From NCBI RefSeq assembly GCF_014334325.1, contig NZ_JACSET010000012.1, positions 1-64,000 on the forward strand: a stretch of 64,000 nt of DNA, in the 5' to 3' direction. The DNA comes from Treponema sp. Marseille-Q4130. Its GTDB lineage: Bacteria; Spirochaetota; Spirochaetia; Treponematales; Treponemataceae. Below the pieces are notes generated by a model, which saw nothing but the letters and a program-made list of their open reading frames with translations, did not search any database and had not been told where the DNA came from. Below, in pieces: positions 1 to 64,000 of this stretch (its first letter is position 1; every line of letters starts with the position of its first letter). The position numbers and the translations under genes are program-made.

Positions 1-47
1 GAAAAAATCATAGCGTTTCGACGGAGCAAATTGTCAATACGGAAAAC

Positions 48-2138
48 GTGCAAAAACGTTTTTCCCTTCGCTATAAACTTATCCTTATTTTCGGATCATT
101 AATCTTAACGGCTGTCGCGGCAGTGCAGATATTTGCAATCAGAACTGCACGAAAGGCGGTAATCGAAAAAGTCGAAAAGCATCTTACCGATAAAGCGACC
201 GATGTTGCGGAAATTATCGACGGCAGAGTGACGGCTTTTTTTCAATTCATGGAAGGCATCGCACGTATGCCGCAGTTACAGGACACATCTCTTTCCGTTC
301 GGGAAAAATTGCAATTCTTAAAAAACGAAGCGGCTTTTAATAAGCGTATCAACGATTTCGATTTTTGCGATACGCAGGGATATATGTATACCGCAAACGG
401 CAATCTCTTTGTCGGAGACCGCGACTGGTATAAAGCTGCCGTATCCGGAAAAGATTTTATGTCGGAGCCGCTTATTTCGCGTGTAAGCGGCGAACTGATC
501 ATTGCATGTGCCGTTCCCGTTTACGACCGCGACAGAAATATTGTTAACATATTGCTGGCGGCAATAAGCGGGACCGAAATGTGTGACGACATCGACGACA
601 TTGTTGTAGGAGAGACAGGCAACTCCTATGTACTCGGTTTAACGGGGACGACGGTTGCGCATCCGGACAGAAGCGTCGTAGAAAAAATGTATAATCTTAT
701 CGAAGATGCCGAACAGAATCCGTCACTCGAATCGACTGCGGAATTTCTTCGTCATGCGCTCAAGATAGATGAAAGCGAAATAGGATATTATACGTACAAA
801 GGCGAATCGTACATCGCTTCATACGCGACGATGAAAACATCAGGTTGGACGGTTATTATAAAAGCGCCGGTCGAGGAATTTATGGGTTCTGTACGGTCAC
901 TCATCCGGAATCTGGTTGTCATCGGTTGCATTGCTTTGATCGTCGCCTTTATTGTCGTGTACTTTATTGCGGTGAAGATAATAGCGCCTATTCGAAACGC
1001 CGTTGGCGCACTGTATGACATTGCGCAGGGTGAAGGAGATCTCACTGTGCGACTGCCGGTAAACGGCAACGACGAAGTAACCGATATGGCGCTGTATTTT
1101 AATAAAACGATCGAAAAGATCGGTAACTCCGTAAAAGCGGTCGGAGAAAACAGCAGCGACATGGAAGCGATCGGTGGTGAGCTCGCCTCGAATATGACCG
1201 AAACGGCGAGTGCCGTTCACGAAATCAGCAGCAATATCGAAGGCGTAAAACAACAAGCGTTCACACAGGCTGCAAGCGTAACGGAAACCGCTTCCACAAT
1301 CGAAGAAATCGTGCGTACGATCAAACAGCTGAACAACAGCATTGAAATGCAGGCTGCAAGCGTTGCGCAGTCTTCGGCATCGGTAGAAGAGATGGTTTCA
1401 AATATCGGATCGATTAGGCAAACGCTTGAAAAAACGGACGACGTCATCAAAACGCTTGCGGATGCTACCGCCGACGGTAAAAGTACGGTCGTCAAGGCGA
1501 ATACGGTAACACAACAGATTGCCGAAGAATCGGGAGGTCTGCTGGAAGCGTCAAGCGTCATTGAACATATCGCGAGTCAGACGAATCTTTTGGCGATGAA
1601 TGCGGCTATCGAAGCCGCTCACGCGGGTGAAGCGGGTAAAGGCTTTGCCGTCGTCGCCGATGAAATTCGCAAACTTGCCGAAGATTCCGCGACGCAGGGG
1701 AAGACCATTACGTCGACATTGAAAACGCTCTCCGGTGAAATCGAAATACTTTCCGATTCCGCAAAAACCGCGGAAGCAAAATTCAATGCGATTTTTAATT
1801 TATCGGAACAGGTAAAATCGATGAGCGACCGTTTGACCGAAGCAATGCGCGAGCAGGAAAACGGCAGTAAAGAAGTACTCACCGCGATTAAAAACATCAA
1901 TTCGGTAACGATCGAAGTGAGTGAAGGTTCCGCAGAAATGTTGAAAGGCGGCGAAGGTGTTGCCGCAGAGATGCGTAAGCTCGACGATCTTACCCGTATT
2001 ATTACGGACAGCATGAACGAAATGGCGGCGGGTGCGATGCAGATAAACAACGCCGTACAGGAAGTGAACGAGATAACGCAAAAAAATAAGCGGAGTATCG
2101 AAAACTTGGCGGAAGAAGTCGGTAAGTTCAAAGTATAG
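48..2138 (+). CDS. Methyl-accepting chemotaxis protein (MCP 1)
   Basis: Membrane chemoreceptor that passes ligand occupancy to the CheA/CheW kinase. The 696-residue product has an N-terminal membrane segment (about residues 10-30), a periplasmic double-Cache-like sensor (about 35-280), a second membrane segment (about 285-315), a HAMP linker with the motif [16 protein letters not shown], and a cytoplasmic four-helix signalling domain whose hairpin tip reads [20 protein letters not shown]. No CheR-docking pentapeptide is seen at the C-terminus. The start is GTG; the N-terminal KRFSLRYKL block is shared with two other receptors in the window (9665 and 45673), which supports this start, although no clear ribosome site precedes it. 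The ligand cannot be read from the sequence. Confidence 0.93.
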
Positions 2139-2282
2139 GCCATCTCAAAAAAATTGCCGTATAATGCGCGGATCGTACACGGGCGGCTGGCGGAAAGCCG
2201 CGCCGTCCGCGGTCGTTCCCGTACACGGCATGCGCTGTCTTCCGATTTAAACATTTGCGAAGGGCTTGCCGATAATCGATAT

Positions 2283-4610
2283 ATGGCTCTCTTACTTTTT
2301 TTTATCGCATCGGTTTTTTTTATCGCTCCGGAAAAAGGTTTTGCTCAGGATGCAAAGCCGCTCTACGAACTGCCGTCTTCCGCAGACTCCGGGCGGGAAG
2401 CGATATTCCTTGCAGGTTCCGATAAAGGTTTATATAGAATTGCGTCATCGAATACCGCGATCCCTTTGTGGACGGATGGAAAAGTCGAGCAGATCGTGCG
2501 CATTGAAGCGGGCGGAAATTTCGGCGAACGTTGGTATTTCCGCACATCGAAGGGAATCGTGTACAGCGAAAACCTTGCCGATTTCGAATTGCGCAACAAG
2601 GGCATCGCTCCGCTCATTATTAAAAAATACGACGGAAAAACCGTGACGCTTACGGAGCAGGTTCCGATTCTCAAAGACTTGGCTTTCGATCCGCTGAATC
2701 CGCTGAACATGGCGACGGCTACCGAAAACGATGTGTACATAACGAGCGACGGCGGAAGGGAGTGGAAGTCGATCGGTTCGACGAGCAGGATAACGCCGGG
2801 CATCAAAGCCGTTGCGATTGCGACGATGGAAGGAGGGGCGCTCGCCGTTTTCGAATCGCACCCGATATTCGGACTTTCGTATATATTTCCGTATGCGAAA
2901 AACGCCGCGTGGCAGGATGTTCCCAAGGGTATAAAAATGCCGGCGTCGCTCACGTCGCCCGACGAGATTTCGGATATCTATCCTCTGGTCAGAACGAAAG
3001 CTGACGGAACGAAGTATGCAGAAATTTATTTTGCGCAGTCGTATTTGCCGAACCTCTATCGATTCGATTGGAACTTAAAAACATCCGTGTGCATCTATGA
3101 GGGAACGGAACCCGCCGACAGCATCGAAAGCATTACGAGCGTCGGAGGTGTCCTCGTCTTTACGCGCATAGAATCGCTCGGTTCGATCGATGTCGCATCT
3201 TTGCAAAGTCCCGGCATCCCTGCAAACTTTGAAAACTGGAAGCGGAGTTTTTCATGCGTTCCGGGCATCGTCAACGCGGCGTGGGTGCCGAAAAGCAAAA
3301 GCGGTCTTGCCGAAGGTCTTTTGCTCGGAGAGTTGTGGATGCTCTACCCCGGCACGATCAACACTCCGTACGCGGAAAAAGCGAACTTGAAAAAGGGCGT
3401 ATACATGCCGCCGAACCGCGGCAGCGAGCAGACGGGAATCGACAATTTCAGAAAATTAATAAATAATAATAATTTGAATGCGCTCGTCATCGATATGAAA
3501 GACGATTACGGTCTTTTGCGCTACAAGCCGCGCGATCCGCTCGTGGCGGAAAAAGGGCGCGTATCGCAGTACGCCGTTGACATCGATCACTTCGTCTCCG
3601 AGTTTAAAAAGGATAAGGTATATCTCATTGCGCGCATCGTCGTGTTTAAAGACCGGAATCTCGCCAAGTATTCGGGCGGCAAGTACGCGGTATGGGATGC
3701 CGCGTCGAAAAGTCCGTGGGTCGGTATTAAATCTTATGATGACGGATCCGATTCGGCCGGGAAAAAGACGGTCTCGTATTACGATGAAAACTGGGTCGAT
3801 CCGTATTCCGAAGAAGTATGGGAATACAACGTCGCCGTCGCAAAAGAGCTTATCGCGCGCGGTTTCGATGAAATCCAATTCGATTATATCCGCTTTCCGA
3901 CGGACGGCTTGAATTTGAAGAGCGCGTCGTACCGCCGGCAAAGCAAGGGCATGACGAAAGAGAGCGCGCTCATTTCATTCCTTTCGTATGCGCGCGAAAA
4001 CATCGATGCACCGATCGGGATCGATATATACGGCGCCAACGGATGGTACCGCAGCGGTACGCGCACGGGGCAGGATGCGGAGATGCTCGGAGAATACGTC
4101 GATGTCATTTCTCCGATGTTTTATCCCAATCACTTCGAACACGAGTTTATGAACCGTGCGCCCTATGCGGACAGGACGTATCGAATTTACTATTACGGAA
4201 CGTTCCGCGCGTCGGTGATGACGAGGAACAGAACGATCATTCGCCCGTGGGTGCAGGCGTTCCGATTGAACGTCAGCTACGACCGGCAATATTACGGTAC
4301 CGAATATATCCAAAAGGAAATTTTCGGCGTGCGCGATTCCGTCGACCGCGGTTATCTGTATTGGAACAATCTCGGCGCCTACGATTATATCCTTCCCGAC
4401 GTAACGGCCGAATCGAAGTATATCGGTACGGCACCCGAAGCGGATGAAAAGTTCAGAAAGCCCGCGTTCGGAAGCGCGGTAAAGCCGCCCTTTGCCGATG
4501 AAACGGTTTCCGTGCTCGACAGCGTACTCCATCAGGAAAAAACGCGCAAAGAGTCCGAAGCGTCCGGCTATACGCCGTTTCTCTATATTCCGTTTATGCG
4601 CTTGCGCTGA
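2283..4610 (+). CDS. Secreted propeller-like protein with C-terminal DUF4015 glycosidase-like domain
   Basis: A large exported protein. I place the start at the ATG at 2283 because the next 22 residues form a signal peptide (hydrophobic run ending near GFAQD) and a TATAAT box lies at 2159-2164; the frame is open back to a TTG at 2154, so a longer product is possible. Residues about 25-380 look like a repetitive beta-propeller (for example the BNR-like YITSDGGREWKSIGS). The C-terminal 380 residues match the putative glycosyl hydrolase family DUF4015: NALVIDMKDDYG, then DEIQFDYIRFPTDG and DVISPMFYPNHFE, the blocks that hold the acidic residues of this TIM-barrel family. Substrate unknown. It precedes mnmE by 9 bp and may be cotranscribed with it. 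Confidence 0.8.
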   Translation: MALLLFFIASVFFIAPEKGFAQDAKPLYELPSSADSGREAIFLAGSDKGLYRIASSNTAIPLWTDGKVEQIVRIEAGGNFGERWYFRTSKGIVYSENLADFELRNKGIAPLIIKKYDGKTVTLTEQVPILKDLAFDPLNPLNMATATENDVYITSDGGREWKSIGSTSRITPGIKAVAIATMEGGALAVFESHPIFGLSYIFPYAKNAAWQDVPKGIKMPASLTSPDEISDIYPLVRTKADGTKYAEIYFAQSYLPNLYRFDWNLKTSVCIYEGTEPADSIESITSVGGVLVFTRIESLGSIDVASLQSPGIPANFENWKRSFSCVPGIVNAAWVPKSKSGLAEGLLLGELWMLYPGTINTPYAEKANLKKGVYMPPNRGSEQTGIDNFRKLINNNNLNALVIDMKDDYGLLRYKPRDPLVAEKGRVSQYAVDIDHFVSEFKKDKVYLIARIVVFKDRNLAKYSGGKYAVWDAASKSPWVGIKSYDDGSDSAGKKTVSYYDENWVDPYSEEVWEYNVAVAKELIARGFDEIQFDYIRFPTDGLNLKSASYRRQSKGMTKESALISFLSYARENIDAPIGIDIYGANGWYRSGTRTGQDAEMLGEYVDVISPMFYPNHFEHEFMNRAPYADRTYRIYYYGTFRASVMTRNRTIIRPWVQAFRLNVSYDRQYYGTEYIQKEIFGVRDSVDRGYLYWNNLGAYDYILPDVTAESKYIGTAPEADEKFRKPAFGSAVKPPFADETVSVLDSVLHQEKTRKESEASGYTPFLYIPFMRLR

Positions 4611-4619
4611 GGAGCGTAC

Positions 4620-6005
4620 ATGTCGGGAACCTATACGCCTGATGAACCTATAGCCGCTATAGCGACGGCGCTCGCTCCGAGCGCGCTCGGCATCGTGCGC
4701 ACTTCGGGAAAAGGCTGCATCGAACTCATTGCCGAACTGTTTTCGCGTCCCGATGCATTGTTGAATGCCGGAGGCAACACGATCGTGTATGGCTGGATCC
4801 GGGACGGAGATAAAAAAGTCGACGAAGTGCTCGTGTCGGTTTTTCGCGCTCCGAAAAGTTTTACCGGCGAAGACATGACGGAAATAACGTGCCACGGCGG
4901 ACCTGCGGTCGTAAACGCAATCAACAAACTGCTGCTTGCAAACGGATTCCGCGAAGCCGAGCGCGGAGAGTTTACGTTCCGCGCTTACGTCAACGGAAAA
5001 ACCGATTTGACAAAAGCGGAAGCGGTAAGGGAAATCATCGAAAGCCGCACCGACGCATCGAGGGGCCGGGCTGCCGGAAGGCTTTCGGGTTCTCTCTTCG
5101 ATGAAATCGATTCGATAAAAAAGCTGCTCGTCGATACGCTTGCGTCTATCGAAGTCGCCGTCGAATATCCCGAAGACGAAGAGACGATAGCGGATTCTTT
5201 CGACCGTGCGGACATCGAGCGGGCGGCATTTTTTTTGCAGGCGCTTGCCGATTCGTGGAAAAGCGAAAAGCTCTATCAGGACGGAGCGCGCGTCGTTTTG
5301 TGCGGAAGGACGAACGCCGGCAAATCGAGTTTATTCAATACACTTTTAAAAGAAGAACGCGCAATCGTTTCCGATATCGCGGGTACGACGCGCGACTGGC
5401 TTGAAAGCTGGGCGGATTTCGGAGGCATACCGGTGCGCCTCTTCGACACGGCGGGCTTGCGCGCGACGGCGGATATCGTCGAAAAGCAGGGCGTTGAATC
5501 GGCGCGTTCGCTCACAAAGGATGCGGACGTCGTGCTCTACCTCGCCGACGGTACGGCGGGTTTTACCTCCGACGACGAATCGTTTTTGAGAGACTGTTCC
5601 GAACCCGTCGTGTTCGTATGGAACAAAAGCGATGTCGAAGGTGAGAGGCGGCTTTCCGATGAACAGAAAAAAATGATTGCGGATCTGCGCGCGGAAATGG
5701 TCGTAAGTGCAAAAAAAGGCGACGGGATCGGAAAGCTCGTCGAAGAAGTAAAACGCTCTCTCGTTTCGGGGGCGGATACGGAGCGGAAGCAGGCGGGGCT
5801 AGGTTCGGCCAGACAAAAAAAATCGGTCGAAGAAGCGCTTTTAAGCGTGCGTCATGCGCTTACGAGCGCCGACGAAGACTACGCGCTCGATGCCGTCGTT
5901 CAGGATTTGGAAGACGCGCTCGCCTCTCTCGGCGAAGTGACCGGAGAAGTGACGCCTGAGGACATACTCGAAAGCGTATTCGGCAATTTTTGCGTCGGAA
6001 AGTGA
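4620..6005 (+). CDS. mnmE: tRNA modification GTPase MnmE
   Basis: GTPase that with MnmG installs carboxymethylaminomethyl groups on U34 of certain tRNAs. The 461-residue protein is full length: an N-terminal tetrahydrofolate-binding domain (opening with the typical IAAIATALAPSALGIVRTSG), a helical domain, an inserted G domain with P-loop GRTNAGKSS, switch DIAGTTRD, DTAGLR and NKSD, and the C-terminal FCVGK whose cysteine is conserved. A GAGGAG ribosome site overlaps the stop of the gene upstream. The last 101 bp of this gene (5905-6005) are repeated at 7084-7184. Confidence 0.97.
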   Translation: MSGTYTPDEPIAAIATALAPSALGIVRTSGKGCIELIAELFSRPDALLNAGGNTIVYGWIRDGDKKVDEVLVSVFRAPKSFTGEDMTEITCHGGPAVVNAINKLLLANGFREAERGEFTFRAYVNGKTDLTKAEAVREIIESRTDASRGRAAGRLSGSLFDEIDSIKKLLVDTLASIEVAVEYPEDEETIADSFDRADIERAAFFLQALADSWKSEKLYQDGARVVLCGRTNAGKSSLFNTLLKEERAIVSDIAGTTRDWLESWADFGGIPVRLFDTAGLRATADIVEKQGVESARSLTKDADVVLYLADGTAGFTSDDESFLRDCSEPVVFVWNKSDVEGERRLSDEQKKMIADLRAEMVVSAKKGDGIGKLVEEVKRSLVSGADTERKQAGLGSARQKKSVEEALLSVRHALTSADEDYALDAVVQDLEDALASLGEVTGEVTPEDILESVFGNFCVGK

Positions 6006-6129
6006 AACACAAATGACAGGCGGCTTCGAGCGCGGTTTTCCGACTCCTCCGAGACCGCGGACTCCGCCGCATAAAGAAGCGCCGGCGGGCATCGCAGCTC
6101 TACCGGCGCTCATACTGTTTTCGGATAAC

Positions 6130-6178
6130 CGAAAAAGAAAACCGCTGAAAACCGACCAAACCGACCGTGTTTCAGCGG
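6130..6178 (-). terminator. Rho-independent terminator of the first surface-protein gene
   Basis: A 9-bp stem (CCGCTGAAA at 6142-6150 with TTTCAGCGG at 6170-6178) is followed on the minus strand by a T-rich tract (6130-6141). It lies 13 bp past the stop codon of the gene at 6191-6865. Confidence 0.7.
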
Positions 6179-6190
6179 CAGCCTATTTGC

Positions 6191-6865
6191 TTAGAATTTG
6201 AATATGGGTCCGAGTTTTACGCTGAAGATATTGGAAAAACCGACTGAAGTCATTGTGCGTTCGCGAGAACCGCTTGTATAACTATATCTGCCGATTGCGA
6301 TGCCGAATGCATCCGACAACAGCAAATTGATGCCGATGTTTTTTGTAAAGAAATATTGCGCTCCGGCCTGTAACGGAATACCGACATTGAAGTGCCACAT
6401 ATCTGCCGGAAATGATATGTCATTAACAAACGGCGTTATTTTTCCGATGCCCCATGCAAGCCCTGAACCGATATTGATAAAGAGCTTTTGATCGAGCAAT
6501 TTAAATGTAGCGCCTAAAATAAAGCTCTGCTGAAAAATGGTATTTTTATCGAGTTTGAAATCCAGTGAGTCGCTGCCGGATTTCACTGTACCTTTACCTG
6601 CAACGGAAAAGTCGTTGTTTACCATAAAGGTAAAACCTTTGTTTGTGATAAAGCCGAGCGTCAAACCGATAGGCATATGATTGAAAAACATCGTGTAGTC
6701 ATCGGTTGCTTCATCATAAACAGATCCGACTGTCCGTGTATTCTTCCATATTCCCGCAACGCCGGTGTTCGAAAAACCTATCGTGGGAGAGAGGATAAAC
6801 TCCGCCGCAAACGAATGCGCGGAAATCGCCGCTGCTGCAAAAAAAACCAAAAACAGTTTTTTCAT
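6191..6865 (-). CDS. Small outer-membrane beta-barrel-like protein (copy 1)
   Basis: A 224-residue exported protein with a 20-residue signal peptide ([20 protein letters not shown]) and a mature part made of alternating polar/hydrophobic strands that ends in the aromatic residue of GPIFKF, as expected for an eight-stranded outer-membrane barrel. It is paralogous to the protein at 7280-7945; strands are well conserved ([39 protein letters not shown]) while the intervening loops differ in length and sequence. It resembles the treponemal DUF2715/OmpW-like small surface proteins, a family assignment made from memory and shape. The ribosome site GGAGGAAC precedes the ATG. Function unknown; surface exposure is inferred. 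Confidence 0.75.
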
Positions 6866-6980
6866 TTTGTTCCTCCATAAAAATTTAATTAATAATAAAC
6901 CGCTTTTAACCGTACGTCAAGGCAGCCTTTATTTTTTGTTTTTTTTCGTGCGAGACGGGAAATTGTCGGGACATATTCTC

Positions 6981-7083
6981 TTACCGTTTTCCGCCCATCG
7001 CGACCGACGCATTTGCATCGAGCGGATTGTTGTAATCGATATATGCCATAACTTCTTCGGCAAAGCGTTTGTCGATCATCTGC
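6981..7083 (-). pseudogene. Fragment: 3' end of lytic transglycosylase
   Basis: These 103 bp reproduce the last 34 codons of the transglycosylase at 8615-9379 ([20 protein letters not shown] region) with about 2 mismatches over the first 100 bp, and end in TAA where the intact gene has TGA. The fragment has no start and is cut at the duplication join at 7083/7084. It is a passenger of the tandem duplication. Confidence 0.85.
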
Positions 7084-7184
7084 ATTTGGAAGACGCGCTC
7101 GCCTCTTTCGGCGAAGTGACCGGAGAAGTGACGCCGGAAGACATACTCGAAAGCGTATTCGGGAATTTTTGCGTCGGAAAGTGA
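7084..7184 (+). pseudogene. Fragment: 3' end of mnmE
   Basis: These 101 bp repeat mnmE 5905-6005, ending in the same FCVGK and TGA, with four mismatches: one changes Leu to Phe (ASFGEV), the others are silent. There is no start, and the frame is open upstream only by chance, across intergenic and antisense sequence. It begins exactly at the duplication join. Confidence 0.88.
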
Positions 7185-7240
7185 GCGTGCAGAGGCGGGC
7201 TTTCCCGTCGGCGCATATTGCGTTCGGACGATTAAACGGT

Positions 7241-7270
7241 ACCGCTAAAAACGGCCGAGTTTTTAGCGGT
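7241..7270 (-). terminator. Hairpin after second surface-protein gene
   Basis: A near-perfect 12-bp stem (ACCGCTAAAAAC at 7241-7252 with GTTTTTAGCGGT at 7259-7270) sits 9 bp past the stop of the gene at 7280-7945, in the position of the terminator in copy 1. The T-tract on the minus strand is poor, so termination efficiency is uncertain. Confidence 0.45.
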
Positions 7271-7279
7271 AGTCAATTA

Positions 7280-7945
7280 TTAAAATTTGAATACCGGACC
7301 GACTTTTACGGTACCCATGTAGGAAAACCCGATCGAATACACTCGGTCATCGTTGCTGTTCTTACCTAAGTTTCCGACTGCGAATCCGAGCGCATCCGTC
7401 ACCATCAAATTGATGCCGATGTTTTTTGTAAAAAAGAACTGCGCCCCGGCCTGTACCGGAATGCCGAAAGTAACGAGAGGCATATTCTCCGGCAAGTATC
7501 CGTGGCTTTCAAAGCTATACGGTTTTAGTCTCCCGGTGCCCCAAATAAATCCGGACCCGATGTTGATAAAGAGTTTTTGGTTGACCAATTTAAATGTATA
7601 GCCGAAAATAACGCTCTGTTGAAAGATGATATTTTTATCCAGTTTTAAGTTTCCCGAATCGTCTTTAAGCTTCATTGTACCTTTGCCTATCGGAGAAAAA
7701 TCGTTGTTTACCATAAAAGTAAAACCTTTGTTCGTAATAAGCCCCAGCGTTATACCGACGGGCATGTGATTGAAATACATCTTACAGGTTTCACGGTCGC
7801 CGGCATGCGATCCTTCTTGCGCTACTGCGATCCCTATGCTGCTCGTATTGGAAAAGCCTATCGTGGGCGAGAGGATAAATTCCCCAGCAAACGAATGCGC
7901 GGAAACCGCCACTGCTGCAAAAAAAATTAAAAACAGTTTTTTCAT
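7280..7945 (-). CDS. Small outer-membrane beta-barrel-like protein (copy 2)
   Basis: A 221-residue paralogue of 6191-6865: signal peptide MKKLFLIFFAAVAVSAHSFA, barrel-like alternating strands, terminal GPVFKF. Shared blocks include [33 protein letters not shown] and [10 protein letters not shown]; the variable segments (residues about 35-55, 90-100, 140-160, 195-205) would be loops. Unlike copy 1, its 5' flank contains a structured repeat (7959-8258) that ends in a ribosome site AGGAG about 7 bp before the ATG, so the two copies are probably expressed differently. Function unknown. Confidence 0.75.
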   Translation of the reverse strand: MKKLFLIFFAAVAVSAHSFAGEFILSPTIGFSNTSSIGIAVAQEGSHAGDRETCKMYFNHMPVGITLGLITNKGFTFMVNNDFSPIGKGTMKLKDDSGNLKLDKNIIFQQSVIFGYTFKLVNQKLFINIGSGFIWGTGRLKPYSFESHGYLPENMPLVTFGIPVQAGAQFFFTKNIGINLMVTDALGFAVGNLGKNSNDDRVYSIGFSYMGTVKVGPVFKF

Positions 7946-7958
7946 TGTACACTCCTAT

Positions 7959-8258
7959 AAAAAACTTTTACAGGAAGTTTCAACTTCCGAAAAAGTTTTT
8001 AGCCGTGCGCGCTAGCGCACGCGTTAATAATCGAGTTTGTAAAATAACATGCATCGTATCCATCCGATTTTTATCGGAACGGTACGTATACAAGTTTTCT
8101 GCAAACATCCGAGCAAACTCGAGATAAGAACGCTGCGATTTCGAGCAATGCGCAGAAATCGCGAGTGTCTCCTATAAATAAAAAACGCTTCGGCGTTTTT
8201 CTTCTCCAGACTTTAACGACGGCGATATTTCAGACGTTGCTTTTTATCATACCTCCTT
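7959..8258 (-). ncRNA. Structured leader repeat, copy 1 (5' leader of the surface-protein gene)
   Basis: Read on the minus strand: a GGAGG site and six-codon minicistron (8230-8250), an approximately 85-bp insert not present in the other copy, an arm CTCGAGTTTGC and its partner CAAACTCGA enclosing a smaller hairpin (CCGAT/ATCGG), a GTGCGC/GCGCAC hairpin (8005-8020), and a final long hairpin (7959-8000) whose core is GGAAGTT/AACTTCC, ending beside the ribosome site of the gene. A second copy lies at 59637-59850, upstream of an unrelated gene, with the same order of parts. The core of the last hairpin has a different sequence there (GGATAT/ATATCC) but still pairs, which argues that the RNA fold is what is kept. 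It matches no riboswitch I recognise. Confidence 0.6.
8230..8250 (-). CDS. Leader minicistron, six codons
   Basis: An ATG preceded by AAAGGAGGT opens a six-codon frame, M-I-K-S-N-V, then TGA. The equivalent frame at 59823-59843 encodes M-V-K-S-V-V with the same spacing and GGGAGGT site. Conservation of site, start, length and stop suggests that translation of this leader matters, perhaps for folding of the RNA downstream. Too short to be certain. Confidence 0.4.
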   Translation of the reverse strand: MIKSNV

Positions 8259-8614
8259 TTGTTTACAGGCACTGCCGTAAAATTTGTGAATCTTTTTAAT
8301 GAGCATTGCTGCCCTTTAAATGCGGAAGATGATCGCCTGCGTAATACGGATGCGATTTTGTAATGAGAAAAGATTGCAGTGCCCAATACGAAATAAACCG
8401 GCGGGTGTTTTGATACAGGAGACTCAATTTTTTAACAAAATTGAGCGCATCGGTTTTTATAATTGTATTAAAGAGTGTAGTGCGCATAAAAGCTACTTTT
8501 CAAATTCAATAATTACTATAAATATTTTTTATTTTCCTGTCAAGGTTGTATTATTGATTTAATTATTACGGTGTTGTGTAAAAAGAGGGACTTTCAATAT
8601 CCACGTTTGCGCGT
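8259..8614. other. AT-rich intergenic region without a recognised gene
   Basis: Between the leader repeat and the transglycosylase stop. It contains a hairpin (CTCAATTTT/AAAATTGAG near 8423-8445) and a 63-codon frame on the minus strand (8296-8487) that I do not recognise and that lacks a ribosome site. Base composition is more AT-rich than the flanking genes. It has no counterpart in copy 1 of the duplication. Confidence 0.4.
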
Positions 8615-9379
8615 TCAGCGTTTTCCGCCCATCGCGACCGACGCATTCGCATCGAGCGGATTGTTGTAATCGATATATGCCATAACTTCTTCGGCAAAGC
8701 GTTTGTCGATCATCTGCTTGTGCGTCATGATATTTCCGATATAGTTGAGTGTTGACTGCGGCGTACTGTTTGCGCGCACGCGGTTCGCACCCGCGTTGTA
8801 CATCGCAAGCGCGGGGATGATATTTCCGGCGATGTTGAGGCAAAAGCGCAAGTGCGCCATACCGTAGCGCGCGCTGACTGCGGGATTGAAAAAATCTTTT
8901 TCGCCGAGCTGAGGAAACGAGCGGTCGTTGAGCTGGAAGAGCCCGCGGTCGATTGAGCTGTTCGTATTGTAATTGACCGCGCGTATATTGTAGCGGCTTT
9001 CCGTATATGCGAGCGAAAATGCGAGCGACAGCGGAATATCGTTTTTGTCGGCGAATTCGAGGATGGCCAGCGTAATGTCGCGGTTGTTCGTTTCGCTGAT
9101 ATAAAAATCTTCGACGGCGAGCCGGTAATACGGCTGGCGGTACAGCGTGAGCCCTTCGTCTCCGTGCCGGACGACGGCGGGTTTGTCGGACAGCGGCGTA
9201 TTGAATTCCGCCCGTATTTTCGGCCTTTCGTTTTTCGCTGCGGGAATGTCGAAGGGGGCGACCTTTTGTTCGGGAAATATAAAAAATATCGACAGCGACA
9301 ATGCGCCGAGCACGCTTATACAGATGAGAGCGCTTTTCCCTGTCTTTGCAAAATCTTTTCCGTTCGGTTTGTATTTCAT
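8615..9379 (-). CDS. Membrane-anchored lytic transglycosylase (SLT domain)
   Basis: Cleaves peptidoglycan glycan strands. From the ATG at 9379 the product is about 254 residues: a cytoplasmic stub, a membrane segment (about residues 17-34, SALICISVLGALSLSIFF), a spacer and a C-terminal Slt/GEWL-type domain with the catalytic Glu in YTESRYN, the following SSIDRGLFQLN and AMYNAGANRV, all typical of the family. The frame is open a further 49 codons to a TTG at 9526; neither start has a clear ribosome site, and I prefer 9379 because it puts the anchor at the N-terminus. Its last 34 codons are duplicated at 6981-7083. Confidence 0.85.
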   Translation of the reverse strand: MKYKPNGKDFAKTGKSALICISVLGALSLSIFFIFPEQKVAPFDIPAAKNERPKIRAEFNTPLSDKPAVVRHGDEGLTLYRQPYYRLAVEDFYISETNNRDITLAILEFADKNDIPLSLAFSLAYTESRYNIRAVNYNTNSSIDRGLFQLNDRSFPQLGEKDFFNPAVSARYGMAHLRFCLNIAGNIIPALAMYNAGANRVRANSTPQSTLNYIGNIMTHKQMIDKRFAEEVMAYIDYNNPLDANASVAMGGKR

Positions 9380-9664
9380 TTTTGTTATACCGATAATTGC
9401 CGTGCGTTTTCCGAAAAACGGCAGGCATGAACAACTATACCGTAAAACTCGGACAATTGCTATCTTCCGTAGACCGCTTGTAGACCGCTGCGGATTTTGC
9501 TTTTGCAGATTTTGTTTTCTTTTCAAACCTTGCGTTTAGTGATATAGTGTACCCGCAATGCTCGGATCGACGGGCACGATAAAAGCGTTGTCCGGAATAT
9601 CGGCGTTGCCTGAATCCGAATACAAAAAACGCAAACGCGCAGCATAAGGAATGGAGGCTCTATT

Positions 9665-11758
9665 TTGAAAAAGCGTTTTTCTCTTCGTTACAAACTTCTC
9701 GTTATCTTCGGGTGTATGGCTTTTCTGACGAGTTCAATCTTATCGCTCATAGCCGTACTTTCATCTCGCAAAGCGGTCATTGAAAAAGTGGAAACGCACC
9801 TTATCGACAAAGCAAACGACACGGCGGAAATCGTCGACGGGCGTATTGCAATCTTTTTTCAACTTCTTGAGGATATTGCGCGGGAACCCGTTCTGAAAGA
9901 TCCCGCAGTGTCATATCGGGAAAAGGCGGATTATCTGCAAAAAGCGGTTTCTTTGAATGAAAAAATCGAACAGCTTAATCTGTACGGACTTTCCGGCGTA
10001 CGTACGACGAGCGACGGAACGATCGTGGATGTGCACGATCGGGATTGGTTTAAAGCCGCTTCTGCAGGTCATACGTTTATTTCTGAGCCGCTTCTTTCCA
10101 GGTCGCTGAATAAATTTACGATCATACTTGCAACGCCCTTATATGATAACGATCACAATATGATCGGTGTATTAAACTGCGTTGTCGACGCGAAACTTCT
10201 TACAAATCTTATTTCCGATATCGTTGTCGGTGAAACAGGCAATTGCTATATAATGGGTAAGAGCGGTGTCATTATCGCAGATAAAGATATCGAGCTGGTT
10301 AGAAGTCAAGCGAATATCATCGAGCAGGCAAAGACGAATAAAGAGCTTACTTCGTGCGCCGCTTTTTTGGAGCACGTTTTGGATACCGACGAAAGTGAAA
10401 TCGGTTACTACACATACCAAGACGAAACCTATATCGCTTCTTTTGCGAAAATGAAAATGGCCGACTGGTCGGTTATTATCCGCGCTCCCGTAAACGAATT
10501 TTTGGGAGCGGTAAACACCTTGCGCCTTTCGCTCATAGGTCTCACCGCGATTATGTTAGTTATCGCAGTTATCGGTATCTATCTCATTGCGCGCGCCATA
10601 GTGAAACCGATTCAACGAGTCGTCGGTGCATTGCGGAATATTTCACAGGGTGAAGGCGACCTTACCGTCCATCTTCCGGTAAACGGCAACGATGAGATCA
10701 CCGATATGGCCGAATACTTCAACGAAACGATCGCGAAAATCGGCCGCTCCATAAAGACCGTCGGAGAGAACTCCGGCACGATGGAAGCCATCGGCGAAGA
10801 GCTTGCGTCGAATATGACCCAAACGGCAAGCTCCGTACACGAAATCAGCGCGAATATCGACGGCGTAAAACAGCAGGCGCTGACACAGGCGGCGAGCGTG
10901 AGTGAAACGGCCGCGACGATCGAAGAGATCGTTCGTACGATCAAACAGCTTAACAACAGCATCGAAACGCAGGCGGCAAGCGTCGCCCAGTCGTCGGCAT
11001 CGGTGGAAGAGATGGTCGCGAACATCGGTGCGGTTACGCAGACGCTCGAACAGACGGATGACGTTATCAAAACGCTTGCGGATGCGACGGCTGACGGCAA
11101 AGGTAGCGTCGTCAGCGCCAATGCGGTGACGCAACAGATCGCCGAAGAATCGGGGAGTTTGCTTGAAGCCTCGAGCGTCATACAGCACATCGCAAGTCAG
11201 ACGAACTTGCTTGCGATGAATGCGGCGATCGAAGCGGCGCATGCGGGAGAGGCGGGGAAGGGTTTTGCGGTCGTTGCCGATGAGATTCGAAAGCTTGCCG
11301 AAGATTCTGCAATGCAGGGCAAGACGATAACGGAGACGCTGAAAACGCTCTCCGGAGAAATCGAAACGCTGTCGGCGTCGTCGAAAACGGCGGAAGAAAA
11401 GTTCAATACGATTTTCAATTTGTCGGAGCAGGTAAAATCGATGAGCGATCGATTGACGGAAGCGATGCGCGAGCAGGAAAACGGGAGCAAAGAAGTGCTT
11501 GCGGCAATAAAGAGTATCAGCACGGTGACGATGGAAGTGCAGAGCGGTTCTGAAGAGATGCTGAAGGGCGGGGAGAGCGTTGCCGGAGAGATGCGGAAGC
11601 TTGACGATCTGACGCGCATCATTACGGACAGCATGAATGAAATGGCGTCGGGAGCGGTGCAGATAAACAACGCGGTGCAGGAAGTGAACCGGATTACGCA
11701 AGAGAATAAAACGAGCATCAAAAAGCTGGCTGAGGAAGTGGGTAAGTTTAAAGTATGA
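9665..11758 (+). CDS. Methyl-accepting chemotaxis protein (MCP 2)
   Basis: A 697-residue chemoreceptor with the same order of domains as the one at 48: membrane segment, periplasmic Cache-like sensor, membrane segment near 290-315, HAMP and MCP signalling domain. Start is TTG, preceded by GGAGG at 9653-9657; the same TTG with GGAGGCTCTA leader is used by the receptor at 43583-45673. From about residue 210 to the end, and a few bases beyond the stop, it is nearly identical to that receptor, while the first 200 residues differ strongly. The signal sensed is unknown. Confidence 0.95.
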
Positions 11759-11830
11759 TGAGCTGCGCACAGGCTGCTTAAAATGCCGCAGCTGTGTGCA
11801 CCCGATCATGTATCATTAAGTTTTTTTCAG

Positions 11831-11861
11831 ACGGCTTCGTTTGTGCGGAGCCGTTTTTTTT
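11831..11861 (+). terminator. Rho-independent terminator after MCP 2
   Basis: Stem ACGGCT (11831-11836) with AGCCGT (11849-11854), followed by eight T residues, 72 bp after the MCP stop. Confidence 0.75.
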
Positions 11862-11886
11862 CTTCAAATGATGAGAACATACTCAA

Positions 11887-11915
11887 TTGTAAGGCTCTTC
11901 CAAATATGATATAGT
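11887..11915 (+). promoter_or_regulatory. Sigma-70-type promoter for the Lrp/AsnC gene
   Basis: TTGTAA at 11887-11892 and TATAGT at 11910-11915 with a 17-bp spacer, just upstream of the ribosome site GAGGAG (11931-11936). Confidence 0.5.
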
Positions 11916-11943
11916 AATACGATATACTTTGAGGAGTCGTAGT

Positions 11944-12438
11944 ATGGATATTGCCGAAGAGATTCTCGATTTACTGCGTGAAAATGCGCGCCTTTCCGTC
12001 GAAGACATTTCCGCGATGACGCGAAAGACGGAAGACGAAGTGCGTGCTGTGATTAAAAAACTCGAAGACAGCGGTGTCATCATGAAATACGCGGCTATCG
12101 TCAATCCCGAAAAAGACGGCGAATTCAAAGACCGTGTGCACGCCGAAATCGAAATACAGGTTACGCCCGAACGCGACAGGGGTTTCGATGCGATCGCCGA
12201 CAGGATATGGCGCTTTCCGCAGGTAAAATCGCTCTACCTCATGAGCGGCGGTTATGATCTCAAAGTGATCATCGAAGGCGATACGCTGAAAGAAGTTGCG
12301 CTCTTCGTCGCGAGTAAACTTTCGACGATCGAAGGCGTACGCTCGACGAAAACGCATTTTATTTTAAAAACATATAAAGAAAACGATATCGTTTACGTCG
12401 AACAGGATCGCGACGGCCGTGAAGGAGTAACCGCCTGA
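11944..12438 (+). CDS. Lrp/AsnC family transcriptional regulator
   Basis: A 164-residue regulator: winged helix-turn-helix (residues about 1-55, with LLRENARLSVEDISAM) and a C-terminal RAM ligand-binding domain (about 70-150, with LMSGGYDLKVIIEG). The ATG at 11944 is chosen over the TTG at 11929 because GAGGAG lies 7 bp before it. The stop overlaps the start of the aminotransferase by one base (TGATG), so the pair is translationally coupled; the regulator probably answers to an amino acid handled by that enzyme. Which amino acid cannot be told. Confidence 0.9.
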   Translation: MDIAEEILDLLRENARLSVEDISAMTRKTEDEVRAVIKKLEDSGVIMKYAAIVNPEKDGEFKDRVHAEIEIQVTPERDRGFDAIADRIWRFPQVKSLYLMSGGYDLKVIIEGDTLKEVALFVASKLSTIEGVRSTKTHFILKTYKENDIVYVEQDRDGREGVTA

Positions 12439-13625
12439 TGAACACGCGCGACGATCGCTTTTCCAAAAAAATTCTCGCAACACCTCCGTCGGGCATCCGC
12501 AAATTTTTCGATTTGATAATCGGTCGCGACGATATCATCTCTCTCGGTGTCGGCGAACCCGATTTTCCGACGCCGTGGCAGCTGCGCGAAGAAGCGTTTT
12601 ATCATCTCGAAAAGGGGCAGACTTCGTATACGTCGAATTGGGGGCTTCTCGAACTGCGTGAAGAGATCGCGCGTTACCTTGCGCGCTACGGTATGTATTA
12701 CAATCCGAAAAACGAAATTATCGCAACGATCGGCGGATCGGAAGCGGTGGACGCGGTACTCCGTTCCGTCTTGAATCCCGGCGATGAGATCATCGTGTGC
12801 GAGCCGTGCTACGTTTCGTATCAGCCGCTTTCCGAACAGTGCGACGCAACCCTCGTTCACTTGGATACGAGCGAAACGGATTTTATCCCGACGGCGGAAA
12901 AAATCGCAGGCGCGGTCACCGAACACACGAAAGCGCTCATGCTGTGCTCTCCGTCGAATCCCACGGGACGCATGATCCCGAGCGACGAGCTTGCAAAAAT
13001 TGCGGAAGTGGTCAAAGCGCACAAGCTCTGGTGCATCAGCGATGAAATTTACGGCGAGCTCGTATACGACGGACGTAAGCACGTTTCGATCGGCAGTTTT
13101 CCGGGCATGAAAGATTACTCGGTCATCATCAACGGATTTTCGAAATCCTTTGCAATGACCGGATGGCGCATCGGCTATCTCGCGGCGAACGCGGAATTGA
13201 CAAAACAGGTGTGCAAGCTGCACCAGTATTCCACGATCTGCGCTCCGATCATGAGCCAATACGCGGCGATTGAAGGTTTGAAAAACGGATGGAACGAAGT
13301 CGAGAGGATGCGACGGAGTTACGAGCAGCGGCGGAATCTCATGTATAAAGCGTTTTGCGATATGGGACTTCCGTGTACGGAAGGTGAAGGCGCGTTTTAT
13401 CTTTTTCCCGATATCCGTTCGACGGGTTTGACGAGCGAAGAATTTGCAACGCAGCTTATCGAAAATTATCAAGTAGCGGTCGTGCCGGGTACCTGTTTCG
13501 GAAAGGGCGGCGAAGGATTTATCAGATGCTGCTATGCGACCGATATTAATAAAATAAAGATTGCCGTTTCGCGCATAGCGGAACTGGTAGGTGAGCTTCG
13601 GAAAAAGCGGGAGACTAATCGTTAA
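12438..13625 (+). CDS. Class I/II pyridoxal-phosphate aminotransferase
   Basis: Transfers amino groups between amino acids and 2-oxo acids. The 395-residue protein has the fold-type I signature: substrate segment SLGVGEPDFPTP near residue 35, the PLP-phosphate region GGSEAVDAVLRS, SNPTG near residue 175, the PLP lysine in NGFSKSFAMTGWR, and the C-terminal arginine region GFIRCCYA. It resembles AspC/PatA-type aspartate or aromatic aminotransferases; substrate specificity is not readable. Coupled to the Lrp/AsnC regulator upstream, with GAAGGAG at 12421. Confidence 0.92.
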   Translation: MNTRDDRFSKKILATPPSGIRKFFDLIIGRDDIISLGVGEPDFPTPWQLREEAFYHLEKGQTSYTSNWGLLELREEIARYLARYGMYYNPKNEIIATIGGSEAVDAVLRSVLNPGDEIIVCEPCYVSYQPLSEQCDATLVHLDTSETDFIPTAEKIAGAVTEHTKALMLCSPSNPTGRMIPSDELAKIAEVVKAHKLWCISDEIYGELVYDGRKHVSIGSFPGMKDYSVIINGFSKSFAMTGWRIGYLAANAELTKQVCKLHQYSTICAPIMSQYAAIEGLKNGWNEVERMRRSYEQRRNLMYKAFCDMGLPCTEGEGAFYLFPDIRSTGLTSEEFATQLIENYQVAVVPGTCFGKGGEGFIRCCYATDINKIKIAVSRIAELVGELRKKRETNR

Positions 13626-13628
13626 CAC

Positions 13629-14981
13629 ATGGATGCAGCGATACCTATTTTAATAGCAGTCGTTTTTGCGGCCGTCGTCGCATCTCTCATTTTGGCGCTT
13701 CGTTCCGCGGCGGCACGAGGTGAAAAAGGTGCCGGTGCGGGAGGCAAACAAAAGAGCAGACGCCTCGTTATCCGCGAGTGTTCGAAAAAGCTCGCGCGCG
13801 ATCCGCGCAACGTGGAGGCGCTCTCGACACTCGGAGACCTATACTATGACGAAGGAAATTGGGATAAAGCGTTCCCGCTCTACAACCTCCTTTTCGATTT
13901 GATACCGACGCACGTCGAAATCAATGCGGGAAAGGCGGCTGCGCGGCAAGGAATTTCCGCGTTTCATCTCAATAAATTTGAAGACGCTGAACGCGGACTT
14001 TTGGCCGCATGCAAATTCGAGCCGGACAATTTCGACGCAAACTTTTATCTCGGCCGGCTCATGTATCAAAAAAACGAATATGAAAAAGCCGTCCTTTGTT
14101 TGCGGAAAGCGAGATCGCTCAATCCCGAATCGACGGAAACGGACGAACCGCTCGGTTTGGCGTATTTTAAATCGCAGCATTACCGTGAAAGTATTCCCTT
14201 CCTTCGCCGCGTGCTCGATCAGGATCCGACCGACAAAGACGCGCTTTTTGCGATTGCGACGGCGATGGATAAAACGGGCTACGGCGATAAAGCGCTTAAA
14301 GTGTTTATGCACTTGCGCCCGGATCCCCAATACGGCGCTCAGTCCTGTCTTTCGGCGGGCTTGATCCACGAACACGCAAATCAATATCAGCTTGCGGAGC
14401 AGGATTACGAAATCGGTTTAAAGCTCGAAGAGGTTCCACTTGATCTGCAGACGACGCTGCGCTATCGGCTCGCGAACGTGTATCTCGCGCAAAAAAATAT
14501 CGGCAAAGCGCTCACCTATCTCAAAGAGATACAGGATACGGTGCCGGGCTATAAAGACGTGCCCGCTCTGATCCAGCGCTATCAGGAACTCAATACGAAC
14601 GCGAACCTGCAAACCTACCTCATGTCGCCGACGGGCGATTTTGTAGCGCTCTGCCGCCGCTTTGTCGCTTCGTATTATTCCGATGCGACGGTAAAGATCG
14701 AAGACTCTACGGTGACGCAGGAGTTCGTCGAAATCCTCTGTACCGTCGATACGCCGCGCTGGGAAGATTCCGAGCTGTTCCGTTTTTACCGCAGCACCGG
14801 AGCGATCGGTGAATTGTACGTGCGCGAATTTCACGCAAAGCTCCGCGATATGAAATGCGACAAAGGTTTTTGCATCACGGCGGGTGCGTTTACCGAAGGC
14901 GCGCACAAATTTTCCGAAGGCCGTCCCATCGATTTGATCGAAAAAGGCCGCCTTGTTTCGATGCTGAAAAAGCTTATGTAA
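13629..14981 (+). CDS. Membrane-anchored TPR-repeat protein
   Basis: A 450-residue protein with one N-terminal membrane segment (residues about 4-23), a short basic-Gly linker, and tetratricopeptide-type helix pairs from about residue 45 to 315 (for example ALSTLGDLYYDEGNWDKAFP, NFYLGRLMYQKNEYEKAVLC, EPLGLAYFKSQHYRESIPFL). The last 120 residues are not TPR and I do not recognise them. It starts 3 bp after the aminotransferase stop and may belong to that operon. Probably a scaffold on the inner membrane; partner unknown. Confidence 0.85.
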   Translation: MDAAIPILIAVVFAAVVASLILALRSAAARGEKGAGAGGKQKSRRLVIRECSKKLARDPRNVEALSTLGDLYYDEGNWDKAFPLYNLLFDLIPTHVEINAGKAAARQGISAFHLNKFEDAERGLLAACKFEPDNFDANFYLGRLMYQKNEYEKAVLCLRKARSLNPESTETDEPLGLAYFKSQHYRESIPFLRRVLDQDPTDKDALFAIATAMDKTGYGDKALKVFMHLRPDPQYGAQSCLSAGLIHEHANQYQLAEQDYEIGLKLEEVPLDLQTTLRYRLANVYLAQKNIGKALTYLKEIQDTVPGYKDVPALIQRYQELNTNANLQTYLMSPTGDFVALCRRFVASYYSDATVKIEDSTVTQEFVEILCTVDTPRWEDSELFRFYRSTGAIGELYVREFHAKLRDMKCDKGFCITAGAFTEGAHKFSEGRPIDLIEKGRLVSMLKKLM

Positions 14982-15022
14982 GCGGAAAATCGGCTGTAGG
15001 ACCGGCAGCAGCTCCGCCCTTT

Positions 15023-15170
15023 GCGCGGGGAACTTCGCACTTCGTGCTCGTTGCAAGTCGCGCGGGGAACTTCGCACTTCGTGCTCGTTGCAAGTCGCGC
15101 GGGGAACTTCGCACTTCATGCTCGTTGCAAGTGGCGCGGGGAACTTCGCACTTCGTGCTCGTTGCAAGTC
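15023..15170. repeat. Four head-to-tail copies of a 37-bp repeat
   Basis: Units at 15023-15059, 15060-15096, 15097-15133 and 15134-15170. Units 1, 2 and 4 are identical; unit 3 has two changes. Each unit holds a small palindrome, GCACTTCGTGC. There are no spacers, so this is not a CRISPR array. A single related copy, on the opposite strand and lacking about 7 bp, is found near 34772-34805. The frame of the following gene is open through the array but there is no reason to think it is translated. Confidence 0.9.
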
Positions 15171-15244
15171 GCGTGTCTTTTCGCAATCGATATCGAAATT
15201 TTCCGTACTTCCCTTTATCCGCCGTTTCCATTATAACTATCAAT

Positions 15245-16849
15245 ATGCGTTCAAACACTACGGTCGATATCCTCGACTCGACACTGCGCGACGGCGTACA
15301 GGGCGAGGGGATCAGTCTTTCGGTTCAGGATAAAATTCACATCGTGCACGCGCTCGACGAACTCGGAGTTGCGTATATCGAAGCGGGGAATCCCGGCTCG
15401 AATCCGAAAGATATGGAATTCTTTCAGGAGATAAAAAAAACGCCTCTTGCAAACGCAAAGCTCTGCGCTTTCGGTGCGACGCGCAGAAAGGATATTTCGT
15501 GCGCGGAAGACGTAAACGTGCAAAGCCTTTTGGCTGCGGAGACGGAAGACGTCGTCATATTCGGAAAGTCGTGGACATTCCACGTCGTCGATATTATTAA
15601 AACGACACTCGAAGAAAACCTTTCGATGATCCGCGATACGTGTGCGTTTTTAACAAAAAACAACCGCCGCGTCATCTACGACGCCGAACATTTTTTTACC
15701 GGTTACAGACACGATAAAGACTATGCGCTGAAAACGCTCGCCGCGGCGATCGAAGGGGGAGCCGGTGTACTCACGCTTTGCGAAACGACGGGCGGCTGCC
15801 TCATCGGCGAGTGCAAAAAAGCGGTTGCCGATGTGTGTGCGCATTTCGGACGCGAAGCCCTTATCGGTATCCACACGCACGACGATTCGGGGCTTGCCGT
15901 TGCGAACTCGCTCGTCGCGGTCGAAGCGGGAGCCCGCCACGTGCAGGGAACGCTCCTCGGTTTCGGAGAACGCACGGGAAACGCGAACCTTGCGACCATC
16001 ATCGCCGACTTGCAGTTGAAGATGGGCTATACCTGCCTTCCGGATGAAAAACTGAAATCGCTTACACCGATCGCGCGGCGAGTAGCCGAAATCGCGAATA
16101 TCGCCCTGAATCCGCAGCTGCCCTATGTCGGCGCGAACGCGTTTGCGCACAAAGCGGGCATGCACATCGATGCGGTTATCAAAAATCCCGACGCGTACGA
16201 ACACATCGCTCCCGAAAGCGTCGGAAACTCCCGCGTGTTCCTCATGAGCGAAGTTGCCGGCCGCAGCATGATCATCGAAAAGATTAAAAAATTCGATCCG
16301 GCGATTCAAAAAGACGATCTGGTCGTTTTGGAAATTATTAAAAAAATGAAAGAGCTCGAATTCGAAGGCTACCAGTTTGAAGGAGCCGATGGAAGTTTCG
16401 AACTGCTCGTGCGCAAAACGATCGGAAAATACCAGCCGTTTTTTACGCTGCATTATTATCAGACGAGCGGCATCAATCCGAGGCCCGAAAAGGGAGTCAA
16501 CGCGTGCGCGCAGATTAAAGTTGAAGTCGACGGACAGATCGCGGTGAGTGCGGGCGAAGGCGACGGCCCCGTCAACGCGCTCGATATCGCGCTCCGCCGT
16601 GCGCTCGAAAAATTTTATCCCGCAGTAAAAAAGATCCGGCTCACCGATTTTAAAGTCCGCGTCATCGACGGAAAGTCCGCGACCGCAGCGCGCGTGAGAG
16701 TCCTCATCGAAAGCACCGACGGAAGCGATTCGTGGACGACGGTCGGCGTTTCGGCGGATATCATGGAAGCCTCTTGGCTTGCCCTCGTCGATTCGTTCGA
16801 ATATAAATTGATAAAAGATATCGAAAAACATTTTCGAAAAATGATATGA
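15245..16849 (+). CDS. cimA: (R)-citramalate synthase
   Basis: Condenses pyruvate and acetyl-CoA to citramalate, the entry to the threonine-independent route to isoleucine. The 534-residue product has the LeuA-like TIM barrel starting with ILDSTLRDGVQGEG, the metal-binding GIHTHDDSGLAVANS, GTLLGFGERTGNANL, then NAFAHKAGMHIDAV, and a C-terminal LeuA allosteric dimer domain (from about residue 400). The DGVQGEG signature and overall length fit the citramalate-synthase subgroup (TIGR00977 type) rather than classic isopropylmalate synthase; this is a family-level inference. The ATG at 15245 is chosen because homology starts there; no good ribosome site precedes it. leuB follows 63 bp later. Confidence 0.88.
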   Translation: MRSNTTVDILDSTLRDGVQGEGISLSVQDKIHIVHALDELGVAYIEAGNPGSNPKDMEFFQEIKKTPLANAKLCAFGATRRKDISCAEDVNVQSLLAAETEDVVIFGKSWTFHVVDIIKTTLEENLSMIRDTCAFLTKNNRRVIYDAEHFFTGYRHDKDYALKTLAAAIEGGAGVLTLCETTGGCLIGECKKAVADVCAHFGREALIGIHTHDDSGLAVANSLVAVEAGARHVQGTLLGFGERTGNANLATIIADLQLKMGYTCLPDEKLKSLTPIARRVAEIANIALNPQLPYVGANAFAHKAGMHIDAVIKNPDAYEHIAPESVGNSRVFLMSEVAGRSMIIEKIKKFDPAIQKDDLVVLEIIKKMKELEFEGYQFEGADGSFELLVRKTIGKYQPFFTLHYYQTSGINPRPEKGVNACAQIKVEVDGQIAVSAGEGDGPVNALDIALRRALEKFYPAVKKIRLTDFKVRVIDGKSATAARVRVLIESTDGSDSWTTVGVSADIMEASWLALVDSFEYKLIKDIEKHFRKMI

Positions 16850-16912
16850 GCGCGCATATCGGATTTTAATAATTAATAAAATTCGATTGTATGTGCGCTA
16901 AGTGAGGTTGAT

Positions 16913-17998
16913 ATGAAAAAAACGATTGCGCTTATTCCCGGCGACGGGATCGGACCGGACGTCGTAGCGGAAGCGGTGCGCGTGCTTGACGCCGTCGCAA
17001 AAAAATACGGGCACGAATTTGTATACAAAAATGTCGTTGCGGGAGGGGCTGCGATCGACAGCCGGCAAAATCCGCTTCCGAAAGACCAGCTCGATATCTG
17101 CCTCGCATCCGATGCGGTGCTGCTCGGAGCCGTCGGCGGGCCGAAGTGGGACAACGTCGCGCCTGAAATGCGCCCCGAAAAAGCGCTCCTCGGTTTACGG
17201 GGCGGCATGAAAGTGTACGCGAACCTCCGTCCCGCCGTCATGTTCAAACAGCTCAAAGAAGCCTGTCCGCTCAAAGATTCGGGCGACGGCATCGACATCC
17301 TCATCGTGCGTGAATTGACCGGCGGCATCTATTTCGGCGAGCGGGGTACGTCGGAGGACGGAAAAACCGCATGGGATACGGAAACGTATTCGTGGCATGA
17401 AATAGAGCGCATCGTGCGGCTCGGCTTTGAAGCGGCGCAAAAGAGGCGGAAAGTGCTCACGGTCGTCGACAAAGCGAATATCCTCAACACGAGCCGACTG
17501 TGGCGCAAAGTCACGGAAAGCGTCAAAGGCGATTATCCCGACGTTTCGCTCGGCTATATGTATATCGACAACGCGGCGATGCAGCTCGTGCGAAACCCGA
17601 AGCAGTTCGACGTCATCGCGACGAGCAATATGTTCGGCGATATTTTAAGCGACGAAGCGAGCCAAATCACGGGTTCCATCGGCATGCTCGCATCCGCGTC
17701 TCTCGGCGACGGAAGCGGGCCGGGACTCTACGAGCCGATTCACGGATCCGCGCCCGACATTGCGGGTAAAGATGCGGCGAATCCGCTTGCGACTATTTTA
17801 TCCGCAGCGATGCTTTTGCGCTACAGCTTTCACGCGGAAACCGAAGCGCGCGCGATCGAGACTGCCGTCGAAAGCGTGCTCGACGAAGGCTGGCGCACCG
17901 GAGACATCGCGGGAGATATTGCGGCGGTAAAAGCTGCGGGAAAACTTGCCGGCACGAAAAAGATGGGCGAGCTCGTCGCCGAGCGTATTGCGGGATAA
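16913..17998 (+). CDS. leuB: 3-Isopropylmalate dehydrogenase
   Basis: NAD-dependent oxidative decarboxylation of 3-isopropylmalate (leucine) and, with citramalate synthase next door, probably of 3-methylmalate (isoleucine). The 361-residue protein is full length, opening with [14 protein letters not shown], with [10 protein letters not shown] (substrate loop), VDKANIL, the metal aspartates in [12 protein letters not shown], and [14 protein letters not shown] near the nucleotide site. Ribosome site GAGG lies 7 bp before the ATG. leuC and leuD are not in the window. Confidence 0.95.
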
Positions 17999-18041
17999 GG
18001 CACGGGCGGTTCAAAGATAAAGATAGACGGGCGGAAAAAAT

Positions 18042-18078
18042 TTGCGGAACAATTTTTTATCGAAAGATCGTTCCGCAA
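18042..18078 (-). terminator. Terminator-like hairpin after the sugar transporter operon
   Basis: Nine-base-pair stem (TTGCGGAAC at 18042-18050 with GTTCCGCAA at 18070-18078) followed on the minus strand by a run of six T. It lies about 95 bp past the permease stop at 18172 and could also slow plus-strand transcripts from leuB. Confidence 0.5.
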
Positions 18079-18097
18079 TCAACAACCCCGACGCAGA

Positions 18098-18130
18098 GCG
18101 TCAGGGTATTGAACCCTCCACACGAATAAA
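18098..18130. repeat. 33-bp interspersed repeat, copy 1
   Basis: A hairpin arm GCGTCAGGG followed by a conserved tail ending CACGAATAAA. A copy with about six mismatches lies at 60763-60795. Both sit in intergenic space near the 3' ends of genes, and in both the GCGTC arm pairs with a GC-rich arm just upstream. Confidence 0.5.
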
Positions 18131-18171
18131 ATACCCGGGTACTTCCGAAAACTTCAGCTTCCGGCAGTACC

Positions 18172-19011
18172 TTATCCTTTCAATCCCGACGACATAAATG
18201 CGTCTATGATATTTCTCTGCATGAATAGATAAATGATGATGATCGGCAGCGATGCCAATGTCGCCGTCGCCATAAAAGGCCCCCAGTTGTTTCCCATTTC
18301 AAAATCGAGAAATTGCTGCAAACCTATGGCGAGGGTTTGTTTTTTTGATGACGTTAAAACGAGCAATGGCCAAAAATATTGATTCCAGCCGTCAATGCAG
18401 CACAATATGAACATCGATGAAATCGAACTTTTGCAAAGGGGGATGACAACCCTGGAAAAAATCCAAAATGAATTTGCGCCTTCTACCCTCGCCGCCTCGT
18501 AAAATGCGATGGGAACACCGCGAAAATGCTGATAGATAAAGAAAAATGCCGCGGCAGATGCGAGTGCGGGAACTACCACGGCCGTCATCGTATTTAATAA
18601 GCGGAATTTGCTTATGATGATATAGTTAGGTATCATCGTTACTTGGAACGGAATGACCATCGTCGTTATTAAAATTAAGAATACCGCTTTATTGAATTTC
18701 GTTTTGTAATAGATAAGACCGAATGCAGCGAGTACGGAGACGGCGATCTGTCCGACGCCTATCCATGCGGTTGAAACAAGGGTATTATGCAGCCATTCAA
18801 AAAAATCATATTCGAAGAAAACCGTCTTCATATTATTTAATGTCGGATATCGCGGAATAATATGAATCTCATTTGTAAACAATTCATTCGGTAATTTGAA
18901 TGCGGAACTGAACATCCACAATATGGGAAAGATATTGCAGATTACAAGAAACACCATAAATATGATTAAGACAATGTGCCCGACCGTTAATTTTTTATGT
19001 TCAGTTTTCAT
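18172..19011 (-). CDS. ABC sugar transporter permease, MalG type
   Basis: Inner-membrane subunit of a carbohydrate importer. The 279-residue protein has about six membrane helices and the EAA loop (YEAARVEGANSFWIFSRVVIPL) that contacts the ATPase. I start it at the ATG at 19011, with GGGAGG upstream; a start at 19032 would put the ribosome site inside the gene. It overlaps the end of the MalF-type gene by 11 bp. No ATPase gene is in the operon, so a shared MsmK/UgpC-type ATPase elsewhere must serve it. Confidence 0.92.
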   Translation of the reverse strand: MKTEHKKLTVGHIVLIIFMVFLVICNIFPILWMFSSAFKLPNELFTNEIHIIPRYPTLNNMKTVFFEYDFFEWLHNTLVSTAWIGVGQIAVSVLAAFGLIYYKTKFNKAVFLILITTMVIPFQVTMIPNYIIISKFRLLNTMTAVVVPALASAAAFFFIYQHFRGVPIAFYEAARVEGANSFWIFSRVVIPLCKSSISSMFILCCIDGWNQYFWPLLVLTSSKKQTLAIGLQQFLDFEMGNNWGPFMATATLASLPIIIIYLFMQRNIIDAFMSSGLKG

Positions 19012-19918
19012 AATATCCGAATCCTCCCGCATATTTCATCATAAGACCGGTGATAATTAAAAAGAGAATGGAAGTGAATATGGCTGCTGCCGAAGCGAGA
19101 CCGATATTGAAAAAGTTAAAACCGAATACGTAAATCATGTGTGCCAAATTGGTCGATGCTTCATTCGGTCCGCCTTGGGTCAATATATTAATCGGGATAA
19201 AGGCTTTATCGGTAGAATAATTGATGGCGGTGATAATATTATAAATTGTCGTCGAACCGAGAAGCGGCCATTTGATTTTCCAAAAGATTGTCCACTGCGA
19301 TGCGCCGTCTATCGTTGCGGCTTCAATGTATTCATCGCTTATCATCATCAATCCCGCCGCGTATAAAATCAAATTGGAACCGAGTATCTTCCAGCCGGTG
19401 ACCGTCACTATAGACGGTATCACAAAGCGAGTGTCCGTAAGCCAGCTTATTTTCGGAATTCCGCATTGCGCTAAAATATTGTTAAATACGCCGAAAGTCG
19501 GATTATACATCCACATCCACACGAGACATACGATGGAAAACGCTAAAACGGTCGGAATAAAAAGCATGGCGCGAAACGTCGATTGCAGTTTTTTATTTTT
19601 AATATAAGTGAGAAACAGCGCAAACAGCAGCGGGAATATTACAAAAAACGGAAACATTTCCGCGATGTAGACAAAGGTATTGCCGAATGCTTTTGCAAAA
19701 CTTTGATGCGTAAACATACGTGCGTAATTGTTGAGGCCGACAAAATGTTTTGCACCGATAAAATTCCATTTTTCAAAACTGAGAAAAAAGCTGTAGATGA
19801 TCGGCCACCATTTAAATAAAATAAATACAAAGAGAGCCGGAAGCACATATAGCAAAAAATATATATTCATTTTTATTTGTTGCCGCATTGCAGTCTTTGA
19901 TTTTTTTTGTTTTATCAT
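19001..19918 (-). CDS. ABC sugar transporter permease, MalF type
   Basis: Second permease of the importer, about 305 residues from the ATG at 19918, with six predicted membrane helices (first at FLLYVLPALFVFILF) and the EAA loop EYIEAATIDGASQWTIFWKI. The frame is open to 19999, inside the isomerase gene, but the ATG 7 bp after that gene's stop fits tight operon packing better. Neighbours are the isomerase upstream and the MalG-type permease downstream. Confidence 0.9.
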   Translation of the reverse strand: MIKQKKSKTAMRQQIKMNIYFLLYVLPALFVFILFKWWPIIYSFFLSFEKWNFIGAKHFVGLNNYARMFTHQSFAKAFGNTFVYIAEMFPFFVIFPLLFALFLTYIKNKKLQSTFRAMLFIPTVLAFSIVCLVWMWMYNPTFGVFNNILAQCGIPKISWLTDTRFVIPSIVTVTGWKILGSNLILYAAGLMMISDEYIEAATIDGASQWTIFWKIKWPLLGSTTIYNIITAINYSTDKAFIPINILTQGGPNEASTNLAHMIYVFGFNFFNIGLASAAAIFTSILFLIITGLMMKYAGGFGYYEN

Positions 19919-19925
19919 ATGAATT

Positions 19926-20753
19926 TTACTCTTTGAATAAAGCGCTGATAGCATCCATCTTTGCAAACGGATTTCCGTATTCACAAATTTCAAAAACAAA
20001 TTGATCTTTGAAACCTCTATTGCGTATCATATCGTGCCACTTCGGCCAATCGATTATACCGTCGTCGGGAAGCCTGTGACTGTCGCTCTTTCCGTCATTG
20101 TTATGTATATGGAATGTGATGAGGCGTTCCGGCTCTACTGCTTCGATCTCTTTTTGCATATCATTGCTTGTAATGGTAACATGCCCTATATCGAGACAAA
20201 AACATAAATTTTTGATATCACCGAATAACGCATGCTGATTTATCAATGTGCAGAGTACTTCATCGTCTTTGTTTTTACTGCTCGGAATATTTTCGAGGGC
20301 AAGTTTTACGCCCTGCTTATGCGCATAATCCGCAAGTTCCGTTAATGCATCATGCAGATAAGGGATATCGGCTTTTGAGGCATTGTATTCCTTTCGGTCG
20401 CATGCATGGATGACGGCGATAGGAATTTCAAATCGGCCGCAAAAATCGATAGAGGCTTTTTTTACGCTCATCCTGTGCGCTCTTGCTTCTTCAATGCTGT
20501 CGAAAGTCCTGAATCTTCGAAACGGGGTATGAATGGAATGTACGTGAATATCGTATTTTTTTAATAACGCGCGGACTTTGTGTTCATCGGCTAAGCTGCG
20601 CGGATCGACATGGTGCGATTCGTCTGCCCACAATTCTACGGAATTAAAACCGTGCGCTGCAACCGAATGCAGAGCGCTTTCCAGATCCCAGTTTTCAAAC
20701 AGATATGTAGAAATGGCGTATTCGTTTTTGTCACGGTAAAAATTATTACCCAT
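19926..20753 (-). CDS. Sugar phosphate isomerase/epimerase (AP endonuclease-2 type TIM barrel)
   Basis: A 275-residue TIM-barrel of the xylose-isomerase-like superfamily. Metal-binding candidates lie in SIHTPF, ALENIPSS, CLDIGHVTITSND, FHIHNND and FEICEYGNP, the usual Glu/Asp/His positions of the fold. Its place between the binding proteins and the permeases implies that it acts on the imported sugar or a derivative. The substrate is not readable. Confidence 0.85.
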   Translation of the reverse strand: MGNNFYRDKNEYAISTYLFENWDLESALHSVAAHGFNSVELWADESHHVDPRSLADEHKVRALLKKYDIHVHSIHTPFRRFRTFDSIEEARAHRMSVKKASIDFCGRFEIPIAVIHACDRKEYNASKADIPYLHDALTELADYAHKQGVKLALENIPSSKNKDDEVLCTLINQHALFGDIKNLCFCLDIGHVTITSNDMQKEIEAVEPERLITFHIHNNDGKSDSHRLPDDGIIDWPKWHDMIRNRGFKDQFVFEICEYGNPFAKMDAISALFKE

Positions 20754-20846
20754 AAATAGTTTCCTCGGTGTCTAAGGTTTCTTTTTTTTATAGACAAAAA
20801 GAGCTGTGTCGATAAAACGGCATACAGCTCTTTTTATTGTTTTGCT

Positions 20847-22094
20847 CTATAATAATTTATTGCAATCTTCTTCGAGTTTTTTTAATGAGGGTGCAACGGG
20901 TGCACCTTCCAGAATAATGGTATTCCTCGTATTGTAGTATAAACGTTCGATTTCCATCCCTGTGGCGCCGCCCGGCCAATTCGGCCACATGATCATATTT
21001 GACGCTTGTTCGTACGCTGCAGCCTGCAGCGGAGTTTTTTTAACATCGGCATTTGTAACGGAAAGATATCCCGTTTTCGTAAATATGTTCATGCTTTCTT
21101 TCGATACCGCGAAGTCAAGAAATTTCCATACGGCATTTCTTTTCGTTTTATCCTTTGTAAAGGAAATGATTGCCGCGCCTCCGGCTGCGAGTTTATTCGA
21201 CTTCCCCGTAAAGGAAGGAAATTTTACACATCGCAAATCGAAATTTGCTTGAGCGGCGTATCCCGCACCTTTCATGCAGGATGTAGGACGCATGGCGATA
21301 TTGCCGGCCGCAAAGTCGGATTCGAATTCCGCATCCGTTTCTATCGGAACAAGACCTTCTTTGTATAAGTTTTGCCACATCGTCAGCGCTTCTATAGCGC
21401 CGGCATTGGTGAAATTGACTTTTTTATCGTCACGCGTTTTGATAGTGCCGCCGGCGCTATAGATGAGATTGAAGTCCGGCCATGTATCGGGCATTTGAAT
21501 TGCGATCGGATATTTTTTCGTTTTCGATTTTATGATTTTTCCGACTCGCATTACTTCATCCCATGTTGTCGGAATATCCGCTTCGGTCAATCCTGCGGCT
21601 TTAAATATATCCATGTTCACGAACATGACTATATTTGACAGGGCAAAAGGCATACCGACATGTTTTCCGTTAACGTTGGTCGTGTTATAGATTGATTTAT
21701 TAAAGCGAGATTCGACTTCAGCGAGAGCCGCAGCGCTCGGCGCCAAGTCTTTTAATTCTACAGGCTGCAATTCCGTCGTTATATAGTTGAGTAAGTTGTA
21801 TCCTCCGACAAACATATCGGGCGGTTGATTTCCTGCGGCAAGATTTGCTACCAGTGACTGCAAGAGCGGCATATATTCGCCGGGCTTTGCAACGACAGTT
21901 ATTTTGATGTCGGGATTTTTTTCTTCGAATGCTTTTACGACCTCATTGAGCCTGTCGCTGTGCCCTCCCGACCATCTGTGCCAAAGCGTCAGCTGAATTG
22001 TAGTGTCTTTCGCGGCGGCATCCGGATTGCCGGTTGCGAACACGGCTGCAGATAATACTGATAAACATATCAGTACATTTAATAATTTTCTCAT
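20847..22094 (-). CDS. Extracellular sugar-binding protein (second copy)
   Basis: A 415-residue family-1 solute-binding protein with a signal peptide (residues 1-21, ending AAVFATG), then the typical opening IQLTLWHRWSGGHSDRLNEV. There is no lipobox cysteine at the cleavage region. It is a tandem paralogue of 22124-23380, alike over the whole length (for example GKHVGMPFALSNIVMFVNMD against GKQIGLPFALSNIVLYVNMD), so the operon has two receptors for one permease pair. AAGGAG precedes the ATG. Confidence 0.92.
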   Translation of the reverse strand: MRKLLNVLICLSVLSAAVFATGNPDAAAKDTTIQLTLWHRWSGGHSDRLNEVVKAFEEKNPDIKITVVAKPGEYMPLLQSLVANLAAGNQPPDMFVGGYNLLNYITTELQPVELKDLAPSAAALAEVESRFNKSIYNTTNVNGKHVGMPFALSNIVMFVNMDIFKAAGLTEADIPTTWDEVMRVGKIIKSKTKKYPIAIQMPDTWPDFNLIYSAGGTIKTRDDKKVNFTNAGAIEALTMWQNLYKEGLVPIETDAEFESDFAAGNIAMRPTSCMKGAGYAAQANFDLRCVKFPSFTGKSNKLAAGGAAIISFTKDKTKRNAVWKFLDFAVSKESMNIFTKTGYLSVTNADVKKTPLQAAAYEQASNMIMWPNWPGGATGMEIERLYYNTRNTIILEGAPVAPSLKKLEEDCNKLL

Positions 22095-22123
22095 ATAACA
22101 ACTCCTTAAAAATATAATCGTAT

Positions 22124-23380
22124 CTACCTTGCCAAGAGTTTATTGCATTCCGTTTCCAACGCTTTCAGCGTCGATTCAACCGGTGCATTTTGAAGTACGA
22201 TCTTGTTGCGGGCGTTAAGATACAGCCGTTCGATTTCCATTCCTGCAGCCCCGCCCGGCCAGTTCGGCCATATCATTGCAAGCGGCTCTTGCTCATAAGC
22301 GACTTCCTGATACTTTGTCTTTGCAACGACGTCTTTTGTAACGCAGAGGTACCCCGTTTTGGTAAAGATATCCATTGCTTCTTTTGACGAAACGAAATTC
22401 ATAAATTGCCAGACCGCATCTTTTTTTGTTTTATCTTTCGCAAACGTGATGACGGCCGCGCCTCCGGCTGCGAGTTTATTTGTTTTCCCCGCAAAGTTCG
22501 GCATTTTTGCCGTACGAAGATCGAAATTTGCCTGTGAAAGATATCCGTTGATTTTCATGATCGTTGTCGGGCGCATCGCAAGGTTGCCCGCAGCAAAGCC
22601 GGATTCGCTTTCCGCGTCCGTTTCGACAGGAGAAAGACCCTCTTGGTAAAGAGTTTGCCACATCGTGAGCGCGTGTATTGCCCCCGTATTTGTTAAGTCG
22701 ATGCGTTTGTTGTCTGCAGATTTGATCCGTCCTCCCGCAGAATAGATGAGGCTGCAGTCCGCCCATGTATCGGGAAGCTGGATGGCGATCGGCATTTTAT
22801 CAGTTTTTGCTTTGATAATTTTTCCGACGCGTATAACTTCATCCCATGTTGCAGGGATGTCACGTTCGCTTAATCCCGCCGCTTTAAAAATATCCATGTT
22901 TACGTATAAGACAATATTTGAAAGTGCGAACGGAAGACCGATTTGTTTGCCATTGATATTCGTAATATCGTATACGGGTTTATCGAATCGCGATCGCAGT
23001 TCCGAAAGAGCCGCTTCGTTCGGAGCCAAATTTTTCAATTCCGTCGGCTGTAATTCCGTTGCGATATAGTCGAGGAGATTATATCCTCCGATAAATAAAT
23101 CGGGCGGTTGATTCCCGGCTGCGATGTCTGCAACCATGGATTGTAAAAGCTGCATATATTCACCGGGCTTTGCGACAATATCGATTTTAATATTTTTGTT
23201 TTTTGCTTCGAACGCTCGCACGACTTGTGCAAGGTAGTCGCTGTTTGCGCCTGACCAGCGATGCCACAATGTCAACTTAATCGGCCCGTCATCTTGTTTT
23301 GAAACGTCCGATTGGCCTGCTGCAAATAATGCAGCAGAAAATACGAGTAAGATACACCCAAAAACCACCGGTTTTTTCAT
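22124..23380 (-). CDS. Extracellular sugar-binding protein (first copy)
   Basis: A 418-residue family-1 solute-binding protein. The ATG at 23380 is chosen because GGAGG lies 5 bp before it and a signal peptide (MKKPVVFGCILLVFSAALFA) follows; the frame is open 48 codons further. The mature part begins IKLTLWHRWSGANSDYLAQV. It is the first gene after the operon promoter at 23504-23531. Together with the gene 29 bp downstream it forms a duplicated binding-protein pair. Confidence 0.92.
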   Translation of the reverse strand: MKKPVVFGCILLVFSAALFAAGQSDVSKQDDGPIKLTLWHRWSGANSDYLAQVVRAFEAKNKNIKIDIVAKPGEYMQLLQSMVADIAAGNQPPDLFIGGYNLLDYIATELQPTELKNLAPNEAALSELRSRFDKPVYDITNINGKQIGLPFALSNIVLYVNMDIFKAAGLSERDIPATWDEVIRVGKIIKAKTDKMPIAIQLPDTWADCSLIYSAGGRIKSADNKRIDLTNTGAIHALTMWQTLYQEGLSPVETDAESESGFAAGNLAMRPTTIMKINGYLSQANFDLRTAKMPNFAGKTNKLAAGGAAVITFAKDKTKKDAVWQFMNFVSSKEAMDIFTKTGYLCVTKDVVAKTKYQEVAYEQEPLAMIWPNWPGGAAGMEIERLYLNARNKIVLQNAPVESTLKALETECNKLLAR

Positions 23381-23503
23381 GATTGCCTCCTGTAAAATAT
23401 ATTGCAAAGCAATTTGCAATTTTCGGACAAAATAAGCTACATATGAACATCCTATAAGCGATGTAAAAAATGAATAAAAGTTCTTATAGGGATTGCAGTG
23501 AAA

Positions 23504-23531
23504 ATTATACCACAGAAAAATCATCTGTCAA
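23504..23531 (-). promoter_or_regulatory. Sigma-70-type promoter of the sugar transporter operon
   Basis: On the minus strand TTGACA (23526-23531), 16-bp spacer and TATAAT (23504-23509), both consensus. Transcription would start near 23497, leaving a leader of about 115 nt before the first binding protein. Confidence 0.75.
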
Positions 23532-23636
23532 GAAAATTCGAACAGTTTTTTTATATAATTTCACAAAATTATCGATGTTTTTAACAGCAATTTACTTTTA
23601 ATAATTATGGAAATGTTACAGCATAATTGCGGTATA

Positions 23637-24425
23637 TCAAAGAAAAGGCGCTTTGATTACTTGAATACCCGCATTTGTAAATTTTTCAACGTCCGTATTC
23701 GATACATTGATATCCGTGATCAGAATATGTATACTCGTTACCGGAGCGACACGGAATCGGGAAATTTTACCGATTTTGCTGCTGTCCGCAACTATGATAA
23801 TTTTTTCCCGAGTGTGTTCGATCATCAATCGATTGATATAACTCTCCTGTTCGACCGGTGTCGTAAGACCGCAGTCGATGTCGATACCGTCTATTCCGAT
23901 AAAGGATTTTGTCGCCCACACGTTGCCGACGGTGGTATTTGCGATTCCACCTACGAGTGTAAGTGATTCGGTATTATATATGCCGCCGGTAGAAATGATT
24001 TCGATATTTTCGGATATTTCATCAAGAGGGACACACGGATTGTTGGTGATGATTTTTATGTGTTCCGCAGTGATGAATGGAAATATACGCATCGTTGTTG
24101 TTCCACTGTTTAAGAAAATCGTATCGTATGATTGAATATATGCGGCTGCACTTCGCGCGATAGCTTGTTTTGCTTCGATATGCAACATATTTTTTTGTGA
24201 AAAAAGTAATGTTGTATTGTATCTGTTTGAAATGATTGTACCGCCGTGAGTCCGTTCTACGAGTCCTTTACTTTCCAAATATTCGAAATCGCGTCTGATC
24301 GTCATCTCCGATACGTGTAATTTTTTACTTATTTCTTTTGCCGATGCGATTTTATATTGCTGCAGAAATTGATAAACCGCATCGCGTCTTTTAGGTGTCG
24401 ATTGCTCTTTTCCTGTTTTTTTCAT
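23637..24425 (-). CDS. DeoR family transcriptional regulator
   Basis: A 262-residue regulator with the N-terminal DeoR helix-turn-helix (ISKKLHVSEMTIRRDFEYLE, then GLVERTHGGTI) and a C-terminal sugar-phosphate sensor domain (LNSGTTT near residue 105, IVADSSKIGK near 225). It lies between the transporter operon and the divergent dehydrogenase genes and probably represses one or both in response to a phosphorylated intermediate. GGGAGG precedes the ATG and a TATAAT box lies at 24467-24472. Confidence 0.92.
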   Translation of the reverse strand: MKKTGKEQSTPKRRDAVYQFLQQYKIASAKEISKKLHVSEMTIRRDFEYLESKGLVERTHGGTIISNRYNTTLLFSQKNMLHIEAKQAIARSAAAYIQSYDTIFLNSGTTTMRIFPFITAEHIKIITNNPCVPLDEISENIEIISTGGIYNTESLTLVGGIANTTVGNVWATKSFIGIDGIDIDCGLTTPVEQESYINRLMIEHTREKIIIVADSSKIGKISRFRVAPVTSIHILITDINVSNTDVEKFTNAGIQVIKAPFL

Positions 24426-24554
24426 TTTTCCTCCCGAATATCATTTATTGTGAGAATATATCAGTTATTATAGCATGAAGTGTAAAAGAAGTGAATTAGT
24501 GTTAATAATATTTGTTGTGTTGTAATTTTTTATAAAAAATCTGTTTTAATTTGT

Positions 24555-24582
24555 TTGACAAAAAAAACTTCCGTGATATAAT
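24555..24582 (+). promoter_or_regulatory. Sigma-70-type promoter of the dehydrogenase pair
   Basis: TTGACA (24555-24560), 16-bp spacer, TATAAT (24577-24582): full consensus, 60 bp upstream of the first dehydrogenase. It is divergent from the DeoR gene. Confidence 0.75.
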
Positions 24583-24643
24583 TAAATCCGATACCGGAAA
24601 TCATGATACGCAACAACCGGTGTCTCTTTTTGCTGAGGTATAT

Positions 24644-25954
24644 ATGATACGCAGTGAATTGCTGATGAAAAGCGGCGCAGTGAAAGAAGTTGCCGAAGCG
24701 TTCCGTAAAAAATTCCCGGGTAAAAAGCCGCTCATCATAGACGATACGAATACGCAAGCCCTTGCCGAAGATATCATCGTTTCCCAGTTTGACGAATGCA
24801 GCAGTCATTGTTTCGATGCAAAAACGATATATGCGGACGATGAGCACGTTTTGGCTGTGCAGAGGGCGCTCGAAGAAAAGCCCGACGCTGTCGCCGTCGC
24901 GCTCGGAAGCGGCACGATCAACGATTTGTGCAAGCGGGCATCCTATGTTGCAGGGGAGCGGCCGTATATGTGCATCGCAACCGCACCGTCGGTAGACGGC
25001 TTTACGAGCAACGGTGCGGCCATTACCGACCGCGGATTAAAGACGACGCTTCCGTGTCCCGCTCCCGTTCTCGTTGTGGCAGATACGGATATTTTGTCGA
25101 ATGCGCCGATCGATATGATCGCAGCAGGTTACGGCGATTTGGCGGCGAAAGTCCCTGCGGGCGCGGATTGGCTTATCGCAGACGCGCTCGGCATTGAAAA
25201 AATCGTTGAAAGCGTGTGGGATATGGTACAGCCTTCGCTTAAAGCCGCGATTTCCGAGCCTGCAAAACTTCGCGCTCGGGATCCCCAAACCGCAGCGGCC
25301 GTTTTTACAGGGCTCATTCAAACCGGTTTTGCGATGCAGGAGTATTTCGATTCCCGCCCGGCAAGCGGCGCCGAGCATCTTATGAGCCACGTATGGGAAA
25401 TGCACGGTTGCTGTACCGTCGGCGGTAAAGAAGCTTCTCACGGTTTTAAAGTTGCAATCGGTACGCTGACGACTACCGCGATTATGGAAGAATTATTAAA
25501 ATTATCGAAAAGCGATGTGGAAAAAGCGGCCGCATCGTATACACCCGAAACGTGGGAAGAGCGGCAAAAATCGATCGCGCATTTTGTCCGAGAGCCGTCG
25601 GTGCGGGACAGACAAATCGAAATATGCCGGAAAAAGTTTTTGGAAGGGGATGCGCTTGCCGCGCGGCAATCTGCGATTGCCGACAAGTGGGACGAGCTGC
25701 GGCAAAAAATCGAAGGGCAGATCATCCCGTTTGCAAAGCTGAAAGAGATGTTTCAAACGGCCGGCTGTCCGACCGAACCGAGTGATATTTGTCTGTCGAT
25801 CGAAGATCATCGGTACGGTATGCGCGTTGCTCAGATGATGCGGAACCGATATACTGTTGTCGATTTGCTGTACGAAACGGGACTGCTTGATGCGATGATC
25901 GAGCGCATTATCGATCCTGCAGGCACCTATTTCAGCGCATGGGACAAAGCCTGA
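24644..25954 (+). CDS. sn-Glycerol-1-phosphate dehydrogenase family protein (first)
   Basis: Iron-dependent-alcohol-dehydrogenase fold enzyme of the EgsA/AraM group, which reduces dihydroxyacetone phosphate to sn-glycerol-1-phosphate with NAD(P)H or acts on related sugar phosphates. The 436-residue product shows GSGTINDLCK (nucleotide loop), TAPSVDGFTS, and metal ligands in AAGYGDLAAK (Asp), GAEHLMSHVWEM (His) and EASHGFKVAIG (His). The ATG at 24644 follows GAGG; an in-frame ATG at 24551 lies in the promoter and is rejected. A homologue follows 83 bp later. Role inferred: metabolism of the sugar imported by the divergent operon. Confidence 0.82.
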   Translation: MIRSELLMKSGAVKEVAEAFRKKFPGKKPLIIDDTNTQALAEDIIVSQFDECSSHCFDAKTIYADDEHVLAVQRALEEKPDAVAVALGSGTINDLCKRASYVAGERPYMCIATAPSVDGFTSNGAAITDRGLKTTLPCPAPVLVVADTDILSNAPIDMIAAGYGDLAAKVPAGADWLIADALGIEKIVESVWDMVQPSLKAAISEPAKLRARDPQTAAAVFTGLIQTGFAMQEYFDSRPASGAEHLMSHVWEMHGCCTVGGKEASHGFKVAIGTLTTTAIMEELLKLSKSDVEKAAASYTPETWEERQKSIAHFVREPSVRDRQIEICRKKFLEGDALAARQSAIADKWDELRQKIEGQIIPFAKLKEMFQTAGCPTEPSDICLSIEDHRYGMRVAQMMRNRYTVVDLLYETGLLDAMIERIIDPAGTYFSAWDKA

Positions 25955-26037
25955 TATACTGCCGCAGTGTGCTGTTTTTAAGATGAGCTTGCCGTCCGGC
26001 ACAGCGTCCCAATATTTTTTGCAAAGGAGGCGGCGAT

Positions 26038-27360
26038 ATGGAATTAAATAACGGCGGATCGTGCGGCTGCGGGAAAAAACACGTATGCGGCGTAAAAAAA
26101 TTAATAATCGAAAAAGGTGCGCTTGTATCGCTTCCGTCATTGCTTTGTGAAGCCGGCGCTGAAAAACCGTTCCTTATAATGGACGAAAATACGAAAAAAG
26201 CGGCGGGCGATACGGTTTCGGATATTTTGAAAAATGCCGGCATACCGTTTTCATCCTATGTATATGAAACGACCGAGCCGCTTGCGCCGACGGAGGAAAC
26301 GTTCGGGCGCGTTATGATGTTTTGGGATCCGTCCTGCGATTATATCGTTGCGGTCGGGAGCGGAGTCATCAACGACGTTTCAAAACTCGTATCGCGCGTG
26401 AGCGGACGTCCGTATATCCTCGTTTTGACGGCGCCGAGTATGGACGGCATGGTTTCTCCGACTTCATCGATGGACGTGCAGTCGCTCAAAGTATCGCTTC
26501 CGTCCGCTACGGTGCACTCCGTCGTTGCGGATATCGACGTTTTGGCACACGCTCCCGTGCGCATGATTTTGGCGGGATTCGGCGATATGCTTGCCAAATA
26601 TGTAAGTATAACGGAATGGAAGATTTCGCATATCATCACCGGCGAATACTATTGCGAAGAGATTGCATCTCTTCTGCAAAGCGCGCTGCAACAGGTATCC
26701 GATACCGCCCCTCGTTTATTGTCGGGAGACCGAGAAGCGGTACGGACATTGACCGACGGACTCCTGCTTGCCGGCTGCGCGATGGCGTATGCGGGCGTTA
26801 CGAGGCCTGCGAGCGGCATGGAACACTATATTTCACACGTCATCGATATGCGGCATCTTGTCTTCGGAACCCCTGCGGATTTGCACGGTATTCAAGCCGG
26901 CATCGGGACGCTGTATACGCTGAAATTGTATGAGGAAATCGAAAAGATCGATGCGATAGATATTGCAAAAGCCGAACGGTATGTCGCCGCCTTCGATTAC
27001 GATGAATGGAGCAAAACGCTGCGCGCCTTTGTCGGAAAATCCGCCGAGTCGATGATCGCACTCGAAGCGAAAGAGCGCAAATACGATAAAGCCTCGCACA
27101 GAGTACGCATAAAAAAGATTGCCGAAAAGTGGCCCGAATTGCGCAGTGTGATGAAAGAGATGCTTCCGCCTTCGCAGAAAATCGAAGATACTATGAAAGC
27201 GCTCGGCATACCCCTGCGTCTTACGGAACTCGGTGTCGCACCGCGCGATATTCCGACGCTTGTAAAATGTACGAAAGATATCCGCGATAAATATGTGGGA
27301 ACGCGCCTGCTTTGGGATATCGGCGAACTTGACGAAACAGTAAACAGGGTCGCTCTTTAA
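26038..27360 (+). CDS. sn-Glycerol-1-phosphate dehydrogenase family protein (second)
   Basis: A 440-residue relative of the preceding gene, with an N-terminal CGCGKKH motif absent from the first one, GSGVINDVSKL, TAPSMDGMVSPTSSM, AGFGDMLAK (Asp ligand), GMEHYISHVIDM (His) and ADLHGIQAGIG (His). The two proteins are clearly diverged in sequence, so they may use different substrates rather than provide dosage. AAAGGAGG precedes the ATG. A terminator follows at 27444. Confidence 0.82.
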   Translation: MELNNGGSCGCGKKHVCGVKKLIIEKGALVSLPSLLCEAGAEKPFLIMDENTKKAAGDTVSDILKNAGIPFSSYVYETTEPLAPTEETFGRVMMFWDPSCDYIVAVGSGVINDVSKLVSRVSGRPYILVLTAPSMDGMVSPTSSMDVQSLKVSLPSATVHSVVADIDVLAHAPVRMILAGFGDMLAKYVSITEWKISHIITGEYYCEEIASLLQSALQQVSDTAPRLLSGDREAVRTLTDGLLLAGCAMAYAGVTRPASGMEHYISHVIDMRHLVFGTPADLHGIQAGIGTLYTLKLYEEIEKIDAIDIAKAERYVAAFDYDEWSKTLRAFVGKSAESMIALEAKERKYDKASHRVRIKKIAEKWPELRSVMKEMLPPSQKIEDTMKALGIPLRLTELGVAPRDIPTLVKCTKDIRDKYVGTRLLWDIGELDETVNRVAL

Positions 27361-27443
27361 ATCAGTCGATTGTACCTGTCCCGCGGCTTCGCGTTTCATT
27401 TGTGTATCGGGGTTATTGTCATTTGTGCATACATTTTATTGCC

Positions 27444-27476
27444 CTGTATGCCTCTAGACATACAGCCGTTTTTTTT
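27444..27476 (+). terminator. Rho-independent terminator
   Basis: Perfect 7-bp stem CTGTATG (27444-27450) and CATACAG (27459-27465), then CCG and eight T. It ends the dehydrogenase transcript; a TATAGT box for the tRNA gene follows at about 27479. Confidence 0.8.
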
Positions 27477-27490
27477 GTTATAGTACGAAC

Positions 27491-27562
27491 GGCGTCGTAC
27501 CCAAGTGGTAAGGGACGGGTCTGCAAAACCCTTATGCAGCGGTTCAATTCCGCTCGACGCCT
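27491..27562 (+). tRNA. tRNA-Cys (GCA)
   Basis: A 72-nt cloverleaf: acceptor arms GGCGTCG (27491-27497) and CGACGCC (27555-27561) with discriminator T, a short D arm, anticodon loop CTGCAAA giving anticodon GCA, and a T arm AGCGG/CCGCT around TTCAATT. The first anticodon-stem pair is mismatched. CCA is not encoded. Confidence 0.95.
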
Positions 27563-27566
27563 TGGG

Positions 27567-27597
27567 CCGGAATATCGCATGATGTTCCGGTTTTTTT
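27567..27597 (+). terminator. Rho-independent terminator after tRNA-Cys
   Basis: Stem CCGGAA (27567-27572) with TTCCGG (27585-27590) followed by seven T, directly after the tRNA and 13 bp before trxB. Read-through would feed trxB. Confidence 0.75.
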
Positions 27598-27610
27598 ATC
27601 GGGGCGGCGT

Positions 27611-28549
27611 ATGGAAACCATTTCGTGCGATTACATCATTGTCGGAGCAGGCAGCGCGGGACTCGCTTCTGCGCAATATGCCGCGCGTGCGGGTTTGCGT
27701 ACGGTCGTTTTCGATCCGTTAGGTTCGGGCGGACAGGTGCTGCAGATCGTCGAGCTTGAAAATTATCCCGGCGTCTTTCCCGCCGTTACAGGAATCGATT
27801 TTATCGATACGATGAAAAAGCAGGCGGAATTTTTCGGTGCTCGAATTGTGCACGAAAAGATCGCTTCGATCGATAAAATCAAAAATACGTTTTACGTTCG
27901 TGCGGAAGGCGGCGTCTATACCGCTTCCGCGCTCCTTATTGCGACGGGTGCCGAACACCGTATGCTCGGCGTTCCCGGTGAAAAAGAATTGACCGGCAGG
28001 GGCGTTTCATACTGCGCGACCTGCGACGGGCCTTTTTTTCGCAATAAAGCGATCGTCGTCGTCGGAGGCGGAGATTCCGCATGTACCGAAGCGCTCTACC
28101 TTGCAACGCTTTCTCCGAATATTACGCTCGTCCATCGCAAAGCGCAATTCCGCGCGGAATACGCCGTCGTCGAAAAGGTAAAAAACGATAAAAACATAAA
28201 CGTCAAATATAATACGCTCGTAAAAGAAATCCGCGGAAACGGACGGGTACAATCCGTATTGCTCGAAGATACGGAGACGAGCGCGCAGACGGAACTGCCT
28301 GCCGATGCCGTGTTCATCTTCGTCGGCATGAAAGCGCGCACGGAGCTTTTCGATACGCTGCCGAAAGATAAGTCGGGCTATATCGTGACGAACGAAAAGA
28401 TGGAGACGATCATGCCGGGCTTGTACTGTGCGGGCGATGTGCGCGCGAAGCCGTTCCGCCAAATCATCACCGCCGTTTCCGACGGCGCAATTGCGGCACA
28501 CGAAGCCGCCGAATACGTAAAGCGCGTTTCGTCCGGAGACGGAGCATGA
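27611..28549 (+). CDS. trxB: Thioredoxin reductase
   Basis: NADPH-dependent flavoprotein that reduces thioredoxin. 312 residues, normal length: FAD-binding GAGSAGLASAQYAARAG near the start, redox CATC in YCATCDGPFF, NADPH-binding GGGDSACTEAL, and the second FAD motif GLYCAGDVRAKPFRQI. Thioredoxin itself is encoded 2.5 kb away at 31050-31361. Its stop overlaps the start of the GH3 gene by 4 bp (ATGA), so the two are coupled. Confidence 0.96.
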   Translation: METISCDYIIVGAGSAGLASAQYAARAGLRTVVFDPLGSGGQVLQIVELENYPGVFPAVTGIDFIDTMKKQAEFFGARIVHEKIASIDKIKNTFYVRAEGGVYTASALLIATGAEHRMLGVPGEKELTGRGVSYCATCDGPFFRNKAIVVVGGGDSACTEALYLATLSPNITLVHRKAQFRAEYAVVEKVKNDKNINVKYNTLVKEIRGNGRVQSVLLEDTETSAQTELPADAVFIFVGMKARTELFDTLPKDKSGYIVTNEKMETIMPGLYCAGDVRAKPFRQIITAVSDGAIAAHEAAEYVKRVSSGDGA

Positions 28550-30258
28550 AACACTTTGCAAAATCAATATTATTAATTATTAATATTATGATCGCTTCTT
28601 TGCCGCGCATTTTTGCGCAGAGCGGAACGATCGCCGAGCCGCTTCGAGAGCTTCCCCAAGACGTCATCTTTTGGAGCGATTATCCGGCGGAGACGCTTGC
28701 ACGCACGATCGTCGAGCGCATGAGCGATGCGGAATGCCTTTCGCAGATTTTTATGTTCGGCTGGGCGGGTGCGGAGCCCGAACAGCTTTTGTACGATTGG
28801 GTTTCCCGCGGGCTCGGCAGCGTAAAAGTGTTCGGATGGAACACCGACGATATCCGTCTCGTCGCAGAGTCGATTTTTTCGCTGCAGCGGAGCGCGTCGC
28901 AGACGAGATTTAAAATACCTCTGTTCGTCGCGACAGATCAGGAAGGCGGCTGGATCCGCCACGTCAAAGGAGAAACGTCCGTTACGCCGGGCAATATGGC
29001 GATCGGAGCTGCGGGCTATCCCGTCGACGCGTGGTACAGCGCGTATTATATTTCGCGCGAAATCAAAGCGCTCGGCATCAATATGAATTTTGCGCCGTCG
29101 GTCGACCTCTTTACCGATCGCACTTCGACGATCATCGGACCGCGCTCCTTCGGCGACAACCCCGAACATGCGGGTATACTCGGCGCGGCTTTTTCCGCCG
29201 GCAGTATCGCGGCGGGCGTCATCCCTACGGCAAAACATTTTCCGGGACACGGAGACACAGACGGCGATTCGCACGTAAAGCTCCCCGAAATCGATATCGA
29301 TGAAAAGACGTTTACGCATCGCGAACTCGTTCCGTTCGAATACCTCGTCAAGCAAAAAATCCCCGCGATCATGTCGGGACATTTGAGTTTTCCGAAAATC
29401 GATGCAAGCGGCGCGCCCGCATCCCTTTCAAAATATTTTCTCACCGATTTGCTGCGCGGAAAGCTCGGTTTTGACGGATTGATAATTACCGACGATATGA
29501 TGATGAACGGCGATACGCTCTACGCCGGTTCTTTGACGAATGCATTTTATCTCGCGATAGCGGCAGGCAACGATATCCTTATCTCTTCTACGACGGCGCG
29601 TTTAAACGAACCGCTGTGGGCGGTAAATCTTGACCGAATGAAAACAGACGGCGCATTTCGTGAGCGCGTAAAAGATGCGGCATACCGTGTCCTAAAAGCG
29701 AAACTCGACTATTTTAAAAGCGGAAACGCAGCTCCTCTTTATCCCGATGCGGCTGCGATTCGACGGCATATCCCCGATAAAGAAGGCGAAAAATTTTTTC
29801 TCGAGCAGGCGTGCCGATCGATTACGCTGTATAAAAAAGGCACCCTGCCGCTTTCGAGCAAAGATGCCGGCCGCGTGCTCTTTGTCGGCTCGCTTTCAAG
29901 ATTTTTCAGTGAAGGAAAGCGACGCTATGTGTCTTCCGGCGATTACCGTTTTTCTTCGGAGCCGGGACAGAATGAAACGCAGTATATGTGCGACCGCATC
30001 CTTGAAAGCGCCGCTTCTTACGACACGGTCGTCTGCTGCGTTTCCAATGCGCAGTCTGCACGTATCGCGCGCATGCTCAAAGGAAGCGGAAAGAGAGTCG
30101 TGATCTTTTCGATCATGTCGCCGGAATATGCGCTCGATTTCGGCTGGGCGGATTCCGTTGTCATGGGATACAGCTGGTCGGCATATACCTTCGATGCTAT
30201 GTTCGGCGCACTTGCAGGCGAATACGAAGCTCAAGGAACGCTGCCGTTTAAACCGTAA
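28546..30258 (+). CDS. Secreted glycoside hydrolase family 3 protein (beta-N-acetylhexosaminidase-like)
   Basis: A 570-residue exported enzyme with signal peptide (residues 1-25, ending RIFAQ). The GH3 barrel (about 45-385) has ATDQEGG, KHFPGHGDTDGDSHVKLP, the NagZ-type His/Asp loop, and DGLIITDDMMMNGD. It is longer than cytoplasmic NagZ (about 340 residues): the extra C-terminal domain resembles the GH3 second domain. It probably trims N-acetylglucosamine-containing chains such as peptidoglycan fragments in the periplasm. Coupled to trxB by a 4-bp overlap, with no obvious functional link. Confidence 0.88.
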   Translation: MKHFAKSILLIINIMIASLPRIFAQSGTIAEPLRELPQDVIFWSDYPAETLARTIVERMSDAECLSQIFMFGWAGAEPEQLLYDWVSRGLGSVKVFGWNTDDIRLVAESIFSLQRSASQTRFKIPLFVATDQEGGWIRHVKGETSVTPGNMAIGAAGYPVDAWYSAYYISREIKALGINMNFAPSVDLFTDRTSTIIGPRSFGDNPEHAGILGAAFSAGSIAAGVIPTAKHFPGHGDTDGDSHVKLPEIDIDEKTFTHRELVPFEYLVKQKIPAIMSGHLSFPKIDASGAPASLSKYFLTDLLRGKLGFDGLIITDDMMMNGDTLYAGSLTNAFYLAIAAGNDILISSTTARLNEPLWAVNLDRMKTDGAFRERVKDAAYRVLKAKLDYFKSGNAAPLYPDAAAIRRHIPDKEGEKFFLEQACRSITLYKKGTLPLSSKDAGRVLFVGSLSRFFSEGKRRYVSSGDYRFSSEPGQNETQYMCDRILESAASYDTVVCCVSNAQSARIARMLKGSGKRVVIFSIMSPEYALDFGWADSVVMGYSWSAYTFDAMFGALAGEYEAQGTLPFKP

Positions 30259-30372
30259 AGCGCTTGCACCGATACGGTTGAGCGCATTTTCAATCAACGT
30301 GCTTTCCGAATGCCGTTTACGCGCTTTAACCCGCTCTCCGCTGTCGCCTTTTTTGAGCCGCTGAAAAAATTA

Positions 30373-31053
30373 TTAATCTTTCGGGATCGCAACTTTTTTC
30401 GTGTACTTCCAGTTGTAGCTGTGCGTGTCGGGAAGCTTGCCGTCGATGCGGTCGTTTTGCGCCTGCAGCTGATCGCGTATGAGCTTTCGGAAAACCGTCA
30501 TAAGCGGTTCGGGATTCGCATTTTCGTTTGCAAGATGTACGGACTGCAGCTCTTTTATGAGATAATAACAGGATTCGATGGTGGAGATGTAATCGGGAGA
30601 AGGCTCACGCTTAAACGTAAACTCGGAGCGGTAGCTGCCTGCAAAAGAGAGACGCGGAAGGTCAAGTAAAAAAGCGCTGTGCTCGATCACTTTGCGCGAA
30701 CAAAACCACGTCGCGTCGATAACGATCACGAGAAGCGTTTTGTCCCCGACGAGATCGGCAAATCCTTCGGTGCGTACCGTGTTCGCATCTTTTCCCGGGT
30801 AGAGCAGCACGGGAAAGTAGCGCGGATCGGCGAGGAGTTCGTGCAGGCGCGCATTTTTTGAAAAATCGAGACCGATGAGAATCTCCGAATCGACGAGCGA
30901 CACGTGCGCGATGCGCCCCGTTCCCGTACGCTCGCGCTTGGCTTCTTTGGGATGCATGAGCAGCACGAATTTGACACCCGCGTCTACCGGCTCCGCGTAT
31001 TTGCAGAGACAGTAGCGCACGGGTCGAAAACAGCGCCAGCAGCGATCGCTCAT
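30373..31053 (-). CDS. tapT: DTW-domain tRNA-uridine aminocarboxypropyltransferase
   Basis: A 226-residue DTW-domain protein. The family (TapT/YfiP) adds an aminocarboxypropyl group from S-adenosylmethionine to uridine in the tRNA variable loop. Seen here: a zinc-finger-like N-terminus [30 protein letters not shown], and the DTW-type core [11 protein letters not shown]. In this protein the motif reads D-A-T-W. Its ATG overlaps the stop of trxA by 4 bp, so it is the second gene of a trxA operon. The symbol is a family-level call. Confidence 0.85.
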
Positions 31054-31361
31054 ACGCCGAGCGATTTCAACAAATCGGCTTTGCTCATCGCACCCGTTTG
31101 CTGAGCGGCGGCTTTGCCGTTTTTAAACAAAATAAACGTCGGAATGCTCATGACGCGGAATTGTGCGGCAAGGCTTTCCTGTTCGTCCACGTTGACTTTG
31201 CCGACTTTCAATACGCCTTTTTTTTCTTCGGCGATTTCCGAAACGACCGGCCCCATCATGCGGCACGGACCGCACCACGACGCCCAAAAATCGACGAGTA
31301 CGGGAAGATCCGATTCGAGCACTTCGCTGTTAAAATTCTCCGCAGTAAGCGTGAGTTCCAT
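31050..31361 (-). CDS. trxA: Thioredoxin
   Basis: A 103-residue thioredoxin with the active site [10 protein letters not shown], the cis-proline region [13 protein letters not shown], and normal length. The ATG at 31361 follows GGAGGTAATT; the frame is open 33 codons upstream in AT-rich intergenic DNA and that extension is rejected. Substrate of the reductase at 27611. Confidence 0.97.
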
Positions 31362-31518
31362 AATTACCTCCGGTATATTATTTATTATAAAATCGTATTT
31401 ATTTAAATATAGTCTTTTCTTATTGTAAAAGCAAATAAAATTCGCTACAGTGATAATCACGAATTCGTCGGTTTTTCACAACGCGGCCGACTTTTTGCAT
31501 ATCTTTACGGGTGGTGCT

Positions 31519-32862
31519 ATGACAAAAGATTTGACACAGGGAAAACCGTTTCCGCTCATCCTCGAATTTTCGATTCCGGTGCTGCTCGGCTATCTCTTCC
31601 AGCAGTTTTATAATCTCACCGATACGGTCATCGTCGGGAAATCTCTCGGCGTTCAAGCGCTTGCGGCCGTCGGTTCGACCGGCGCCGTGAATTTTTTAAT
31701 AATCGGATTCGTCATGGGCGTATGCAACGGTTTTACGATTCCCGTATCGCAGCGTTTCGGCGCAAAAGATTTTTCGCTCATGCGGAAGTACGTCGCGAAT
31801 ATCGTATACCTGTGCACCGCGTTTTCCGCCGTCATGGCTGTCGCCACGGTTATCTTTTGCGATCCGCTCATGCTTGCTATGGAAACGCCGGAAGACATCC
31901 TTTCTCGTGCGGGCGACTATATCAGGATAATCTTCGCAGGTATTCCGCTTACGTTTTTATACAATATAACATCCGGTTTGATCCGTGCACTCGGCGACAG
32001 TAAAACGCCGGTATTTTTTCTCGTGCTTTCGTCGCTGCTCAATATCGCACTCGATTTGATTTTTATCCTCGTGTTTCACTGGGACGTGCAGGGAGCGGCG
32101 CTCGCGACGGTTATCTCGCAGGGAGTCGCCGGCATCGCCTGTCTTTTGTATATGATCAAAAAGTTCGACATCATCAAACCGAAAGGCGACGAGCGAAAAT
32201 TTAATAAAAATTATTGCAGCGTGCTGTGCGGCGTCGGCGTGCCGATGGGGCTGCAGTATTCCATAACGGCGATCGGAAGCGTTATCCTGCAGGCATCCGT
32301 CAACGGACTCGGTTCCGCCGCCGTCGCCGCAGTTACAGCTGCGACCCGCGTGGGGCAGTTTTTCTGTACGGTCTTCGATGCGCTCGGCACGACGATGGCA
32401 ACCTACGGCGGACAAAATACGGGAGCCGGAAAAATCGACAGACTCGGTGTCGGCGTGCGCGACAGCATGATTATCGCTTCTGCGTATTCGATGATTGCAC
32501 TCATCATATATTTTATCTTCGGCGATTATCTTGTCATGCTCTTTATGAACGGAGAGCAGACGGAAATTATTAAAAATGCAAAACTGTTTTTGTTGCAAAA
32601 CGGTTCCGCGTACATCCTTTTGTCGGTCGTAAATATTTTCCGATTTATGATTCAAGGCATGGGATTTTCGCGCTTTGCGATTTTTTCCGGCGTGTTCGAA
32701 ATGATCGCGCGTATGCTCATGGGCGTCTTTATGGTACCGCATTTCGGTTTTGTGAGCGCGGGTTTCGCTTCTCCGTTCGCATGGCTTTTGGCAGACTGCT
32801 TTTTGATACCCGCGTTTATCCGCTGCAAGCGTACGCTTGCAAAACAATTTAACAAGCGATAG
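31519..32862 (+). CDS. MATE family multidrug/cation efflux transporter
   Basis: A 447-residue inner-membrane exporter with about 12 membrane helices in two related halves (MatE domains about residues 12-170 and 235-400). Diagnostic stretches: GYLFQQFYNLTDTVIVGKSL, PVSQRFGAKD, and the second-half FCTVFDALGTTMATYGGQN. Start at the ATG at 31519, after GGGTGGT. Divergent from trxA; substrate unknown. Confidence 0.93.
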   Translation: MTKDLTQGKPFPLILEFSIPVLLGYLFQQFYNLTDTVIVGKSLGVQALAAVGSTGAVNFLIIGFVMGVCNGFTIPVSQRFGAKDFSLMRKYVANIVYLCTAFSAVMAVATVIFCDPLMLAMETPEDILSRAGDYIRIIFAGIPLTFLYNITSGLIRALGDSKTPVFFLVLSSLLNIALDLIFILVFHWDVQGAALATVISQGVAGIACLLYMIKKFDIIKPKGDERKFNKNYCSVLCGVGVPMGLQYSITAIGSVILQASVNGLGSAAVAAVTAATRVGQFFCTVFDALGTTMATYGGQNTGAGKIDRLGVGVRDSMIIASAYSMIALIIYFIFGDYLVMLFMNGEQTEIIKNAKLFLLQNGSAYILLSVVNIFRFMIQGMGFSRFAIFSGVFEMIARMLMGVFMVPHFGFVSAGFASPFAWLLADCFLIPAFIRCKRTLAKQFNKR

Positions 32863-32902
32863 TTTTCGACGTGCTCGGTATCACGTCATATCGATAAGGC
32901 AG

Positions 32903-32937
32903 GCGGGGAAACGACACCGACGGTTTCTTTTCCCCGC
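32903..32937. repeat. 35-bp palindromic repeat, copy 1
   Basis: Arms GCGGGGAAA and TTTTCCCCGC close a 17-nt loop. An almost identical copy lies inverted at 48510-48544. Here it follows the MATE gene; it resembles a REP-type element, and could also act as a transcript end. Confidence 0.75.
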
Positions 32938-33056
32938 GCCCTTATTCTTCCCTCCTGCGTATGTCCGCATTTTCGTGCAAATCGACGGATCCGATTTCTT
33001 TTCTTAATAATTTTTTTTATGTTGCCAGTCCGTCCGCTTTTTGCTACACTGCGCCT

Positions 33057-34355
33057 ATGGTCATATCTTCCATCGATTTAAAAGACGGACGCGTCGTGCA
33101 GCTGAAAAACGGTGCGCAGCCGGTGCTTGCGCGGGATGATGCGGAATCACTCATCGAAGAATTCGACAGGTACGGCGAAGTCGCCGTCATCGATTTGGAT
33201 GCGGCGCTCGGAAACGTCGATGTGCGCGGCGACACGAAAAATACGCCGCTTTTAAAGAAGCTTTTGCGCAAAGGCAACGTGCGCACGGGCGGCGGCATAC
33301 GCAGCGTGGAACGCGCAAAAGAACTCGTGTCACTCGGTGCGGAAAAAGTGATCATCGGTTCTGCGGCCTGGAAAAAAAATCCGAAAGCGGGAGAGTGCCC
33401 GCTCGATGTCGAATTCCTCGAAGCTCTCGTAAAGGCGATCGGCCGCGAGCGCGTTATCATCGCCGTCGATGCGAATGGCGGAAAAGTTGCAGTGCACGGA
33501 TGGACGGAAACGACGGATGTGCCCTTCATAGAAGGAGCCGTGCTTGCCGAAAAATACTGCAGCGAAATTTTATTTACCTGCGTCGAAAAAGAAGGCTGTA
33601 TGCAGGGCGCCGATACGGATGCGGTCAAAAAACTGCGCGAAGCGGTACAGTGCCGCATCGTTGTAGCAGGCGGCGTTTCGTCGGCGGAAGAAATCGTGCA
33701 GCTTGAAAAGCTCGGATGCGACGTGCAGCTCGGTATGGCGCTCTACACCGGAAAGGTTTCGCTTGCCGATGCGTTTATCGGCTGTTTGAATTGGGATAAA
33801 GTCGAGCTCATTCCGGTGATCGCGCAGAGCGTAAACGGAGACGTGCTTATGCTCGGTTATGCGAACCGCGCGGCGTTTGAAAAAACCTTTGAAACGAACA
33901 AGCTGACTTTTTTCAGCCGTACGCGGGAAGTGCTGTGGACAAAGGGCGAGCACAGCGGACACTATCTTGGGGTGAAAAAACTTCGCGCCGACTGCGATCG
34001 GGATACCGTGCTTGCGACGGTCGTCCCTCACGGGGGCGTGTGCCATACGGGAAGCTTTACCTGCTTTACGGGCGAAGCGGACGAAACGTCGTCCGCCGGA
34101 AGATTGTACGACATCATCGCGGACAGGTTTGCGCACCCGAAGCCCGGCTCTTATACTGCGACGCTCGACGGAAAGCGCGTCCGTGAAAAGATTTTGGAAG
34201 AAGCCGACGAGTTGTGCAACGAAGCGGAGACGAAGCAGGATGTCGTGTGGGAAGCCGCGGATCTGTTTTATTTTATGAACGTGCTCATGTACCGCGAAGG
34301 CGTCACCTGGCGCGACGTTTATGCAGAGCTCGACAGACGACATAAGAGCACATAA
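33057..34355 (+). CDS. hisA-hisIE: Fused HisA-HisI-HisE histidine biosynthesis protein
   Basis: One 432-residue chain carries three activities: HisE (phosphoribosyl-ATP pyrophosphohydrolase), HisI (phosphoribosyl-AMP cyclohydrolase) and HisA (ProFAR isomerase). Residues about 1-240 are a HisA barrel with both catalytic Asp positions (SSIDLKDGRVVQL and AVDANGGKVAVHGWTET), although the usual T-D-x-x-x-D-G loop reads TCVEKEGCMQG. Residues about 243-345 are HisI, with ADCDRDTVL and HGGVCHTGSFTCF zinc ligands. Residues about 350-430 are HisE (KILEEADELCNEA, VWEAADLFYFMNVL). HisI-HisE fusions are common; the HisA front end is unusual. Start is the ATG at 33057, where homology begins. No other his genes are in the window. 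Confidence 0.9.
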   Translation: MVISSIDLKDGRVVQLKNGAQPVLARDDAESLIEEFDRYGEVAVIDLDAALGNVDVRGDTKNTPLLKKLLRKGNVRTGGGIRSVERAKELVSLGAEKVIIGSAAWKKNPKAGECPLDVEFLEALVKAIGRERVIIAVDANGGKVAVHGWTETTDVPFIEGAVLAEKYCSEILFTCVEKEGCMQGADTDAVKKLREAVQCRIVVAGGVSSAEEIVQLEKLGCDVQLGMALYTGKVSLADAFIGCLNWDKVELIPVIAQSVNGDVLMLGYANRAAFEKTFETNKLTFFSRTREVLWTKGEHSGHYLGVKKLRADCDRDTVLATVVPHGGVCHTGSFTCFTGEADETSSAGRLYDIIADRFAHPKPGSYTATLDGKRVREKILEEADELCNEAETKQDVVWEAADLFYFMNVLMYREGVTWRDVYAELDRRHKST

Positions 34356-34870
34356 ATCCGAGCAGTGCGGAGGATTTATGTGCGTCTCCTATAAAAAGAA
34401 AAACGGCTCTGCCGTTTTTCAACTCTCGACTTCAAGAATGCTTCCGAGCAGTGCGCAGGATTTATGTGCGTCTCCTATCACAAAGCGCGCGTAAACGTCG
34501 CGCTTTGTGTCCTCATAAGGAATTGCAGTCGGCTTTCATACCTTTTATAGCATCCGAAAGGATGGGGTATGAAAGCCTCCGCGCGGATAAAAGAAAAACG
34601 GCTCTGCCGTTTTTCAACTCTCGACTTATTTACAGATTCCGAGCAGTGTTCGTTCGCGGTACATCCGTGTACCGCTCACTACCGCATTTTTGCTTTGCAA
34701 AAATGCGCAGCTGTTTTGCAAAGCTGCGACACGGCATCCCTGCCGTGCATTGAATAAAACAAAGATTACCGTGCAACTTGCAACGAGCGCGAAGTTCCCT
34801 GCGCAACTTTTCAAAAACTGCAAGCCTGCCGGCTTGTTCTGAAAGGAAATTTATTATAGTATCCGCTAAA
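34356..34870. repeat. Array of perfect hairpins and short direct repeats, no gene
   Basis: At least eight separate hairpins follow one another: GCACATAAATCC/GGATTTATGTGC just after the hisA-hisIE stop; AAAAACGGC/GCCGTTTTT twice (about 34398-34418 and 34594-34614); CACAAAGCGCG/CGCGCTTTGTG (about 34479-34509); GGCTTTCATACC/GGTATGAAAGCC (about 34531-34577); CGGTACA/TGTACCG; GCATTTTTGC/GCAAAAATGC; GCAGCT/AGCTGC; CACGGCA/TGCCGTG. CCGAGCAGTG occurs three times and GATTTATGTGCGTCTCCTAT twice. Parts match the insert in the leader repeat at about 8140-8215. The stretch from here to 34969 has no credible reading frame. Confidence 0.75.
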
Positions 34871-34969
34871 GCGGATTGCGAATCAGTTTTTGGAAAATTT
34901 CCTTGATTTACTATGTGACGTTTTTCCAAATCGTCGAGACACTCGTCGGCTCTTTCGGCAGCTGCAAAC

Positions 34970-35935
34970 TCACAGTTCCACGACGATTTTACCGTTTACC
35001 TTGCCGCCGTCGTACGCTTCGCAGGCTTTTGCAATATCGCGGAAAGCAAACTTTTCTCCGACGAGCGGATTTAATTTGTGTTCGGCTAAAAAAGCGAAAA
35101 TCGAATCGATATCGGCTTGTGTCGGGAAATTGCTGTGAAAGCCGGTAAGATACACGCCGCTCGGAATTTCCTAAATGGGAGTAAAATTTTCAAGCGCAAA
35201 CACGCCGCCGAGCACACCCGTATTACAGGCGATGCCGCCTGAAGCGGTACACCGCAACGTATCGCGCAAGGTTTTACAACCGACCAGTTCCAAAACTTTA
35301 TTGAAGCGGCCTTGATATTTTTCGTTCAGATTGCCGTCGTCCAAAATACACTCGTCAGCTCCCGCATTTTTAAGCAAACTCAATTTGCTTTCACGGTGAG
35401 TTGTAGCGGCGATACGGCAGCCTATCGCTTTTGCGATTTGAATTGAAGCGTAGCCGAGTGCGCAGGTGCCGCCGCGGATCAAAAGCTCATCGTCTTTTTG
35501 CAGCCGCAAACAGCGGAACAAAGAACCCCACGCGGTAAAATATGTTTCGGGAACAGCGGCGATATCGGACCATGCCATATCGGACTGTATTGCAAAAACA
35601 TGGTGAAAAGGAAGCAAGGCATATTCGGCATAGCTGCCGTTGAAGCTGCGCCCCATCCCTCCCATGAGCACAACGACTTTTTGTCCGGCGGAAAAATGAG
35701 TATCGGAAGCATCGGCAATTTCGCCTACGCATTCGATACCGGGGATAATCGGCTTTTGTATGTAGTCATGTTCAATTTCAAATTGCCGTAAGATTTGTTC
35801 GGAATGGTTGAGTCCGAATGCATGGATCTTTATGAGTACCCATCCGCTCTTTACAGCGGGGACGGGAACATCGGTTAAAACAATGTCTTTTGCCGCGGTC
35901 GGTTCGGTCAGTACCACAGCTTTCATAGTATTCAT
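34970..35935 (-). pseudogene. Zinc-less MDR-type alcohol dehydrogenase/quinone reductase, one nonsense codon
   Basis: A medium-chain dehydrogenase/reductase of about 321 codons. The N-terminal GroES-like part (SGWVLIKIHAFGLNHSEQIL, IPGIECVGEIADA) and the Rossmann part (IRGGTCALGYASIQIAKAIG) are intact, but a TAG at 35171-35173 interrupts the frame after 254 codons. The same frame then continues to the family's normal C-terminus (GGKVNGKIVVEL) and stops at 34970. The quinone-oxidoreductase-like subgroup lacks catalytic zinc, as here. One base change explains the lesion, so it is recent or the truncated chain is tolerated. It follows the radical SAM gene by 12 bp on the same strand. Confidence 0.85.
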
Positions 35936-35947
35936 AGACTTCTCCTG

Positions 35948-36619
35948 CTAACCGGCAACTTCCTTCCAGCATTGCGGATCGGCGGCATAAAAATCTCCGC
36001 CGCAGCTTCCGCTTGCAACGGCGGGACAGCCGCGGCAATACGGCAGCAATTCACATCTTGAACACTTGCTGAATTTTCCGTAGTCGCGGTAGGCTTCCAT
36101 TTTTTTGCCCGTCCATACATCGGCCAGCCGCTCATCGCATGCATTCCCGATACGGCTGTTTGCAACGCGGCGGCAGGCGTAAATATCGCCCGTCGGTAAA
36201 ATCGTGATATGGCAATTCCCGCAGTTACAGCCGCCGTAAATGATAAGTTTGTCGAAATTGTACCCGACGCCGGAATTCGACGAATCGGAAACCGTTCCCG
36301 CATACGATGTTCCGGAAGCCGAAGTTGTCTTATCCGCCGGCGTATGAGCGGGCAATTCAAAGCGTCCGTGTTCTTTCATAAGCAAAAGCAAAAACCAAAA
36401 ATGCGGATGCAAAATCGGATCGCCGCCGGTGATATAAAAATACGGAAGCCGATCGAATGTTTGACAGAATTCCAATGCGTTAAAAAAAACGTGTTCGATT
36501 CGCACGCGGTTCATTGTTACTAACGCAGGGTGTCCTTCGGCAAAGATGTAACAGTGTTTACAGCGTTGGTCGCATTCGTCGGTGATGTGCCATTGGAAGG
36601 CAAAATATTCATGTGACAT
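35948..36619 (-). CDS. Radical SAM/SPASM peptide-modifying enzyme, ACGX type, shortened
   Basis: A 223-residue protein with the radical SAM cluster motif CDQRCKHC at about residues 16-23, FYITGGDPILHP (the GGEP-like S-adenosylmethionine motif), and a SPASM-type C-terminus with Cys in GGCNCGNCH, DIYACRR, KCSRCELLPYCRGC and DPQCW. Enzymes of this kind install bonds in ribosomal peptides. Radical SAM/SPASM proteins are usually 350-450 residues; the middle of the barrel appears to be missing, with a Ser/Thr-rich stretch near residues 95-120 in its place, though no frameshift or stop marks the site. The tail strongly resembles what databases call the ACGX system (from memory). A candidate Cys-Gly peptide gene lies directly upstream at 36680-36835. 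Confidence 0.7.
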   Translation of the reverse strand: MSHEYFAFQWHITDECDQRCKHCYIFAEGHPALVTMNRVRIEHVFFNALEFCQTFDRLPYFYITGGDPILHPHFWFLLLLMKEHGRFELPAHTPADKTTSASGTSYAGTVSDSSNSGVGYNFDKLIIYGGCNCGNCHITILPTGDIYACRRVANSRIGNACDERLADVWTGKKMEAYRDYGKFSKCSRCELLPYCRGCPAVASGSCGGDFYAADPQCWKEVAG

Positions 36620-36625
36620 ATCGAT

Positions 36626-36660
36626 AAAAAAAAGGACGGCAGCATAAAAATCTACCGTCC
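36626..36660 (-). terminator. Terminator between the small ACGX-like gene and the radical SAM gene
   Basis: On the minus strand a 9-bp stem (36652-36660 with 36634-36642, core GGACGG/CCGTCC) and nine-base loop is followed by eight T (36626-36633). It stands between the peptide-like gene and the radical SAM start at 36619, the usual place for a leaky terminator that keeps enzyme levels below peptide levels in RiPP operons. Confidence 0.75.
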
Positions 36661-36679
36661 GCTATAATCTCCAAACGGA

Positions 36680-36835
36680 TTACTTTCCGCCTGCTCCGCA
36701 CGCAGAACCGCATGCGGCTCCCTTGTCGGTTCGGGCGAGGATGATTTTTTTATGCGCGTATATGTAGCGCTCTATCTTTTGAAACAATAGCGTCGACTTT
36801 CCCGAAAACATCGGTCCCGTAATCAGCTCAACCAT
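36680..36835 (-). CDS. Chimeric small ORF: thymidine kinase N-terminus joined to an ACGX-type Cys-Gly tail
   Basis: A 51-residue frame. Residues 1-38 match the N-terminus of thymidine kinase, with the P-loop GPMFSGKST and the following helix, but the enzyme (about 190 residues) breaks off there. Residues 39-51 are GAACGSACGAGGK, a run of A-C-G repeats. The tail matches the idea of an ACGX-repeat peptide that the downstream radical SAM protein would modify. The simplest reading is a deletion that fused the 5' end of tdk to the 3' end of a peptide precursor gene. The ATG at 36835 has GGGGTG nearby. Whether the chimera is made or modified is unknown. Confidence 0.6.
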   Translation of the reverse strand: MVELITGPMFSGKSTLLFQKIERYIYAHKKIILARTDKGAACGSACGAGGK

Positions 36836-36922
36836 AACACCCCGCTTGCGCGCTACTGTAACGCAAAAACGGAAGCGTGACAATGAGAAAATTAATTTTA
36901 ATACGGAACGATCAACTGCGAT

Positions 36923-37825
36923 TCAAAATCGTACGCTCGATTTTTCTTGCTTTTTTGCGGATTTTATTGCGCGCCGGGATATTTCCACGGCAGCTTTACC
37001 CTTTGCACCGAGCAGTAAAGTACAGCGTATAAAAATCATATCAAAAATAACCAGCTGCAAAAGTCTTGATACCATAGCATCCGTATAATACGGCAATGTA
37101 TTAGTTGCGCTGTATAAAGTGATATTGGAAACTTTTGTAAGCGAGGACAGGGAATAACTTGTTATCCCGACAACTGCAGCATTGTTAATTTTAGCATTCT
37201 TTGAACATTCAAGCACTTCACGGCTTTCCCCCGTATGGGAGATCACGACAACAACATCCCGTGCCGTTAAATGCGATGCGCGAATAATGGCAAGATGGGA
37301 ATTCTCTTCGTAAATCGTCGGTAAGCCCAAACGCATAAATTTATGATGTGCGTCCATTGCGATACTGCTTGAACCGCCGGAACCGTAAAACAAAATATGC
37401 TCCGCTTTCAGAAAAAGGCGGGCAACTTTTTCTATCTCCGAATCTTTAACGAAATCGTACAAAGTTTCGATAGCTTTAACGGCAGAAACGATAACTTTCT
37501 TTTTTATCGTTTGTACCGTGTCGGCTTCGCCTATCTCCGAATAACCGTCTTCGATTTTTAAAGCCTTAGGTATCGTATTATTTTTTACAACGCTGGAATC
37601 TTTTAATACGTCTATTTGAAAAGCTTTAAACGACTTATATCCTATCTTTTTTATAAAACGTATGACGGCGGTTTCGCTGACGCAAAGTTTTTCTGCAATA
37701 GTTTTTAAAGTCAGCTGAGAAACTTGCTGCGGATCCGCAAGATAATATGAGGCGATTTTTTTCTGGACTTCAGACAAACGGTTTTGCTGGAGCGTTATAT
37801 CGGTTAAAACGGATCGATCACTCAC
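36923..37825 (-). CDS. MurR/RpiR family transcriptional regulator
   Basis: A 300-residue regulator: N-terminal RpiR helix-turn-helix (IASYYLADPQQVSQLTLKTI, LCVSETAVIRFIKKIGYKSF) and a C-terminal SIS domain (FYGSGGSSSIAMDAHHKFMR, VVVISHTGESREVLE) that binds a phosphosugar. Last gene of the operon whose other members lie at 37881-42725, 55 bp after the kinase, so it probably regulates its own operon in response to an acid-sugar phosphate. Confidence 0.92.
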   Translation of the reverse strand: MSDRSVLTDITLQQNRLSEVQKKIASYYLADPQQVSQLTLKTIAEKLCVSETAVIRFIKKIGYKSFKAFQIDVLKDSSVVKNNTIPKALKIEDGYSEIGEADTVQTIKKKVIVSAVKAIETLYDFVKDSEIEKVARLFLKAEHILFYGSGGSSSIAMDAHHKFMRLGLPTIYEENSHLAIIRASHLTARDVVVVISHTGESREVLECSKNAKINNAAVVGITSYSLSSLTKVSNITLYSATNTLPYYTDAMVSRLLQLVIFDMIFIRCTLLLGAKGKAAVEISRRAIKSAKKQEKSSVRF

Positions 37826-37880
37826 AAAAATTTATATTCCTTTTGAGCAGTCAAGTAAGTATAGACGCAGTATATCGTTT

Positions 37881-39323
37881 TTATAAGAGTTTTTCGCATG
37901 CTTCCTTTAAAGTATCAAGGGTGCCGACATTACCCGGAAATATGACATACGGAATACCCGGGAATTTAGCTTCCCTGCCCAACTGCCACACCGGAATGCC
38001 CGGACAAAGCTGCCCCATAACGGTTGCACGCCGAACGCCGAGCGCTTTTGTTCCTATATCGCTGGATGTAATGCCGCCTTTCGCGATAATAAAAGCCGGT
38101 TCAACATTCAAGTGCGATACGATACTTTGCAGCGCATAAGAAATTTCGACGGAACGTTGCAGAGCGGCTTCTTTTGTATCGCCTGCTACGGTTAAAAGTT
38201 TGCGATTGGTAAATACAACCGCCGTTTTCCCTTCCCGTATAAGCCGTTCGGCTTCCTTCGTTACGCGTTCGATTTCCTTTTCCAACAATCCTTTTTGCAA
38301 AACAAGGTCGGAATCGAAAGGAATCGCCGTAACGGTTCCGGTATCAAGCAGCGCATTAAGCTGTTCCGTCGTTTTTTTTGTATGCGATCCGATAATAACC
38401 AAACCGCCCGAAGCGGTTTTCTTTACATTCATTTCCTCGCAGGTCAATAAGGAACGCTCCGAAATACCCCCCATTTCTTTAACCAATGCAGCCGCCGAAC
38501 GGAAAATAAATTTTTTACCCTTAGCCGATACACGATAAAGGGCAATACAAAAAACTTTTACATCCGTCGCATCGATCGCATTAACGATCACTTTTTGAAA
38601 ATCGTGCACGCTCATCAACTGCGATTCTATTTTGTCAAAATTATGCGCGCGCAAATCTTCCAATGTAATTGAAACCGTATCGCCCGCTTTACATCGCCCC
38701 GAAGTTTTTTCTTCGATGTAATCGCGCAAATCGGAAGAAGTATAACCGAATGTTTTATCGGAAGCGAATTCCGTCTTTCCGGCAGGAATCAACGTATCGC
38801 CGTATTGCACATAATGTATGTTATCGACCGTAAAACGTCCGCCCTCTTTGAAAAAGAAACACAATATCTCCCCGTCGAATTTTTGCCCGGTATGCCGTTC
38901 AATAGTATTGCGTAAGGTCTCCGTTTCCAAAGGGTAATGCCCGCGCAAAGTGGAATCGCTTCGGCTTATAAGGAGGAAGTCTTTTTTCGTCTTTTCCGAT
39001 ACGGAAAGAATCGTCTCGGCGATACTGCGATGCAAGCGCTCCGTCTCATCGGCAGACAGACTGCGCGAATTGGTAAGGATATAAAACAAATTATTCGATT
39101 CGGCAAAACCCGCTTCAATACTCTCTGTATCCCAACGTGTGTATACCGAAACATCGTGTACGGTTTGCACTCCCGTAGGGTCATCGTCAAGCACTATTAT
39201 TTTTTGATGATTCTTTTCCAGTTCTTTCCGCAAAAGAGAATCGATTCCGTCTTTAACGGGTGCCGCTATATTTTTCGAAATTTCCGCAAAAGAAATTTCC
39301 GATACGTCTGTATTACGATTCAT
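37881..39323 (-). CDS. Four-carbon acid sugar kinase family protein
   Basis: A 480-residue member of the former DUF1537 family, which phosphorylates oxidised four-carbon acids such as 3-oxo-tetronate or erythronate/threonate. Seen: the N-terminal KIIVLDDDPTGVQTVHDV, SRSDSTLRGHYPLE, and the C-terminal nucleotide-binding FIIAKGGITSSDIGTKALGV and KFPGIPYVIFPGNVGT. Length fits the family. It overlaps the cyclase gene upstream by 4 bp. With the GarR-like dehydrogenase of the same operon it forms the oxidation-phosphorylation pair of known tetronate pathways; the exact substrate is inferred only. Confidence 0.88.
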   Translation of the reverse strand: MNRNTDVSEISFAEISKNIAAPVKDGIDSLLRKELEKNHQKIIVLDDDPTGVQTVHDVSVYTRWDTESIEAGFAESNNLFYILTNSRSLSADETERLHRSIAETILSVSEKTKKDFLLISRSDSTLRGHYPLETETLRNTIERHTGQKFDGEILCFFFKEGGRFTVDNIHYVQYGDTLIPAGKTEFASDKTFGYTSSDLRDYIEEKTSGRCKAGDTVSITLEDLRAHNFDKIESQLMSVHDFQKVIVNAIDATDVKVFCIALYRVSAKGKKFIFRSAAALVKEMGGISERSLLTCEEMNVKKTASGGLVIIGSHTKKTTEQLNALLDTGTVTAIPFDSDLVLQKGLLEKEIERVTKEAERLIREGKTAVVFTNRKLLTVAGDTKEAALQRSVEISYALQSIVSHLNVEPAFIIAKGGITSSDIGTKALGVRRATVMGQLCPGIPVWQLGREAKFPGIPYVIFPGNVGTLDTLKEACEKLL

Positions 39324-40009
39324 TCGGTTTTCTCCGTACCGTCTTCAAATGCTATAACCGTTACGGGAGCGCTGTCGCTCCCTTTAACAAACAAGGGCAA
39401 TGCGATTACTTTACCGATATCGCGTTTATACACTTTTTCCAGATTCAATTCTTCAATAACGGTTATATATCGATCATGAAAACTCCCCATAAGATATCGG
39501 TGAGCAAGAATACCGTCTTCCAAATGCGGATAGGATGTAACGCTTATCCAATCGATACCGATGCATTTTATATTACGGAATTCGTCCATAAAATATTTAC
39601 ACAAAGAAGCGGATAAGCCCGGTCCTCTGCTTGAATATACGTTCGGATCGGAACTCCGTTTAAGCGCAAAACCCGAACGTATACACAGCAAATCGCATTT
39701 TTTTATTTCACTCTCAAACGGAGCTATCATTTCTTTTGTTAATAATTGTTCCGCATCCAAAGGTATATCGAGGATCAGCGGTTTATTAAAAATAAAGAAA
39801 TCTACAGGCAGTTCCGCGATAGAAAGTCCTTTGTCAAAGAAATGCTTCGGAGCGTCCATATGCGTTCCGAAATGATTGAATATTTCTATCACGGAAGTGT
39901 TGCACACATCTCCGTTCTCTATCCTCGCAAACGGTTTTATCCGCATCGTCGGAGCATTGGGGAAAGGCGGGTCATCTTCCGAAAGGATATGAGACAGCAA
40001 ATGTACCAT
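39320..40009 (-). CDS. Cyclase family metal-dependent hydrolase
   Basis: A 229-residue member of the cyclase/kynurenine-formamidase-like family (PF04199). The metal site motif is HFGTHMDAPKHF near residue 45, the hallmark H-x-G-T-H-x-D-x-P-x-H pattern. Family members hydrolyse amides, lactones or cyclic substrates. In this operon an acid-sugar lactonase or amidase step is plausible but unproven. It starts 4 bp after the hydrolase stop and overlaps the kinase start. Confidence 0.85.
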   Translation of the reverse strand: MVHLLSHILSEDDPPFPNAPTMRIKPFARIENGDVCNTSVIEIFNHFGTHMDAPKHFFDKGLSIAELPVDFFIFNKPLILDIPLDAEQLLTKEMIAPFESEIKKCDLLCIRSGFALKRSSDPNVYSSRGPGLSASLCKYFMDEFRNIKCIGIDWISVTSYPHLEDGILAHRYLMGSFHDRYITVIEELNLEKVYKRDIGKVIALPLFVKGSDSAPVTVIAFEDGTEKTE

Positions 40010-40012
40010 AGA

Positions 40013-41821
40013 TTAAAACCTTCCTATAACCTGTCCTGCAGCTTGGAACCATAAAATCAAAAGAGTTCCGACAAACGAACCCAAATAAATTCTCCGCGTT
40101 TTCCGATACAGCAGTATGAGAACAAGATTAATGATGATGAATTGAGGGATCATAACATTAAGCATCATCATCCACCTTCCGGCATACGCTCCAAATCCCA
40201 ACACGTCAAGTCCGGGACCGATCTGCATATAATCCGGAACAAAATGAATAAGCCACAAGAGCATCAAGCCGCCGACCGAAGCAATAACGTTAAACAGCCA
40301 CCACAGCAAAATCGTTTTCTTTTCGCTCTGATACTCTTTCAATTTATTTTGCCCGAAAAGGAATATACCGTTGTTTACGAAAAAGAACATAAAGACGGGA
40401 ACAAAATAAACAAAGACATATCCGATTCTTCTCACGTCAAATGCCTTCATAAAAGGCCAAAGACATCTGAGTTCGGTATTGAAAAAGAAACCGCATACAA
40501 TCGTAAGAACATACATCGCTCCTACAAGAATCAAAGCTGCGAGAATATTCTTTGCGATGTCGCGAATACAAAACACCGTACTTTCCGAACAGGCGTATTC
40601 CATTCGACAAGCGAGCGTCTTTTCTTTATTCTTTTTATTAAGAAACAGCCATAAGACATACATCGCGATCGAAATCAGCGCGCTGAAGAACATCCAGTTT
40701 GTAATACCGTTTGTCATTTCCATTCTGGCGAAAGGAAAGCGTAAAATGGTTTTCGTTCCGGGGCCGCCGTGTTTGGCAAAGAACGGATAACAAAATACCG
40801 TTAAAGCTATGTTTATAAACGCCGCGATCCACCAAAAACTCATCTTTTGCGAATACGCGCTTACCTGCTTCGGACGCGTAATTGAAGCAAAAAATGAACT
40901 TGCAAGCAAAATATCCGTAAGCGGAAAAAGCAGCGATAACGTAATCAGCAGCATAATAAAACCGAGGACTTCTTTAATGTAATAGGTTTGCTTTGAGGAA
41001 TCAAAAAAATAAGGATTATCGGATTTTTGAAGCGCTTTGTGAAACCATTCGCATACGGCCGCATTTGCTTTTCTATTTACCATAACGCCCAGATGCGTAC
41101 CTTTAACAAGTTCGATCCTGCGAGCCGATCCGTCTGAAAAATCACCGTACGTCGTATTCCATTCAATACGCCCGTTTCCGGGAAATCCGAAAGCTTCCAA
41201 GCGCTTGGGATGAGTGACGAGGTCTTTTACCGGCCACGTTTTTTCCCGGTAACCGCCTATTTCCTCGTAAAGACCTTGTACCATCATATAGTTATGCAGT
41301 CCGGGATTCCCGCCGGAAGAACTCAAACCTACGATCGCTTTATGATCCGGATTCCAATTTCCCAAAGCAATCGAGTTCATCCCGCCGGTTGAATGACCGA
41401 ATATACCGATATTTTCTTTGTCGACAAACGATAATGTTTTTAAATATATATAACCGTTATTTGCACCGCTTTTCGTTTTATCGTTTACTTCTCCTTGAGA
41501 ATAACCGTGTCCGAGCTGATCGATCGATAAAACGACAAAGCCTCTTTTTGCCAGCTCCAACATACCGAAGGTACTCGGTGCTTCTTTATCGCTTTGATAG
41601 CCGTGCAAAGCCAAAATACCCGGCAAAGGATTTTTTTCATCGGCAAATTTCGGACGATACAACTTTGCAGTCATCACCTTTTGTTCTTGCGTCATAATTT
41701 TAAGATAGGAAACATCGATCTTTCCCCAATCGGTATCGATCATTTTCGATAAAAATCCTAAAAACAAAACACAAAGGATCGATACCGTTATCCAAATCCA
41801 ATTCCGCTTTTTCTGAGACAT
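40013..41821 (-). CDS. Membrane-bound alpha/beta hydrolase with polytopic C-terminus
   Basis: A 602-residue protein in two parts. After one N-terminal membrane segment (about residues 8-25) comes an alpha/beta-hydrolase domain (about 35-265) with the oxyanion region GILALHGYQSD, the nucleophile elbow IGIFGHSTGGMNS (Ser) and a late His in ELVKGTHLGVMV. Residues about 285-600 form some eight membrane helices. By topology the catalytic domain would face the periplasm. Such a soluble-hydrolase/multispanning fusion is unusual for a sugar-acid operon; it could cleave an ester or lactone during uptake. The membrane half could also transport the product. No family name is claimed for it. Confidence 0.75.
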   Translation of the reverse strand: MSQKKRNWIWITVSILCVLFLGFLSKMIDTDWGKIDVSYLKIMTQEQKVMTAKLYRPKFADEKNPLPGILALHGYQSDKEAPSTFGMLELAKRGFVVLSIDQLGHGYSQGEVNDKTKSGANNGYIYLKTLSFVDKENIGIFGHSTGGMNSIALGNWNPDHKAIVGLSSSGGNPGLHNYMMVQGLYEEIGGYREKTWPVKDLVTHPKRLEAFGFPGNGRIEWNTTYGDFSDGSARRIELVKGTHLGVMVNRKANAAVCEWFHKALQKSDNPYFFDSSKQTYYIKEVLGFIMLLITLSLLFPLTDILLASSFFASITRPKQVSAYSQKMSFWWIAAFINIALTVFCYPFFAKHGGPGTKTILRFPFARMEMTNGITNWMFFSALISIAMYVLWLFLNKKNKEKTLACRMEYACSESTVFCIRDIAKNILAALILVGAMYVLTIVCGFFFNTELRCLWPFMKAFDVRRIGYVFVYFVPVFMFFFVNNGIFLFGQNKLKEYQSEKKTILLWWLFNVIASVGGLMLLWLIHFVPDYMQIGPGLDVLGFGAYAGRWMMMLNVMIPQFIIINLVLILLYRKTRRIYLGSFVGTLLILWFQAAGQVIGRF

Positions 41822-41834
41822 TCCTTTCCTCCTA

Positions 41835-42725
41835 TTATTTTCCCGTTTTTACTTCTACACAGGATAGTTTTTCATAATATTTTAAAATCGCACTGTGATC
41901 CTCTTTTTGCAGTCCGGCCGCAGACAAAGCGATCATCATTTCGTAAAGCTGTGCCGTCAAAGGCAAAACGGCGCCGCTTTTGTGAGACGTTTTAAGTACG
42001 TTTCCGATATCTTTTTGATTTATATCGATACGTCCGCCGGCTTTAAAATCGCGTGTAAACATTTTTTCCGCTTTTGCTTCCAACACGGCGCTTCCCGCAA
42101 GACCGCCGCGAATCGCTTCGTAAACGATTTTAGGATCTAACGAACAGGAAGCGGCAAGACAAAACGCTTCCGAAACTGCGGCAATATTTAAATTAACAAT
42201 TATTTGATTCGCAAGCTTTACCGTAGAGCCGGCTCCGTTTTCTCCCACCCAAGTGATCTTTTCCGCAAAAGTTTTGAGAATGGGATATATCGTTTCTAAA
42301 ATTTGCTTGTTGCCTCCCGTCATCAAAGTCAGGGTACCGTCAATCGCTTTAGGCTCTCCGCCGCTGACGGGACTGTCAAAAAAATGCACGTTTTTAGATT
42401 GGCAGATTTGTCCGATTTTTTTTGCAGTATCGGGATCGATGGAAGAAAGATCGAAAATAACGGCATCTTTTTTTATGTTTTCCAATAAACCTTCTTTGCC
42501 TAAAACCACTTCTTCCACATGTGCGGACGCAGGCAGCATGGTAAAAACCGTATCGACCGTTTGTCCGATTTCCTTGACGCTTTGAGCCGTCTGCGCACCC
42601 AAGCCCGCCAATTCTTCAAGCGGCTTCGGATTAATGTCGTAGCACAAAACGCTATACCCTTTTTTAAGGATATTGCTTACGATCGGCTTACCCATTATGC
42701 CCAATCCGATAAAACCTATTTTCAT
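41835..42725 (-). CDS. NAD(P)-dependent beta-hydroxyacid dehydrogenase (GarR/LtnD-like)
   Basis: A 296-residue 3-hydroxyisobutyrate/2-hydroxy-3-oxopropionate-reductase family enzyme. Rossmann motif GFIGLGIMGKPI at the start, substrate loop DSPVSGGEPKAIDGTLTLMTGG, catalytic Lys in GSTVKLANQIIVN and RIDINQKDIGNVL near the C-terminus. The ATG at 42725 follows AGGGGTG; the frame is open 8 codons further. First gene of the operon that ends with the RpiR regulator. LtnD-type enzymes of this family oxidise L-threonate or related tetronates, which fits the kinase downstream. Confidence 0.88.
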   Translation of the reverse strand: MKIGFIGLGIMGKPIVSNILKKGYSVLCYDINPKPLEELAGLGAQTAQSVKEIGQTVDTVFTMLPASAHVEEVVLGKEGLLENIKKDAVIFDLSSIDPDTAKKIGQICQSKNVHFFDSPVSGGEPKAIDGTLTLMTGGNKQILETIYPILKTFAEKITWVGENGAGSTVKLANQIIVNLNIAAVSEAFCLAASCSLDPKIVYEAIRGGLAGSAVLEAKAEKMFTRDFKAGGRIDINQKDIGNVLKTSHKSGAVLPLTAQLYEMMIALSAAGLQKEDHSAILKYYEKLSCVEVKTGK

Positions 42726-42766
42726 AACACACCCCTTTAAATATAGCAATATTTTATCTCACTTTT

Positions 42767-42778
42767 AACTAATAAGTT
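42767..42778. promoter_or_regulatory. Possible operator in the divergent rpiB/dehydrogenase region
   Basis: AACT-AATA-AGTT is a short perfect inverted repeat about 40 bp upstream of the dehydrogenase start, in an AT-rich 286-bp divergent region. It may be a site for the RpiR regulator of the operon. Evidence is only symmetry and position. Confidence 0.25.
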
Positions 42779-43011
42779 ATTTTTTAACTGTTTTAGTATA
42801 AGTCCGAAATTTCAATATGTCAAGCAATTTTTTCAGCACATCCCACAGCTTCCCGCATCGCATAAAAACCGCCGCTGAGGACAAACAAAACCGGAATTGA
42901 ATCAATTTTAGGTTTTTTTTGAGAAAACGACTATTTTTAAAATTGGCAATATGGTATTATAGTACCGTACTTCGATATGAAGTTTTAATAATCATTACAA
43001 AAGGGGTGTAT

Positions 43012-43464
43012 ATGAAAATCGGATTCGGAAGCGATCATTCGGGAGTCGCATTAAAACGTATTCTAATGGAACACGTACGCGGTAAAGGATACGAATGCGT
43101 CGATTACGGCGCTGCAGATTCGAATATCCCGGCAAATTATGCCGAGTTCGGCTTAAAGATCGGTGAAGCGATTGCATCACGCGAAGTTGAAAAAGGCGTA
43201 ATGGTGTGCGGATCGGGCGTCGGTATTTCTCTCGCCGCGAACAAAGTTCCGGGAGTGAGGGCTGCGGTGTGCAGCGAACCGTGTACGGCAAAGCTCGCCG
43301 TCGAGCACAGTGACATAAATGCAGTCGCTATGGGCGTATGTATCGTCGGGCAGGAAGAGGCAAAAATGATTGTCGATGCTTTTCTCGACGCCGAGTTTGA
43401 AGGCGGCGTCTACACGGAACGGGTCGATACGCTTTCCGCTATAGAAAGAAAATACGGCAAATAA
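43012..43464 (+). CDS. rpiB: Ribose-5-phosphate isomerase B family protein
   Basis: A 150-residue RpiB/LacAB isomerase, complete, with FGSDHSGVALKR at the start, the catalytic Cys/anion-hole loop GVMVCGSGVGISLAANK, and RAAVCSEPCTAKLAVEHSD. RpiB interconverts ribose-5-phosphate and ribulose-5-phosphate; relatives act on tetrulose or allose phosphates. It is divergent from the acid-sugar operon, so an erythrulose-phosphate isomerase role is possible, beside the housekeeping one. Start at the ATG at 43012 after AAAAGGGGTG. Confidence 0.9.
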   Translation: MKIGFGSDHSGVALKRILMEHVRGKGYECVDYGAADSNIPANYAEFGLKIGEAIASREVEKGVMVCGSGVGISLAANKVPGVRAAVCSEPCTAKLAVEHSDINAVAMGVCIVGQEEAKMIVDAFLDAEFEGGVYTERVDTLSAIERKYGK

Positions 43465-43582
43465 ACGCAACACTTTTAATAGGTCGAAAAATTAACCGGC
43501 TTTTAATATGAGCGGATTTCCTTTCGAAAACCCGCTCGTATACGTCTACGCGTCCATTGTAAGACACGCACCGGTCAGCTCA

Positions 43583-45673
43583 TCACACTTTGAACTTACC
43601 CACTTCCTCAGCCAGCTTTTTGATGCTCGCTTTGTTTTCCTGCGTAATCCGGTTCACTTCCTGCACCGCGTTGTTTATCTGCACCGCTCCCGACGCCATT
43701 TCATTCATGCTGTCCGTAATGATGCGCGTCAGATCGTCGAGCTTCCGCATCTCTCCGGCAACGCTCTCCCCGCCCTTCAGCATCTCTTCCGATCCCGACT
43801 GCACTTCCATCGTCACCGTGCTGATACTCTTTATCGCCGCAAGCACTTCTTTGCTCCCGTTTTCCTGCTCGCGCATCGCTTCCGTCAATCGATCGCTCAT
43901 CGATTTTACCTGCTCCGACAAATTGAAAATCGTATTGAACTTTTCTTCCGCCGTTTTCGACGACGCCGACAGCGTTTCGATTTCTCCGGAGAGCGTTTTC
44001 AGCGTCTCCGTTATCGTCTTGCCCTGCATCGCGGAATCTTCGGCGAGCTTTCGGATCTCATCGGCAACGACCGCAAAACCCTTCCCCGCTTCTCCCGCAT
44101 GCGCCGCTTCGATCGCCGCATTCATCGCAAGCAAGTTCGTCTGACTTGCGATGTGCTGTATGACACTCGAGGCTTCAAGCAAACTCCCCGATTCTTCGGC
44201 GATCTGTTGCGTCACCGCATTGGCGCTGACGACCGTACCTTTGCCGTCAGCCGTCGCATCCGCAAGCGTTTTGATAACGTCATCCGTCTGTTCGAGCGTC
44301 TGTGAAACCGCACCGATGTTCGCGACCATCTCTTCCACCGATGCCGACGACTGGGCGACGCTTGCCGCCTGCGTTTCGATGCTGTTGTTAAGCTGTTTGA
44401 TCGTACGAACGATCTCTTCGATCGTCGCGGCCGTTTCGCTCACGCTCGCCGCCTGTGTCAGCGCCTGCTGCTTTACCCCGTCGATATTCGCGCTGATTTC
44501 ATGTACGGAGCTTGCCGTTTGGGTCATATTCGACGCAAGCTCTTCGCCGATGGCTTCCATCGTGCCGGAGTTCTCTCCTACCGTCTTTATGGAACGACCG
44601 ATTTTCGCGATCGTTTCGTTGAAGTATTCGGCCATATCGGTGATTTCATCGTTGCCGTTGACGGGAAGACGCACGGTAAGGTCGCCTTCGCCCTGTGAAA
44701 TATTCCGCAATGCACCGACGGCGGTTTGAATCGGCTTTATAATAGCGCGCGCAACAAAATAGATAACGACAAACGTAATAACCAAAATAATCGCAGTAAG
44801 CCCCAAGAGCGAAAGGCGCAAGGTGTTTACCGCTCCCAAAAATTCGTTTACGGGAGCGCGGATAATAACCGACCAGTCGGTCGTTTGCATCGTCGCAAAA
44901 GAAGCGATATAGGCTTCGTCTTGGTATGTGTAATAGCCTATTTCACTTTCATCGGTGTTCCAAACGTGCTCCAAAAAAGCGGCGCACGAAGCAAGCTCTT
45001 TATTCGTCTTTGCCTGCTCGATGATATTCGCTTGACTTCTAACCAGCTCGGTATCTTTATCTGCGACAATGACACCGCTGTCGGCCATTATATAGCAATT
45101 ACCCGTTTTACCGACAACGATATCTTTAATTTGTTCGGAAAGCCAAAATCCGTCAATATCCGCACTCAAAACACCGATGACCTGATGATTATTGTCGTAT
45201 ATGGGAACGGCAATAACTTGGATGAGTTTTTGCGTCGTTTTTGAAAAAAGCTGTTCGGAAAGAAACGGTTTTCCGCTCCGTGCCGATTGGAACCACTCCC
45301 GATCGCCGACTTGGGCATTTCCGCCGATACTATGGAGAGTGCCGTCAAACTCGCTGAAATCCAATTCCTGAATGGATGTATTGAATGACGCCTGTTCCCG
45401 CAGCAGTCTGATTTTTTCCGCATTTGAAACGGATGCATCGGTAAACATAGGCATACGCGCTATACCTTCAAGAAATTGCCAAATCGAGGTAATGCGACCG
45501 TCTATTATTCTCGAAACATCGGTTGCCTTGTCGATAAGGTGTATTTCGACTTTTTCGATAACCGCTTTGCGCGATGAAAGTATGGCAAGCAACGACTCGA
45601 TTGCACCCGCAGCTAAAATTAATAATCCGAAAATAAGGATAAGCTTATAACGGAGCGAAAAACGTTTTTTCAA
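43583..45673 (-). CDS. Methyl-accepting chemotaxis protein (MCP 3)
   Basis: A 696-residue chemoreceptor: membrane segment, periplasmic Cache-like sensor, second membrane segment, HAMP, and MCP domain ending [11 protein letters not shown] start with GGAGG ten bases upstream, as in the receptor at 9665. Its signalling half and the membrane-proximal part of the sensor (from about residue 215) are almost the same as in that receptor, down to silent positions and the bases after the stop, whereas the distal sensor is distinct. Different ligands feeding the same signalling module are implied. Confidence 0.95.
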
Positions 45674-45715
45674 AGTAGAGCCTCCTATAAAAACTTCTTA
45701 TATTGCACACCACAA

Positions 45716-46009
45716 TCATGTAAGCTTGCCGATGCGTATTTCCATCTGACCGCCAAAACGATATCGATATAGAACGGATACCTCATTTGCGCCGGGCGGA
45801 TGTTCAAAGCCGGCACGATAATAATCGATGGTATCTTTATTTTTTAACAAAACTGTTTGACAACGTGCAAGCAAATCATAATACTTGCGCAGTAAGTACC
45901 GATAATTTTTTAATAAACAATCGCAAGCGCGAAGTAAACGTTTATAATCGTAAATATTGACAGATTCTTTTTGGGGGTAAAATTGTCGGTCGATATAGGA
46001 AATCTCAAT
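45716..46009 (-). CDS. Unrecognised small protein gene with non-standard start
   Basis: A frame of 97 codons that has no ATG, GTG or TTG at its head. It opens after AGGAG (on the minus strand, near 46015-46019), where the first codon at ribosome-site distance is ATT at 46007-46009. The product is rich in Tyr, Arg, Lys and Leu (YDYKRLLRACDCLLKNYRYL) and ends RIGKLT. A TTG one base later would enter another frame that stops after about 32 codons; a run of five C and five A about 35 bases on could allow slippage or mark a frameshift mutation. Codon pattern and upstream promoter suggest a real or recently real gene. Function unknown. Confidence 0.45.
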   Translation of the reverse strand: MEISYIDRQFYPQKESVNIYDYKRLLRACDCLLKNYRYLLRKYYDLLARCQTVLLKNKDTIDYYRAGFEHPPGANEVSVLYRYRFGGQMEIRIGKLT

Positions 46010-46029
46010 GATATCTCCTGATGCTTATA

Positions 46030-46062
46030 TAGTATAACTCCAAATGTCAAATTTGGAAAGAG
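46030..46062 (-). promoter_or_regulatory. Promoter with palindromic operator
   Basis: On the minus strand the sequence holds a TTGACA box inside a palindrome CCAAAT-x4-ATTTGG, followed by TATACTATATAA and then the AGGAG of the small gene at 45716-46009. A palindrome on top of the -35 box is the usual form of a self-repressed promoter. Confidence 0.45.
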
Positions 46063-46120
46063 GAAAAATCGATAATATCAATGAAATAATTAAACAAGCT
46101 TTTACGCTGTACGCAAGAAT

Positions 46121-46249
46121 GCGGGTGTGTTTCCAGCCGACGATAATCCGGAAAACATAGAGGCCGCCGAAGCACTCGGGCTTTCGACTTTTTTATTTAC
46201 AACGGCGGCAGCACTGGAAACGCGTCTTTCGGCGCTCGGTTTACTGTGA
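46121..46249 (+). pseudogene. Remnant of a HAD-superfamily hydrolase (C-terminus only)
   Basis: The 42 codons before the TGA at 46247-46249 read as the end of a HAD phosphatase of the YihX type: GVFPADDNPENIEAAEALGL, the motif IV region with the metal-binding Asp pair, then TAAALETRLSALGLL. No matching motif I-III sequence precedes it; a neighbouring frame just upstream weakly continues the fold, suggesting a frameshift and loss of the 5' part. Confidence 0.6.
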
Positions 46250-46296
46250 CGGGCATCTCGAAAAACCCGATCGTATTTTCAGCAAGCCCGGATCGT

Positions 46297-47874
46297 TCAG
46301 TCGAAAAGCTCCGTCGCCTCGAGCAGCCGTGCGACTTTTTCCGCATCTTCATCGAGCCGGCGGTCGTCGACGAGCGGAGCGGAGACGGCGCGCACTTGGG
46401 CATACAATCGTTGCGTAAATTCGCCGAACTCGGAGGCGCCTATCAAATCGACCGCTTGGCACACTGCGAGTATGTGTACGGCGTATTGCAGATAGATAAG
46501 ATCGATTTGGTCGCGCAGTTTCCGCGCCGAAATCGTACCCATGGAAACTTTATCCTGATTGAGCGCTTCCGTCGGACTCGACTGAATACTCATCGCCGTA
46601 CAGCAATGCTGCACTTCCGCACGGATCGCCGACATCGTGATCTGCGCCGCCTTAAAGCCGAATCGCAGTCCCGCGCGTTCGTCGGTATCGTCCGTAAACG
46701 GGATCAGATTTTCCGTGAGGTTGTTGAATTTTCCGTCGATGATGATCTCCGCCTGTTTGTCCGCCAAATCGCTGATATTCGCAAGCGCAATGCGCAGGTA
46801 ATCGCAGGCGGCACAGATGTGTCCGCCGTAAAAATTGCCGGTGTTGTAGAGCTCTTGCGTATCGACGTTGACGAGCGGATTGTCGTTCGCGGAGTTGAGC
46901 TCTTCTTCGATCCACTGCCGTGCGATCCGAAGCGTATCTCGCAGGACGCCGTTTATCTGCGGAGCGCAGCGAATGGAATAGCGATCCTGAATTTTGACAA
47001 AGCGCTTTTCAAACTGCGCGTCGCCGATGGAGCCGATGCGTTCGAGCAAGTCTTCGTATCGATACACGCGCTTCGAGTTTTTTACGATATCATAAATATA
47101 GCCCGCGCTTTCGATCTGCCCCGTATGATTTTTCATCTCCGCGACTTTTTTTCGGAAGGGCACTTCGTTGCCGCGTACGATCTCCGCAGTCGCTGCGGTG
47201 ACAAAATCGCAGATGTTCGCAAGCCTCCGCGCGCGCTTCCACGAAAGGGAGGCGACGGCCGTCATCACCGACGTACCGTTCATGATCGCAAGTCCCTCTT
47301 TCGCCGCAAGCGGAAGAGGGGCGATTCCTTCGGCTTTGAGCGCATCGATCGCCGGAACTATTTTACCTTTGTAATATACTTCGCGCTCTCCCATAACGAC
47401 GGCAGCCACATAGGACAGCGGCGTCAAATCGCCCGAGGCGCCGACCGATCCCAGTTCGGGGATCACGGGAACGATATCTTTGTCGAGCAGGGTTTTGAGC
47501 ATTTCTGCAAGGGCGACTCTGATCGCCGAATGCCCGCCTTTTACGTCGGAGTTCAAGCGGCACAGTACGACGGCGCGTCCTTCTTCATGCGAAAATTTTT
47601 TACCGAGTCCGATGCCGTGGAAACGCACGATGGATTTTTGCAGCTCTGCCGCGCGGGAGGGATTGATTTGATTTGCGCACGAATCGCCGAAGCCCGTCGT
47701 CACTCCGTATGTCGGAAATCCCTTTGCGATATAATCTTCGAGAAATTTGCGCGAGCGGCGAAGCGTTTCGAAAAACGCGTCGTCCTCCGGAAACGAAATT
47801 ACGCTTGTTCCGTATGCAACGGCACACACGTCGTCGATTGTGAGGTGCTCTCCGTCAATCGTTATCGTTTTCAT
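46297..47874 (-). CDS. hutH: Histidine/aromatic amino acid ammonia-lyase
   Basis: A 525-residue MIO-dependent lyase that removes ammonia from an aromatic amino acid, by best family match histidine to urocanate. The cofactor forms from the ASG triad in GSVGASGDLTPLSYV; other conserved blocks are YGVTTGFGDS, NSANDNPLV, QDRYSIRCAPQINGVLRD and SSPTEALNQDKVSMG. The substrate-selecting loop reads VRFHGIGLG rather than the SHAAGVG seen in textbook HutH, so the substrate is uncertain. No hutU, hutI or hutG lies nearby. The start ATG at 47874 is the first in frame. Confidence 0.82.
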   Translation of the reverse strand: MKTITIDGEHLTIDDVCAVAYGTSVISFPEDDAFFETLRRSRKFLEDYIAKGFPTYGVTTGFGDSCANQINPSRAAELQKSIVRFHGIGLGKKFSHEEGRAVVLCRLNSDVKGGHSAIRVALAEMLKTLLDKDIVPVIPELGSVGASGDLTPLSYVAAVVMGEREVYYKGKIVPAIDALKAEGIAPLPLAAKEGLAIMNGTSVMTAVASLSWKRARRLANICDFVTAATAEIVRGNEVPFRKKVAEMKNHTGQIESAGYIYDIVKNSKRVYRYEDLLERIGSIGDAQFEKRFVKIQDRYSIRCAPQINGVLRDTLRIARQWIEEELNSANDNPLVNVDTQELYNTGNFYGGHICAACDYLRIALANISDLADKQAEIIIDGKFNNLTENLIPFTDDTDERAGLRFGFKAAQITMSAIRAEVQHCCTAMSIQSSPTEALNQDKVSMGTISARKLRDQIDLIYLQYAVHILAVCQAVDLIGASEFGEFTQRLYAQVRAVSAPLVDDRRLDEDAEKVARLLEATELFD

Positions 47875-47927
47875 TCTGTACTGTCCTTGTCGGAATCACT
47901 GTATAACATGTCACACTTATGCACAAG

Positions 47928-47956
47928 TTGACAAATAAGATAATTATAATTATTTT
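47928..47956 (+). promoter_or_regulatory. Promoter of the ferritin gene
   Basis: TTGACA (47928-47933), 17-bp AT-rich spacer, TATTTT (47951-47956), 25 bp before the ferritin ATG. Confidence 0.5.
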
Positions 47957-47981
47957 ATTAAAAAACGACAAGGAGAATACT

Positions 47982-48494
47982 ATGCTCGATAAAAAGGTGC
48001 AAAAACTGCTGAACGATCAAATCAACAAGGAATTGTTTTCGGCATATCTGTATTTGGATATTTCAAATTATTTTTACGACAAGGGTTTGGAAGGCTTCGG
48101 CAATTGGTACAAAATCCAAGCGAAGGAAGAACAGGATCACGCGGATCTGATACTGCAGTATCTGCAAAATAACGGTGAGCGCATAACGCTCGAAGCGATC
48201 GAAAAACCGAATCACAGCTACGAACAGCTGAAAGACGCCCTGACCGTATCGCTCAAGCACGAACAGTACGTGACGAGTTTGATCCACGCGATCTATGATG
48301 CTGCACAAGCGGTAAAAGATTACCGGACGATGCAGTTTTTGGATTGGTTCGTAAAGGAGCAGGGCGAAGAAGAAAAGAATGCCGACGATATGATTAAAAA
48401 ATACGATCTGTTCGGAAGCGATGCGAAAGCCCTGTATATGCTCGACAACGAATTGAAAGCGCGCGCTTATGCGCCGCCGTCGCTCACGTTGTAA
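47982..48494 (+). CDS. ftnA: Ferritin
   Basis: Iron-storage protein forming a 24-subunit shell. 170 residues, a typical four-helix bundle with ferroxidase ligands in NKELFSAYLY (Glu), AKEEQDHADL (Glu, His) and FVKEQGEEEKNADD (Glu cluster). The ATG at 47982 follows AAGGAG. Lies 5 kb from the iron-uptake operon, fitting an iron-handling neighbourhood. Confidence 0.95.
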   Translation: MLDKKVQKLLNDQINKELFSAYLYLDISNYFYDKGLEGFGNWYKIQAKEEQDHADLILQYLQNNGERITLEAIEKPNHSYEQLKDALTVSLKHEQYVTSLIHAIYDAAQAVKDYRTMQFLDWFVKEQGEEEKNADDMIKKYDLFGSDAKALYMLDNELKARAYAPPSLTL

Positions 48495-48509
48495 GGGAAG
48501 AACAAGGGT

Positions 48510-48544
48510 GCGGGGAAAAGAAACCGTCGGTGTCGTTTCCCCGC
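48510..48544. repeat. 35-bp palindromic repeat, copy 2 (inverted)
   Basis: Reverse-oriented near-copy of 32903-32937, between the convergent ferritin and deoC genes. Here it may act as a two-way transcript end. Confidence 0.75.
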
Positions 48545-48550
48545 CCGATA

Positions 48551-49258
48551 TCACTGTATGTTGAGTACAATCGGAGTCGACGTATAACCGATTCCCATAC
48601 GATCTATGCCGAGGTCGATAAGCGCTAGAAAATGCTCTCGGCTGCGGATACAGCCTGAGCCTTTTACGCGGCATCTTCCGGCAACCGTATCGATCATCGC
48701 TTTTATGATTTCCGGAGTCGCTCCGTGCAATTCGCCGCCGGTATAAAATCCGGTCGACGTTTTGACAAAGTCGACTCCCGCCTCGCAGGCTATTTCCGTC
48801 GCCCGTACGATTTCGTCCATCGAAAGCGCATCGGTTTCGAATATGACTTTTATATTCGCGCCGTGTGCGTGTGCCGCATCGGTAACGGCTTTGATGTCGC
48901 GCTTCGCTTCATCCCACGCGCCGCTGCGCATAAGTCCGTAATTTGCAACGACGTCCAAATCCTCTATGCCGCCGCCTTTTAAAATGAGTTCCGCCTGTGC
49001 GACTTTACTTTCCGTCGAAGAAGCGCCGAACGGAAAATCGCACACCGCACATACGCCGGTCTTCGTTCCGGCGCACAATTCTTTTGCAAGGGATGCATAC
49101 GCGGGATTGACGCACACGGTTTTGCAGCCGTATGCGATACCGCGCTTTATCTGCTCGCGGATATCGTCCAACGTAAACTGCGGTTTCAATACGGAATGGT
49201 CGATGTATTGCGCCAATTCGGCGGCCGTCATCGATTCGGCTTTTTTTGTCGGTTTCAT
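48551..49258 (-). CDS. deoC: Deoxyribose-phosphate aldolase
   Basis: Splits 2-deoxyribose-5-phosphate into glyceraldehyde-3-phosphate and acetaldehyde. 235 residues, complete: YIDHSVLKPQFT at the start, TVCVNPAYASLAKEL, the Schiff-base lysine in VDFVKTSTGFYTGG, and VKGSGCIRSREHFLALIDLG. The usual second lysine in the VKAsGGI motif is present as VKGSG. It stands alone on this strand, converging with ferritin. Confidence 0.94.
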   Translation of the reverse strand: MKPTKKAESMTAAELAQYIDHSVLKPQFTLDDIREQIKRGIAYGCKTVCVNPAYASLAKELCAGTKTGVCAVCDFPFGASSTESKVAQAELILKGGGIEDLDVVANYGLMRSGAWDEAKRDIKAVTDAAHAHGANIKVIFETDALSMDEIVRATEIACEAGVDFVKTSTGFYTGGELHGATPEIIKAMIDTVAGRCRVKGSGCIRSREHFLALIDLGIDRMGIGYTSTPIVLNIQ

Positions 49259-49325
49259 AAGAGCATATTAACAAAAAGGCCGAGCTTTGCCAACACTCGG
49301 CATCGCATTTTGATAAAAATTCCGA

Positions 49326-49700
49326 TCACACTGCCGCGATTCGAACGTCTTTCATCGTATAGCCGGCTTTTGAAACCGCTTCGACGAGCGCCGCTTCACC
49401 GCCGTTTTGTTTCAATAAAATCGATACCGAATTTTTTTTGAGATTTACGGTCGCCCATACGTCGTCGAGGCTGTTGAGCGCATTCGTGACGCGCAGCGCG
49501 CAGTTTTTGCATGTCATACCTTCCACCGTCGCTTCCGCACGGTACGGATAATGCGAACGATCCGGATCCGACGGCCCTATCTTGACGATGGAGTCTCCGC
49601 CGGAACAGCAGCTTTTTCCTGCAGCGCTCCGCAAAATCGAACGTACGCCGAACACGAACCCGACTGCGATTATTAAAATAATGATTACATTTACCGCCAT
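49326..49700 (-). CDS. Membrane-anchored heavy-metal-associated domain protein
   Basis: A 124-residue protein that joins two small modules. Residues about 1-38 are a membrane helix followed by KSCCSGGD, like the FeoB-associated Cys-rich membrane peptides. Residues about 55-122 are an HMA domain with metal-binding GMTCKNCALRV. It lies behind the iron operon, separated by a terminator at 49736-49781, and probably buffers or passes metal ions at the membrane. Confidence 0.82.
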   Translation of the reverse strand: MAVNVIIILIIAVGFVFGVRSILRSAAGKSCCSGGDSIVKIGPSDPDRSHYPYRAEATVEGMTCKNCALRVTNALNSLDDVWATVNLKKNSVSILLKQNGGEAALVEAVSKAGYTMKDVRIAAV

Positions 49701-49735
49701 AGCAACCCCCTTAATAATTTTTATGATGAGTTTTC

Positions 49736-49781
49736 AAAAAAACCAGGGTCTGTGCGCTTGTGGCGTACGCAGCAGACCCTG
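49736..49781 (-). terminator. Rho-independent terminator after the iron operon
   Basis: On the minus strand a nine-base arm CAGGGTCTG (49773-49781) pairs with CAGACCCTG (49744-49752), with inner partial pairing, then seven T (49736-49742). It ends transcripts from the flavodoxin side and leaves the HMA gene partly separate. Confidence 0.8.
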
Positions 49782-49941
49782 TGAAAAGCTGGAAACTTTT
49801 ACTGTGTAGCTATGTCCCGTGCAAGAGAATTGACAACCCCCTTGCACGCAGAAGAACCGATAGTAAGGACTCTTTCCGATCCCGTCCGCTTCACCGCCGA
49901 CCGCCGTAAATCATGCAGCGCAAACGGTGCCGCCTTTTTTG

Positions 49942-50358
49942 TTATGCGCTTGCACCCAGGTCTTCGCACGCTTTGATCGCGTCCGCATCCGGTTCGAGGT
50001 GGACCATAAGACCTTCACCGTTTACCATCGTACCGCCCGCATTTTTGACGCGGTCGGCCCAGTCGCGAAGCCATTGTCCGTCGCCCCAGTCATAGGAGCC
50101 GAAGAGCGCAACTTTTTTTCCGCCGAGGCTGCCTTCGATCGACGCAAAGAACGATTCCATGCTGTCTTCAAGGACTTCCGCACCCATCGCGGGGCTGCCG
50201 AGAATAAGCACATCGGCGCCTAAAACTTCCGCAGCGGACGCTTCATCCGCTTTTTTCATTATGACGGTCGCTCCCGAACTCTTCGCGCCTTTTTCGATCG
50301 CCAGAGCCATCGCTTCCGTATTTCCCGTCGTGCTCGCATATACGATTGCTTTTGTCAT
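49942..50358 (-). CDS. Flavodoxin
   Basis: FMN electron carrier, 138 residues. The phosphate loop is STTGNTEAMA at residues 9-18; the isoalloxazine loops are GSPAMGAEV and GSYDWGDGQWL. Short-chain flavodoxin length. It is the last gene of the FeoAB operon; flavodoxin replacing ferredoxin under iron shortage is well known and fits this position. GGAGGCAAG precedes the ATG. Confidence 0.93.
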   Translation of the reverse strand: MTKAIVYASTTGNTEAMALAIEKGAKSSGATVIMKKADEASAAEVLGADVLILGSPAMGAEVLEDSMESFFASIEGSLGGKKVALFGSYDWGDGQWLRDWADRVKNAGGTMVNGEGLMVHLEPDADAIKACEDLGASA

Positions 50359-50371
50359 TACTTGCCTCCAT

Positions 50372-50959
50372 TCAATAATTATTATGTATTAACGCACCGC
50401 GCGCGTATTTTTTCGCCGCAAGCGGCACGGATAATCCTCTCTTTAATAATTTACGGCAGCCCTCACTGCACGTTCTGTATTGTTCCATCCGCTTTCGAGC
50501 GGCGTGCACATCTCCGTACACTTTCCAAAACCCCGCATACCGGTAATTGCCGCCCGCAGTTTTTTCAAACTGAACGACATCCTCAAGCGGATAGCCGAGG
50601 AAGACGCCGACCTCGTGGGGAAAATCGTTTTCTCCGACGAGGCGATGGAGCAACTCGGAAAGCATCGCATTAAATCCCGATTCGACGGGATAAGCTTTTT
50701 CTTTCAGATACTCCCGTATGCAGCAATCACCGCACTGCCGTTCGAGCAGGTTTTTATCGTACACGAAAAACAATACCTGCGCATTGCGCCGCGGAAGCGC
50801 AACGATATATTTTCCCTCTCCGGCAAAAGCGCTGTGCCATTCCTTCACTTTGCTTTTACATGCGTCGTACACTTCTTTCCGTATCGAAAAAAGGCACGAC
50901 GGTTTAATGCCGCACAGCGCGGGAGCCCCGCAATGTATGACGGCTTCTTCAAAGCTCAT
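50372..50959 (-). CDS. DUF3793 family protein
   Basis: A 195-residue protein with the signature of DUF3793: IHCGAPALCGIKPSCLFSI at the N-terminus, ENDFPHEVGVFLGYPLEDVV, and GFWKVYGDVHAARKRMEQYR with nearby conserved Cys. The family is often found next to flavodoxin and FeoB genes in anaerobes, as here. Biochemical function unknown; a role in iron or heme-related metabolism is inferred from context. Confidence 0.88.
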   Translation of the reverse strand: MSFEEAVIHCGAPALCGIKPSCLFSIRKEVYDACKSKVKEWHSAFAGEGKYIVALPRRNAQVLFFVYDKNLLERQCGDCCIREYLKEKAYPVESGFNAMLSELLHRLVGENDFPHEVGVFLGYPLEDVVQFEKTAGGNYRYAGFWKVYGDVHAARKRMEQYRTCSEGCRKLLKRGLSVPLAAKKYARGALIHNNY

Positions 50960-50963
50960 AAAC

Positions 50964-51164
50964 TTATTTTTTCACATGCTCCGCCAAAAATTTTTCTACA
51001 TTTGAAAATTCGTGGCAGCCGCCTTTTGACGAACACCAACCCGTGCACCCGAGGCACCCCGGATTGCCGGTAATCTTCGCTTCGTGATGGGTTTTTATGA
51101 CAGCCCGCAGCGCAAAAAATCCCCACACACCGATACAAAGCACTGCAATAATATTTGCAACCAT
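50964..51164 (-). CDS. FeoB-associated Cys-rich membrane protein
   Basis: A 66-residue peptide: one membrane helix (residues about 3-22) followed by a Cys-rich tail with CLGCTGWCSSKGGC. It fits the FeoB-associated small family and sits between feoB and DUF3793, with spacing of 4 bp to the latter. Probably helps ferrous iron transfer at the inner face of FeoB. The frame is open a few codons upstream, but the ATG at 51164 follows GGAGGTTCGT. Confidence 0.88.
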   Translation of the reverse strand: MVANIIAVLCIGVWGFFALRAVIKTHHEAKITGNPGCLGCTGWCSSKGGCHEFSNVEKFLAEHVKK

Positions 51165-51331
51165 ACGAACCTCCGTAAACCGCAGGCAAAACCGCTCACG
51201 CTTTACCCGCGAACCGTCCGCCGTAAAGCTGCAGCGTCCGTCGGGCAGACGCTGCAGCCGATCACCTTTTATAAATACTTTTTTACATTGCGTATGTTTC
51301 TCTTTCTTTTCAGATCAATATTCATGTCCCA

Positions 51332-53518
51332 TTACGCAGCGGCAAACGCGCGACCGCGCATCATGCGTTCCTGTTTTTTATAGGGATCCGGACGGAACAG
51401 CATAACAAGGATCGCGATCGTAAAGAGGATCGCGAACACCGTTCCGACACCGAATGCACCGGCGGTAATCAGCATACCGTACTGATACACACAGAGGGCG
51501 ATAACGTATGCGAATATGTTCTGGAACAGAACCGCGAACCAAAACCACTTCCGGCTTTGCAGGTTTTGCGCCATCGTCGAAATAGCCGCGATACACGGCG
51601 AATCGAGCAGGTTGAACACGAGATACGAAATAGCTGCGGGAAGCGTCGGGAACCACGTCGCGACCGCGCTTGCAACAGCATCGGCTTCTTCAACGCTTTC
51701 TTCAGCGACGTTTGCGAGAACGCCCATCGTACTGACGATACCTTCTTTCGCAACGAAACCGGAAATCGCGGAAGCAGCCGCCTGCCAACCGCCGACTTCG
51801 CCTCCGAAACCGAGCGGTACGAAGATCCAGCGGAGCACGTTACCGATCGCGGCGAGCATCGACTCGGCAGGATCGACAAGACCGAAACCCTCTTCGCCGA
51901 AACCGTAGCTCGACAGGAACCACATGACCAAGCACATGAGGAAAAGCACGGTTCCCGCTTTGATCATAAAGCCTTTCAAACGTTCCCACGTATGGATGAG
52001 CACCGTCTTCGGCTGCGGAATATGATATTGGGGCAATTCCATAACGAAGGGAGCCGCTTCGCCGTGGAAGGGCTTTGTTTTTTTAAGCATAATAGCCGCG
52101 ATGAGTACGCACGCAACGCCCGTCGCATACATAGCCGGAGCAAGCCACGCCGAGTTCATACCCGACACATGCTGTACCATGACCGCGCCCATAAGCGCGA
52201 TAACGGGAAGCTTTGCGCCGCAGGGCACCCACGTCGTCGTTATAATCGTCAAGCGGCGGTCGTTTTCGTTTTCGATCGTCTTCGACGCCATAATACCGGG
52301 AACGCCGCAGCCCGAAGAGATGAGCAGCGGGATAAAGCTTTTTCCCGAAAGTCCGAAGTGTCTGAACACGCGATCCATAACGAACGCGATGCGCACCATA
52401 TAGCCGATATCTTCGACGATTGAAAGCAGCAAAAACAAAACGGCCATCTGCGGCACGAAGCCGAGGATCGTACCGACACCGCCGATCAAACCGTTGACAA
52501 GACAATCGGTGAGCACTTCGTTTGCACCCGCATTTTCCATCCAGCCGGAAACGATCTCCTGAATACCCGCGACAAACGAATCGTTCGTCCAATCCGTCAT
52601 CCACGTACCGACCGTCGTCACCGAAATATAATAGATGACCCACATGACGGCAAGGAAGATCGGAATACCGAGCCAGCGGTTCGTTACGATTTTATCGACC
52701 TTGTCGGATGTCGTCAGTTTATTGCCCGATTTTTTCAAGCAGCCTTTCAGCATCTTCGTGATGTATTCGTAGCGTTCGTTCGTGATGAGCGATTCGGAAT
52801 CGTCGTTGTAATCCGATTCAAGGGCTTTTGTGATCTCTTCCGCTTTTGCGGCATCTTCCGCCGAAAGGTGCAGACGCTCCAGCACAACACTATCGCGCTC
52901 GATCAGCTTGATCGCATACCAGCGTTTGAGTTCTGCAGAAATATCTGAGGGAACAAGCGCTTCCATTTTTGAGATCGCCTGTTCGACGTTTGCGGAAAAG
53001 CATTTTTTCGGCATAACCGTTTTCGAGTTGCGGGCCGCTTCCGCTGCAGCGCGCGCGGCTTCTTTGACGCCCGTACCTTTTAAGGCGGACGTTTCGATTA
53101 TCTTACAGCCGAGCGCTTCGCTCAGTTTTTCCGTATCGATTTTATCGCCCGATTTTTTCAGCACGTCGATCATGTTCAGCGCAATGACGACGGGCTTTCC
53201 GAGCTCGAGAATTTGCGTCGTTAAATATAAGTTTCGTTCGATGTTCGTCGAATCGACAAGATTCAAAACCGCCGCAGGATCGTTTCCGGCGAGATAATCG
53301 CGGCTTACGACTTCTTCAGGCGTATACGGAGAAAGCGAATAAATACCGGGCAAGTCCGTAACGATAATATCGCTTTCGCCTTTCATTCGGCCTTCTTTTT
53401 TTTCTACCGTTACTCCCGGCCAGTTGCCGACATACTGGTTCGCCCCCGTCAGCGAATTGAACATTGTCGTTTTGCCGCAGTTCGGGTTTCCTGCAAGCGC
53501 AATCTTAATTGTTGCCAT
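51332..53518 (-). CDS. feoB: Ferrous iron transporter FeoB
   Basis: Inner-membrane ferrous iron permease, 728 residues. N-terminal G domain with P-loop GNPNCGKTTMFN, DLPGIYSLSPYTPEE, and NMIDV; a helical regulatory domain; then two Gate segments and about nine membrane helices with FIPLLISSGCGVPGIMASK and TWVPCGAKLPVIALM, whose cysteines line the path in the family. Operon order is feoA, feoA, feoB, FeoB-associated peptide, DUF3793, flavodoxin. GGAGGAAC precedes the ATG. Confidence 0.97.
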   Translation of the reverse strand: MATIKIALAGNPNCGKTTMFNSLTGANQYVGNWPGVTVEKKEGRMKGESDIIVTDLPGIYSLSPYTPEEVVSRDYLAGNDPAAVLNLVDSTNIERNLYLTTQILELGKPVVIALNMIDVLKKSGDKIDTEKLSEALGCKIIETSALKGTGVKEAARAAAEAARNSKTVMPKKCFSANVEQAISKMEALVPSDISAELKRWYAIKLIERDSVVLERLHLSAEDAAKAEEITKALESDYNDDSESLITNERYEYITKMLKGCLKKSGNKLTTSDKVDKIVTNRWLGIPIFLAVMWVIYYISVTTVGTWMTDWTNDSFVAGIQEIVSGWMENAGANEVLTDCLVNGLIGGVGTILGFVPQMAVLFLLLSIVEDIGYMVRIAFVMDRVFRHFGLSGKSFIPLLISSGCGVPGIMASKTIENENDRRLTIITTTWVPCGAKLPVIALMGAVMVQHVSGMNSAWLAPAMYATGVACVLIAAIMLKKTKPFHGEAAPFVMELPQYHIPQPKTVLIHTWERLKGFMIKAGTVLFLMCLVMWFLSSYGFGEEGFGLVDPAESMLAAIGNVLRWIFVPLGFGGEVGGWQAAASAISGFVAKEGIVSTMGVLANVAEESVEEADAVASAVATWFPTLPAAISYLVFNLLDSPCIAAISTMAQNLQSRKWFWFAVLFQNIFAYVIALCVYQYGMLITAGAFGVGTVFAILFTIAILVMLFRPDPYKKQERMMRGRAFAAA

Positions 53519-53599
53519 AGTTCCTCCACAAGCTACAAAAATCTTCAGTCGTTTTCAATACAAGACATGTGCGATTCGTACACAACCGTTTGAAAGCGC

Positions 53600-53821
53600 T
53601 CATTCTACCTCGATACAGTCCGCATCGTCTTTGCGAACGCTCAACTCGTATCCCCTGATCGTCACTTCGACCGGATCGCCGAGCGGCGCGACTTTACGAA
53701 TATACACGCTGCATCCGTTGGTAAAACCCATATCCATGAGGCGGCGTTTCAATGCACCTTCCCCATCCAACCTTTTGACCGTTACCGTTTCACCGACGGT
53801 AACATTTCGCAATGTTTTCAT
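53600..53821 (-). CDS. feoA: FeoA family protein (second in operon)
   Basis: A 73-residue SH3-like FeoA domain, with TVKRLDGEGALKRRLMDMGF and GDPVEVTIRGYELSVRKDD. Binds and supports FeoB. GGAGAT lies before the ATG. One of two FeoA proteins in tandem. Confidence 0.93.
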   Translation of the reverse strand: MKTLRNVTVGETVTVKRLDGEGALKRRLMDMGFTNGCSVYIRKVAPLGDPVEVTIRGYELSVRKDDADCIEVE

Positions 53822-53879
53822 TATGATCTCCTTGACCTCTTGACGGCCTTAATAAATCACACCGTAAAAAAATCCGCGC

Positions 53880-54092
53880 TCACACCATGATGCGGTTAGC
53901 CATCGCGCGGTTTAATGCAATTCGGGATTCTTTTACCTGTACGATAATATTTCCGTCAGTCGTAGACACGACAGTAACCGCCGTACCGACGTTAAAGCCG
54001 ATTTCGTTGAGTCGCTGCTTTACGTCCGCCGTACCGCCGACTTTTTTTACCGTGCATTGTTCACCGATTGCACACATCGATAAAGGCATCAT
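53880..54092 (-). CDS. feoA: FeoA family protein (first in operon)
   Basis: A 70-residue SH3-like FeoA domain: CTVKKVGGTADVKQRLNEIG, then QVKESRIALNRAMANRIMV. It differs from the second FeoA in most residues outside the core, so the two may have separate roles. First gene after the operon promoter. Confidence 0.92.
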   Translation of the reverse strand: MMPLSMCAIGEQCTVKKVGGTADVKQRLNEIGFNVGTAVTVVSTTDGNIIVQVKESRIALNRAMANRIMV

Positions 54093-54139
54093 AATTCACC
54101 TGCTTGGTAGTATACCCTGAAATAGGCATACACCTACTC

Positions 54140-54172
54140 GGTTAATATACGCTAACCGGCAGAAACTGTCAA
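54140..54172 (-). promoter_or_regulatory. Iron-operon promoter with DtxR-type operator
   Basis: On the minus strand TTGACA (54167-54172), 17-bp spacer and TATATT (54144-54149). The -10 box sits inside the inverted repeat GGTTAGCGTATATTAACC (54140-54157), which resembles DtxR/IdeR/TroR-family operators. A second symmetric TAGC-ATAG-GCTA lies just upstream (about 54171-54184). Iron- or manganese-dependent repression is inferred. Confidence 0.6.
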
Positions 54173-54325
54173 TAGCCTATGCTAACTTTTCGAAAGTTTT
54201 TAGGAACCGTCCAAAAATTTCAGTATAAAGACTTAATTTTACACTCGCCCGCCTGCTAAAAAAGTAAGCGCCCTTTTGAGACAGCCCGTATTGTAACTCA
54301 CGTTTTTTTACTTTATCATAAACGC

Positions 54326-55663
54326 ATGAATATCATTCTCATCGGCTCGGGCGGCCGCGAACACGCGATAGCGCGCTGCCTTGCGCAAAGCCCGCTCGTA
54401 CAAAAAATTATCGTCGTTCCCGGAAACGGAGGTACGGCTGCAGAACCGAAGTGCAAAAACGTCGACGCGGCGCTATGCGATTACCTCAAAGATGACGGTG
54501 TGCCGGCTTGCGTGCAGATCGCACAACGCGAAGAATGCATTATGGCGATCGTAGGACCGGAAAATCCGCTCGCGGAAGGCATTGCGGACGATTTTTGGAA
54601 AGCCGATATTCCGTGCATCGGGCCGAAAAAAGCGGCGGCCGAACTCGAAGCGAGCAAAGATTTTGCAAAACGCTTTATGCATACCTACGGTGTCGCGTGC
54701 GCAAAAAGCGAAACGTTCAGTGACAGCGAACAAGCGAAAGCATACGTCCGACAGAACGGTGCGCCGGTCGTCATCAAAGCGGACGGGCTTGCAGCGGGAA
54801 AGGGCGTTGTCGTCGCGGCGACCGTCGAAGAAGCCCTTTCGGCGATCGGCGATATCATGGATTCGGGCAGCGTCGGAAAAGCCGGAAAAAAAATCGTTAT
54901 CGAAGAATATCTCGAAGGCGTCGAAATCTCCGTGCTTGCCGCAGTTTCGGTAACATCTGAAGCTGCAAAAAAACAAAAAGCGAAAATCGTGCCGTTTTTA
55001 CCGGCGCGTGATCATAAACGCCTGCTCGACGGAGCGCAAGGGCCGAACACAGGCGGCATGGGCGCCGTATGCCCGCTCGCCGACGTAACCGGCGAAACGA
55101 TGGAGCGTTTCCGGCGCGACATCCTTTCGCCGACGCTCAAAGGACTCATCGCCGAAAATTTCGATTACCGCGGTTTTATCTTTTTCGGCGTTATGCTCAC
55201 AAAAGACGGACCGAAACTCCTCGAATACAACGTGCGGCTCGGAGATCCCGAAACGCAGGCGGTACTCCCGCTCGCCGATTTCGACTTTGCCGCGATGTGC
55301 TGTTCGATCGTCAACGGCTCGCTTGACAATTTCGCGTTCAAATGGAAAACGGGATGCGTCGTCGCTCCGGTCATCGTTTCGGAGGGCTACCCCGGCGCAT
55401 ACAAAAAAGGCAAAGAAATTACAATCGATGAAAAGCGCGTACAATCGGCCGGCGCGCAATTATTTATCGCGGGAGCAAAACGCACCGCGGACGGAAAACT
55501 CGTAACCGACGGCGGGCGCGTGCTCGCATGCAGCGCGCACGGCACGGACTTCGACGACGCGCGAAAGAAGGCATACGACGCGATCGGCGCGATACGCTTC
55601 GAAGGCGCGTTTTATCGTAAAGACATAGGACTCGCGGGAGCGGCGGAATCGGGAAAGCTGTAA
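54326..55663 (+). CDS. purD: Phosphoribosylamine-glycine ligase
   Basis: ATP-grasp enzyme of purine synthesis. 445 residues, full length: NIILIGSGGREHAIARCLAQ at the N-terminus, GPENPLAEGI, ATP-grasp blocks VIKADGLAAGKGVVVA and EEYLEGVEISVL, and GPNTGGMGAVCP. Slightly longer than the common 420-430. Single gene with its own start; no neighbouring pur genes. Confidence 0.96.
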   Translation: MNIILIGSGGREHAIARCLAQSPLVQKIIVVPGNGGTAAEPKCKNVDAALCDYLKDDGVPACVQIAQREECIMAIVGPENPLAEGIADDFWKADIPCIGPKKAAAELEASKDFAKRFMHTYGVACAKSETFSDSEQAKAYVRQNGAPVVIKADGLAAGKGVVVAATVEEALSAIGDIMDSGSVGKAGKKIVIEEYLEGVEISVLAAVSVTSEAAKKQKAKIVPFLPARDHKRLLDGAQGPNTGGMGAVCPLADVTGETMERFRRDILSPTLKGLIAENFDYRGFIFFGVMLTKDGPKLLEYNVRLGDPETQAVLPLADFDFAAMCCSIVNGSLDNFAFKWKTGCVVAPVIVSEGYPGAYKKGKEITIDEKRVQSAGAQLFIAGAKRTADGKLVTDGGRVLACSAHGTDFDDARKKAYDAIGAIRFEGAFYRKDIGLAGAAESGKL

Positions 55664-55823
55664 AGCGGACAGCGATACGCATATCGACAAGAATGCGTAT
55701 TACGCTTCGTGCGGCGTTAATTTTTAATCGCATTTCCGATGATGGAGCCCCGTGCTTTTCGCAGGTGAAATCGCATCGTGTTTACACCGGCGGCGCTGCC
55801 GTAAACGCGCGGCACCCCACCCT

Positions 55824-57914
<2,091 letters not shown>

Positions 57915-57943
57915 ACAGTCCTCCGGCGTTTTGTCCCGCACTT

Positions 57944-57995
57944 TAAAAATAGAAAAGCGATGCAAACCCCTTTTGTACAAAAGTGTTTACATCGC
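57944..57995 (-). promoter_or_regulatory. Terminator-like hairpin in the glnN leader
   Basis: On the minus strand a long stem (57957-57995; outer arms GCGATG/CATCGC, inner CTTTTGTACAAAAG-like) is followed by a T-rich tract (57944-57956), about 30 bp before the glnN start. A terminator between promoter and gene suggests attenuation. No glutamine riboswitch fold was recognised. Confidence 0.5.
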
Positions 57996-58014
57996 CTGCA
58001 TTTTTCATATTCAC

Positions 58015-58043
58015 GTTATAGCCTTTGTCGGCAAAAAAATCAA
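58015..58043 (-). promoter_or_regulatory. glnN promoter
   Basis: TTGATT (58038-58043), 17-bp spacer and TATAAC (58015-58020) on the minus strand. Transcription would begin near 58008, just before the leader hairpin. Confidence 0.6.
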
Positions 58044-58087
58044 GTGCGAAAAAAATCGACCGTCGGAACAAAACCGAACGATGCTTT

Positions 58088-58723
58088 TCACATATCTTTT
58101 AAAATCGACTTAAAGTGCGCAAGGTAATCGGCAAAGGAAATATAGCACAGGGCAAGGCTTACGATAAACATACCGAGTGCGGCATTCTTCCAAACCGCCA
58201 TATGCTGCACGACGGATAAAACGATACCGCCGACAGCTTCCCCTTTCGCCGCGTAAAAGCGCAGCGCGCATTCGGGGATGAGCGAAACAAATCCCGAGGT
58301 GACGTAAAATACGGTTTTGAGTTTTCCGCCCTTTCGCGCGGCGATCGCCGTACCTTGCTTTGCCGCGACCATACGCAAAAAATTCTGCGAAAACTCGCGG
58401 TACAAAATCAATACGAATACCCATACCGGAAGATAGCTTTTCACGGACGGGCTGAACGAATGCATAAAACACGTAAATGTCGTCAAATGCACGATGACGT
58501 CCGCAAAGGGATCGAACATCTTGCCGAAATCGCTCACCTCACCCGTTTTGCGCGCAAAAAATCCGTCGAGAAAATCGGTGAATTCCATGCACGCCAGAAG
58601 AGGAATCATAAGGGCTGCCGAAACGCCGGCAAATCGCCCCGTCCAAATCGGTATAAAATAGATAAGGAAAAATACCGGCGCAAAGACAACGCGTACCGAC
58701 GTAAATGCGTTTGCGAGTTTCAT
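58088..58723 (-). CDS. pgsA: CDP-alcohol phosphatidyltransferase (phosphatidylglycerophosphate synthase-like)
   Basis: A 211-residue inner-membrane enzyme that transfers a phosphatidyl group from CDP-diacylglycerol to an alcohol, probably glycerol-3-phosphate. The catalytic motif is complete: FTDFLDGFFARKTG then DFGKMFDPFAD (D-x2-D-G-x2-A-R-x8-G-x3-D-x3-D). About five membrane helices, with a conserved NAFTSVRVVFAPVFF N-terminus. The gene symbol follows the closest family; phosphatidylinositol-type specificity cannot be excluded. Confidence 0.82.
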   Translation of the reverse strand: MKLANAFTSVRVVFAPVFFLIYFIPIWTGRFAGVSAALMIPLLACMEFTDFLDGFFARKTGEVSDFGKMFDPFADVIVHLTTFTCFMHSFSPSVKSYLPVWVFVLILYREFSQNFLRMVAAKQGTAIAARKGGKLKTVFYVTSGFVSLIPECALRFYAAKGEAVGGIVLSVVQHMAVWKNAALGMFIVSLALCYISFADYLAHFKSILKDM

Positions 58724-58798
58724 ACCGTCAGTATGTTTTTAAAGGCGCATAGTGTCAAGACGCGGCAGCCGGTGACCGTTCGCATGAGAGAGGCACAA

Positions 58799-59623
58799 TC
58801 ATTTCGGGTGCGCTTTAAAATCCTGAACGATGCTTATGCGGGACTTTACGTCGTATCCGGGCATCTCTTTTTTTGAAAGCGCGACGGCTTGTTCGACGAC
58901 GGCCGAAGAATCCGCAACACCCTGCAGCACAATCGTATTGCCGTCGATAACGGCATGCAAAAATTCGATATTGACCTTATGTGTAAATACGAGCGTATTG
59001 ACGAGGCGTTGTGCGGCAAGCAGCGTTTTTATTTTTTCCGCTCCGAGCGCGTCGCGTTCGGATGAAATATGCGATTTAACAAAATCGGCGATAAGCGCAC
59101 CGCCTTCATCCGCACCGATAAGTCCCGTATTCAGCACAAAATGAAAATGCGTCGGATCGGCTATATCGATGTCAAAAAAACTTTTATGAAAACCGCTCCT
59201 GTTTTTATCGCTTTCATCGATCTTTTGCTGTGCCTGTTTTTTCGTGCATGCGAATTCGTTTTCGAGCCTCTGCAGTCTGACGGAATCTTTCGCAACGAGA
59301 CGGAATGAAACGACATTTGGAACGTCTTCCAATATGATATACGAACCGCGTCCGATAAGCACACAGTTGTTTTCGCTCGCCGCTTCGAGGACTGCCGTCT
59401 GCAGATAGTGCAAATATTCGTCGCGGTCTTTGACGAGTGCGGCAAAAAATCCCGGTTTTTTTTCATCGTACTTGCCGAGCTTTTCGGCGGGAAATCCGTG
59501 CTGCACGATGCGTTTTTCAAGCTCATCCCTGCGGATAAACACGTATCCGAGTTTTTCCGCCGCGATCGCAGCGATTTCATCGCCGAGCGCCGCAATCTGC
59601 CGGGAAATCGCAACTATAGCCAT
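58799..59623 (-). CDS. Cytidylate-kinase-like protein with C-terminal BON domain
   Basis: A 274-residue protein. Residues about 1-190 match the cytidylate kinase-like family (PF13189): AIVAISRQIAALGDEIA in P-loop position, CVLIGRGSYIIL, and FRLVAKDSVRLQRL. The usual GxxGxGK P-loop glycines are weak here (SRQIAALGDE). Residues about 200-272 look like a BON domain (LVNTLVFTHKVNIEFLHAVI, TIVLQGVADSSAVVEQAV), which binds phospholipid. The mix suggests a membrane-linked kinase-like sensor. Start is the ATG at 59623 after GGGAGGTGCGT; the leader repeat at 59637-59850 provides that site. Confidence 0.75.
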   Translation of the reverse strand: MAIVAISRQIAALGDEIAAIAAEKLGYVFIRRDELEKRIVQHGFPAEKLGKYDEKKPGFFAALVKDRDEYLHYLQTAVLEAASENNCVLIGRGSYIILEDVPNVVSFRLVAKDSVRLQRLENEFACTKKQAQQKIDESDKNRSGFHKSFFDIDIADPTHFHFVLNTGLIGADEGGALIADFVKSHISSERDALGAEKIKTLLAAQRLVNTLVFTHKVNIEFLHAVIDGNTIVLQGVADSSAVVEQAVALSKKEMPGYDVKSRISIVQDFKAHPK

Positions 59624-59636
59624 ACGCACCTCCCAT

Positions 59637-59850
59637 AAAAACTTTTGCAGGATATTTTAATATCCGAAAAAGTTTTTAGCCGTGCGCGAGAGCGCACACG
59701 TTAAATAGTCGAGTTTGCAAAATAAAGTATATCGTATGTATACGATTTTATCGAAAAAAATACGTATACACGTTTTCTGCAAATACTCGCGCAAACTCGA
59801 GGTAAAAAGCGGCAGCGATATTTCAGACGACGCTTTTTACCATACCTCCC
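59637..59850 (-). ncRNA. Structured leader repeat, copy 2 (5' leader of the cytidylate-kinase-like gene)
   Basis: Same order of parts as 7959-8258 and shorter by about 85 bp. From its 5' end on the minus strand: GGGAGGT and six-codon minicistron (59823-59843), a hairpin GGTAAAAAGCG/CGCTTTTTACC that includes the minicistron start, the arm CTCGAGTTTGC pairing with GCAAACTCGA, an inner CGAT/ATCG hairpin, GTGCGC/GCGCAC (59682-59697), and a last hairpin (59637-59677) with core GGATAT/ATATCC. The GGGAGG ribosome site follows directly. The part CTGCAAAAGTTTTTATGGGA occurs at both ends of this element. Confidence 0.6.
59823..59843 (-). CDS. Leader minicistron, six codons
   Basis: ATG preceded by GGGAGGT; reads M-V-K-S-V-V then TGA. 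The counterpart at 8230-8250 reads M-I-K-S-N-V. Its first codons lie in the 5' arm of a hairpin. Confidence 0.4.
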   Translation of the reverse strand: MVKSVV

Positions 59851-60011
59851 ATAAAAACTTTTGCAGGAAGTTTTCAGCCGTACACGCAAATATACGCGCA
59901 TACACGCTTTTATAATTTCCGTAAATACAGTATAACTCAATATAACCGAAAAATAAAGCAATTTGTTTTATCGGAAAACTTTATATATCAACGGTACGGG
60001 AGCGATCGGAT

Positions 60012-60593
60012 ATGGATGCTGACGACAGCGCGCTTATTTGGCAGGAAAACGGAAAACGAGTATTATTAAAAACACCCGTGTTTACGGTAACCGAAACGGA
60101 CAGCGTTGCATCCGACGGACAAAAAGGGAACTACATGGTCATCGAACCGGGACACGATTGGGCGATCGTCGTACCGGTACACGGCAGTAAGTTTTTGATG
60201 GTAAAACAATGGCGGCACGCCGAATGCGTGCTGAGCATCGAATTCCCCGGCGGCGTCATGGACGAAGGAGAAACGCCCGAACAGGCGGCCGCACGGGAGC
60301 TGCGCGAAGAAACGGGACACACGGCGGGACGGCTGACCTATCTCGGAACGATGAGTCCGAACCCCGCGCTCATGTCGAATCATGTGCATTTTTTTGCCGC
60401 GGAAGATTTGACGAATATCCACGAACAGCATTTGGATAAAGACGAATATGTGCACTACCTCGAACTCGATCAGGATGAAGTGATCGAAGGTCTCGGCACA
60501 AAAAAAGAATATTCGCACGCGCTCATGGCGGCAGCCGTCGCGCTCTATTTGCGCTGCAAACAAAAAGTGCAGAAGGCAAACGGCAGATTCTAA
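60012..60593 (+). CDS. Nudix hydrolase (ADP-ribose pyrophosphatase-like)
   Basis: A 193-residue hydrolase of nucleoside diphosphate derivatives. Nudix box: GGVMDEGETPEQAAARELRE followed by ETGHTAG, matching G-x5-E-x7-R-E-U-x-E-E-x-G-U. The upstream VVPVHGSKFLMVKQWRH and the downstream SPNPALMSNHVHFFAAEDL fit the ADP-ribose pyrophosphatase (NudF) branch. No close operon partner. Confidence 0.88.
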   Translation: MDADDSALIWQENGKRVLLKTPVFTVTETDSVASDGQKGNYMVIEPGHDWAIVVPVHGSKFLMVKQWRHAECVLSIEFPGGVMDEGETPEQAAARELREETGHTAGRLTYLGTMSPNPALMSNHVHFFAAEDLTNIHEQHLDKDEYVHYLELDQDEVIEGLGTKKEYSHALMAAAVALYLRCKQKVQKANGRF

Positions 60594-60670
60594 AAATTAT
60601 TAAAAATGAAACGACTGTTTTGCCGGCAGGCGACAAAACAAGCGCTCTACAATAATTGTAGTCCCGATAA

Positions 60671-60710
60671 AAAAATCGAACGATGCACAAAAGTACGCCG
60701 TTCGATTTTT
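60671..60710. terminator. Bidirectional rho-independent terminator
   Basis: Perfect 12-bp stem AAAAATCGAACG (60671-60682) with CGTTCGATTTTT (60699-60710). A and T runs at the outer ends allow termination from both the Nudix gene and the LysM operon. Confidence 0.75.
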
Positions 60711-60762
60711 AATTTAACGCCAATCGATACCCCGCCGCAGCCTCGCAGCGAAGCTTCAAGCG

Positions 60763-60795
60763 GCGTCGGGGTATTAAATCCTCCGCACGAATAAA
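60763..60795. repeat. 33-bp interspersed repeat, copy 2
   Basis: Matches 18098-18130 with about six mismatches, including the tail CACGAATAAA. The GGCGTCGGGG arm pairs with CCCCGCCGC near 60730. Confidence 0.5.
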
Positions 60796-60810
60796 CCGAT
60801 AAGTGTGCAA

Positions 60811-61509
60811 TCAGCGCGCGACGTTGTACGGATCGTAAGCTTTCGCGGGATCGTAGACGCCGTCGCGGATTTCACCGCTCAAACTCGGAATCTGCATTTT
60901 CATGCCGGGCAAAATCAAATTCGGATCTTCGGGACGCGGGATATTCGTTTTGTTCGCCTGATACAGATTTTCCCACAACAACGGATTATTGTAGATATAC
61001 GGACGGCCCGAAATATTCCAAAAGCAATCTTTCGTATCCGCCCACGGACGAACGACGTAAAATTCGGGAAGCGGGGTCACTTCACGAACGCCGTCGAGAG
61101 CGGCGACCGATTCGCGCGCATAATTCGCCGCAGCTTTATAGTCTTCGCCGTCGTAAGATTTTTCGGCACCGGCATACTTATTTTGTGCGGCGGTAAACGC
61201 CATCGGAAAATTCTTATCCGCATTGATGCTTTTCGCCCATGCGATTTTATTTTGTGCGATCTTCATTTCATCTTCGGCCGATTTTTTTGCAAGCATCATA
61301 TCGATATATGCGCGGGAAAGCGCCGCATTTTCTTCGGCTTTTTGCGAAAGTTCGATCGATTCGTCGTAGCGGCCGGCATTGAGAGCCGCCTGCGCTTGAC
61401 GCGTATACTCGTCGGCAAGCTTTTGATACGTATTGTTTTTATAGCTTACAGCGAACGCAATCGTTCCTATAAAAGCAAGCGAAGCGATGATAATCAATAA
61501 TTTTTTCAT
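60811..61509 (-). CDS. LysM-domain cell-envelope protein
   Basis: A 232-residue protein with an N-terminal membrane/signal segment (residues about 3-21), an Ala-rich helical repeat region (about 25-140, TPR-like: AQAALNAGRYDESIELSQKA), and a C-terminal LysM-like module (YVVRPWADTKDCFWNISG, NPNLILPGMKMQIPS pattern) for peptidoglycan binding. Its ATG overlaps the stop of the lipoprotein gene upstream by 4 bp. Treponemes carry similar gene pairs; role likely envelope maintenance. Confidence 0.8.
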   Translation of the reverse strand: MKKLLIIIASLAFIGTIAFAVSYKNNTYQKLADEYTRQAQAALNAGRYDESIELSQKAEENAALSRAYIDMMLAKKSAEDEMKIAQNKIAWAKSINADKNFPMAFTAAQNKYAGAEKSYDGEDYKAAANYARESVAALDGVREVTPLPEFYVVRPWADTKDCFWNISGRPYIYNNPLLWENLYQANKTNIPRPEDPNLILPGMKMQIPSLSGEIRDGVYDPAKAYDPYNVAR

Positions 61510-62480
61510 TTTGCAGCCTCCGTATCGCTGACCGTTTCGGGTACCGCTTGCGCGGCCTTTGTAGGATCGTCGTAGGTTTCAGCCTTAAGCAAAACCGCGT
61601 TTTCGTCTTCGATGCCTTTGATATTGCTGCCCGAAAGCGGGGCGTCTTTATCCGCCTGCACCGCGTATTCCGAAGTTTCGGCAACTTTCGCTTTCGCTTT
61701 TTCGATGGCTTCCTGTGCAGCCGCGCGTTTTTCGGAAATATCGGCATAGAGTTTTTCAAACGTTTTTCGCGCATCGCCGTAGTGTGCGAGAGCACTTTCG
61801 GCATCCTGCTGTGCATAGCTCGTGTCTCCGCTGCGGAAATCCGCAACGCCGCCGTCGTATGCTTTCTTTTGCGCGACCGCCGCATACACGCTGTCGGCAT
61901 TGCGCTTTGCGTTGAATGCCGCCGTCCGCTCTTCGCGTGCGCGCGTTTTAAATGCATTCTGCAGCGCCGTATTGAGCGATGCATAGGCCGTATGCGCCTG
62001 TTCATAGAGCTGTGCGCCCGTCGACGATTTGTCCGCCGAAAGTTTTTCAGCCGCACTCAGCGCATTCGCACCCTTGTTGTAGTTCGTCTTATCGTAAGAT
62101 TGAAAGCCGAGTTCGTCGATGCGATTTTTAAGCGCAGCCGCTTTCGTGTACTCTTCAAGCGCACGATACCGAGCCGTCACGTCCGCAAGTTCGACCGTTA
62201 CGTTTTCGCCCGCCTTGCTCCGCTTGACGAGATCGTTATAGCGCGTGTCGGTTTCGTTGAATTGATCGGGCGCCGCTTTATCCGCACCCGCCTTTACGGC
62301 AGCGCGTCGAGCCGTCTCCGCAGCGTCGAGCGCAGCGGAATTGTCGGTTGCAACCGGTACCTTTGCCGTCGGTTGTTCTGCTGCCGGCGTATCCGGCTTT
62401 GTGTTCTGCTTCGTGGATTTACACGATATAAACCCGAATGCCAACGCAGCGCTGAAAAGAATTATATAATGCTTTTTCAC
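61506..62480 (-). CDS. Helical lipoprotein
   Basis: A 324-residue lipoprotein with a type II signal peptide and lipobox FGFISC (Cys near residue 20), then a Thr/Pro/Ala-rich linker and a long Ala-rich helical region (about 50-300) with TPR-like pairs (YEQAHTAYASLNTALQNAFK, SALAHYGDARKTFEKLYADI). GTG start after GGAGG. First gene of a two-gene operon with the LysM protein. Function unknown. Confidence 0.82.
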   Translation of the reverse strand: MKKHYIILFSAALAFGFISCKSTKQNTKPDTPAAEQPTAKVPVATDNSAALDAAETARRAAVKAGADKAAPDQFNETDTRYNDLVKRSKAGENVTVELADVTARYRALEEYTKAAALKNRIDELGFQSYDKTNYNKGANALSAAEKLSADKSSTGAQLYEQAHTAYASLNTALQNAFKTRAREERTAAFNAKRNADSVYAAVAQKKAYDGGVADFRSGDTSYAQQDAESALAHYGDARKTFEKLYADISEKRAAAQEAIEKAKAKVAETSEYAVQADKDAPLSGSNIKGIEDENAVLLKAETYDDPTKAAQAVPETVSDTEAAK

Positions 62481-62741
62481 ATTCTGCCTCCATAAATTTT
62501 CGTTGAAAAATTGCCCATTATCGACAATACATCAATAATAGTATAGCGTATTCGCCGCAGTTCCGCAACGGCAATATTTTTTATAATCGGATTTAAAACT
62601 CTTCGTAATCTTTAATTTGTCATTCCGTCATTGCAGGCGACGAGAGGCGCAAAATATGCTACTATGTTTAAAAATGCCGGTTGATTCGAACGCGGAACGA
62701 TCGGCACGCATTGAAATCCCTTATGTACGGAGGATGCAATT

Positions 62742-62969
62742 ATGGCGGATGATTTTACTTTTGAAATTACGAAAAACATCGGCGTCGTCTCCGAAGGAAA
62801 AGGCGGATGGAAGATGGAGCTCAACCTCGTATCATGGGGAGGCCGCCCCGCAAAATACGATGTCAGAAGCTGGTCGCCCGACCATCAAAAAATGGGCAAG
62901 GGTTTGACGCTGACAAAAGAAGAACTCACGTCTCTCGGAAAACTCATCGCATCTCTTCCGGCTGAGTGA
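62742..62969 (+). CDS. PC4/YdbC-like single-strand nucleic acid binding protein
   Basis: A 75-residue protein of the PC4-like YdbC family: FEITKNIGVVSEGKGGWKME, LNLVSWGGRPAKYDVRSWSP and GLTLTKEELTSLGKLI. The family binds single-stranded DNA as a dimer. The ATG at 62742 follows ACGGAGG. Single gene. Confidence 0.9.
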   Translation: MADDFTFEITKNIGVVSEGKGGWKMELNLVSWGGRPAKYDVRSWSPDHQKMGKGLTLTKEELTSLGKLIASLPAE

Positions 62970-63020
62970 TTCCGTACCGGCGGCTTTGCAGTACGGTTGC
63001 CCGCGCAAGCGGCACTTTCG

Positions 63021-64000
63021 TTATGTTCCGAACAGGAACGTTATGAGTTCTTTTACGTCGCGCGCCTGAGAGACGCCCTTGCTTTTTTCCGGCGCGATAA
63101 CCGTCGAAAAGCCCATATTCTGCGCCGTCTTTGCGCGCTGCGTCAAACGCGGCACGGGACGAATTTCTCCGGCAAGGCTCAGCTCACCGATCACCGCCGT
63201 TTCGGCTGCGAGCGCGACATCGGTACGTGCGGAATACAGAGCCGCCGCAAGCGCCGCATCGATCGCGCCTTCCGTCAAACGCATACCGCCTGCCACATTG
63301 ATGTATAAATCCTGATCGGAAAAGCGCATGCCCGTTCGTTTTTCGAGGACTGCCGCCACGCGTGCAACGCGCGCCGAATCGATTTTATCGCTGTAGACGC
63401 GGGAAAGAGACGCCTTTGCCGGAACGACGAGCGCCTGTATTTCAACGATAAACACGCGGCTGCCTTCGAACACGGCGGTACACGCAACGCCCGCGGGCTG
63501 CTTGCCGTCGCGCCTCGTGATAAAAAGCACCGACGGATCGGCGACTTCGGTCAAACCCTTTTCCGTCATTTCGAAGATGCCGATTTCATCGACCGAACCG
63601 AACCTGTTTTTTGCCGCACGCAAAAAGCGGTATTCGTCGTTGCTGCGTTCAAATGAAACCACCGTATCGACCATGTGCTCGAGCGATTTAGGGCCGGCGA
63701 TCAATCCTTCTTTCGTTACGTGCGCGGCCATTATTAAAACGGCGTCGCGCTCTTTGACCCAGCTTATCAATTCGTTCGCGCAGTATTTCAATTGATTGAC
63801 CGTTCCCGGAATCAAACCGGCCTGCACCGAATACGTCGTTTGAATCGAATCGACGATCACGAGCACGGGGTTTTGCGCATCGAGCGCGGCGAGCATATCT
63901 TCGAGACGCATCGTACACAAAAGCTCGATACCGGCGGCAGCGAGACCGAGCCGTTCGCTCCGCTCTTTTATCTGCGCGGCGGATTCTTCGCCCGACACGT
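63021..64000 (-). CDS. radA: DNA repair protein RadA, 5' part outside the window
   Basis: RecA-like branch-migration ATPase. About 326 codons lie here and the frame runs off the window edge, so the N-terminal zinc finger and Walker A are missing. Seen: YVSGEES-type start of the fragment (SGEESAAQIKERSERL), Walker B VLVIVDSIQT, the RadA signature KNRFGSVDEIGIFEM, and the C-terminal Lon-like domain (LYINVAGGMRLTEGAIDAAL, AVIGELSLAGEIRPVPRLTQ). Confidence 0.96.
   Translation of the reverse strand, partial: VSGEESAAQIKERSERLGLAAAGIELLCTMRLEDMLAALDAQNPVLVIVDSIQTTYSVQAGLIPGTVNQLKYCANELISWVKERDAVLIMAAHVTKEGLIAGPKSLEHMVDTVVSFERSNDEYRFLRAAKNRFGSVDEIGIFEMTEKGLTEVADPSVLFITRRDGKQPAGVACTAVFEGSRVFIVEIQALVVPAKASLSRVYSDKIDSARVARVAAVLEKRTGMRFSDQDLYINVAGGMRLTEGAIDAALAAALYSARTDVALAAETAVIGELSLAGEIRPVPRLTQRAKTAQNMGFSTVIAPEKSKGVSQARDVKELITFLFGT

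Follow-up and report, generated by a model that had tools for sequence, protein, structure and literature searches.

A probable mobile four-hairpin element of Treponema, a divergent relative of TD-1 and TD-2, with insertions at the Shine–Dalgarno sites of genes

The 64-kb window, i.e., the whole stretch of DNA analyzed here, contains two related leader sequences on its minus strand, copy A at 7,959 and copy B at 59,637. Both loci are very likely copies of a non-coding, four-hairpin mobile element which is a divergent relative of TD-1/TD-2 and inserts in the sense direction at the Shine–Dalgarno (SD) site of a gene. The original prediction had left open a regulatory RNA class and a mobile leader cassette bringing its own ribosome site; of these, the mobile cassette has good support from orthologous places found both empty and full, from SD-containing direct repeats and from the unrelatedness of the downstream genes. 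The mobility of the TD-1-related element and its entry into SD sites are what is new here; among open-licence papers, none was found that describes a TD-1-type element as an SD-targeting mobile sequence. Mobility is read from the alleles of the compared genomes, not watched. The genomes referred to below are the source genome (G000), Treponema socranskii subsp. paredis (G039), T. socranskii subsp. socranskii (G040) and T. parvum (G041), and L numbers denote individual loci.

Comparison of the sequences of copies A and B reveals the same ordered parts (Table 1). In the sense direction, these are an SD core GGAG, stem 1, stem 2, a linker of approximately TATT, stem 3, stem 4, AT(G/A)GGAG and the start codon. 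In the element, stem 1 is formed by GATAAAAAGCGCCG paired with CGTCGCTTTTTATC, stem 2 by CGAGTTTGC paired with GCAAACTCG, and stem 3 by TGTGCGC paired with GCGCACG. Stem 2 encloses a variable inner hairpin in the long form of the element (about 213 nt) or a few bases in the short form (about 144 nt), and stem 4 consists of an A/T-rich outer helix, a small asymmetric loop and a variable inner helix, giving four hairpins in series. The ordered arrangement noted originally is thus confirmed for both minus-strand loci: after stem 1 come the long-range CGAGTTTGC/(G/A)CAAACTCG pairing, then the GTGCGC/GCGCAC hairpin, and last a terminal hairpin which extends to the ribosome site of the downstream gene. 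A ribosome site with a six-codon minicistron had also been counted among the conserved parts, and is rejected as such: only 23 of 80 left junctions have the ATG and 57 lack it, the others mostly carrying the element's own GTAC at the minicistron start position (35/80). The stretch taken for a minicistron lies in the 5' arm of stem 1, and what was taken for its ribosome site is the host gene's own SD, interrupted by the element. For the gene behind copy B, described as cytidylate-kinase-like/BON, the former part stands by a match to Pfam Cytidylate_kin2, and the latter finds no BON match at E ≤ 1e-4.

Table 1. Positions of the two window copies, their parts and the adjoining genes.
Feature	Position	Strand	Basis or remark
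Copy A with both flanking GGAG cores	7952..8256	-	TD-1 match 7,953-8,131, 47.5 bits; absent in G040 at L203
DUF2715 gene behind copy A	7,280-7,945		ATG at 7,945
Copy A, left GGAG (interrupted SD of the host gene)	8253..8256	-	Identical in empty allele L203
Copy A, stem 1, 5' arm (site of the claimed minicistron)	8235..8248	-	Sequence; helix 1 pairing, 31 copies
Copy A, hairpin module of about 87 nt interrupting the 3' arm of stem 1 (approximate ends)	8128..8214	-	By eye against copies without the module
Copy A, stem 2, 5' arm CGAGTTTGC	8113..8121	-	Sequence, TD-1 match
Copy A, stem 2, 3' arm ACAAACTCG	8032..8040	-	Sequence, TD-1 match
Copy A, stem 3, GTGCGC/GCGCAC	8005..8020	-	Sequence; helix 4 of the 31-copy test
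Copy A, stem 4, terminal hairpin	7960..8000	-	Sequence; helices 5 and 6 of the 31-copy test
Copy A, right GGAG (present SD before the start codon)	7952..7955	-	Sequence
Copy B with both flanking GGAG cores	59630..59849	-	TD-1 match 59,631-59,808, 51.2 bits
Cytidylate-kinase-like gene behind copy B			ATG at 59,623
Copy B, stem 1	59801..59841	-	Sequence; helix 1 of the 31-copy test
Copy B, stem 2 with inner hairpin	59710..59799 (arms 59,791-59,799 and 59,710-59,718)	-	Sequence, TD-1 match; helices 2 and 3
Copy B, stem 3	59681..59698	-	Sequence; helix 4
Copy B, stem 4	59637..59677	-	Sequence; helices 5 and 6
Older element tail, remnant directly upstream of copy B	59851..59885	-	By eye; L161 tail at the same place

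Large modules break stems 1, 3 and 4 in many copies. On the minus strand of the window, 34,359-34,640 holds at least two units of a different hairpin repeat, in which GAAAAACGG..CCGTTTTTC is followed by TATAGGAGACGC and a further hairpin; this repeat is akin to the module inserted in copy A (approximately 8,128-8,214). In T. parvum, an unrelated hairpin, GCGCTTTC..GAAAGCGC, replaces stem 3 at L170 and L172, the rest of the element being kept. Also, a stretch (CAGATGATCGACAAACGC...) close to the end of the upstream gene recurs downstream of the DUF2715 gene (7,000-7,090 and about 8,630-8,720; by eye), and copy A and its gene therefore sit between two direct repeats.

The folding energy of both copies is lower than that of all dinucleotide shuffles (z -4.27, 0/200; z -4.24, 0/100). 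When 62 pairs were examined in 31 distinct full-length copies, 94.1% of cells were paired, and a shift of the partners by 1-3 columns reduced pairing to 38-52%. The predicted co-variation of the stems is real: among these 31 copies, two-sided changes are found at 12 pairs (shuffles, 8.1 ± 1.6; 5 of 500 reach 12) and in 39 cells (shuffles, 13.7 ± 2.9; 0/500), with further pair types not in excess (33 vs. 32.2 in shuffles; 224/500). The clearest case is the inner helix of stem 4, and the compensated core of the terminal hairpin noted originally is seen at three pairs, compensated in 5, 6 and 11 sequences. Alignment A3 is without L154, which has a nested module, and without L170 and L172, which have another stem 3; all three are included in alignment A2. 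Among one-sided pair changes, G-U on the sense strand is not favored over A-C (17 vs. 14 distinct), and the corresponding counts in tails (8 vs. 11) and in all (14 vs. 12) likewise show no sense-strand asymmetry. As G-U and A-C are about equally frequent among one-sided changes, the covariation fails to single out RNA over DNA hairpins.

With copy B as the query, at least 60 BLAST pieces were obtained in the source genome (40 of 140 candidates scored). Copies are also present in G039, G040 and G041, and weak pieces in three more genomes. The element flanks of the source genome resemble those of the two T. socranskii subspecies so closely that it probably belongs to the T. socranskii group. The tail model R1 matches 51 of the 146 treponemal genomes searched at E 1e-6, including 31 of 64 genomes of good quality, and exceeds 100 bits in seven genomes, three of which are G039, G040 and G041. 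With further copies present in related genomes and stems that co-vary, neither of the two outcomes named originally as refuting the prediction occurred. A further 20 loci of the genus were picked by the tail model. Seventeen of these are divergent, and every one of the 20 has a TD-1 match with E ≤ 0.01; in the divergent loci, stem 1, which is outside the tail model, is also present with other sequences (by eye). One copy count, swollen by a second family and by antisense echoes of the palindromic stem 4, was set aside. This second TD-1-like family of the source genome (L252, L253, L254 and L268) ends in AAGGA and includes tandem copies with a period of about 143 bases. In the draft of G040, element matches lie at contig ends (C80:1-213, C64:4-124, C53:5-107), as if the repeat broke the assembly.

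At the Rfam gathering threshold, only a tRNA is detected in the window. At a permissive threshold, copies B and A match TD-1 (RF03155) with 51.2 and 47.5 bits (E 2.2e-05 and 1.3e-04), below the TD-1 gathering score of 64.5 bits, and both align to positions 1-120 of the 120 model positions, consensus hairpins included. They are labeled TD-1-like here because they are homologous yet under the curated score. Three other copies pass this score, L046 of the source genome with 76.1 bits and L296 and L305 with 68.7 and 64.8 bits (G109, Treponema), and most of the remaining ones range from 38 to 64 bits. The order of the hairpins and the AUAGGA-like 3' end of TD-1 and TD-2 (RF03155 and RF03162; Rfam clan CL00124) are those of the window copies, whereas the TD-1 model is without stem 1 and without the long inner hairpin of stem 2, both of which the window copies contain. 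TD-2 matches the strand opposite to TD-1 at L305, L293 and L297; in our reading, the TD-1 model corresponds to stems 2-4 of one strand, and that of TD-2 to stems 3-1 of the opposite one. Judging from these alignments, the two families seem to describe one thing. Rfam lists TD-1 as Cis-reg and TD-2 as sRNA, i.e., as separate RNAs, whereas here they would correspond to opposite strands of one mobile element.

Comparison of orthologous places reveals full and empty sites in both directions. Of 41 elements in the source genome, 23 were placed by both flanks in G039 (14 occupied and 9 empty) and 14 in G040 (7 occupied and 7 empty); conversely, 25 of 40 elements of G039 were placed in the source genome (16 occupied and 9 empty), an occupied place being one with 45-1500 extra bases, whose identity as an element was checked in part. 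Comparisons of full with empty alleles number 25 for 19 elements; elements 29 and 30, compared with the paralogous L159, were dropped to leave 17 sites, and L028 vs. L227, from a separate comparison, is the eighteenth. At all 18 genes, the extra element ends at the gene's own SD. At 17 of 18 sites, the left flank runs into the SD core (by eye), the exception being L056, which has no left GGAG and precedes an iron alcohol dehydrogenase gene. Copy A is missing at the orthologous place in G040 (L203), where the flanks are 89% and 97% identical: the empty allele reads ...cctgtaaacaaaaGGAGtataaaATG and the full allele ...cctgtaaacaaaaGGAG-element-GGAGtgtacaATG. The place of copy B in G039 (L161) contains only a decayed tail. 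At 6 of the 17 sites, two other genomes both have the empty allele, which favors gain over loss. Site counts include copies common by descent, which are not independent.

The junctions contain direct repeats of variable length. The three bases following the left and right GGAG are identical in 11 of 80 copies (shuffle mean, 3.9; 0 of 5000 shuffles reach 11), and the two bases following them in 27 of 80 (shuffle mean, 15.1). Under strict ungapped scoring of 24 full/empty pairs, an SD-containing repeat, of 4 to at least 20 bases, is detected at 8 of 18 sites; at the other 10, it is blurred by differences between genomes and not resolved by this scoring. The direct repeats extend from 4 to about 22 nt, and thus the fixed-length target site duplication characteristic of MITEs is not seen. 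The 3' end of the element is constant, and its first base at the 5' end varies. L143 of G039, for which L235 is the empty allele, begins inside stem 1 and is flanked on either side by a repeat of about 22 bases which contains the start codon, with a 4-base overlap at the 5' joint; L052, with L224 as the empty allele, begins near the end of stem 2 and has GGAGTACG on both sides; and in other Treponema, GGGAGGTGTAA and GGAGGAAAAATG are repeated at L300 and L297, respectively (all by eye). Pieces with only the head also occur, of which L165 fits a deletion between the TTTTTAT repeats located in stem 1 and stem 4 (by eye). Taken together, the fixed 3' end, the ragged 5' ends and the differing lengths of the repeats suggest that copying starts at the 3' end.

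The sites entered are SDs of genes. In 104 of 116 element intervals, the tail is followed by an SD-like motif, tails being scored if the motif lay within 16 bases after them; the 12 dropped intervals comprise head-only pieces, contig ends, one match to an inserted module alone and tails with another purine run, the last including at least two (L140 and L147). An ORF of at least 60 aa starts on the same strand behind 99 of the 104 tails (36/39 in G000, 35/35 in G039, 17/19 in G040 and 11/11 in G041). As a control, the same ORF test was passed by 87 of the 345 GGAG sites present in the window and by 14 of the 27 intergenic ones. A wider group is less bound to SDs, as an ORF start follows 11 of the 17 divergent copies and 4 of the 16 second-family ones; among divergent copies, those ending in GGAG precede ORF starts and those of the AAGGAA type do not (by eye). 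Selection against other insertion sites surely contributes to this siting. Insertion is in the sense direction at the GGAG core, such that the old SD stays upstream and the GGAG-like end of the element comes to lie at the usual distance from the start codon.

The genes behind the copies are diverse. Behind the elements of the source genome are 36 ORFs; 29 of their proteins were scanned and 27 had matches, in 26 Pfam families, including aldolase, triosephosphate isomerase, serine hydroxymethyltransferase, flagellar rod, porin-like and permease families. Searches for a promoter or terminator in or near the two window copies gave counts of 0 and 0, then of 1 and 1, which are within the shuffle range.

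A mechanism consistent with these junctions is favored here. Copying would begin at the 3' end of the element, by pairing of the terminal GGAG to the strand complementary to the target SD. Microhomology would then serve to join the 5' end, in a process of target-primed or template-switch copying, for which the template might be RNA or single-stranded DNA. Copies would persist since the SD is rebuilt and the gene can still be translated, and for this reason would be tolerated even by genes of central metabolism. Some copies may later have acquired regulatory roles. We tentatively suggest that TD-1/TD-2 is a bacterial SINE-like parasite of translation start sites, which primes by its 3' GGAG on the SD complement, is copied from RNA or single-stranded DNA, is joined by microhomology to yield ragged 5' ends, and survives by rebuilding the SD; this full scheme is a possibility rather than the expected outcome.

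The main rival to such 3'-first copying is a transposase that recognizes hairpins. In a MITE-like non-autonomous transposon, a transposase acting in trans would recognize the terminal hairpins and insert the element at GGAG, and the ragged 5' ends would be due to later decay. The small size, the many copies and the direct repeats are consistent with this idea, as is a 7-nt ATAAAAA sequence which is inverted within both terminal hairpins (by eye), but no terminal inverted repeat is seen by eye at the very ends, the length of the direct repeats varies as above, and 5'-truncated copies bear repeats of their own. In addition, the transposase families searched are missing from G039, which carries insertions absent from the source genome. 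Within the sensitivity of the models and for a draft genome, G039 has no match to Y1_Tnp, IS110 DEDD transposase or serine recombinase. Elsewhere, Y1_Tnp, the enzyme expected for a derivative of IS200/IS605 or REP/RAYT, has no match in G041 and one partial-profile match in G000; DEDD transposase, expected for an IS110/IS1111 derivative, has none in G000 and three in G041; and serine recombinase, expected for an IS607 derivative, has matches in both. Among the places read (40 of 140 candidates scored), none had a gene lying between head and tail, as an autonomous copy would. A MITE-like transposon is viewed as a possible but less likely alternative.

A SINE-like retroposon or a group II intron derivative, in which a nick in the target would prime a reverse transcriptase to copy the RNA of the element, is rather unlikely. 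It would explain the constant 3' end, the 5' truncation, the variable repeats and the 4-base overlap at the 5' joint of L143, as well as sense insertion into transcribed leaders. However, RVT_1 has no match in any of the three copy-bearing genomes searched (G000, G039 and G041), and the pair changes are not skewed towards the sense RNA. RVT_1, Y1, IS110 DEDD and serine recombinase are each rejected as the common mobilizer, as their models have no match in the draft genome of G039.

Less likely still is a cis-regulatory RNA class, in which the leader would sense something or bind a protein to control the translation of many genes and the copies would have been spread and kept by selection for regulation. 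The Rfam type of TD-1 (Cis-reg), the conserved folding and covariation, and the position of copies directly before start codons all agree with such a role. By contrast, close subspecies differ in their sites, the downstream genes are functionally unrelated, many copies contain large modules inside stems 1, 3 and 4, and pair changes lack sense-strand asymmetry. Moreover, the mean predicted accessibility of the SD, 0.56 in full and 0.46 in empty alleles, shows no significant difference (p = 0.29, 23 comparisons).

Cassette-like recombination of folded single strands by an integron integrase is highly improbable. The integrase model TIGR02249 scores over its cut-off in five of six element-bearing genomes, and below it, in pieces, in the sixth, and maintenance of structure under sequence change would suit such a reaction. 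Integron sites have their crossover at GTT. The junctions of the Treponema element are instead at GGAG, its four separate hairpins differ from a single attC-like hairpin, and the tail model has no match in two integrase loci; the integron integrase is rejected as the mobilizer on the grounds of these junctions and loci. As to the integrase genes themselves, the match at G000:C13:161153-162101 is in two pieces, the first with stop codons, and single matches over the cut-off are present in G039, G063, G070 and G141.

Duplication of genes along with their leaders, with no insertion, is the least credible explanation and is rejected for copies with empty orthologous sites, as full and empty alleles have the same gene and differ by the leader and 27 proteins fall into 26 Pfam families; it can hold only for a PF04754-like group, from which it draws its support, L041 and L048 being of the same short-form subtype and preceding PF04754-related genes. 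The short-form copies L041, L048, L049, L050 and L054 precede mutually similar genes, those of L041 and L048 matching PF04754, and this group probably represents duplications of gene plus leader.

The mobile element proposed here would explain in concrete terms what the Rfam motifs TD-1 and TD-2 represent. It is also a warning that covariation and a place before genes are not sufficient alone as proof of a regulatory RNA. If correct, an element which enters and rebuilds SDs would represent an unusual selfish lifestyle in a gene-dense genome, and, if the SINE-like scheme holds, a family filed as cis-regulatory RNA would be a widespread selfish element that rewrites host leaders. Since full and empty alleles both occur naturally, it can be tested directly how the leader affects translation and how the element moves.

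Several known systems resemble the Treponema element in part. SINE-like retroposons have a constant 3' end, 5' truncation and variable direct repeats, all of which are shared by this element; unlike SINEs, it is bacterial, is without a poly-A tail and resides in three genomes in which an RVT_1 match is absent. In Neisseria, REP2 carries a ribosome site. REP2 and CREN of Neisseria meningitidis are, like the Treponema element, repeats before unrelated genes. CREN, a 150-bp repeat before nhba, is reported to function in contact regulation (PMC9031163); its comparison with the Treponema element is by description. Bacterial MITEs and small repeats such as RUP, BOX, SPRITE, ERIC and YPAL/RU-2 are likewise small, non-coding, high-copy and hairpin-forming sequences; the duplications of YPAL/RU-2 vary from 3 to 26 bp (PMC2229807) and pneumococcal repeats are inserted into one another (PMC3049150). 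Unlike these repeats, the Treponema element shows by eye no inverted repeat at its very ends, targets the SD in the sense direction and rebuilds it.
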